This document shows, in pieces, positions 1-36,198 of a stretch of 36,198 nt of DNA. Numbering within the stretch: the first letter of the stretch is position 1; each line of letters begins with the position of its first letter. The notes below the pieces were generated by a model. That model did not search any database and was not told the DNA's origin. It saw only the letters and a list, made by a program, of their open reading frames with translations. Source of the DNA: an uncultured Fibrobacter sp. (GTDB taxonomy: Bacteria > Fibrobacterota > Fibrobacteria > Fibrobacterales > Fibrobacteraceae); the NCBI RefSeq assembly GCF_947305105.1, contig NZ_CAMZCS010000032.1:1-36198 (forward strand), written 5' to 3'. The position numbers and the translations under genes are program-made.

Positions 1-37
1 AGTTGAGTTATCCTCTATGAGGAGTAGCGAGAGTACA

Positions 38-83
38 AGTAGACAGTAGGAAGTGGTTAGTGGTTGGTGGTTGGTGGTTAGGG
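38..83. repeat. Heptameric tandem repeat array
   Basis: Six consecutive 7-bp units can be read: AGTAGAC, AGTAGGA, AGTGGTT, AGTGGTT, GGTGGTT, GGTGGTT, then AGGG. The units drift in sequence but keep the 7-bp period. The same AGTGGTT/GGTGGTT units recur near 2613-2626, 16085-16112 and 18018-18045, so this is a dispersed family. No gene is visible in 1-360; the stretch is made of these arrays, a REP-like element and small palindromes. Confidence 0.85.
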
Positions 84-123
84 AAAACTTGTCATTCGCA
101 AGCGCATGACTCGTCGGCTCAGT

Positions 124-151
124 CATGCCGAAACGCAAGCGTTTTGGCATG
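124..151. repeat. Inverted repeat, 12-bp arms
   Basis: CATGCCGAAACG and CGTTTTGGCATG face each other across a CAAG loop, with one G-T type mismatch. It lies between a heptamer array and a REP-like element in non-coding DNA. There is no T-run directly after it on either strand, so a simple terminator is not supported. Confidence 0.7.
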
Positions 152-164
152 GCATTCGCCTTGG

Positions 165-200
165 TTGTCATTGCGAATGGCGAAGCCATGAAGCAATCTC
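165..200. repeat. REP-like element (TTGTCATTGCGA...GAAGCAATCT)
   Basis: The element starts TTGTCATTGCGA, has a palindromic centre ATGGC-GAA-GCCAT, and ends GAAGCAATCT. Close relatives lie at 2650-2688 and, inside a coding sequence, at 26825-26859. From memory, elements with this outline occur in many unrelated bacterial genomes. No transposase or RAYT gene is present in this window to explain its spread. Confidence 0.75.
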
Positions 201-203
201 CGT

Positions 204-238
204 TAGAGAATCTAGAGGTTAGAATCTAGGGGCTAGGG
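204..238. repeat. Heptameric tandem repeat array
   Basis: Five 7-bp units follow the REP-like element: TAGAGAA, TCTAGAG, GTTAGAA, TCTAGGG, GCTAGGG. The CTAGGG-type units reappear in the array at 25246-25308. Confidence 0.75.
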
Positions 239-247
239 AGAAATATC

Positions 248-284
248 ACGGCTTCGCCGTCTTATATTGACGCACGAAGTGCGT
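248..284. repeat. Two palindromes with three-base loops
   Basis: ACGGC-TTC-GCCGT occupies 248-260 and ACGCAC-GAA-GTGCGT occupies 270-284, both with perfect arms. A further pair, ATCACG (245-250) and CGTGAT (282-287), encloses them, so a nested cruciform is possible. Confidence 0.7.
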
Positions 285-296
285 GATTCTTATTCA

Positions 297-366
297 CTAG
301 CCTCTAGCCTCTTATCTTTAGTCTCTATTCTCGAGCCTCGTGCCTCGCGCCTCACACCTTTCACTC
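297..366. repeat. Heptameric tandem repeat array overlapping a stop codon
   Basis: Ten 7-bp units read CTAGCCT, CTAGCCT, CTTATCT, TTAGTCT, CTATTCT, CGAGCCT, CGTGCCT, CGCGCCT, CACACCT, TTCACTC. The last unit contains the stop codon of the minus-strand FISUMP gene (TGA at 363-361), so the array runs into the coding end with no spacer. Confidence 0.85.
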
Positions 367-2433
367 TTTAACGCAGCGGATGGAGTAAGCTGTTTTTACA
401 TCCGAAGCCGAAGACAGGTCAATCGGCTTACTGCTTTCATCCAAGAACAAAGCATCGGGACGGCGTTTCAATGTATCGCTATACAGCCAGAAGGACGCAC
501 GGCCGCCACCGCCATTGACCTCCCAAGGCCACTTATTGCAATATTCTTCCGTCACGGTTGAAAATCCATCCAGTTCGAAGTATTTCAATCCTGCAGGAAC
601 TGCACCGAACCCAAGCATATTATTGCCCTGTTCATATTTCCATCCCTCGGTGGCCCTCAAAAGATCACCATCGTAATTGCAACCACCTAAATCATAGTGG
701 GTCTGCCTCGTAAACGCAACAAGATGCTGAGCTTCTTCAAGAATGGGCAAACGCCAACCCGCAGGGCACGCCACCTTTGCTTCTGTCCAAGGGTACAAAC
801 GTCCCCAAGCATCACAGGAAGTCGTATCGCCACAATTGCAGAATGTCAGGCCACCCGGCACATCATATTTTAAGTTATCCACAAACCAAACCGTACCGTC
901 AATATTTACAGTCCTATAGACGTTGCCATCGCGTTCATCCGTAACCAAGCCATACGCTCCAGAATAGGGCGTAGGCTTATCACACCCAACCGACGAATAT
1001 ATATAGGGAGACGGCTGCTGATTTTCACCATCCTTGAGACAACGGACGGGATACCCGGAATTATTATATCGATTTATTTCATAAACTTCTAGCCCAGCAC
1101 TGTCGGCACCAATTACCATATAGATATTGCCAAACCAATCCCATTTGGTCGGCGAATCCGTCGAAGACCAGAAACGAACCTCGTCTTCTCCATTTGCAGG
1201 TTTTGCACCGAAACCATAAGCATCAAGACCATTCTTCCCACTGGGCCAGCCGCTTGTCGATTTCAGCATTTGTCCAGTAAAAGCTCCCTTGGCAAAATCA
1301 TCCGCATTATCCAGGCCATTTACAAAAGCACTGAGCACATTCCATTCATAAGAACTCGGCACATGCCAACCATCAGGACAAATTCCCTGAATGGGCAATT
1401 CTGCAGAGCAAGAATTCCACATTCCATAATCATCACCCCATATCAGGCTATCCAAATAACAACCCGTAACCGGAGCATCAATCATCTCTTCATAAGTGTA
1501 TGTCTCTTTGGAACCATAAGCCAAATTTTCAGCCATCCATACCCAGCCGCCAATATCAACGGTCTTATAGACATGCCCGTCGCGCGCATCTATAAGGGAA
1601 TCAAACGTTCCCGTGTAGGTGTTCTCGGCACGATGAATTTGGAGGTCCAAGCCCTTTTTCCCTTCTCCTTGAATGCATCGAACAACATTCCCGAAAGCAT
1701 ATTCTTTCATCGAAGTAGAGAACTCGGCATGGGCATTATACTTTGACATGACAAGCGTTATAACATCGCCATAAGAACGCACATCAGAACTCAGAATTTC
1801 AACAAATCCATCCTTAGTAGAAGGCATCAGGTCGAATCCAAAACAATCCACCCCATTACCAACACCTTCCCACCCCATAGTCGATTTCAAATACTTGCCA
1901 GCATATTTGGGGCCACCGGCAAAATCGACCAAAGCTTGAAGATCATCGGCTGTCGGCAGGTGCCAGCCATCGGGACAAAGACCTTGAGCCGGCCGCGCAA
2001 TAGGGCAATTACCAAAGGCAATTCCATCATAAACAAATAATTCGCCCGAATGACAGCCCGTCGCAACAGAATCAATCGCTTCAATCCAGGAATAAGCATA
2101 AGGATCCTCGTGATTGTAGTTTTTATACACCAAATTTTCGGCCATCCACACCTGATTTCCAATCGTTACAGTTCTATAAACATGGCCATCTCGAGAGTCA
2201 ATAAATAGACCTAATTTTTTCGTAGACTCGGAGCATGCAAATCCTGGATCTTCGGAATTACCGACAGGAGTCCAAGAACTGGAAGAATTACGATTGAGCA
2301 GCGAGCGGGAACTAGAAGAAAGATTGGATGCAGAACAGGAAGATACATCGTCCAAATTCAAAGACAAAGTATTTTCATGACAAGCAGAAAGAACCGCCAG
2401 CAGAGACAATACGCATAAAAAATCCTTTTTCAT
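361..2433 (-). CDS. Lipoprotein with three FISUMP domains
   Basis: The 690-residue protein begins MKKDFLCVLSLLAVLSAC, a lipoprotein signal with a lipobox cysteine near residue 18, followed by a Ser/Asn-rich linker. Three copies of the Fibrobacter succinogenes major paralogous domain (TIGR02145 type) follow, at roughly 73-260, 275-480 and 500-689. Each has a start motif like RDGHVYRTVTIG, a V-W-MAENL-type motif and a CPDGWHLP-type motif, and a copy typically ends VRCI/VRCV. The domains are Cys-rich. The start at 2433 is chosen over an upstream ATG at 2481 because GGAGG lies just before it and the lipoprotein signal begins there. The family is abundant in Fibrobacter and probably surface-exposed, but its molecular role is unknown. 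The third copy is the most divergent. Confidence 0.9.
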   Translation of the reverse strand: MKKDFLCVLSLLAVLSACHENTLSLNLDDVSSCSASNLSSSSRSLLNRNSSSSWTPVGNSEDPGFACSESTKKLGLFIDSRDGHVYRTVTIGNQVWMAENLVYKNYNHEDPYAYSWIEAIDSVATGCHSGELFVYDGIAFGNCPIARPAQGLCPDGWHLPTADDLQALVDFAGGPKYAGKYLKSTMGWEGVGNGVDCFGFDLMPSTKDGFVEILSSDVRSYGDVITLVMSKYNAHAEFSTSMKEYAFGNVVRCIQGEGKKGLDLQIHRAENTYTGTFDSLIDARDGHVYKTVDIGGWVWMAENLAYGSKETYTYEEMIDAPVTGCYLDSLIWGDDYGMWNSCSAELPIQGICPDGWHVPSSYEWNVLSAFVNGLDNADDFAKGAFTGQMLKSTSGWPSGKNGLDAYGFGAKPANGEDEVRFWSSTDSPTKWDWFGNIYMVIGADSAGLEVYEINRYNNSGYPVRCLKDGENQQPSPYIYSSVGCDKPTPYSGAYGLVTDERDGNVYRTVNIDGTVWFVDNLKYDVPGGLTFCNCGDTTSCDAWGRLYPWTEAKVACPAGWRLPILEEAQHLVAFTRQTHYDLGGCNYDGDLLRATEGWKYEQGNNMLGFGAVPAGLKYFELDGFSTVTEEYCNKWPWEVNGGGGRASFWLYSDTLKRRPDALFLDESSKPIDLSSASDVKTAYSIRCVKE

Positions 2434-2598
2434 TCCAGTCCTCCAAAGCAAACTATAAAGCAATATAATCAAAAAAAACAAATCTTAATAGATATTTTGA
2501 AGGCAAAAAAAAAGAAGTCTCATAGTTTATACAAGACCTTGTTTTTCACGACACTGTTAATGATACAAGATGTGCGGAACGTAACGAAAAATTAAAGC
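2434..2598. other. Upstream region of the FISUMP gene
   Basis: This AT-rich stretch with long A/T runs should hold the promoter of the minus-strand FISUMP gene. Several TATA-like hexamers are visible, but I could not choose a convincing -35/-10 pair. No gene is seen. The rest of the gap to 2818 is repeats, listed separately. Confidence 0.4.
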
Positions 2599-2640
2599 AG
2601 AGAGTGAGTAAGAAGTAGGAAGTGGTTAGGGATAGACGAG
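2599..2640. repeat. Heptameric tandem repeat array
   Basis: Six units read AGAGAGT, GAGTAAG, AAGTAGG, AAGTGGT, TAGGGAT, AGACGAG. This single array mixes the AGTGGTT-type intergenic unit with the GACGAGA-type unit found inside three coding sequences, linking the two forms. A REP-like element follows directly. Confidence 0.75.
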
Positions 2641-2649
2641 AGAAAAAAG

Positions 2650-2688
2650 TTGTCATTGCGAGGGGCGAATAGCCCTGAAGCAATCTCC
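2650..2688. repeat. REP-like element
   Basis: The element opens TTGTCATTGCGA, has a GGGC-GAATA-GCCC centre and closes TGAAGCAATCT. It sits directly after a heptamer array, the same order as at 38-200 and at 26764-26859. Confidence 0.8.
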
Positions 2689-2695
2689 GCGAGTC

Positions 2696-2784
2696 AGCTG
2701 TGAGGTCGGGGCTAAAGCCCTTTTGAGCTATGAGGTCGCGACCTTCGGTCGCTTTGTGGTATGAGGTATATAAACCTCACAGCT
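2696..2784. repeat. Nested inverted repeats
   Basis: AGCTGTGAGG (2696-2705) and CCTCACAGCT (2775-2784) are perfect inverted copies. Between them lie GGGCT-AA-AGCCC (2709-2720) and GCGACC-TTC-GGTCGC (2738-2752). It lies just downstream of the minus-strand HAD gene, but without a T-run it does not look like an ordinary terminator. Confidence 0.7.
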
Positions 2785-2823
2785 CATCGCTCACTGCTCA
2801 TTACTCTTGCCTCTCCGCTATTC
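2775..2823. repeat. Heptameric tandem repeat array overlapping a stop codon
   Basis: Units read CCTCACA, GCTCATC, GCTCACT, GCTCATT, ACTCTTG, CCTCTCC, GCTATTC. The final unit contains the TAG stop (2820-2818) of the HAD-phosphatase gene. Confidence 0.8.
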
Positions 2824-3648
2824 CCCGACAAACTTTTCAATCACCTCGGCGATTGCCGAATGATTGTTGTCGTTTGCAGTCACATAATCGGCTGCCGCCT
2901 TTGCCACCGGCGAGGCATTCGCCACAGCGACGCCGACACCCGCCGCCTCGATCATGGGGCAATCGTTCTCCTCGTCGCCCACAGCAATCGTATCTTCAAG
3001 CGGGACCTTGTAATACTCGGCCATGAACCGCACCGCATCGCCCTTGTTGCTCTGCATGTGCGAAAACTCGAGCATTTCCGGCTTGCTGAACACGTCAAAG
3101 AGCTTGCCCGCTGTCGTCTTGCGCATCTCGGCTCGGAAATCCACAAGGCTCGAATGGTCAAACGGCGTAATGATATTCACCTTGATGGGCGGCTTCACCA
3201 CCACATTGATAAACTCGCCGTAGTATTCGCGGATATCCTTCACGACAACGTAATCCATCTTCATCAGGCGGCAATACGTCTTGAGCTGTTCCGTTTCGTA
3301 TTCCGAAACCACAAAGTCGCCCGAATACGTGTGCGCATGCATACCGTAGCGGTGCGCCGCATCCATGATGAATTTCACCTCGTCAACAGGAATATACCGC
3401 GTGAGAATCGCGTTCTCGGTCGCATAATCGTAAATCAACCCGCCGTTGAAACTCACCAAGAAAAAGCCCGGCTTGTCGAAGCCGTACTTTTGCGCCAGTT
3501 GCTTTGCGCTCGTGAGCGGGCGCCCCGTGCAAAGCACCAACTTGTGCCCGCGAGAAAGCATGCCCTCGATAGCGGCCATATCCGCATCAAGGATGCGCTT
3601 GTCATCAGTCAGGAGTGTTCCGTCCAGGTCGGTAAAAAGGAGTTTCAT
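2818..3648 (-). CDS. Cof-type HAD-IIB family phosphatase
   Basis: A 276-residue cytosolic hydrolase of the Cof/YbiV type, which dephosphorylates small sugar phosphates or related metabolites. The N-terminal motif I is DLDGTLLTDD (nucleophile Asp of DLDGT). Motif II is the Thr of LCTGRP, and the C-terminal acidic motif is GDEENDCPMI followed by the typical GVGVAVANA turn. A cap domain lies between. Length is normal for the family. The start at 3648 places MKLLFTDLDGT at the N-terminus, as in relatives; the open frame extends upstream but without family similarity. No strong Shine-Dalgarno is visible. The exact substrate cannot be read from sequence. Confidence 0.9.
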   Translation of the reverse strand: MKLLFTDLDGTLLTDDKRILDADMAAIEGMLSRGHKLVLCTGRPLTSAKQLAQKYGFDKPGFFLVSFNGGLIYDYATENAILTRYIPVDEVKFIMDAAHRYGMHAHTYSGDFVVSEYETEQLKTYCRLMKMDYVVVKDIREYYGEFINVVVKPPIKVNIITPFDHSSLVDFRAEMRKTTAGKLFDVFSKPEMLEFSHMQSNKGDAVRFMAEYYKVPLEDTIAVGDEENDCPMIEAAGVGVAVANASPVAKAAADYVTANDNNHSAIAEVIEKFVGE

Positions 3649-3719
3649 CAAGCCCAAATTTAGAAAACGATTTGCTCTACTAACTATAAAAAAAAAATGA
3701 GAGCCAAGAACGATAGACT

Positions 3720-3941
3720 CTAGCCGCCCTGCATTTCTTTCTTGTACATTTCTTCTATGTACGCGGGCCCTTCGCACCAGAGTTTTTGCTCTTCGTCATA
3801 AAGCTGGCGTGCCGTGCGAGAACTCAAGAATTCCGGCATCAATTCCGTCGCAGAGCGTCCCTGCTCGTGAGCAAGGTCCATCACCACCATAGAAATCAAC
3901 ATGTCTATGGCCGCATCAATCCGCTCCCGTGTCACAGCCAT
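3720..3941 (-). CDS. Small acidic protein, third gene of the DUF3791/DUF3990 operon
   Basis: A 73-residue protein starting MAVTRERID and ending in a segment with LYDEEQKLWCEGPAYIEEMY. It is predicted mostly helical and has no signal peptide. The start at 3941 is preferred because GAGG lies about 6 bases upstream; an in-frame ATG at 3947 is too close to it. The gene overlaps the 3' end of the DUF3990-like gene by 10 bases, indicating translational coupling. From memory, similar small proteins recur next to DUF3990 genes, which suggests an antitoxin or accessory role. That role is inference. Confidence 0.75.
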   Translation of the reverse strand: MAVTRERIDAAIDMLISMVVMDLAHEQGRSATELMPEFLSSRTARQLYDEEQKLWCEGPAYIEEMYKKEMQGG

Positions 3942-4498
3942 ACACATTCCTCTTTCTGGAAACCGAGGCAAAGGAGCGACTCATTTGTTCTAAAGCAATA
4001 TTGATTTTTGAGCCTTTCTGGAATTAAAAGGGAAATACACAAATCGTCCGCTTCTTTAGAGCCAACCGTACCATAAGCGCCAAGCATGTAGGCGGCAATG
4101 GTCAAGTTCGTCGCATCATTGGCTATTTTGCCACCAATGATATCATACCTTTGGCATTCCTGAACAATATCTTCGAATGACGACTTTCGCCTATGCCCTA
4201 CCACACAGTGGAGCCAAGACGTATCGGCGACAGGAAAAATTTTCTCACGGATTTCGCCGTTCCTGTTAAAAATAAACGACGACACAACACCAGATTTTTG
4301 ATCGACGCTTACCTTCCCGCCATCAAGAGCGTGACGAAGGCTTATCTTCGCAAATGACCTCGCCTGCTCAATATCCGTAGTCAGATAAAAGCCCTGTCCG
4401 AAGTCCTTGTACTTGGCACATTTTGCAAGATCAGGTTCATGGACAGCACAATAACTACCATGATAGAGGACCGTTCCGTCAACTAGTTCAGCGACCAA
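3932..4498 (-). CDS. DUF3990-like protein (ADP-ribosyltransferase-fold candidate toxin)
   Basis: 188 residues if started at the TTG at 4498, which has AAAGGGGG six bases upstream. The start overlaps the preceding gene's stop by 11 bases, and the protein then opens VAELVDGTVLYHGS, as expected for the family. An ATG at 4534 is possible but poorly placed. Visible motifs are LYHGS near the N-terminus, KDFGQGFYLTTD, a YDIIGGKIAND segment and NQYCF with a following hydrophobic strand. DUF3990 (Pfam) is, to my knowledge, grouped with ADP-ribosyltransferase-like folds. The position between two tiny genes fits a toxin-antitoxin locus. Activity and target are not known from sequence. Confidence 0.8.
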   Translation of the reverse strand: MVAELVDGTVLYHGSYCAVHEPDLAKCAKYKDFGQGFYLTTDIEQARSFAKISLRHALDGGKVSVDQKSGVVSSFIFNRNGEIREKIFPVADTSWLHCVVGHRRKSSFEDIVQECQRYDIIGGKIANDATNLTIAAYMLGAYGTVGSKEADDLCISLLIPERLKNQYCFRTNESLLCLGFQKEECVWL

Positions 4499-4712
4499 TG
4501 ACTGCCCCCTTTGTCTCGAGGTATTGGCGGACATCATCCAGGACCGCAAAATCCCCTTCAATATGGAAAAGGTCCCAGAACTTTTCGATATAGGTGTATA
4601 CACCATATTTCTGGAACAAGGCATTGACCGCCTGCATGGTCAGGCACCATTCCTGCGTCGCCAACCTGACAAGCCTCGCCTGCATAAAGGTTATTTGAGT
4701 TTCCTTTCCCAT
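4488..4712 (-). CDS. DUF3791-like small protein, first gene of the operon
   Basis: A 74-residue protein (MGKETQITFMQARLV...) with the features of DUF3791: a helical N-terminus, then QEWCLTMQAVNALFQKYGVYTYIEKFWDLFHIEG-type content near the middle and a helical C-terminus. It leads the three-gene operon and overlaps the DUF3990-like gene by 11 bases. The ATG at 4712 lies inside a palindrome and just after a good -10 box, so the mRNA is probably leaderless or nearly so. No Shine-Dalgarno is present. DUF3791 genes often accompany DUF3990 genes, so an antitoxin role is a reasonable inference. Confidence 0.8.
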   Translation of the reverse strand: MGKETQITFMQARLVRLATQEWCLTMQAVNALFQKYGVYTYIEKFWDLFHIEGDFAVLDDVRQYLETKGAVIGR

Positions 4713-4728
4713 ATTATGAGCATAATAT
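4711..4728. promoter_or_regulatory. Operator-like palindrome over -10 box and start codon
   Basis: On the minus strand the 18 bp read ATATTATG-CT-CATAATAT, with perfect 8-bp arms. It overlaps the -10 hexamer and the first bases of the DUF3791-like ATG. This is where an autoregulating repressor would act. Confidence 0.65.
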
Positions 4729-4752
4729 AGATTGATTGTATGGAAAAATCAA
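4724..4752 (-). promoter_or_regulatory. Sigma-70-type promoter of the DUF3791/DUF3990 operon
   Basis: On the minus strand, TTGATT (4752-4747) and TATATT (4729-4724) are separated by exactly 17 bases. A start about 6-7 bases past the -10 would fall only a few bases before the ATG at 4712, predicting a leaderless or very short leader. Confidence 0.65.
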
Positions 4753-4768
4753 GCGACACCTCGCTTGA
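4749..4768. promoter_or_regulatory. Hairpin/inverted repeat over the -35 region
   Basis: TCAAGCGA-CACC-TCGCTTGA has perfect 8-bp arms and overlaps the -35 hexamer. On the minus strand it is followed by TTTTT, so it could also act as a weak terminator shielding the operon from upstream transcription. An operator role is equally possible. Confidence 0.55.
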
Positions 4769-4847
4769 GGCCCATTTTTCGGCTTATTTCTATTACACAC
4801 TAAACTAGGAGAAGGCAAGCCAAAACGTCAAGAATCCATCCGTTTTT

Positions 4848-4946
4848 TTCCGCACAAAACCGTTTGCGAAGCCGCATATATAAAGGTATATTCAGAAAGT
4901 ACATCTTATAGTGACCCTTTATGAGCCGCAGAAAAAACAAAAAAAG
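4848..4946 (+). repeat. Promoter-bearing repeat, copy A
   Basis: This copy aligns over about 95 bases with copy B (6140-6239). It contains TTGCGA (4864-4869), a 17-base spacer and TATATT (4887-4892), a credible plus-strand promoter. Downstream are TCAGAAAGTA, ATCTTATAG and an ATG at 4921 opening MSRRKNKK. That reading frame closes after 31 codons and runs through a terminator hairpin, so a short RNA or peptide may be made, antisense to the end of the neighbouring lipoprotein gene. Confidence 0.7.
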
Positions 4947-4964
4947 ACCTGGCGAACCAGGTCT
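4931..4964 (-). terminator. Rho-independent terminator of the lipoprotein gene
   Basis: AGACCTGG (4945-4952) and CCAGGTCT (4957-4964) form a perfect 8-bp stem with a four-base loop. On the minus strand a long T-rich tract follows. It lies 24 bases after the stop codon of the minus-strand gene at 4988. Confidence 0.85.
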
Positions 4965-4987
4965 CTTCACATTTCTGTTCTACAAGA

Positions 4988-5614
4988 TTACTTCTTCTGG
5001 AGCGGAGTATCCTTGATGAGTTCTTCGACAAGATTTTCAACGTTCTTGTCCCAGTCACCCTTCGTCATGGCAAAGCCGAGACCGACGCGAGCCTTGAAGG
5101 TACCGCTGGTCACGACCTGCTTTTCAGCAGCCTTGGCATAGGAGTATTCGCCGGAATACTGGAGGTAGGTCCTGGTTTCAGCGCTGGTCGGGCCAGTCAT
5201 CTTCGTTTCGGAGATGCGATCCACTTCGAAGTTGCTGATAGTAAGGACGAGACCGTCGAGACCTTCAACTTCGTCAAACTTGGGAGACGGAATGGAGAAT
5301 TCCTTCTTGCCGAGCTTGGTCACGGCGAAATTGAAAGCGCCAGCTTCCTTCTGTTCGAACTTGGCGGTAACGCCAGCCTGCTTCTGGAATTCTTCGCCCA
5401 TTCTCTTTTCCATCCAGCCGGAGAAATTGTCGGCATATTCAGGAAGGTCGTCAGTGACATCGCTGCCATTCTTGACGAGAGGTTGAGTGTAAAGAACAGT
5501 CACAGAAGTAGCCGGTTCAGTCCAAGACGGGGCAACATTCTTCAAACCGGCCTTGGCACAACCGAAAAACATAAATGTGGAAGCGCAAAGAGCGAGAGTG
5601 ATTAGTTTTTTCAT
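4988..5614 (-). CDS. Exported lipoprotein of unknown function
   Basis: 208 residues beginning MKKLITLALCASTFMFFGCAKAG, a lipoprotein signal with FFGC lipobox (Cys near residue 19). The start at 5614 has GGAGG six bases upstream and is preferred over a longer frame reaching 5749. The mature part contains a Val/Thr-rich beta-like segment (ATSVTVLYTQPLV), a middle section with KFDEVEGLDGLVLTISNFEV and a C-terminal Lys-rich tail. I recognise no characterised family. It is a single gene with its own terminator. Confidence 0.85.
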   Translation of the reverse strand: MKKLITLALCASTFMFFGCAKAGLKNVAPSWTEPATSVTVLYTQPLVKNGSDVTDDLPEYADNFSGWMEKRMGEEFQKQAGVTAKFEQKEAGAFNFAVTKLGKKEFSIPSPKFDEVEGLDGLVLTISNFEVDRISETKMTGPTSAETRTYLQYSGEYSYAKAAEKQVVTSGTFKARVGLGFAMTKGDWDKNVENLVEELIKDTPLQKK

Positions 5615-5858
5615 TTTTTCCTCCAAGGAAAATAAGGAAGTGTGGTGGTTATTGCTGCGAGCAATAATAACAAAACATATCTTTAAAAAACGATTCTGAC
5701 GGCTAAAGTTTGTAAATTTAAATTTACTCACAAACAAGAATCTTTTCATACAACAGCCAGCTTCTTATATATTTCTTTCATTTTTACGTCATAAACTAAA
5801 GACAAATCGCCGTAACATAAGGAATAACAAGGAGTTCCAAGATTCCGCTAATCAACGC

Positions 5859-5877
5859 TACATCACGAACAATGCAA
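5859..5877 (-). pseudogene. Scar of a lysE-like 3' end
   Basis: On the minus strand these bases read CTT GCA TTG TTC GTG ATG TAG, that is LALFVM-stop. The intact LysE-type gene nearby ends IALFVM-stop, with 16 of 17 bases identical (TACATCACGAACAA at 5859-5872 and 6776-6789). The similarity stops at repeat copy C, suggesting a deletion or insertion junction. Confidence 0.5.
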
Positions 5878-5929
5878 GTATATCAGAAAGTATATCCTAT
5901 AGAGGCTTTCCATGAACTGAGGAAAAACA
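5878..5929 (+). repeat. Degenerate repeat, copy C
   Basis: GTATATCAGAAAGTATATC, CTATAGAGGCTTTCCATGAAC and GAGGAAAAAC match the 3' half of copy B (from 6180 on) with few changes. The -35 half is missing, and the reading frame after ATG stops at codon 3. Copies C and B flank the AbiEii-like remnant as direct repeats. Confidence 0.6.
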
Positions 5930-5937
5930 CCTTGCCC

Positions 5938-6171
5938 CTAGCCTACTTTCCATTCTTCTGTGATTGCGCAGAAGAATTCTTTACTCCAGAGGGATAACTT
6001 ATCGCTATCGGCGATGAACGGGCGGACATCGCGCTTCGCCTCGTCGAAATCGACGGAGTTGAAACGCTCGTTTAGCAATTCTTTGAGTTTCGCGAAGGTC
6101 AAAGTTTCTGCGGATTTCCAGTGTCCCGTTTTTCTGATTTTTTCCGTACCAAATCGCTTGCGAAGCCGCAT
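5938..6171 (-). pseudogene. C-terminal remnant of an AbiEii-like nucleotidyltransferase
   Basis: An open frame of 77 codons whose last ~60 residues (TGHWKSAE..., LKELLNERFNSVDFDEAKRD, VRPFIADSDKLSLWSKEFF) resemble the C-terminal end of AbiEii/AbiGii nucleotidyltransferase toxins as I remember them. Intact proteins are about 250-300 residues and carry an N-terminal GS-x10-DxD domain, absent here. The first ~15 codons are simply the reverse strand of repeat copy B, so the true 5' part was replaced at the repeat boundary. No partner AbiEi gene is present, so this is very likely a dead fragment of a type IV toxin-antitoxin or phage-defence gene. Confidence 0.55.
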
Positions 6172-6239
6172 AAATAAAGGTATATTCAGAAAGTATATCT
6201 TATAGAAGCTCTTTATGAACCGAAGAAAAACAAAAAAGA
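6140..6239 (+). repeat. Promoter-bearing repeat, copy B
   Basis: The best-preserved copy with copy A. TTGCGA (6158-6163), a 17-base spacer and TATATT (6181-6186) are identical in both, and TCAGAAAGTA and ATCTTATAG follow. It lies directly before the micro-ORF and the small exported-protein gene. Confidence 0.75.
6158..6186 (+). promoter_or_regulatory. Promoter of the micro-ORF/exported protein unit
   Basis: TTGCGA and TATATT with 17-base spacing inside repeat copy B, conserved in copy A. The predicted start is near 6193, about 22 bases before the micro-ORF ATG at 6215. Confidence 0.6.
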
Positions 6240-6280
6240 TGCCATGGGTTATTCAAGCTGATATAGGAATTTTGTACTAA
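6215..6280 (+). CDS. Micro-ORF of 21 codons, leader peptide candidate
   Basis: Encodes MNRRKTKKMPWVIQADIGILY and stops with TAA overlapping the next gene's ATG (TAATG at 6278-6282), the classical arrangement for translational coupling. Its first eight residues match the frame opened by copy A (MSRRKNKK), including synonymous third-base changes, which hints at coding pressure. No strong Shine-Dalgarno is visible. It may instead be the frame-shifted N-terminus of the following exported protein. Confidence 0.4.
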   Translation: MNRRKTKKMPWVIQADIGILY

Positions 6281-6744
6281 TGAGTAAATTTATGATTTGC
6301 CTTTTTATGGTCACGATTTCGTTTGCCGAAGAATGCGAACACTCTATACAATCCGAAAAAAAATGGATAATCCCCCAGTTAGATGAATCAAAATGCGACG
6401 GAGAGTATTTTTTTCGAAATGGTGCGGGGTACATCGTCACATTTTGCATAGAAGACATTAAAAAAGAATGCATATCACAACAAAAAAAGTTATCAATTAA
6501 CTCTTGCGATATTACAGAAGAGAATTTGTACACGGATTTTTTGAATAATGAGAAATCACATAAGGTACTATTCAATTTGTTAAAGACGGGGCATTTTTCA
6601 CTTACTAAAGATGAAAAGAAACTAAAAAAGGCTTTTTGGGCAAAATACAAAATGCATTGTCATCATGGAGGAACTATTGGAGAAGGTGTTTTTTCGGAGG
6701 ATAATGTTTTTTTATACGAGCAAGTCCTGGATATAATTTGGTAA
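6280..6744 (+). CDS. Small exported protein, unknown, AT-rich
   Basis: 154 residues with a short signal-like start (MSKFMICLFMVTISFAEE) and a mature part with spaced cysteines (ECEH, SKCDGE, TFCIED, KKECIS, INSCDI) and a CHHGG motif near the C-terminus. It resembles no family I know. The gene is visibly richer in A/T than the neighbouring housekeeping genes, suggesting acquisition from outside. It is preceded by the coupled micro-ORF and promoter repeat. No good Shine-Dalgarno is present, consistent with coupling. An opposite-strand frame over the same region lacks any supporting feature. Confidence 0.6.
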   Translation: MSKFMICLFMVTISFAEECEHSIQSEKKWIIPQLDESKCDGEYFFRNGAGYIVTFCIEDIKKECISQQKKLSINSCDITEENLYTDFLNNEKSHKVLFNLLKTGHFSLTKDEKKLKKAFWAKYKMHCHHGGTIGEGVFSEDNVFLYEQVLDIIW

Positions 6745-6774
6745 AAATGATTATTGGGCTTGCCTATGAGATGA

Positions 6775-7440
6775 TTACATCACGAACAACGCGATAGCGA
6801 GGAGCACGAATACGCAGCCGCTGAACCAGTTGAGGTTGCGGTTTGCCTTGGGGCTATTGAGCAAGAAGTTCTTGACCGTTCCCGCCAAAAGGGCTATGGA
6901 GCCGAACACGATGAAGGTCGCCACGACGAATTCCACGCCGAGAATAGCCATCTGGAGCGACGGGCTCAGGGCAGAATCCATCCGGACCGCAGGCGGGATG
7001 AACGAAAGCGCAAAAAGAACGGCCTTCGGGTTCGTGAGGTTCATGATGATGCCGCGCAAGTAAAGTTTGCGGAACGACAAGCCGGAGGATTCTCCCCCCT
7101 CTCGTCTCTCGTCTAAACCAACTTCTCGCTCGTCTCTCGTCTCTCGTCTCTCGTCTAACTTCACCACTCCCGCACGGACCTGGAAGCTCTTGTACGCCAA
7201 ATACAGCAGGTAGGCGGCCCCGCAGCACTGCAACACAAAGAACGCCACCGGACTCGCCGCGATCAATGCGGAAACGCCCACAATCAAGAGCGTCGTCTGC
7301 ACGGCAATCCCGGTGCAAAGCCCACAAATCACGCAAATGCCGGCGCGCGTCCCGTGAGTCGCGCTCTGCGCAAGCACGAACAAGTTGTCCGGCCCCGGCG
7401 CGATGGCGACAACTAAAGCGGCAATAAAAAATTCAAACAT
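6775..7440 (-). CDS. LysE/RhtB-family amino-acid exporter with in-frame repeat insert
   Basis: 221 residues, multi-pass inner-membrane exporter of the LysE/RhtB superfamily. The N-terminal signature VVAIAPGPDNLFVLAQSATH contains the family's PGP motif, and NLTNPKAVLFALSF matches the conserved NPK region. Several hydrophobic segments are evident (residues ~1-25, 35-85, 125-150, 160-185, 205-221). Between the third segment and NLTNPK, at about residues 93-116, a very polar stretch (VKLDERRETRDEREVGLDERR) is encoded by heptamer repeats; relatives have an ordinary short cytoplasmic loop there. The gene starts 2 bases after the stop of the zinc-ribbon gene, so the two form an operon. The substrate is not predictable. 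Confidence 0.88.
   Translation of the reverse strand: MFEFFIAALVVAIAPGPDNLFVLAQSATHGTRAGICVICGLCTGIAVQTTLLIVGVSALIAASPVAFFVLQCCGAAYLLYLAYKSFQVRAGVVKLDERRETRDEREVGLDERREGGESSGLSFRKLYLRGIIMNLTNPKAVLFALSFIPPAVRMDSALSPSLQMAILGVEFVVATFIVFGSIALLAGTVKNFLLNSPKANRNLNWFSGCVFVLLAIALFVM
7094..7161. repeat. Intragenic heptamer array in the lysE-like gene
   Basis: In the coding direction about ten 7-bp units read GAAGTTA, GACGAGA (three times), GACGAGC, GAGAAGT, TGGTTTA, GACGAGA (twice), GGGGGGA. The frame stays open through all of them. Because 3 x 7 = 21, the array encodes a 7-residue charged cycle. Confidence 0.85.
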
Positions 7441-7442
7441 AT

Positions 7443-7826
7443 TTACAGGCTTTTCAAGAAGCTATCCGCATCCATCTCATCCAGGCTCTTTTGCAGCTGG
7501 GCCAACGTTTCGTCCGAGATAGAGGGCAAGTGGGGCGCGTTACGTTCCGAGGCGCGCTCGTTGGAGGCATCCACCATCTTTTTCAGCGAATCCGCGACAT
7601 CGCTCACCGAATCGCCATGCTTCATGACGACGTTCAGGACCTTTGTCAGGCGTTTGCGCAAGTGTTCGAATTCGTCCCGGTCCAGTTCCGAGATTTCTCC
7701 GTGGAAATACATCAGCGGGACATTGCACCTTGCACAAGGGAATATCATCATGTTCGAGATATCACCGTCGAACTGGACGTTGAAGGAAGCTCCGCAATGG
7801 GGACAGCCGATATGCATTTCACTCAT
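7443..7826 (-). CDS. Zinc-ribbon protein of unknown function
   Basis: 127 residues from ATG 7826 (MSEMHIGCPHCGASF); a longer frame upstream starts with TTG and adds nothing recognisable. Two CxxC pairs, CPHC and CARC, about 25 residues apart form a zinc ribbon at the N-terminus. A helical, charged C-terminal region ends LQKSLDEMDADSFLKSL. It is probably cytosolic. It lies directly before the LysE-like gene. No family assignment beyond the ribbon is justified. Confidence 0.75.
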   Translation of the reverse strand: MSEMHIGCPHCGASFNVQFDGDISNMMIFPCARCNVPLMYFHGEISELDRDEFEHLRKRLTKVLNVVMKHGDSVSDVADSLKKMVDASNERASERNAPHLPSISDETLAQLQKSLDEMDADSFLKSL

Positions 7827-7991
7827 GTCCAAAATGTAGAAATTTTCGCCAGCGCAAGCCAAAAGCCACGGATTATTTTATCTTTCCCACGTCCAACCTG
7901 CTTTTTGTGCGCCCATTCTGATTTTTTGCATTTTTCACCCGTTTTAGCCAAGTTACACACCTAAAAACACCTTCGCCCTCCACCGAATACC

Positions 7992-9140
7992 ATGCTTTGC
8001 CGTTGGCTCTATCACGTAACCAGTCTTGAACTTTTCGACGGACGACTTTTCCGCGCCGGTTCCGCCGCGATGCTTTCCATCATCCTCGTCCTCTTCTTCA
8101 TGCCCAAGTACATCCGCCTGCTGCAGAGAATCGACGCGACGAGCGACTTCGACAAGGACGGCAAGACAAAATCCCCCCCGATCATGGGCGGGCTGCTCCT
8201 GGTGGTCGTGGTCGAGATTGTCTCGCTGCTCGTGTGCAACATGAACGGCTATACCATATCTACGCTGGTCATCTTGCTCCTGTTCAGCACTGTGGGCGCC
8301 ATCGACGATATCGCGAAAGTCCGTGCCAAGCGCCTCATCAACCAAGGCCGCATCAAGGCGGCCGACTACATGGACAAGGCCGACGGCATCTCCAGCACAC
8401 TCAGACTCTTCCTCTACTTTCTGTTCAGCTTTGTCGTCGCCATTTTCTGCTACAAGTTCATCCCCGAACTCAAGGGCGACCTGACTATTCCGTTCTGCCC
8501 CATCGACGTGTTCCAGATCCACCTTCCCAACTGGATTTTTGTCGGATTCATGACATTCGTCATCGCCGCCTCCGCGAACGGAACGAACTTCACGGACGGC
8601 CTCGACAGCCTCGTCTCGGTGCCCATCCTCACCAGTATGGTGTTTGTCGGGCTTGTCGCCTACGTGAGCGGAAACTTTATCTTCAGCCAGTACCTGAGCG
8701 TGCCGTACCTGCCCGGTTGCGACGAACTGTTCCCGCTCGCCACGTCCATCGCGGGCGCACTGCTGGCGTACCTGTGGTTCAACAGCCCACCCGCCGAAAT
8801 CTACATGGGTGACGCGGGCTCCGTCGGATTCGGCGCCACCATCGGCATCATGTTCATCCTGGTGCAGGCAGGGCTATTCCTCCCCATCGTGTGCATCATC
8901 ATCATCGCCGAAGCCTGCTCCGTATTGTTGCAGATAAGCTGGTTCAAATTCACCAAGAAGACGACAGGCACCGGCAAGCGCATATTCCTGTGCGCACCGC
9001 TCCACCACCATTACCAAAAGAAATGGGATGGCAAGTTCCCGAGCAAGCCGCTGATGAATTCCAAGATCGTTTGGCGCATGCACCTGGTGAGCATCTTCGC
9101 GCTCATCTTCAGCATGGTCGTGTTCTTCGGAATTAGGTAA
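7992..9140 (+). CDS. mraY: Phospho-N-acetylmuramoyl-pentapeptide transferase (MraY)
   Basis: 382 residues, integral membrane enzyme transferring phospho-MurNAc-pentapeptide from UDP to undecaprenyl phosphate to make lipid I. Visible MraY motifs are KSPPIMGG (near 60-67), VGAIDD (101-106), NGTNFTDGLD (196-205), PAEIYMGDAGS and APLHHHYQ near the C-terminus; the HHH motif separates MraY from WecA-type relatives. About ten hydrophobic segments are present. It stands alone here, away from other division and cell-wall genes with which mraY usually clusters. A heptamer array follows the stop. There is no clear Shine-Dalgarno. It could be the only copy or a second paralog. Confidence 0.88.
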   Translation: MLCRWLYHVTSLELFDGRLFRAGSAAMLSIILVLFFMPKYIRLLQRIDATSDFDKDGKTKSPPIMGGLLLVVVVEIVSLLVCNMNGYTISTLVILLLFSTVGAIDDIAKVRAKRLINQGRIKAADYMDKADGISSTLRLFLYFLFSFVVAIFCYKFIPELKGDLTIPFCPIDVFQIHLPNWIFVGFMTFVIAASANGTNFTDGLDSLVSVPILTSMVFVGLVAYVSGNFIFSQYLSVPYLPGCDELFPLATSIAGALLAYLWFNSPPAEIYMGDAGSVGFGATIGIMFILVQAGLFLPIVCIIIIAEACSVLLQISWFKFTKKTTGTGKRIFLCAPLHHHYQKKWDGKFPSKPLMNSKIVWRMHLVSIFALIFSMVVFFGIR

Positions 9141-9145
9141 ATAGA

Positions 9146-9194
9146 CTCGAGGCCCGAGCCTCACAGCTCACTGCTCATTGCTCATAGCTATTTA
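9146..9194. repeat. Heptameric tandem repeat array overlapping a stop codon
   Basis: Seven units read CTCGAGG, CCCGAGC, CTCACAG, CTCACTG, CTCATTG, CTCATAG, CTATTTA. It fills the convergent gap between mraY and the FISUMP remnant, whose stop (9194-9192) lies in the last unit. Confidence 0.85.
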
Positions 9195-9431
9195 GTCCTT
9201 GATGCAGCGAACGCTATAAGCATCTCTTGGTACAAGAGTTGGTCTCACGTGCGTATAGTAATCTCCAACATCAAAGCTAATAACATACGCACCATTAGAA
9301 GAATTATCTTTTTGAGTATAAGGCGTTGAACTCAAAAAGACAGCATGAAAGGTAAAGCGACAAAAGCATTTTTTTTCATAGATAACTCCACCCATACCGA
9401 CCATTATAAATACAACCAACTTTTTTAACAT
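9192..9431 (-). pseudogene. Truncated FISUMP-domain remnant
   Basis: A 79-codon frame. Its last ~45 residues (FLSSTPYTQKDNSSNGAYVI, then YSVRCIKD) match the C-terminal end of a FISUMP domain, where an F-SST segment precedes the final VRC. The N-terminal two-thirds of the domain, including the RDG and CPxGWxLP motifs, is missing. A short hydrophobic start (MLKKLVVFIMVGMGGV) precedes it. No Shine-Dalgarno is seen. It is most likely a decaying copy, although an expressed mini-protein cannot be excluded. Confidence 0.6.
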
Positions 9432-9463
9432 ATTAATTTTTCAACGGTTTCGCAAATACATAA

Positions 9464-9495
9464 AAAAAGCGGCCCGCCTACGCGAACCACTTTTT
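9464..9495 (-). terminator. Probable terminator downstream of glyA
   Basis: AAAAAGCGG (9464-9472) and CCACTTTTT (9487-9495) pair with one G-T wobble, and a T-rich run follows on the minus strand. It is about 120 bases past the glyA stop, with palindromes in between. Confidence 0.45.
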
Positions 9496-9504
9496 CAATA
9501 TCTT

Positions 9505-9577
9505 GCGCCAAAGGCGCCATTATTTAGCTCAGAGCATTCCGAAGGAATGCGGCCTCACAGCTCAAAGGCCGAAGGCC
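9505..9577. repeat. Three palindromes with three-base loops
   Basis: GCGCC-AAA-GGCGC (9505-9517), GCATTCC-GAA-GGAATGC (9534-9550) and GGCC-GAA-GGCC (9567-9577) have perfect arms. The last two are each followed by CCTCACAGCT within a few bases, giving a repeated palindrome-plus-tag unit. Confidence 0.75.
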
Positions 9578-9590
9578 GACCTCACAGCTA

Positions 9591-9619
9591 CAAGTAATTT
9601 TGCTCTGCAAAATTACTTG
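9591..9619. repeat. Perfect 13-bp inverted repeat spanning the glyA stop
   Basis: CAAGTAATTTTGC (9591-9603) and GCAAAATTACTTG (9607-9619) face each other across TCT. The right arm includes the glyA stop codon and its last lysine codon, so the gene end has been copied in inverted form. There is no T-run after it on the minus strand. Confidence 0.85.
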
Positions 9620-10896
9620 TACAGCGGGTGCTTCTTGCAGAGAGCCACGATTTCTTCGCGGATCTTGGCGAGAGCGGCATCGTCGTCCTTAGCCTTCACG
9701 CAGCGGTCGATGATGCGAGCCACTTCGCGGGAGTCTTCTTCGTCGAAGCCACGAGTCGTGATAGCGGCAGTACCGAGACGGACACCGGACGGATCCATCG
9801 GCTTGCGCGGATCGAACGGAATCGTAGAGCGGCTGCAGGAGATGCCGACCTTTTCCATGGCCACTTCGGCTTCCTTACCGGAAACACCCTTAGAGGTCAT
9901 GTCCACCACGATGAGGTGGTTGTCGGTGCCATCGCTGATGACCTTGTAGCCGAGCTTCTGCATTTCAGCGCACATGGCCTGAGCGTTCTTGATAACGTTC
10001 TTTGCATAGACCTGGAATTCCGGCTGGAGAGCTTCGAGGAATGCAACAGCCTTACCGGCGTTGATGTGGTCATGCGGACCACCCTGCATGCCCGGGAACA
10101 CGCCCTTGTCGATTTCCTTGGCCAAAGAAACTTCCTTGAGTTCGCCCTTCACCATCTTCTGGATGGTGCGGTCCTTGCACATGATGATAGCGGAACGCGG
10201 GCCACGGAGAGTCTTGTGGGTCGTGGTCGTCACGATGTCGAAGTACGGCACCGGAGAATCGATAGCCTTACCGGCAATGAGGCCAGCGACGTGAGAAATG
10301 TCAGCCATAGTGAGGGCGCCGACTTCGTCAGCGATTTCCTTGAAGCGCTTCCAGTCGAGGTTACGGCTGTAGGCGGAGAAACCGGCGAGGATCATCTTCG
10401 GCTTTTCGCGGAGGGCGATTTCGCGGACCTTGTCCATGTCGATGCGGCCAGTTTCCTTATCGACTTCGTACTGCACGAAGTTGTAGAGCATACCGGAGAA
10501 GTTCACCGGATGGCCGTGAGAAAGGTGTCCACCGTGGTCGAGCTTGAGGCCGAGGACCTTGTCGCCCGGTTTGAGGACGGCGAAGTACACGGCAGCGTTG
10601 GCCGGAGAACCGGAAAGCGGCTGGATGTTCACGTGGTCGCAACCAAAGAGCTTCTTGCAACGTTCGATGGCGAGAGCTTCCATCTTGTCGATCACTTCGT
10701 TACCACCATAGTAGCGCTTGCCAACGTAGCCTTCACTATACTTGTTGGTCAGCACGGAGCCCATGGCTTCCATGACGGCCTTTGAGGTGTAGTTTTCAGA
10801 AGCGATGAGCTCGATGCCGTATTCCTGGCGTTCGGCTTCTTCCTGAATGATGTTGTAGATTTCCGGATCGGTCTGTTGCAGTGTAGATTTGAGCAT
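9613..10896 (-). CDS. glyA: Serine hydroxymethyltransferase
   Basis: 427 residues, cytosolic PLP enzyme converting serine and tetrahydrofolate to glycine and 5,10-methylene-tetrahydrofolate, the main one-carbon source. Diagnostic segments are GIELIASENYTS (near 27-38), NKYSEGYVGKRYYGG (51-65), the PLP-binding lysine in TTTTHKTLRGPR (K228) and FPGMQGGPHDH. Length matches the bacterial family. GGAG lies eight bases before the ATG. It diverges from tcdA across a 55-base promoter region. Confidence 0.97.
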   Translation of the reverse strand: MLKSTLQQTDPEIYNIIQEEAERQEYGIELIASENYTSKAVMEAMGSVLTNKYSEGYVGKRYYGGNEVIDKMEALAIERCKKLFGCDHVNIQPLSGSPANAAVYFAVLKPGDKVLGLKLDHGGHLSHGHPVNFSGMLYNFVQYEVDKETGRIDMDKVREIALREKPKMILAGFSAYSRNLDWKRFKEIADEVGALTMADISHVAGLIAGKAIDSPVPYFDIVTTTTHKTLRGPRSAIIMCKDRTIQKMVKGELKEVSLAKEIDKGVFPGMQGGPHDHINAGKAVAFLEALQPEFQVYAKNVIKNAQAMCAEMQKLGYKVISDGTDNHLIVVDMTSKGVSGKEAEVAMEKVGISCSRSTIPFDPRKPMDPSGVRLGTAAITTRGFDEEDSREVARIIDRCVKAKDDDAALAKIREEIVALCKKHPLYK

Positions 10897-10951
10897 TTAG
10901 CTACTCCTTTATTTGTACGGCGCAAATATAGCATTTTCTATCTTTATTCAC

Positions 10952-11725
10952 ATGCCCGAATTTAACGACGAAGACATTTTCAACAGAACGAGGCTCCTAG
11001 TGGGGTCCGAGAGGCTCCAGAAGTTCCATGACACGCGAGTCATCTTGTTTGGCGTGGGCGGCGTGGGCAGTTGGTGCGCCGAAAGTCTGATCCGTTCAGG
11101 TATCGGGCACCTGACCATCGTGGATTCGGACACGGTGAATGTCACTAACATCAATCGCCAGCTCATGGCCACCACACAGACGGTCGGACTGCCCAAGGTA
11201 GAAGTACTCCGCGAAAGGTTGCTCGCCATCAACCCCCGTGCAGAAATCACCGCAATCCAAGATATTTACCAGGAATCGAACAACGACAACTTCAAGCTCG
11301 GCGAATACGACGTGATTATCGACGCCATCGACAGCCTCGAAAGCAAGATGCAGCTGTTGGTGCATGCCACCAGGACCCGCGCCAAAGTCTACTCGTCGAT
11401 GGGTGCCGCCCTGAAGATGGACCCAACGCGCATCAAGGTCGCCGAATTCTGGAAAGTCGAAGGGTGCCCGCTCGCCCGCGCCCTCCGCGACAAGTTCAAA
11501 AAGAAAAAGCTCCGCACGCAAAAGAAAGTCAAGTGCGTCTACAGCGATGAACTCCTGAAAAACCTCGGTGCCGAAGAACTCGCAAACAACACCGATGGTG
11601 CAGCCGTCGGAGCCTCCCCTGCCGAATTCCGCAAGGTGGTCACAAACGGCACCATGGCACATGCCACCGCTATTTTTGGATTTACGCTTGCAGGCCTTGT
11701 AATGCAAGACCTGTACAACGCCTAA
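10952..11725 (+). CDS. tcdA: tRNA threonylcarbamoyladenosine dehydratase (TcdA/CsdL type)
   Basis: 257 residues from MPEFNDEDIF; the frame extends 13 codons upstream without similarity. It is an E1-like ThiF-fold ATPase that cyclises t6A37 in tRNAs to ct6A. Visible features are the nucleotide-binding loop FGVGGVGSW (near 33-41), the D-TVNVTNINRQLMA segment, the DAIDS motif and a late NGTMAHATAIFGF segment. Length matches E. coli TcdA. No Shine-Dalgarno is visible. ThiF/MoeB-type activating enzymes are related, but the RLLVGSERL opening favours TcdA. Confidence 0.88.
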   Translation: MPEFNDEDIFNRTRLLVGSERLQKFHDTRVILFGVGGVGSWCAESLIRSGIGHLTIVDSDTVNVTNINRQLMATTQTVGLPKVEVLRERLLAINPRAEITAIQDIYQESNNDNFKLGEYDVIIDAIDSLESKMQLLVHATRTRAKVYSSMGAALKMDPTRIKVAEFWKVEGCPLARALRDKFKKKKLRTQKKVKCVYSDELLKNLGAEELANNTDGAAVGASPAEFRKVVTNGTMAHATAIFGFTLAGLVMQDLYNA

Positions 11726-13417
11726 TTACCGCGGCCCGCTCTGCTTCTTGACCTTCAAGGCAAGTTCTACATCGGCCAAATCGATTTCGTACTTGTAATC
11801 GGGCTTGTAATTACGGGCATTCCCTTCTAGGTTTTCGCCGCCAGCTACAAGCCAGTTCGATTTCATCTTGGCAAAACCCACACTCGTATCGACGGGAGCA
11901 CCGTCTTCATCATAGAAGGTGTAAAGTTCCACTGGTTTTTCGGTATCGAAGATGTTCTTTTCGATATAGCACTTGGCCGAATCGGAACATTCAACGCCAG
12001 CTTCGCTCACATCGGCAAAAAAGTTGTTGTAAGCGTGAAGTTCTCCGCCATGCGCACGGATTCCCTTTCCGGCAAGCCCTGCAAAATAGCTGTGATGCAC
12101 GGTAAGTTTCTGGTCCGGTTCCTTCACGATATCGGCAGTGAGCCCGAACAGGATTCCCGTCTGCGCATTTTCGAAACGAGACCAAGAAACAGTCACATTG
12201 TGCGAGCCGCGCTTCACGTCGAATTCTACAAGCGGATATTCTTCGAAGGTGCAGTGGTCCACCCACACATGGTGCGTCCCGTTATGGATAGAAAGCGCAC
12301 GTCTGGATGTCGTGTCCAACGCCGTAATCGCAGGAGCAGTAAAGGTCAGGTTCTCAAAAATCAGGTTGCTAGAAACTTCCGTCAGCACACCCATGCCGGT
12401 AATGCGGATATCGCGGCCACGGCCGTCAATCGTCTTGTCTTTCTTGAGGCGGAGCGGAGCCTGCAAGTTGTAAGTCCCGCTCTTTTTGAATAGCACCCAC
12501 GTGGGGCCTTCCCTGTAGGCACATTCGCGCAACGAGCCCGGAGCTATTTCTGCTTTTGTCACCGCATTGCCCAAAGAATCGACGTCTGTAGTGTCTTCGA
12601 CGATGATATAGTCTTCCGTCGTCGTCACGATGCAGATTTCGCCTTCGGCCTTGGTGATTTCGCCCAAGCTATCGGTAACGCCAGCCGCGCCAAGCGTTCC
12701 AGCCGCATAGCCATCTATTTGAGAAAGCAGGGCTTCATGTTCGCCCCAATCCTTCCCGGGGTATTCGCTTGCAGCCGATTTCTGCGACTTGATAACATTG
12801 ATACCCGAAGCCGAATCGGAACAATCCACATAAAGCGTGTCCCCGGTAGCCGACTCGACTTTGGCGGAATACGTTTCTGAGGGGTCCCCGATTTGGACAT
12901 CAAAAGTCCCTGCCGGGAGCGAATCAATCACAAAATGCCCCGTACTGTCGGGAACTACATAACGGTCAAGGCCGGCTACACGGATTACAGGGGATGTTTC
13001 GCCAAGCAAAACGAACCCTTCGATAGACGAAAGTTCACCCAATTCAATCGTATCCACCTTGGAATCATCATTTTTTGAATCCAGGGCAACATATTGAACA
13101 GCGCCCGTCGCCAAGGAACCATCGACATGGCGGGCTTCCACCGTGTAAGAACCGGGCTCCGCCTCCATTTTTATAAAGCCATCTGCATCTGATTCTTTCC
13201 ATTCGGCGGGAGAACTCCCGTCGCTGAGAAAATCTCCAGGAAGCACGCGCACGCGGGCATACGCTGCGGCACTCCCATCGGAGAGCCGCACACGGAAAGC
13301 CATCGTAGACTCGGCTTCCGTGCCGCCTGCAGTCTCGGGCCCTTCGCTACTGGAACACGAGACAAGGAACGCCGCCGCGAGCGACACGGGCAACAAAAAC
13401 CATATTCCCTTATTCAT
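11726..13417 (-). CDS. Pectate lyase-like lipoprotein, PL1 family
   Basis: 563 residues. It starts MNKGIWFLLPVSLAAAFLVS followed by Cys (lipobox LVSC). The ATG at 13417 overlaps the stop of the upstream regulator by 8 bases and has GGGGGAGG about nine bases before it. Residues ~40-230 form two carboxypeptidase-regulatory-like or Ig-like beta modules (FRVRLSDGSAAAYARVRVLP and a GEL-SSIEGFVLLGET segment). The parallel beta-helix follows, with TIDGRGRDIRITGMG, NLIFENLTF, HHVWVDHCTFEE, a FENAQTGILFG turn and KLTVHHSYFAGLAGKGIRAH. The order fits PL1 lyases that cleave homogalacturonan by calcium-dependent elimination. It is the last gene of the pectin operon. Confidence 0.85.
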   Translation of the reverse strand: MNKGIWFLLPVSLAAAFLVSCSSSEGPETAGGTEAESTMAFRVRLSDGSAAAYARVRVLPGDFLSDGSSPAEWKESDADGFIKMEAEPGSYTVEARHVDGSLATGAVQYVALDSKNDDSKVDTIELGELSSIEGFVLLGETSPVIRVAGLDRYVVPDSTGHFVIDSLPAGTFDVQIGDPSETYSAKVESATGDTLYVDCSDSASGINVIKSQKSAASEYPGKDWGEHEALLSQIDGYAAGTLGAAGVTDSLGEITKAEGEICIVTTTEDYIIVEDTTDVDSLGNAVTKAEIAPGSLRECAYREGPTWVLFKKSGTYNLQAPLRLKKDKTIDGRGRDIRITGMGVLTEVSSNLIFENLTFTAPAITALDTTSRRALSIHNGTHHVWVDHCTFEEYPLVEFDVKRGSHNVTVSWSRFENAQTGILFGLTADIVKEPDQKLTVHHSYFAGLAGKGIRAHGGELHAYNNFFADVSEAGVECSDSAKCYIEKNIFDTEKPVELYTFYDEDGAPVDTSVGFAKMKSNWLVAGGENLEGNARNYKPDYKYEIDLADVELALKVKKQSGPR

Positions 13418-14327
13418 CGTCCGTTGCCTCCCCCGCCTTCTCGGTGTCGGCAGCCTGAGCAAGTTCCTGCCCGCGAATCCGGCGTTTGCGCCCGCGCCGC
13501 TGCGGCGGTGGATACGGGTCCGAAAGCGGGAAAAGTTGCATCCCCAGCTGGAACACGCGATTGGGCTTTTCACACTGCGCAACCTTTGCAAGAATCTCAC
13601 GGCGGAAACGGCGAACCATTTCGACCAATTCGCTATACGTTGTCTCGTCGCAGGCAAATGCAAGTGTCGAAAGATTGCGTTCTTCCTTGTCGAAACGGTC
13701 CATCGCCGTCTGGGCTACATCCAGATTCTGCTGGATGTACGAATTGACTGCAGTGCTGTATGATTCCGAACCGCTCGAAATCAACCCCTGAGTCTGTACA
13801 TAAGAACCTGTCGCCTCGTCTTTGCGGATCATGGAAAGGCGTTCGAGCAATGCAATGGAGCTCTTCACCTGGCTTGCCGTAATCGGCGGGCGCACCATGA
13901 GCCCGAGCGCGGCATCGTCGCCCACGTACGGGTAAAAAGTCACAAGTTCACGAACAACCGCATGGTACCAGTGATCAAAATATTCAAACTGGTCCTTCGC
14001 CACGTTTTCGACCTTACATTCCTTAGTCGCCACGAGTTTTTCAAGATACTGACGGCTTTCGGAATGGGTCTTGGCCTGGTTAAAGGCCACCATGTCGGCA
14101 AAATATGACTTTTCGCGGGAGTCGTTACAAAAAATATCGGCAAAAACGGAAACCAGGCGAGCTGTCAGATTGCGCTTGCCCTGCAAAATCTTGTTGAACA
14201 TCGATGCGTCGAAACCGGCACGTTCGGCAATGTAGCGGTGGCTAAAACGCCAATCGCCCTTGTGACGTTCCTCGTAGGCATCGCGCAAAAATTCGCGGTA
14301 GTTCAAATATTCAAAAAGATTGACCAT
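13410..14327 (-). CDS. TIGR02147 family regulator-like protein (DUF4423)
   Basis: 305 residues, predicted cytosolic. The N-terminal part, MVNLFEYLNYREFLRDAYEE, then a helix-turn-helix-like segment (FSHRYIAERAGFDASMFNKI, LQGKRNLT), is typical of the TIGR02147 paralog family of Fibrobacter. The C-terminal half (residues ~120-270) is helical and ends in a basic tail (RRGRKRRIRG). The HTH-like start suggests DNA binding, but targets are unknown. It sits between the CE12 gene (10-base gap) and the PL1 gene (8-base overlap), so it is probably co-transcribed with, and may control, the pectin operon. Confidence 0.85.
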   Translation of the reverse strand: MVNLFEYLNYREFLRDAYEERHKGDWRFSHRYIAERAGFDASMFNKILQGKRNLTARLVSVFADIFCNDSREKSYFADMVAFNQAKTHSESRQYLEKLVATKECKVENVAKDQFEYFDHWYHAVVRELVTFYPYVGDDAALGLMVRPPITASQVKSSIALLERLSMIRKDEATGSYVQTQGLISSGSESYSTAVNSYIQQNLDVAQTAMDRFDKEERNLSTLAFACDETTYSELVEMVRRFRREILAKVAQCEKPNRVFQLGMQLFPLSDPYPPPQRRGRKRRIRGQELAQAADTEKAGEATDDE

Positions 14328-14337
14328 AGTTCAAAAA

Positions 14338-16080
14338 TCAGCGGGAGTAAAAACGGGGGAATAATTGCCGACGGCGCGCCATATCCGAATCGGGAACCTT
14401 GCGGCCAAGGGCATTGAAAGTCTTCTTTGGAGCAGGGTTCACAGAAAATTCGCGTACAGGAACAATACGTGTCGTTTCTTGAGAATCGTTCGCCACCTTC
14501 GCGGGCTTGCATCCGGTGCGGTACACGCCCTTGATGTCGAAAGCGATCATATCGATGTTCGGGCCGCCGTCATTTGTGGTGGAGGCAATCGTCATCTGGA
14601 AATCCAAAGCATCCACCCAGACATCCTCTATATAGACGGTATCCCACTTGTCCCAGGAGCCCGTCGGCGGGAAGGCGACATCGTAAGTGCCCTTGTCAAT
14701 CGTGATTTTCATGTCGCGGTTGGATGTTCCGGCAAAGGCATAGCGCACCATGACGCGGGCGTTGGAGGCCGACTGGTCGGAAGTCAAGTTATAAACGGCC
14801 TTGCTCGTCGCGGTATTCGAAATGTTATAGAATCCATGGCCCGTATACCCCTCGTGGTCCTTGTCGGTCGAACCGTCGCTCACCTCGGGGCTGGACATGT
14901 CTATCGGGGAACGCCAAGCCGTATCGGCCACGCCCGTAAAGCAGAGCGCCGTATCAATAGAGGCCGACGAACCGGGTTCTTCCGAGCTTGAAGAAGTCGG
15001 ATTTTCCCCACTAGAGCCTTCCTCACCGTGATCGACCTTCTGGCATTCCGAACCGCCCTTGAACATCGCCGTGTAGGTAATATCGCGGGCCTTCGTCTTG
15101 AAGCCGTAATATATCTGCTTGGTCGAAACCTCGTTGCAATCGTCATCGACCCACTTTTCAAATGTCTGGCCGTTGGGCGTCACGCGGAGCGTCATCGGAG
15201 CGCCCGCCGGGAAGTACTGCGTCTGCGTAATGAGACCTTTATAATTCGAAAGGTTCGTCTGCACTTTGATGGTGTAGCGCGGCTTGATGGCGGAGACAAG
15301 CGTCGTGAGGGCAGCCTTCGCCTCGTCGGAGAGGTTCGTATTGTTCTTGAGGTTATCCTCGAGTTCTTCGCAAATCAGCTGGGCATGGCCCATGGAGCCC
15401 ATCTCCTGGAAGTGCGTCGTACCGTCGTTCACACCGTCCGGGTAATTCGGGTATTCGCCCTTCTCCAACTTTTTGTACAGGTAACGCGTCACGTAATCTG
15501 GGATATTCTTGTACGTCGTATTGTACAGGTTATACGCCTTCATGTTCAAATCGACAAAAGGAATCTTGCTGTTCGTCGCAATCTTTTGCATCATGCCACG
15601 GGCATCGTAGTTATTGGCCCCCGTCGAAAAGACATTGCGGCTTCCGTTCAGGTTCATAGGAGAAACCAGGATGACATTCACACCCTTTTTCTTACCCTCA
15701 TCGACAAACTTCTGGATGTAGCCGGGAAAATCCTCGGGCGGCACGTAACGGGCTTCCTTGCTGTAATCACGGTCGTTATGGCCGAACTGCACCAAAAGGT
15801 AGTCCCCCTTCTGCGCAGCTTTGAGGATTCCGTCCAAGCGGCCTTCTTCGATGAAGTTCTTGGAACTGCGCCCACCGAGAGCCGCATTGTTCACCTTGAC
15901 GCGGGCTCCATCAAAGAAATACCCGAGGACCTGCCCCCAACCCGTCTGCGGGTAGGCGGAGTCCTTGTAAGTCTGGACCGTCGAATCGCCAGCCACGTGA
16001 ATAGTGAAACTCGTGGAATCACTCACCGCGACCCCAGCGAAAATTAATGCAAAAAGAAAGAATTTAAACGCTCTATTCAT
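14338..16080 (-). CDS. Rhamnogalacturonan acetylesterase (CE12) with CBM35-like module
   Basis: 580 residues, exported (signal MNRAFKFFLFALIFAGVAVS). The SGNH hydrolase domain has GDST (Ser33), NNAALGGRSS (65-73), QFGHND (98-103) and DGTTH (219-223), giving the Ser and Asp/His of the active site. This is the set expected for CE12 esterases, which remove acetyl groups from galacturonic acid in rhamnogalacturonan. A beta module (~268-345), a Ser/Glu linker (EEGSSGENPTSSSSEEPGSS) and a CBM35-like module (~385-515, with PPTGSWDKWDTVYIE) follow. The ATG at 16080 has no Shine-Dalgarno; a heptamer array begins five bases upstream. Confidence 0.87.
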   Translation of the reverse strand: MNRAFKFFLFALIFAGVAVSDSTSFTIHVAGDSTVQTYKDSAYPQTGWGQVLGYFFDGARVKVNNAALGGRSSKNFIEEGRLDGILKAAQKGDYLLVQFGHNDRDYSKEARYVPPEDFPGYIQKFVDEGKKKGVNVILVSPMNLNGSRNVFSTGANNYDARGMMQKIATNSKIPFVDLNMKAYNLYNTTYKNIPDYVTRYLYKKLEKGEYPNYPDGVNDGTTHFQEMGSMGHAQLICEELEDNLKNNTNLSDEAKAALTTLVSAIKPRYTIKVQTNLSNYKGLITQTQYFPAGAPMTLRVTPNGQTFEKWVDDDCNEVSTKQIYYGFKTKARDITYTAMFKGGSECQKVDHGEEGSSGENPTSSSSEEPGSSASIDTALCFTGVADTAWRSPIDMSSPEVSDGSTDKDHEGYTGHGFYNISNTATSKAVYNLTSDQSASNARVMVRYAFAGTSNRDMKITIDKGTYDVAFPPTGSWDKWDTVYIEDVWVDALDFQMTIASTTNDGGPNIDMIAFDIKGVYRTGCKPAKVANDSQETTRIVPVREFSVNPAPKKTFNALGRKVPDSDMARRRQLFPRFYSR

Positions 16081-16084
16081 GATA

Positions 16085-16154
16085 AGTGGTTAGTGGTTGG
16101 TGGTTAGTGGTTAGGGATTCAAGCACTCAGGCCTCGAGCCTGGAGCCTCGAGCC
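16085..16154. repeat. Heptameric array filling a gap inside the pectin operon
   Basis: Ten contiguous units read AGTGGTT, AGTGGTT, GGTGGTT, AGTGGTT, AGGGATT, CAAGCAC, TCAGGCC, TCGAGCC, TGGAGCC, TCGAGCC. They occupy almost the whole space between two CE12 genes and touch the upstream stop codon at 16156-16154. This one array switches from AGTGGTT-type to TCGAGCC-type units. Confidence 0.88.
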
Positions 16155-18013
16155 TATTTCACCTTTGCATACATTCCATTAAATTTCACATTCCCCTGTT
16201 TCACGACAACACGGTAGAGACCGGCCGCGCCGACGGTGGAAGCCAAGTCCAGCGTTCCCGACCCGACAATCTTGCGGGCGACAATTCGACCCTGCATGTC
16301 GAAAATGCTTACCTGTGCTGGCCCATTGCCAGCCAAAATCAAGTCGTTCCCGCGTATGCGAACCGCAGGTTGCCCAACCCCGCCCCGGGTCGCAATCTTC
16401 GTAATATCGCTGGAATCTTCGCAAGATTCATCACCCATGCGGCACACGCCGGCAAAGCTGAAGCCGAACGCGTCGATATTCGGGGCACCATCGGAGGTCG
16501 TCGACATGAACTTGAGTTCCGCCTCGCCCTGCGGCGCGTCGAGCACCACGTAAGCCGTGTCCCAGGTATCCCAGGAACCGGTCGGCGGGGCCTTCAGGTA
16601 ATAATCGTGGTCCAGATAGGCATTGAACGTACGGTCGGCATTTCCACCGTTCGCATAGCGCACGGCAAGCGTCACATAGCCCGCTGCCGGGAACTTCAGC
16701 TTGTAAGATGCAAACGACGTGTTGGAATTCTCCATGTTGTAGAACCCTTTGCCGATAAATCCGGTCCAGTTGTTCTCGGTATTACCGACACCGCTGTCCG
16801 GATTGCTCGCATCGATGAACCTCTTGATATCCTTGTCGACCGGCACTGAAATCTCTTCACTCCCTTCGGGAGGAGTGTAGGGGACAAAGGTCACATCGTC
16901 CAAATTCTTGGGAGTCGTCGTCGGGAATGCCGTCAGTGCGGCACCGTCACCCGTGTACTTCTCGGCTGTACCGCCCTCGTAAACAGCCGTGTACTGCGTC
17001 GAGGCTTTGCCCATCTTGAACGTATAGATATACGCAGACTTCACTTCGGAGCGGCTCGATGCGCCGACCTTGTTGCCGTTTCCGTCGTACCAGCCAAGGA
17101 ATTTTTTTCCATTTTTCGGGATCGTCTTGAGCAAAACAGTCATGCCCTGCGGATAATACGCACTGATAGATGTCGCCTCGGCAGAACCTTCCGGAGAGAC
17201 CTTCACATCGACCTGGTACATGGGAGCCATGTACTCGCCGAGCTTTTTCACGACCGTATCCGAGTGGGCTCGCATCTGCTCGGTTATGATTCGTCCGTAA
17301 GCGTTCGCACCGTTCATCTGCAAATGCACCTGATCGGACTGGTCGGCCCCCAAATTCGAATATTCCGCCTTTGTGGAGAAATTGTAAACAAACTGCTGGG
17401 CATATTTTTCGCCCACAGAAATCATGTAGTTCGCAACCATCTCGCTCATGTCGATGAAAGGGACATTCAAGTCTTTGGCTAGTTGCTGGTTAAGCGCCGG
17501 GTAACCACGATAGCTGTTATGGATTTGCGTCGGGGAATCGAAGATACAACGGCGAATCGGGCTCATGATGATAGGATTCGCCCCCTTGGCACGAACATCA
17601 TCGACCATCTTTTTCATGTTGGACTTGTAAAAATCCTCGGTACTGTAATTGATGTCGTTAATCCCGAACTGGATAACCACGTAATCGCCGGGCTGCAGCT
17701 TTTCGGCAATGCAGTTACCGTTGGAACAGCCCTTCTTGAAGAACATGTCATAGTAGCCGACAGCAATGCCACCGTTCTTGTCTTTACCGCCACCACCCAG
17801 CGACATGCCGCCCTGACCACGATTTACGACCTTCGCCTTGTCAAACCAGAAATGAAAATCCTGGCCCTGCCCCTGCTTGGGGTAGTAGCCCTCGTTCCAA
17901 TCCTGCATGGTGGAATCGCCACACATATATATAGTCACCTCCGCCCAGACAATCGAAGACACGACTATCGAGGCGAGGACGGCAGTTTGACATATTTTGT
18001 TCAAGAGGGGCAT
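16154..18013 (-). CDS. Second rhamnogalacturonan acetylesterase-like protein (CE12), with CBM35-like and sorting-like domains
   Basis: 619 residues, exported (signal to about IVWA, residue 24). SGNH motifs are CGDST (31-35, Ser34), NRGQGGMS (64-71), QFGIND (115-120) and DQVHLQ. GIND replaces the GHND of its neighbour, a substitution at a normally conserved position. After a beta module, a CBM35-like domain (~410-530; APPTGSWDTWDTAYVV) and a C-terminal module with VSIFDMQGRIVARKIVGSG and GLYRVVVKQG resemble T9SS/Por-type sorting domains. Overall order matches the neighbour, so the two arose by duplication, but sequence divergence is large. It lies 30 bases after the PL11 gene. Confidence 0.84.
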   Translation of the reverse strand: MPLLNKICQTAVLASIVVSSIVWAEVTIYMCGDSTMQDWNEGYYPKQGQGQDFHFWFDKAKVVNRGQGGMSLGGGGKDKNGGIAVGYYDMFFKKGCSNGNCIAEKLQPGDYVVIQFGINDINYSTEDFYKSNMKKMVDDVRAKGANPIIMSPIRRCIFDSPTQIHNSYRGYPALNQQLAKDLNVPFIDMSEMVANYMISVGEKYAQQFVYNFSTKAEYSNLGADQSDQVHLQMNGANAYGRIITEQMRAHSDTVVKKLGEYMAPMYQVDVKVSPEGSAEATSISAYYPQGMTVLLKTIPKNGKKFLGWYDGNGNKVGASSRSEVKSAYIYTFKMGKASTQYTAVYEGGTAEKYTGDGAALTAFPTTTPKNLDDVTFVPYTPPEGSEEISVPVDKDIKRFIDASNPDSGVGNTENNWTGFIGKGFYNMENSNTSFASYKLKFPAAGYVTLAVRYANGGNADRTFNAYLDHDYYLKAPPTGSWDTWDTAYVVLDAPQGEAELKFMSTTSDGAPNIDAFGFSFAGVCRMGDESCEDSSDITKIATRGGVGQPAVRIRGNDLILAGNGPAQVSIFDMQGRIVARKIVGSGTLDLASTVGAAGLYRVVVKQGNVKFNGMYAKVK

Positions 18014-18017
18014 AAAA

Positions 18018-18045
18018 AGTGGTTAGTGGTTGGTGGTTAGTGGTT
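18018..18045. repeat. Heptameric array between PL11 and CE12 genes
   Basis: Four units, AGTGGTT, AGTGGTT, GGTGGTT, AGTGGTT, fill the 30-base gap. The stop codon of the PL11 gene (18046-18044) is formed by the last unit, and the array ends four bases before the ATG of the next gene, so no Shine-Dalgarno fits. Confidence 0.88.
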
Positions 18046-21000
18046 AAGGATTGACAAAGAGGGATTTCTGCATCAGTTTTCCGTCGCGCTTCACCTTCAC
18101 GATATACGTTCCACCCGGCAACACGCCCCGTTCGAGCGCAATTACGCCCTCACCTGCAGACGCATTACCAGAAACTGCGGCTCGCATTGAACCCGTAGCA
18201 TCGTAGAAGAGCACTTCGACAAAACCAGGAACAGAAGTGAAAAGAGTACCTGTCGACGGACGATAGTAGAAACTTCCACCAATTTGCACAACCGGGAGGG
18301 CATCCGAATTTTTATTGCTCTTATAAAGTTCCACACCGGCAATATCAAACAAGAACGCATCCACATCTGCGCCGCTGGTCTTTGACATCGACTTGAGCGT
18401 AATGGTGTTCTTGCCTTTTTTCAACTTGATGTCTATGTCGTACGTATTCCACATAGACCAGCCACCCGTCGGGCCCATCTCGACCGTCCCGACTTCTTTG
18501 CCGTTCACAACAAGTTTCATTTCACGGGAGGTACTATCACCATTAGCGTAGCGCACCGACATCGTCGTCGCGGATTCGCTAGCAGACTTGACCAACCATG
18601 TTCCATAACTCGACTTCGAATTCTTGAAGTCAAAGTAGCCATTTCCAATATAGCCCTTGGACTCTTTTCCCGTCGAGCCTTCGCCTTCATCCGGAATGGC
18701 CGCATCCACAATGGAAGATGCGTTCACGACCACCTTGGAAGAATCCTTCTTGTCCGGATTCGTCTTTGTGGAATCCTTCTTGTCCGGATTCGTTTTTGTG
18801 GAATCCGTCTTCGACGTATCCGGCTTGGGGGCTTCCTTCACGACAATTTCGCCCTTGACCGTTGCATTTGCAGCCTTGCTGCCCTCGGTCTTTATCGTGA
18901 ACTTGAACGTACCCGTCTTTTTCGGCGTACCGGAAATCCAAACAGTCTGCTTCGCCGAATCGACCTTGGCAGAAACTCCCGACGGGAGACCATCCACCTT
19001 GACCCCAGTGCAGAACAGGAACTCGTAACCGATAGCCTTTATCGAATCGCCCAAAGTAACGGTCTGCTTTTCTTTCGCACCTTCCATCTTGGAAAGGATT
19101 GCATCAGGATACACGGTAAATGCGCTGTCGCCCACGGTATACACGCTAGGTTGCATCAACTTCTTGACCATGTCGGGCAGATAGTAGCTCGTATGCGGGG
19201 GCTGGTTGTAGCCCGTATTCTGCCATGCAACAGCAGTCCTATAAACGGCATCGTGCATCAGCGTGTAAAGGCGGTACGGAGTCGTCACCGGAGTAGAGAT
19301 GATATAGATTTTGGACGGATCGTTCTCGGTGCGAAGGATCAGTTCTTCGCGCCAGTCTCCAAAGAGATCCGCAACGAGGAGCGGAGTATTCTTGGTGCCG
19401 TTGCATCCAGAAAGCCCAAGCGCCGCAGTTCCATCAAAATAGTGCGGCATTGACTGATTTGGCACATCCGGTTTATACACGATGGCTCCGTCAAGCAATT
19501 CATCCTGCAAGTCTCCATCGAAGTATATGCGGAAATTAATCGGATAGCCTAAAGTGTCTTCATTTTCATAGAGATAATGAGTGAAATACAAAGTAGTGTC
19601 CGCTAGCTTAACCGTGTCATATACGACACCAACGGTATCACGGGTATAATATATGGGATCGTCAATATAATTTCCTTTCGCCGAACGAATCGCTCGGCCC
19701 TTCGAAGACCACATCTCAAGTCCACGGTACGTAGAATCAATATCGGCAGCCAAACCACGACCATTATCTATACCCCCCTGCAAGGTCCCCCAAAGGACCT
19801 TACCATTGGCATCACGCAGTTCATCCATATATGGGGTCTGATACCAATACTCATGAACACCCCAGAATTCAAGCCCCGGATTGTCCGGATCAATATCGGC
19901 AAGATGTCCGGCATCCCCGTGACCAAAGCCGGTAGAGTAACGAACCGTTCCGTCATGATTCAAAGCCGCAGCACCATAAACAATTTCGTCAAAGCCATCG
20001 CCATCCAGGTCGCCCACAAAAATATTGTGGTTGCCCTGAGCGTAAAGGCCTTCGCCCGGAGTTTCGGACTTATGGAACCAGCGTTGCTTCAGGTCCTTGC
20101 CGTCAAAATCATAGGCAACGACGTAAGCCGCCGTATAATAGCCACGGGCAATGATGGCACTCGGATGGATGCCATCCAGGTATGCCGTTGCCGCAAGGAA
20201 GCGGTCACAACGGTTTCCATAATTGTCGCCCCACGTAGTCCCCCCAACGGAATCCGCCGGGCCAAACTTCCTGGCATCGCGCGACGGGAGATACTCAATC
20301 GTCGTGATTTCTGCGCCATCAATTCCACGAAACACCGTCAAGTATTCCGGACCAGAGACGATTCGGCCCGCAGAGTCGAGATAATTCTTGCTAGAATCAC
20401 CTATAACCTTCCCCTTTCCATCAATCGTGCCGTCCGCGGTCTTGACAATCATTTCTGCCTTGCCGTCACCATCGTAGTCGTAGACCTGGAACTGCGTATA
20501 ATGCGGACCCGACCGTATATTCCAGCCCATATTGATACGCCACAGTTTAGTCCCATCGAGTTTGTAGGCGTCAATCAAGGTCGGGCTGGTAAAGCCATCC
20601 ATCACAGGGTCTTTGAAATTCGACGGCTCCCATTCCAGAACCAGTTCATATTGGCCGTCACCGTCCAGATCGGCGACACTCATGTCGCTGGCCCAATAAG
20701 TACAGGTGTCTCCAGCCATGGACTTAGGACAAGCCGGAGCATCCACATTCAGCACCTTGTACGGGAAAGACTGCCCCCCAGAAGAAACGGTCGAATCCAT
20801 AACGAAAGACACAGCCTTCTTTTCGCCTTCTGAACTGTCCACGACAGCCGAGACCGTGTACTTGGACGTAATCTTCCCATCCTTGTCCAAGTAGTTGGTC
20901 CCGTCCGTCTTGCCGATCGTGGCAATTTTGGTGCCGTCACGGTAAAGGTTGAATTCCGTATCAGATTTTTCAGTGCCTAGGAGCCTCCACGAAACGAGCA

Positions 21001-21139
21001 TCCCGGACTTCCCGACATTCGCGACAACAAGCCCTCGGTCCAAAGCCTCCATCTGGCGAGGCAGAGCGAAAGACTGGAGCGGAAGAGCGAGGACTATAGC
21101 CACAACCGCAAGAAAACCAAGACAAGGATGTTTTGCCAT
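18044..21139 (-). CDS. Rhamnogalacturonan lyase PL11 with linker, CBM35-like and sorting-like domains
   Basis: 1031 residues from MAKHPCLGF, where AGGAG lies eight bases upstream; an ATG 16 codons earlier lacks that signal. After the signal (to about SFA) the N-terminal PL11 domain starts RQMEALDRGLVV. It contains the repeated calcium-binding style motifs DLDGDGQYELVLEWE, YDYDGDGKAEMIVKTADGT and GDLDGDGFDEIVYGA of the eight-bladed propeller, and DLFGDWREELILRTE. The catalytic part ends near 690. A linker with duplicated TNPDKKDSTK units (~770-800), a CBM35-like module (~810-940) and a C-terminal sorting-like module follow. The enzyme cleaves the rhamnose-galacturonate backbone by elimination. 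Confidence 0.92.
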   Translation of the reverse strand: MAKHPCLGFLAVVAIVLALPLQSFALPRQMEALDRGLVVANVGKSGMLVSWRLLGTEKSDTEFNLYRDGTKIATIGKTDGTNYLDKDGKITSKYTVSAVVDSSEGEKKAVSFVMDSTVSSGGQSFPYKVLNVDAPACPKSMAGDTCTYWASDMSVADLDGDGQYELVLEWEPSNFKDPVMDGFTSPTLIDAYKLDGTKLWRINMGWNIRSGPHYTQFQVYDYDGDGKAEMIVKTADGTIDGKGKVIGDSSKNYLDSAGRIVSGPEYLTVFRGIDGAEITTIEYLPSRDARKFGPADSVGGTTWGDNYGNRCDRFLAATAYLDGIHPSAIIARGYYTAAYVVAYDFDGKDLKQRWFHKSETPGEGLYAQGNHNIFVGDLDGDGFDEIVYGAAALNHDGTVRYSTGFGHGDAGHLADIDPDNPGLEFWGVHEYWYQTPYMDELRDANGKVLWGTLQGGIDNGRGLAADIDSTYRGLEMWSSKGRAIRSAKGNYIDDPIYYTRDTVGVVYDTVKLADTTLYFTHYLYENEDTLGYPINFRIYFDGDLQDELLDGAIVYKPDVPNQSMPHYFDGTAALGLSGCNGTKNTPLLVADLFGDWREELILRTENDPSKIYIISTPVTTPYRLYTLMHDAVYRTAVAWQNTGYNQPPHTSYYLPDMVKKLMQPSVYTVGDSAFTVYPDAILSKMEGAKEKQTVTLGDSIKAIGYEFLFCTGVKVDGLPSGVSAKVDSAKQTVWISGTPKKTGTFKFTIKTEGSKAANATVKGEIVVKEAPKPDTSKTDSTKTNPDKKDSTKTNPDKKDSSKVVVNASSIVDAAIPDEGEGSTGKESKGYIGNGYFDFKNSKSSYGTWLVKSASESATTMSVRYANGDSTSREMKLVVNGKEVGTVEMGPTGGWSMWNTYDIDIKLKKGKNTITLKSMSKTSGADVDAFLFDIAGVELYKSNKNSDALPVVQIGGSFYYRPSTGTLFTSVPGFVEVLFYDATGSMRAAVSGNASAGEGVIALERGVLPGGTYIVKVKRDGKLMQKSLFVNP

Positions 21140-21192
21140 AATTTCTCCTGACTTTTGATGGTTATTTGCCAAACATCCCCTTTTCAAAAATA

Positions 21193-23397
21193 CTATTTCG
21201 TAAACGAAACGACTTTCCTTCCGACGAAAACTCCGTCCACATCGACCGTCACAGCAAAAACGCCTTCTGGGAGCACATCGCGGCCAAACATCTTGGACAT
21301 TTCCCCGGCCTTGACATTCCGGGAGGCACTCATGACTTCACGCCCTTGCAGGTCCATAATCCGCACACGCGCAAGGCCAGCCTTGTTCACGCGCAGCGCC
21401 CCATCGACAAAGGCGAAGCCGTCTGCCTTACGCATATTTTTTAGGTCAGGACGCACCACCAACGGGACTTCGGCCGTATCGCCGCCAATTATTGTCACGT
21501 CCGGCTTTTTCAAATCCTTGACCGCGTCGGGCAAGTAGTAACCCAAGTGAGGCGGTTGGTTGTACGCCACGTTCTGCCAGGCAATCGAAACGCGGTAATG
21601 GGTATCGTGCATCAGCGTATAAACACGGTAAGGCGTAGTAAACGGTGTCGTAAAGATAATGACCTTCGAAGGGTCGGAAGCGGAGCGCACGATGAATTCC
21701 TCGCGCCAGTCGCCAAAGAGGTCGGCCACGAGGCAGGGGTTCGCCTTGGTCCAGTTATTGAGCGAAGCGCCTTCTACATTGTAGAAGCTGAAAAGGCGGT
21801 CCACAGTCTTCTTGCCGGAATTGTACTTGTCAATCTTTCCGCCAGTGGCGCCACCGTTTTCCACTGTCGGGCTACCGGTGCCGTCCATCAGTTCGTCCTG
21901 CAGGTCTCCATCAAAGTAGATGCGGAAATTCTGCGAGAGGCCCGTCGTGGTGACGACCTTCCCCTTGACGGAGCGGGCGCCCTTGCTGGTGCCGGACCAC
22001 ATTTCGAAACCGCGATTCGTGGAATCGATATCGGCAGCCATGCCACGACCGTTGTCAACATTTCCGGCCTCGGTCTGGGTCGTTCCCCAGATGACCTTGC
22101 CGTCCTTGTCACGGAATTCTTCGCTATACTTATTTTGTTTGTCTTCGTGGACATCGTAAAGTTCAAGACCCGGATTGTCCGGATCCATGTCCGAGAGGTG
22201 CATGGCGTCGCCGTGACCGAACCCGGTGCGGTAAAGGAGCGTGCCGTCGGACTTGAGGGCAGCCGCGCCAAAGACAATCTCGTCTTTGCCGTCGCCATCG
22301 AGGTCGCCCACAGAAAGGTTGTGGTTGCCTTCGCCATAAAGCCCCTGGCCGGACTTGTCGGAAGTATGCTTCCAGCGTTCCTTGAGATTCTTGCCATCGA
22401 AATCGTAAGCGACAAGGTAGGCCATCGTGTAGTAGCCACGGTTCATGATGACACTCGGATGCTCGCCATCGAGGTAAGCAACCGCAGCAAGATAGCGTTC
22501 ACTCCTGTTCCCGTAAGTATCGCCCCACGACTTTGAAATATCGATCTTGGGCCAATAATCAATCGTGGTCACCTCCTCGCCCGTATTCCCCTTGAACACG
22601 GTCAAGAATTCGTTCCCGCTCATGATGCGGCCTGCAGAGGTCCTGTAATCCTTGCTTGCATCGCCAATGACTTTGCCCTTGCCGTCAACCGTGCCGTCGG
22701 AAGTCTTCATCACGATTTCGGCAATCCCGTCGCCATCGAGGTCGTAGACCATGAACTGCGTGTAGTGCGCACCGGCGCGGATGTTCTTGCCGAGGTCGAT
22801 TCTCCAGAGGCGGGTGCCGTCCAGCTTCATGCCGTCGACAAAGACCGAGCCCGTATAGCCGTCTTTCGAGTTGTCCTGCGCATTGCTCGGGTCCCATTTG
22901 AGGACAAGGTCAAGTTGGCCGTCGCCATCGAGGTCACCCACGCTCATGTCGTTCGGGGTATAAGTGCAGGTGGAGCCGTCGGGCATCGTCTGTGATTTCG
23001 GAACATCGAGCTTTAAAACCTTGTAGGGGAAATTGACGTTGCCTTCCTTTTTCGCATCGGTAAAGACGATTTCGGCCTTCGATTGCTTCCGTTCGGTACC
23101 GCCCACGACAGCAGCGACAGCATATTCGCTCTTTGTGGATCCCTCGGCATCGGCATAGAATGTCGGGTCGTTAGGGCCAATTGTCGCTATTTTGTTTCCA
23201 TCGCGATAAAGATTGAACTCCGTGGCCGGGTCATCGGAGGCAAGCAAGCGCCAGCCAACCACCACTCCAGACGAAGTCGCCGCCACAGAAAGACCACGAG
23301 TCAAGCCCTCGACCTGGCGCATTCCGGCAAAAGACATCGAAAAACAGCCGAAAAGTAGCGAAAAAGCACCTACCGACGCAACAAATCTCATTCCCAT
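21193..23397 (-). CDS. Rhamnogalacturonan lyase PL11
   Basis: 734 residues, first gene of the pectin operon. GGAGG lies six bases before the ATG at 23397. A signal peptide (MRFVASVGAFSLLFGCFSMS) precedes RQVEGLTRGLSV. The PL11 propeller motifs DLDGDGQLDLVLKWD, YDLDGDGIAEIVMKTSDGT, GDLDGDGKDEIVFGA and DLFGDWREEFIVRS are all present. It lacks the linker and CBM of its neighbour and ends with a short sorting-like module (LARVRIMDLQGREVMSAS, GVFAVTVDVDG). The two PL11 proteins align along the catalytic part and are separated by 53 bases, so an ancient tandem duplication is likely. Confidence 0.92.
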   Translation of the reverse strand: MGMRFVASVGAFSLLFGCFSMSFAGMRQVEGLTRGLSVAATSSGVVVGWRLLASDDPATEFNLYRDGNKIATIGPNDPTFYADAEGSTKSEYAVAAVVGGTERKQSKAEIVFTDAKKEGNVNFPYKVLKLDVPKSQTMPDGSTCTYTPNDMSVGDLDGDGQLDLVLKWDPSNAQDNSKDGYTGSVFVDGMKLDGTRLWRIDLGKNIRAGAHYTQFMVYDLDGDGIAEIVMKTSDGTVDGKGKVIGDASKDYRTSAGRIMSGNEFLTVFKGNTGEEVTTIDYWPKIDISKSWGDTYGNRSERYLAAVAYLDGEHPSVIMNRGYYTMAYLVAYDFDGKNLKERWKHTSDKSGQGLYGEGNHNLSVGDLDGDGKDEIVFGAAALKSDGTLLYRTGFGHGDAMHLSDMDPDNPGLELYDVHEDKQNKYSEEFRDKDGKVIWGTTQTEAGNVDNGRGMAADIDSTNRGFEMWSGTSKGARSVKGKVVTTTGLSQNFRIYFDGDLQDELMDGTGSPTVENGGATGGKIDKYNSGKKTVDRLFSFYNVEGASLNNWTKANPCLVADLFGDWREEFIVRSASDPSKVIIFTTPFTTPYRVYTLMHDTHYRVSIAWQNVAYNQPPHLGYYLPDAVKDLKKPDVTIIGGDTAEVPLVVRPDLKNMRKADGFAFVDGALRVNKAGLARVRIMDLQGREVMSASRNVKAGEMSKMFGRDVLPEGVFAVTVDVDGVFVGRKVVSFTK

Positions 23398-23680
23398 TCA
23401 TAGCCTCCGAAAAAATTGAGCGGCATACCAATTTTATGAATTTAATATATATTTTTTCAAAAAAAAGTCTACATTTCCAATTGTATTTTTTTATTTCAAA
23501 AACAATTTGGCTACAAAAAAGACATGAGAATTGTCCACATATTCAAAAAGCAATTCCGCAGCCATCCATGTTTATCGTTTTTTACATTCGCCTTCAAAAA
23601 AAGCAACATGCCAACAAATAATTTTCATATAAGAAACGCACCCACGAACAATCCGGGCGTTTTACTATCTTTGGGAGCAA
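23398..23680. other. Divergent promoter region of the pectin operon and the yihY-like gene
   Basis: AT-rich spacer without a gene. On the minus strand TATATT (23449-23444) with TAGACT about 16 bases upstream is a weak promoter candidate for the PL11-led operon. For the plus strand, no clear pair was picked before the ATG at 23681. Confidence 0.4.
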
Positions 23681-24646
23681 ATGGCAAAATGGATGAGAGA
23701 TTTTTCTTGGGAAAACCTGTTTGACGGGATTGCTGCAAAATCACCCGATTTTGTAAAAATCATCGTGGTCACAGGAAAATCCTTCCTCTACTACCATGGC
23801 CTTACCCGTGCAGCGGCCCTCACCTACACGACCATCCTCGCCGTAATCCCGCTGCTCATCCTTCTCACTTCGATTACGCTCGCTGTCGGGTTCGGGAATT
23901 TCATCTCGGATTACCTGCCCCACCTGCTGGACATGTTCAGCCTCGACTGGCCCACGGAGCCCATTGTGGCGCTCATCGAAAACGCCGAGCACGTGCCCAT
24001 CGGCAAACTCGGGATCATCGGCGCTGCGGGTCTTTTCGTCACCTTCATCCTCGCCTTCGGCAGCCTGGAATCGAACTTCAACGTCGTCTGGGAAAATAAG
24101 ACTTCCCGAACGCTCTGGAAACAGACCTGCATCTACACCCCGTTCCTCCTCATTTTGGCAGGTTTCATCGGGCTCTACGCCGGTTTTGTGAACCACGTGC
24201 AAGAAATCCTTTCGACCATCATCATCGACGGGTTCCACTTCTCGCATTCCTTCTTGACCTTGATTATCAACGCATTCTGGTACGTGACCTTCCACGTCAT
24301 CCTGTTGCTTTTCATCTTCATGATGCTCTACGCGCTCCCGTCCCGGCCCGATAAGAAGGGCGTCTACACTAAACGCAAGCTCTATTGGACCTCCGTTCTC
24401 GCAACATTCCTCGCCTGGCTTTCCATTTTCATCTACGTAAAAATCCTGATGCTCATCCAGACCGCCATGGTGAACAGAATGTCCATATTTTATGGGTCTT
24501 TAGCCTTTATCCCGCTACTTCTCTTCTTGCTTTTTGGCATCTGGGTGATTATTTTATGTGGGAACAGCCTCGTCTGGACCATCTGCCACTGGCCCGAGGC
24601 GGGTAAAAAAACATGGAATTGGCAAGGAGGCTCGAAAGACCTATGA
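23681..24646 (+). CDS. YihY/BrkB family inner-membrane protein
   Basis: 321 residues with about six membrane segments. The family opening, LTRAAALTYTTILAVIPLLIL (near 42-62), and a hydrophobic C-terminal region ending in a Trp-rich tail fit the YihY family, once mislabelled RNase BN. Function is not settled; export or envelope roles are suggested for relatives. GGAG lies a few bases before the ATG. The stop overlaps the next ATG (ATGA at 24643-24646), so the downstream gene is translationally coupled. Confidence 0.87.
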   Translation: MAKWMRDFSWENLFDGIAAKSPDFVKIIVVTGKSFLYYHGLTRAAALTYTTILAVIPLLILLTSITLAVGFGNFISDYLPHLLDMFSLDWPTEPIVALIENAEHVPIGKLGIIGAAGLFVTFILAFGSLESNFNVVWENKTSRTLWKQTCIYTPFLLILAGFIGLYAGFVNHVQEILSTIIIDGFHFSHSFLTLIINAFWYVTFHVILLLFIFMMLYALPSRPDKKGVYTKRKLYWTSVLATFLAWLSIFIYVKILMLIQTAMVNRMSIFYGSLAFIPLLLFLLFGIWVIILCGNSLVWTICHWPEAGKKTWNWQGGSKDL

Positions 24647-25245
24647 GATTAGCAAGAATCATTTCCGCAATCACGTTTACGTTGGCTTTTGCCGTCACTG
24701 CCCACGCCGAACTTGCAGGCATGAACGACCAACCCGCCGATAGCACAACCAAGGAACGCTCCTGGTCCGGCCTCGTCGGCGTAAGCGGAGGTAATTCGCT
24801 CATTGCCCGCGACGGAACCATCTTCATGAGCGTGCGTATCGGTGTACAATGGAACGACATCATCGCAAACGGTGCCTGGGCCACCTTCCTCATGAGCGAC
24901 GTCGAAAACCCGAACGTCAAAGGTCAAGAGCTCATCAACTATAACGCCTTCGGTCTTTTTGCTGAATTCTTCCCGTACCGTAACGGGGCATTTGCCATTT
25001 CTGTGCCCTTGCAAGTCGGTGGCGGTGTTGTCAATGTCATTGAAAAAGGCGACGAAGCCTTCTCGCCCGAAGAAAAATTTTTCACAGGCGAACTCGCACT
25101 CCACTTCAACTATCGCGTGACCCGCATGCTCGAAGTCTCTATCGGCGGCGGCTACCGTATGTTTGCCGGAATCGACGAAAACAATCTCGACGACATGGAC
25201 TTCTGCACCCCGTTCGGGGAACTGAGGTTCACGATAAAAGAATAG
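24643..25245 (+). CDS. Exported beta-barrel-like protein, unknown
   Basis: 200 residues from MRLARIISAITF, signal cleaved after about VTAHA. The frame opens earlier, but this ATG overlaps the previous stop. The mature part alternates hydrophobic and polar residues (FMSVRIGVQWNDI, AFGLFAEFFPYRNGAFAISV, LHFNYRVTRMLEVSIGGGYR) and ends FGELRFTIKE, which looks like a small outer-membrane barrel with an aromatic C-terminal strand. A specific family is not recognised. Confidence 0.75.
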   Translation: MRLARIISAITFTLAFAVTAHAELAGMNDQPADSTTKERSWSGLVGVSGGNSLIARDGTIFMSVRIGVQWNDIIANGAWATFLMSDVENPNVKGQELINYNAFGLFAEFFPYRNGAFAISVPLQVGGGVVNVIEKGDEAFSPEEKFFTGELALHFNYRVTRMLEVSIGGGYRMFAGIDENNLDDMDFCTPFGELRFTIKE

Positions 25246-25308
25246 GGGTTAGGGGCTAGGATCTAGAGGCTAGGAAGCTGGAGCCTCGAACCTGGAACCT
25301 CAAGCCTC
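25246..25308. repeat. Heptameric tandem repeat array
   Basis: Nine units begin immediately after the stop at 25245: GGGTTAG, GGGCTAG, GATCTAG, AGGCTAG, GAAGCTG, GAGCCTC, GAACCTG, GAACCTC, AAGCCTC. The unit type drifts from CTAG-like to GCCTC-like in one array. The UvrA-like gene starts 12 bases later without a Shine-Dalgarno. Confidence 0.88.
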
Positions 25309-25320
25309 ATTGCTTTTACC

Positions 25321-27708
25321 ATGGACAAAGTCATTTCCATACGCGGTTGTAGGCTGCACAACCTGAAAAACGTCGACGCCCAGTTCCCGCTGGGCAAGAT
25401 TACGGTTGTTTGCGGGCCTTCGGGCTGTGGAAAGTCGACACTCGTGCTCGACACCCTGCACGGCGAATCCAAGCGCCGCTATCTGGAAACACTCTCCCCC
25501 TTTGCCGCCGAACTCCTAGGCGGGCGAAGGATTATCCCCATCGACAGCGCCGATGGGCTCCCCGCTAGCCTCGCCGTTGGCCCGAGCCATGGCGAAGCTC
25601 CCGCAAAAGCCTACGCATTGAGCCTTTCGGAATGCGACAGTACGCTGCGCGGGTTATTTGTAAGGTTCGCAAAGCCCGCCTGCCCCGTGTGCGGCAAGCC
25701 GATGGAAAGCCAGAGCCGCGAAGAGATTATCAAAGAAATCGCCGGACTGCCGCAAGGGAGCAAGCTGCAGTTTTTCGCGCATCTCCCCACCAGCCGCACC
25801 AGCCTCGACAAGCTGGCTGCTGTATTCTTGGCGCAGGGTTTCACCCGCGCCATGGCCGACGGCGTCAGTTATTCACTGGCCGACCTCACCGAAAACGAAA
25901 AGGGAATCGTTCCCGAAGATTTCTTCATCGTCGTGGACCGCGTAATTGTCCGCGAGAACACGCGCACCCGCATTGCCGAAGCCGTAGACGGAGTCCTGAA
26001 ACTCACCCACGGCGAGCTAGTCCTCGACATCAACGGTAGCCGAAAGCTCTACAGCACGGCCCCGCGCTGCCCCGACCACGGAGCACAACAGTCCCGGCCG
26101 CTCCAGTCGGAAGACCTGTCCCCCTACTCGCGCACGAGCGCCTGCCCCACCTGCGGCGGCACGGGAATCATCGAAAAAGACGACACCACCGAGGACTGTC
26201 CCGACTGCAAGGGACTCCGACTCAGGCCAAACCTGCTCCAATCGGTCATCGACAACTCCACCTGGAAGGACTTGCTCGAAACGCCATTCGCCAAGCTCGG
26301 GCCGAAACTGCACCAGCTGTTCGACAGCCGCCTGAACGCGAACCAGAAGCCCGCCTTCAACGCGCTCCTCGACCGTATCGAGGCCATCAACGAACTCGGC
26401 ATCGGCTACCTGACCGGCGGTCGCAGCGCGACCACGCTTTCGGGCGGCGAAATCCAGCGTTTACGCCTTTCGAGCCTCAGTACCGGGCATCTGAACAACT
26501 TGCTCATCGTCCTCGACGAACCCGCCAGCGGACTCCACCAATGCGACGTGGAAGCGCTCTGGAAAGTCCTCAAGAAGGTCCAGTCCCGAGGGAACACGCT
26601 CGTGCTCATCGAGCACAACCCGGGCATCATCAAGCGAGCTGACTGGATTATTGAAATGGGACCGGGAGCCGGAGAAAAAGGCGGCGAGATCTTGTTCCAG
26701 GGAACAGCAACGGAAGTGCTGGAGAATCCGCAGTCACCGACGGGTGCGTGGATTAGGATTTTAGACGAGAGACGAAAGACGAGAGACGGAAGGAAAGACG
26801 AGAGGAATGACGAGAGAGGTGGGTTTGTCATTGCGAAGGGCGTAGCCCTGAAGCAATCTAAGAACGCAGCGACCATCGACATCAAGAACTTCGCGATGTT
26901 CGACATGAAGCCGGTGTCGGCGGAATTCCCGGTGCAAATGTTCAGCGTCATCACGGGCGCAAGCGGCAGCGGCAAGTCTACGCTCCTGTTCAAGAACCTC
27001 GCCCCCCGCGCCAGTCAGGGCGAGTTCGAAGACCTCGGCATCCAGGCGCTCTCCGTCCTTTCGACAGGCGACTTCCACGGGAACCGCCGCAGCACGGTCG
27101 CCTCGGCCATCAGCCTGAACACGATGCTGCGCGACTTGTTCGCGAAACTCCCCGAAAGCAAGGTGCGCGGCTACACGGCCTCGAAGTTCGCGACGCACGC
27201 CCCCGGCGGCCGCTGCGAGAACTGCAAGGGCGAAGGCGTACTCTACGACCCCGCCGGCTACGAAGAGACCGAATGCCCCGTCTGCCTCGGCAAGCGCTTC
27301 AAGGACGAAATCCTCGAAGTCCGCTTCAAGTCGCTATCCATCGCCGACATCCTCGATTTGGAAATCGGCGAAGCCTACAAGCTCTTTATCAACCTCAAGC
27401 CATTTGCAGACAAATTAAAGCCATTGGTCGATACAGGTCTTGACTACCTGAAACTCGGACAAACGACGGCCCATCTTTCCGGCGGCGAACGCGCCAGGCT
27501 CCGCCTTTCCATCGCGCTTGCCCGTGCCAAGGCACCCAACACGCTTTTCCTTTTCGACGAACCCGCCCGCGGGCTCCACCAGAAGGACATCCAGCATTTG
27601 CTCGACCTTATCCGCGGACTCACCGAAGCGGGACATACCGTCATCGCCATCGAGCATGCGCAGGATTTCGTGAACGCGGCCGATTACGTCGTGGAACTGA
27701 GCCGGTAA
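25321..27708 (+). CDS. Short UvrA-like ABC ATPase with in-frame repeat insert
   Basis: 795 residues, against about 940 for canonical UvrA. Two ATPase halves are present: Walker A GPSGCGKST (near 32-40) and GASGSGKST (~545), signatures LSGGEIQRLRL and LSGGERARLRL, and Walker B VLDEPASGLH and LFDEPARGLH. Zinc-binding pairs CPVC, CPTC/CPDC and CENC/CPVC are retained. The segment after the first Walker A is divergent (LDTLHGESKRRYLETLSPFA), so this is probably a second, UvrA2-like paralog rather than the repair enzyme itself. At about residues 481-514, between the halves, the heptamer plus REP-like repeat encodes LDERRKTRDGRKDERNDERG and then FVIAKGVALKQS. DNA binding is likely; the role is unclear. 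Confidence 0.88.
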   Translation: MDKVISIRGCRLHNLKNVDAQFPLGKITVVCGPSGCGKSTLVLDTLHGESKRRYLETLSPFAAELLGGRRIIPIDSADGLPASLAVGPSHGEAPAKAYALSLSECDSTLRGLFVRFAKPACPVCGKPMESQSREEIIKEIAGLPQGSKLQFFAHLPTSRTSLDKLAAVFLAQGFTRAMADGVSYSLADLTENEKGIVPEDFFIVVDRVIVRENTRTRIAEAVDGVLKLTHGELVLDINGSRKLYSTAPRCPDHGAQQSRPLQSEDLSPYSRTSACPTCGGTGIIEKDDTTEDCPDCKGLRLRPNLLQSVIDNSTWKDLLETPFAKLGPKLHQLFDSRLNANQKPAFNALLDRIEAINELGIGYLTGGRSATTLSGGEIQRLRLSSLSTGHLNNLLIVLDEPASGLHQCDVEALWKVLKKVQSRGNTLVLIEHNPGIIKRADWIIEMGPGAGEKGGEILFQGTATEVLENPQSPTGAWIRILDERRKTRDGRKDERNDERGGFVIAKGVALKQSKNAATIDIKNFAMFDMKPVSAEFPVQMFSVITGASGSGKSTLLFKNLAPRASQGEFEDLGIQALSVLSTGDFHGNRRSTVASAISLNTMLRDLFAKLPESKVRGYTASKFATHAPGGRCENCKGEGVLYDPAGYEETECPVCLGKRFKDEILEVRFKSLSIADILDLEIGEAYKLFINLKPFADKLKPLVDTGLDYLKLGQTTAHLSGGERARLRLSIALARAKAPNTLFLFDEPARGLHQKDIQHLLDLIRGLTEAGHTVIAIEHAQDFVNAADYVVELSR
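26764..26859. repeat. Intragenic heptamer array plus REP-like element in the uvrA-like gene
   Basis: GACGAGA, GACGAAA, GACGAGA, GACGGAA and further 7-bp units run to about 26824. TTGTCATTGCGA, GGGC-GTA-GCCC and GAAGCAATCT follow at 26825-26859. The order is the same as in the intergenic copies at 38-200 and 2599-2688, but here the reading frame is kept open. Confidence 0.88.
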
Positions 27709-27777
27709 AAAACTAGCCAAAACAGGCAAAAAGTTTTATAGATTTTAAAACGAACGTCATAAAACGGGAGGGCCACC

Positions 27778-28368
27778 ATGTTTAGAATCGACTTTTTTTC
27801 AGCAGCCATTATTTCGGCACTATGCCTTTTTGCATGTTCGCAAACTGTAGAAGCCCCCTCCCAAGACGATGATGGCGAAGCTTTGTATTCCTCGTCGTCC
27901 ATAAAAAGCAACAGCAAAGCGAAATCCTCCAGTTCGGAATCCGCCGAACAAGAAGATGACGAATTTATCGATGATGACGACATCTTTGATGACGGCGGAC
28001 TTATCATCGACACCGCTAAAATCACGCGGTCCCCCATCGAGTTCATCGGAGAAAAAAGAGATTGCGATTTTTCCGCAGACGATTCCGTATGGACAATCGA
28101 GCAAGTCGGTTCAAATTCCTCATCCACCTCATACATCACTTTCAACAAAAAAGCGATGGAAATAAAAATGGATGTCGAAGCCAAAAACGATCCCGACAAG
28201 ACATGCGACGAATCGATTGCAATATGGACATTCACAATAATTATTCTCGGAGGCAAAGACACTGACGGCCAATGTACCGATGACGGCTTTGCAGCAACGG
28301 GAACCCTTGTAGACACGACCCGGACAATCCAAGACAAGAAGGATGTCTACAAGGAAATCTGCAATTAG
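27778..28368 (+). CDS. Acidic lipoprotein, unknown
   Basis: 196 residues: signal MFRIDFFSAAIISALCLFAC with lipobox LFAC, then a long low-complexity Ser/Lys/Asp/Glu linker to about residue 70 (SSSSIKSNSKAKSSSSESAE, EDDEFIDDDD). The C-terminal region contains four cysteines (DCDFS, KTCDES, GQCTDD, KEICN), likely two disulfides. GGGAGGG lies six bases before the ATG. No family is recognised. It is probably surface-exposed. Confidence 0.8.
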   Translation: MFRIDFFSAAIISALCLFACSQTVEAPSQDDDGEALYSSSSIKSNSKAKSSSSESAEQEDDEFIDDDDIFDDGGLIIDTAKITRSPIEFIGEKRDCDFSADDSVWTIEQVGSNSSSTSYITFNKKAMEIKMDVEAKNDPDKTCDESIAIWTFTIIILGGKDTDGQCTDDGFAATGTLVDTTRTIQDKKDVYKEICN

Positions 28369-28396
28369 AACTTAAACGAAATACAGTACGTAGAAT

Positions 28397-28828
28397 TCAC
28401 TTTGCCGAGATAAAGTCTACATCTTTTTCACATTTATACAAAGTATCTTTTTTGATAACGCAATTTTCGTACGCAACGGCAAACTTTTTCTCATTATCCT
28501 GAGAAATTGCCCTGGTCGTCTTTTCCGAAAAATGAATCCAATTCCCTTTTTCGTCAAAAAGGTTTATTTTGGCATACTCGGATTTCTGTTTTTTAATATA
28601 GACGGCCTTTTTCATTAGGGTACCCGCCGCATTGAAAGAGGAGCAAAACCGTTCCTCATACGACTCCCCTAGCGCATCAACTTTCCGCACCACCTTGCAT
28701 TCGCTCATCAAGGAATCTCCATCGAGTTTCTTTTCTACGATAGTGTCATTAAAAACCTTGTTCCCCGCTTGAGCGAAGCATATCGTAAAAGGGAATCCGA
28801 GCAAAATAAGAATTAACAGCTTTCGCAT
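28397..28828 (-). CDS. Small exported protein, unknown
   Basis: 143 residues from MRKLLILILLGFPFTICFAQA, a clear signal peptide. A longer frame upstream runs through the end of the galactanase gene and is not used. The mature part includes an IKKQKSEYAKINLFDEKGNW segment like toxin-immunity or MORN-type beta repeats, but too weakly to name a family, and cysteines near the C-terminus. It starts 7 bases after the GH53 stop, so the two are co-transcribed. Confidence 0.7.
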   Translation of the reverse strand: MRKLLILILLGFPFTICFAQAGNKVFNDTIVEKKLDGDSLMSECKVVRKVDALGESYEERFCSSFNAAGTLMKKAVYIKKQKSEYAKINLFDEKGNWIHFSEKTTRAISQDNEKKFAVAYENCVIKKDTLYKCEKDVDFISAK

Positions 28829-28835
28829 TTTCAAA

Positions 28836-30284
28836 CTACTTGGCAGGGAATTCCTCGAACGCCTTTGAATTCGCATAGAGGTCGTTGCCTTTCCAGTCAA
28901 AGAGCGCGGGGCCCCAAGCGCCACTGAGCGTCGGTTCCCAGAAGAACGTGCCAATCCAGCGGTCCATTCCCTTTATCATCTCGTTCGTACGCTTGCGCGA
29001 GCCGTCGTAATTGTAGTGGTTTTCCTTATCGCCGCCGTTGTATTCTACGACCATGAATTCCAAGTCCGGGTAGCTCGAGGTGACTGTCTGGAAAAGCGAT
29101 TTCCAGTTGTCTGGAGCGCCGTCACCGTATGCCGTATAGGCCGAGAAGCCCATTATATCGGCGGGGACTTTCTGGTTCTTGAAGATTTCCGTCATCCACC
29201 AAGTGACCGTATTGGCCTGACGGATGCGTTCGATGTGCAGCACGGTCTTTGTCGAGGGAGAAACTTCCTTGACCGCCTTGATGCCCGCCTTGAAGTACTT
29301 CGCCGCGTTCGCCTTGCCGCTTGCGGTACCCATGTCGCCGTTGATTGCGGTAGATGCCTTGTCCACACCATTGCCCCAGCAATCCGTGCTGTTGTTCGGC
29401 ACATGGACAAGGATTCCCGGAGTCGTCTCGTTGCCTATCTGCACCATCTCGGGAACTGCGTTCACCTGCTTAAGCGCGTTCATCAAATCGAGGGTGTAAG
29501 CATAGACAGAATCGGCGAGCGCGTCGGAGCTGCCGACCTTGCGCCAGCGCTCGGGAATAATCTGCTTGCCCGGATCGGCCCAGTTGTCGCTATAATGGAT
29601 ATCAAGAAGGAACGCCATGCCGGCGGCCTTGATCTTTTGCGCATAGGCGACAATGTGGTCCTTGTCGGCGTAGGCCTCGGCTTCGTGACCGCAACCCGAT
29701 GCCGCATAGCCATACTTTGCCTTGGGGTCAACAAAAGTCTTGAGGCGGATAGTGTTGAAGCCGTGGTTCTTGAGCACCGTGAAAACATCCGATGCCGTTC
29801 CGTCTACGTCGTAAAACTTGGTCTTATTGCGCTCGTATTCCTGCACAGTCGAGATATCTGCACCGGCGTAAAAGTCAAAATTCAAAAGGGATGCTGAAGC
29901 AGAAGACGCGGGCAGAGCGGCGCTCGACGTTCCCGATTGAGCCCCGGACGAAGCCGGAGCCGAAGATGAAGAGCCAGACGATGACGGAGAAGAAGAATCT
30001 GATTCCGCAGACGATTCTACAACCGTCTTGCTAGAAGACGAGCCCAGCCCCGAAGATTCCACAAGCGATGAAGAGTTCGCCGTTTCAGCAGATTCAGCAA
30101 CAGGTGACGATTTTCCAGATTCTGAACTTCCCTCATTGGAAAGAGGTTCTGTCGAAACTGAAGAGGACGATTCTGCGATTGAATGATCCCCACCAGAACC
30201 GGTCGAGGAATCATCAGAACACCCCGCCAAGGCAATTACGGAACACGCAAAAAAAGTAGAGAGATACAAACTCCTAATACCCAT
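28836..30284 (-). CDS. Arabinogalactan endo-beta-1,4-galactanase, GH53 lipoprotein
   Basis: 482 residues. Lipobox ALAGC (Cys22) is followed by a Ser-rich linker to about residue 132 and the GH53 barrel. Visible are FYAGADISTVQEYE, GFNTIRLKTFVDP, FLLDIHYSDNWADPGKQ, the acid/base Glu286 in VQIGNETTPG and the nucleophile Glu414 in MVVEYNGG. It hydrolyses beta-1,4-galactan side chains of pectin. The ATG at 30284 has AGGGGC so close that it does not act as a normal ribosome site; TATATT lies six bases before it, suggesting a leaderless mRNA. Relevance to the pectin operon is clear in function, although it is a separate unit. Confidence 0.93.
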   Translation of the reverse strand: MGIRSLYLSTFFACSVIALAGCSDDSSTGSGGDHSIAESSSSVSTEPLSNEGSSESGKSSPVAESAETANSSSLVESSGLGSSSSKTVVESSAESDSSSPSSSGSSSSAPASSGAQSGTSSAALPASSASASLLNFDFYAGADISTVQEYERNKTKFYDVDGTASDVFTVLKNHGFNTIRLKTFVDPKAKYGYAASGCGHEAEAYADKDHIVAYAQKIKAAGMAFLLDIHYSDNWADPGKQIIPERWRKVGSSDALADSVYAYTLDLMNALKQVNAVPEMVQIGNETTPGILVHVPNNSTDCWGNGVDKASTAINGDMGTASGKANAAKYFKAGIKAVKEVSPSTKTVLHIERIRQANTVTWWMTEIFKNQKVPADIMGFSAYTAYGDGAPDNWKSLFQTVTSSYPDLEFMVVEYNGGDKENHYNYDGSRKRTNEMIKGMDRWIGTFFWEPTLSGAWGPALFDWKGNDLYANSKAFEEFPAK

Positions 30285-30310
30285 GCCCCTAATATATACT
30301 CAAAATCAAT

Positions 30311-33658
<3,348 letters not shown>

Positions 33659-33659
33659 G

Positions 33660-35741
33660 CTATTCTGTTACCGGAGCCGGATTTGCAGCCGACGTCGAAT
33701 CTGTCGCAGGCGCAGGAGTTGTTGCAGACGTCGAATCTGTTGCAGGAGCAGAATCTGTTACTGACGTCGAATCCGTTGCAGGAGCCGGGTCCGTTGCAAC
33801 TATAGACGGGTTCTCAAAGTCAGCATCCTTCATCCCGTAGAAGCGGATGTCATCCAGCCAGATTTCGAGTTCCTCGTCGACGACCTGGCCGTAAGAAGAA
33901 CCGTTGCTGAACTGGAGATTGCGGACATCGTCGTTATGCTCGAGCCACTCGGCACCGATACTTTCCAGTTCGGACCACGGGCTGGGAGTCCACTGGTCAA
34001 ACCAGATTGTGTACTGTTTCCACTCCGATGTCAACGTGATTTCGGTGCTGAACGTGCCCCAGTTGTTATGCTTGCAGCAATTTTCGGCAAAGTCGGTCAC
34101 CCAGGAGACCTTGAACTCGCCCGTACCCTTGGCCCAGAAGGTCAGGGCCTTGAGGTTTGCAAAGTTGGCGCGCTTTTCACTGGTATAGAAGCCGGCGCCG
34201 AAGCCCGCCCACGGATAGGAATCGCCCAAAAGGTGCAGCTTGAAGTAAAGACCGCGGCCTTCGTGACCTTCGCTCGTGATCAGCTTTTCGAAGTTCGTCG
34301 CCGTGTAATTGTTAGACGTATCGTCAACCATAATCGAGGTGACAAGCGTGTCGCCACCGGCCATAGTGACGGTGCTCGTAAAGTCGCAGTAGGCGTACCA
34401 GCGGCCGGCAGCGCTATCCACCGGTTTGCCCTCAGCCAAAGTCAACTTGGAAGAAAGAGCCGTGACGTTGATATTTGCACCTTCATTCTGGTCAAAATCG
34501 TCCAGAAGCACATAGTTGAGCGTATCAAGGCTCGGGTATTCCGTATCTTCGAACGTCATTGCGGGATGGAGCAAAGCACGCATCAGAGGAGCGTTCCACT
34601 TTCCAGAAACTTCGTCATACACGCCGAAACCGCTGCAAAATTCCCAGTAGGCCCAGCCAAATCCCATTTTATTGGCAACATCCACCATGAAGGTCGTCCA
34701 TCTCTCGCGAGAAACACTGTCCGCAGCTTCGTATGCACCAAATTCACCAAGATAAACCGGAATATCTTTCGAATCGGCCCATTCCTTGAGTGTAGAGAAA
34801 ACTTTCTTGATGGTGCGCATTTCACCGAACGAAGCGTTCCATTCCTTACCCGTGGGGTACTGCGGGTTCACGAAGGTCGCGCCCTGGTGGGTAAACGAGA
34901 ACGGTTCATAATAGTGGAAGGTGACAATCAAGTTGCTAGCATCCTTCGGCAACCGGAGTTGCGAAGCAGCCGCGGCGTTATTGTAGTTGTGCGTTCCCAC
35001 CATCACCACGCGCTGCGGGTCAACAGTCCTCACAATGTTCACGATGGAATCCACGAGGTCGTTCCACTTGGCCGACGTCAACTTGCCGCGGGGTTCGTTG
35101 AGCGTTTCCACAATCAAGGAATCATGGGAATACTTCACGACTTCCGTCATCATCTGGCGGTAAACATCCAGCAAGCAGGGCGTTTCCTTATCCGGATTCG
35201 AGTCATACATGGCATTCCAGTGATGCGCATTCAAAATGACCACCATCTTGTTCTTTATGGCAAGGTCGACAGCCCAGAACACCTGCTTCATCCAAGGTTC
35301 GTCCACAACGCACTTGCCTTCCTTTTCTTCGACGTGCTCTTCCCAACTCACAGGAATGCGCATGTTCCTGAAGCCGGAATCACCCAGCGCCTGGAAGTCG
35401 GCAGGGACAACGGTCTCGCCCCAGTTGCTACTGAACTGAGTCTCGTCGAACTTACTAAAACCGTTATTTTCCGCCTCAAAAACGTTGCCGAGGTTGATAC
35501 CGGGCCCCATGCTTTTGACAAGACGTTTGGCAAGTCCCAGATCAACTTTAACATTCACCGAAGTACCGCTGGAACTGGACCCGCTGTCAGGATCGGGGGT
35601 CTGCATATCCGAAGAAGACCCAGCAAGCAAAGCATCCGGATCGAGAGGCGCCGGCCTCGTAGACGAATCGTCCGAACAAGCCAGCAAGACCAAAACAGCT
35701 CCAGAAAGGAGCGACATTCCCATTTTTTTCAGAGAATTCAT
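33660..35741 (-). CDS. GH5 endoglucanase-like lipoprotein with CBM-like module
   Basis: 693 residues. Lipobox LLAC (Cys22) and a Ser/Asp linker to about 62 precede the GH5 barrel (~68-395). It shows GINLGNVFEA, FRNMRIPVSW, ILNAHHWN, the acid/base Glu216 in TLNEPRGK and the nucleophile Glu333 in VYLGEFGAYE, with YWEF behind. A beta-rich module (~410-640; LLDDFDQNEGANIN, W-rich end) resembles CBM11-type glucan-binding domains. A C-terminal tail of repeated APATDSTS units closes the protein. It likely cuts beta-1,4- or mixed-linkage glucans. GAGG lies six to seven bases before the ATG. Confidence 0.9.
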   Translation of the reverse strand: MNSLKKMGMSLLSGAVLVLLACSDDSSTRPAPLDPDALLAGSSSDMQTPDPDSGSSSSGTSVNVKVDLGLAKRLVKSMGPGINLGNVFEAENNGFSKFDETQFSSNWGETVVPADFQALGDSGFRNMRIPVSWEEHVEEKEGKCVVDEPWMKQVFWAVDLAIKNKMVVILNAHHWNAMYDSNPDKETPCLLDVYRQMMTEVVKYSHDSLIVETLNEPRGKLTSAKWNDLVDSIVNIVRTVDPQRVVMVGTHNYNNAAAASQLRLPKDASNLIVTFHYYEPFSFTHQGATFVNPQYPTGKEWNASFGEMRTIKKVFSTLKEWADSKDIPVYLGEFGAYEAADSVSRERWTTFMVDVANKMGFGWAYWEFCSGFGVYDEVSGKWNAPLMRALLHPAMTFEDTEYPSLDTLNYVLLDDFDQNEGANINVTALSSKLTLAEGKPVDSAAGRWYAYCDFTSTVTMAGGDTLVTSIMVDDTSNNYTATNFEKLITSEGHEGRGLYFKLHLLGDSYPWAGFGAGFYTSEKRANFANLKALTFWAKGTGEFKVSWVTDFAENCCKHNNWGTFSTEITLTSEWKQYTIWFDQWTPSPWSELESIGAEWLEHNDDVRNLQFSNGSSYGQVVDEELEIWLDDIRFYGMKDADFENPSIVATDPAPATDSTSVTDSAPATDSTSATTPAPATDSTSAANPAPVTE
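33663..33800. repeat. Tandem 36-bp coding repeats at the GH5 C-terminus
   Basis: The tail reads APATDSTS plus four variable residues, three times, then APVTE. The 12-residue period corresponds to 36 bp. It is a likely spacer or cell-surface anchoring tail and a possible site of length variation. Confidence 0.75.
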
Positions 35742-35847
35742 ATTACCTCACTTTTATTTCCAACATATAGTATAGAAACATAAACGGCCAAACGCTCCAT
35801 TTTTCGGGCATTTTTTGGTTACATCGGGAAACAACGCCCCAAAAAAC

Positions 35848-35885
35848 AAAGAAATCCGCCACAGGCATGCACTGTAGCGGAATTT
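35848..35885 (-). terminator. Terminator of guaB
   Basis: AAATCCGCCACAG (35852-35864) and CTGTAGCGGAATTT (35872-35885) pair with one bulge and one wobble. On the minus strand a T-rich tract follows. It lies about 50 bases past the guaB stop. Confidence 0.7.
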
Positions 35886-35935
35886 TAAAGTTTATGAACT
35901 AAAAGTAGGCAAAAAAGCCGGAATTATTCCCCGCC

Positions 35936-36198
<263 letters not shown>

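Follow-up and report, generated by a model that had tools for sequence, protein, structure and literature searches.

What does a TIGR02147 protein do among the genes of a pectin-degrading cluster? Fibrobacter is a main cellulose degrader of the rumen, and within Fibrobacterota TIGR02147 forms a large family of paralogues whose role has now become testable. The window, by which we mean the whole 36,198-nucleotide stretch of uncultured Fibrobacter sp. DNA analysed here, has Fibrobacter MAGs, mostly from ruminants and horses, as its related named records. Six minus-strand genes fill positions 11726-23397, and re-measurement reproduced the coordinates and the gaps of 53, 30, 73, 10 and -8 bases given by an earlier sequence-only reading:

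21193..23397, minus strand: PL11 rhamnogalacturonan lyase a (RGL11_C, 682 bits)
18044..21139, minus strand: PL11 rhamnogalacturonan lyase b, with a CBM6-like module (RGL11_C, 593 bits; CBM_6, 31.2)
16154..18013, minus strand: CE12-like SGNH esterase, with CBM6 and a T9SS-type tail (profile matches)
14338..16080, minus strand: CE12-like SGNH esterase, with a CBM35-like module (profile matches)
13410..14327, minus strand: TIGR02147 protein, the proposed regulator (346.7 bits)
11726..13417, minus strand: partner lipoprotein with a PL1-fold domain (profile, lipobox; 8 bp overlap with the regulator gene)

These profile scores bear out the families first assigned to the two PL11 proteins, both of which contain RGL11_C and RGI_lyase domains, and to the TIGR02147 protein. 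Both esterases match SGNH/GDSL (PF13472) above its cut-off and show a GDST motif, and their match to the PaeY model is partial and below cut-off. The add-on modules that were said to distinguish the enzymes are real but modest: the esterases score 24.1 for CBM_35_2 (cut-off 23) and 31.8 for CBM_6 (cut-off 28.9), and the T9SS-type tail of the first esterase scores 23.6 (cut-off 23). The locus is flanked by ThiF/SHMT on one side and YihY/UvrA-like genes on the other; the 795-residue UvrA-like protein at 25321-27708 adjoins YihY, and a similar gene follows YihY in several relatives. As had been claimed, the profile scan found no importer or other transporter among the cluster genes, and no SusC/SusD among the cluster and scanned flanking genes. 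The further proposal that the cluster clears pectin to expose cellulose is less distinctive: in F. succinogenes S85, pectin is known to be hydrolysed but not metabolised (PMC3079729), so the idea is not new, and the absence of an importer from a single cluster is weak evidence for it. The S85 genome paper also describes few regulators near cellulase genes (PMC3079729).

The candidate regulator belongs to TIGR02147 (Fsuc_second), scoring 346.7 bits over residues 1-271 of 272 against a curated NCBIfam cut-off of 50, and its profile matches are limited to TIGR02147/DUF4423. An AlphaFold2 model (pLDDT 80.8, pTM 0.54) divides it into two regions:

14058..14306, minus strand: XRE/HigA-like HTH region, residues 8-90 (fold match of the model)
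13524..14015, minus strand: DUF4423, ArsR-like winged-helix region, residues 105-268 (profile and fold match)

The best fold matches are XRE/HigA (Z 8.7) and ArsR-type (Z 8.1), values of a size that can reflect common arrangements; the C-terminal part resembles ArsR/CzrA, and both assignments recur across the rows of matches with middling scores. This architecture suggests that TIGR02147 proteins may be sequence-specific transcription factors, combining an N-terminal XRE/HigA-like HTH with a DUF4423 winged helix. No sequence relative was found in the PDB, and a plasmid search gave no match. The placement of the gene had been presented as a rare clue; the family itself is not rare, with 36 matches, one of them broken, in the window genome, and with matches in 140 of 150 genomes of the phylum. 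Our genome-wide statistics are based on retrieved stretches of the window genome. We found no paper naming TIGR02147 in the literature searched, which covered few subscription journals, so that an earlier description is possible; one paper lists a Bdellovibrio DUF4423 protein, without a function.

The constant neighbour of these genes is a lipoprotein. Among the 34 intact TIGR02147 copies of the window genome with a called neighbour, the next gene encodes a lipoprotein in 29 by an automatic test and in 33 by eye, compared with 11 of 84 control genes having a same-strand neighbour within 90 bp, and the two genes usually overlap or stand only a few bases apart. Inspection by eye shows the pairing in 28 of 29 assessable copies from other genera of the phylum; the automatic screen, which flagged 18 of 30, was too strict there. 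The partners share a conserved motif, AGGTxExxN (e.g. AGGTSETTN), a few residues past the lipid cysteine. A profile of this motif, trained on other genera and applied to the lipoproteins of the window genome, separated partners from other lipoproteins with an AUC of 0.94 (at 4 bits, 23/33 vs 3/109); a regular expression for the lipoprotein tail had been too loose (21/32 partners vs 19/92 others) and was replaced by the profile. Past the motif the domains vary, with Fib_succ_major in nine partners, carboxypeptidase-regulatory-like domains in seven, and LamG, CBM4_9 and PL1 in one each. We would therefore describe each TIGR02147 gene as probably forming a two-gene unit with the gene of an exported lipoprotein, and since the pairing is near-universal, the PL1 gene of the window is the partner of its TIGR02147 gene.

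Adjacency to enzymes, by comparison, was considered as a family rule and rejected. The suggested survey of whether TIGR02147 genes generally sit beside carbohydrate-active enzyme genes found that they do not: in a neighbour scan covering 20 secreted-looking neighbours, most loci had no enzyme beside them, and at least seven loci of the genome, the window included, had genes for enzymes or polysaccharide-binding proteins no more than three genes away. On two contigs (G000 C29, L034-L035, and C3, L040-L041) four and five TIGR02147-lipoprotein pairs follow one another, and their very similar regulators look like the outcome of recent amplification.

The window partner has a signal peptide, MNKGIWFLLPVSLAAAFLVS-C, with the lipobox LVSC of a bacterial lipoprotein, followed by two features of interest:

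13304..13330, minus strand: AGGTEAEST motif past the lipid cysteine, residues 30-38 (invariant in 17 orthologues)
11948..12448, minus strand: PL1 domain without the catalytic Arg, residues 324-490 (profile and alignment)

The PL1 fold is clear (Pectate_lyase_4, 76-77 bits against a cut-off of 24). The active-site positions were located by sequence alignment alone, to solved pectate lyases, with residue roles that we take to be those of PelC. The position of the catalytic Arg is K451 in the window protein and, across 40 orthologues, D in 22, R in 6, K in 4, S in 4, F in 2 and N in 2. Two Ca2+ ligand positions are replaced, one by R in 40/40 and the other by L in 38 and I in 2, and one Asp is retained; the combination of catalytic Arg and Ca2+ ligands expected of an active PL1 enzyme is absent. 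The alignment makes a working lyase unlikely. With the catalytic Arg and two of the Ca2+ ligands gone, the domain probably serves for binding, and the most likely role of the protein is that of a partner that binds pectin without cleaving it. The earlier label of PL1 lyase survives as a name for the fold and fails as one for the activity, because the protein is a lipoprotein and the catalytic Arg is absent. A structure model of this partner was poor (pLDDT 48) and was excluded from the evidence.

How, then, do the regulator and its partner relate to the enzyme genes? The orthologous TIGR02147-PL1 unit is found in 63 of 80 genomes of the genus. In 20 relatives whose loci were fetched, PL11 and CE12 genes lie upstream of it in 15 and do not in five, and the unit has its own upstream region in 18. 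Measured by alignment, most of the fifteen have a gap of 105-540 bp before TIGR02147; it falls to 13-14 bp only in two (L170 and L180), and the same measure gives 13 for the window. The compact arrangement had been read as a six-gene operon, which is not supported as a conserved entity: in relatives an upstream region of its own precedes TIGR02147-PL1, which in five genomes is apart from PL11-CE12, and its fusion to PL11-CE12 is derived. With that region lost in the window species, transcription of TIGR02147 presumably starts at the PL11 promoter.

The two parts are linked by a shared half-site, TGTRGAC, which in the window lies upstream of PL11a:

23533..23539, minus strand: distal TGTGGAC site (member of the genome's single TGTRGAC-N56..60-TGTRGAC pair)
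23467..23473, minus strand: proximal TGTAGAC site, overlapping a -35-like hexamer and spaced 66 bp from the distal site (motif search)
23444..23471, minus strand: promoter-like TAGACT-16-TATATT of the PL11 operon (consensus match only)

Wherever the upstream region of TIGR02147 is free, in 18 relatives, TGTRGAC precedes the gene, in at least two copies in 16 of them, mostly 23-24 bp apart. It also precedes PL11 in 22 of 22 upstream regions, among them that of the window, usually as a direct pair with a spacing of 64-66 bp. In total, 21 regions upstream of TIGR02147 hold 35 copies and 22 upstream of PL11 hold 55, against a shuffle mean of 0.7 for each, and in the five genomes with the PL11-CE12 operon elsewhere a TGTRGAC pair still precedes the relocated genes. 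The regulator's placement is in this sense informative, as first supposed, since the half-site upstream of the PL11 operon also lies upstream of the TIGR02147 gene in relatives. The proximal site over the -35 fits a repressor; an activator there is also possible. Two genomes, G012 (L287) and G050 (L274), have another PL11-CE12-CE12 operon with a second TIGR02147 paralogue running divergently beside it, and these operons also have TGTRGAC pairs, 65 bp apart.

Across 20 genomes that have the window orthologue, ATGTRGACTTTT matched 82 times and its reversed control 14 times; in 17 genomes without the orthologue the counts were 6 and 9. PL11 is kept in nine of these 17, mostly members of one clade, so that orthologue presence and motif abundance are confounded by clade. 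Most PL11 upstream regions read in that clade carry the palindrome TTGTCTATAGACAA or GTCCATGGACAA instead; these palindromes (L303-L314: G016, G103, G120, G148, G150, G160 and others) share a TAGAC/GGAC core with TGTRGAC. One genome in which the orthologue was not detected, G111, has three motif matches. The only place in the window genome where a TGTRGAC pair with a 56-60 base gap occurs is the PL11a promoter. In 21 genomes with the orthologue this spaced pair matched 38 times and the control 8 times, some of the matches clearly lying within coding sequence; in the 17 genomes without it the counts were 8 and 5. Annotation covered selected matches. A pair with an 8-35 base gap matched mostly coding sequence and was set aside, the 12-mer and the 56-60 gap giving better contrast. 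Behind the eight promoter-type pairs picked by eye for scanning, the first genes are one PL10 and seven GH43, and at further loci single or paired sites precede GH43, PL11 and GH30 genes; targets chosen in this way show coherence, not a complete regulon. A lone ATGTAGACTTTT at position 1953 of L280 (G000 C5:73451) lies 79 bp from where a Fib_succ_major lipoprotein gene starts and points away from that gene; it is possibly a chance occurrence.

Other members of the family have repeats of their own. TIGR02147 upstream regions of the window genome contain repeated 7-mers 68-75 bp apart, with a per-promoter fraction of 0.14 and 0.29 in two bins, where 210 controls gave 0.04 in each, and the repeats differ among paralogues (e.g. 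TGTATCAT, TTGTGAAA, GTGTTCC, TTGCATA). Sharing of 8-mers tracks HTH similarity (rho 0.27 for pairs below 70% identity, reached in 1 of 2000 permutations), a correlation to which recent duplication contributes. General repeat strength did not separate TIGR02147 from control genes (p 0.08), because terminators and AT-rich hairpins dominate that measure; the spacing test did separate them.

We consider it rather likely that each TIGR02147 protein is a dedicated transcription factor with a lipoprotein as its partner, and that the window copy controls an RG-I/pectin regulon through TGTRGAC. The pairing, the shared sites with their spacing, the persistence of sites at relocated operons, the background counts where the orthologue is missing and the lost PL1 active-site residues are read from sequence. 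From these we infer that the window protein would bind TGTRGAC direct repeats at its own unit and at the PL11-CE12 operon, with GH43, PL10 and further PL11 genes as added targets in some relatives. The spacing suggests that regulator bound to paired repeats may act cooperatively or by looping, and either sign of regulation would be conjectural. The lipoprotein would be a binding partner or sensor; sensing and any signal path are likewise conjectural, and a lipoprotein cannot span the envelope, which we count against the signalling part of the proposal. More tentatively, and with the balance somewhat against it, the pairs may form a phylum-wide polysaccharide-sensing class, up to dozens per genome, with their own operators and exported binding domains (some of them dead enzymes, as here), in which the motif by the lipid anchor couples the lipoprotein to a signalling route.

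Two alternatives deserve weight, each improbable to a similar degree. TGTRGAC may be read by another, unlinked regulator, with TIGR02147-PL1 merely its target and serving a different role. Sites in both promoters fit such common external control equally, and the second paralogue that in G012 and G050 adjoins a PL11 operon with TGTRGAC sites speaks for it; motif abundance, however, tracks the presence of the window orthologue, and paralogues carry their own repeats in their own upstream regions, as autoregulators would. Alternatively, TIGR02147 proteins may autoregulate a repertoire of adhesin lipoproteins, choosing which polymer-binder is displayed, and enzyme control here would be incidental. 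The tandem pair arrays (L034, L040), the variable partner domains and the absence of enzymes among the scanned neighbours of most loci agree with this, whereas the same site before PL11, GH43 and PL10 genes remote from the pair does not. A plain pectin-degradation operon, with an active PL1 lyase and TIGR02147 as a passenger or post-transcriptional protein, is very unlikely: it draws on the short gaps in the window genome and the PL1 match over cut-off, and conflicts with the site-bearing upstream region in 18 of 20 relatives, the separation from PL11-CE12 in five, the unretained active-site positions and the family-wide lipoprotein pairing. For the dedicated, lipoprotein-paired transcription factor that we prefer, the pairing, the fixed-spacing candidate operator and the coherent pectin regulon together give TIGR02147 a testable role.

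The nearest functional analogue, with unrelated parts, is sigma-I3/RsgI3 of Clostridium thermocellum, in which sigma-I3 recognises pl11 and ce12 promoters and the extracytoplasmic PA14 modules of RsgI3 bind pectin (PMC4711584). Both systems belong to a set of paralogous pairs, and both would share pectin-linked control of PL11 and CE12 and autoregulation, which are predictions here. Unlike that sigma factor and membrane-spanning anti-sigma, ours comprises an XRE/winged-helix protein, an exported lipoprotein and operator-like repeats; the regulator matches only TIGR02147/DUF4423 and the partner is a lipoprotein, which sets them outside sigma-I/RsgI. Bacteroidota polysaccharide utilisation loci likewise combine an enzyme cluster with a local regulator, but the present cluster has no SusC/D or other transporter and a different regulator family, and S85 leaves its pectin products unmetabolised (PMC3079729). 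XRE/HigA-type repressors resemble the regulator in the modelled N-terminal HTH fold and in sites at their own promoter, and differ in that here an additional ArsR-like winged-helix domain is present and the partner is a lipoprotein, not a toxin. At another locus (L055, G000 contig C21), a TIGR02147 gene and a GH26-CBM35 gene run divergently, and GTGTGGACAAAAATGTCTACG lies in the region that separates them; this locus may be a mannan counterpart of the pectin system.
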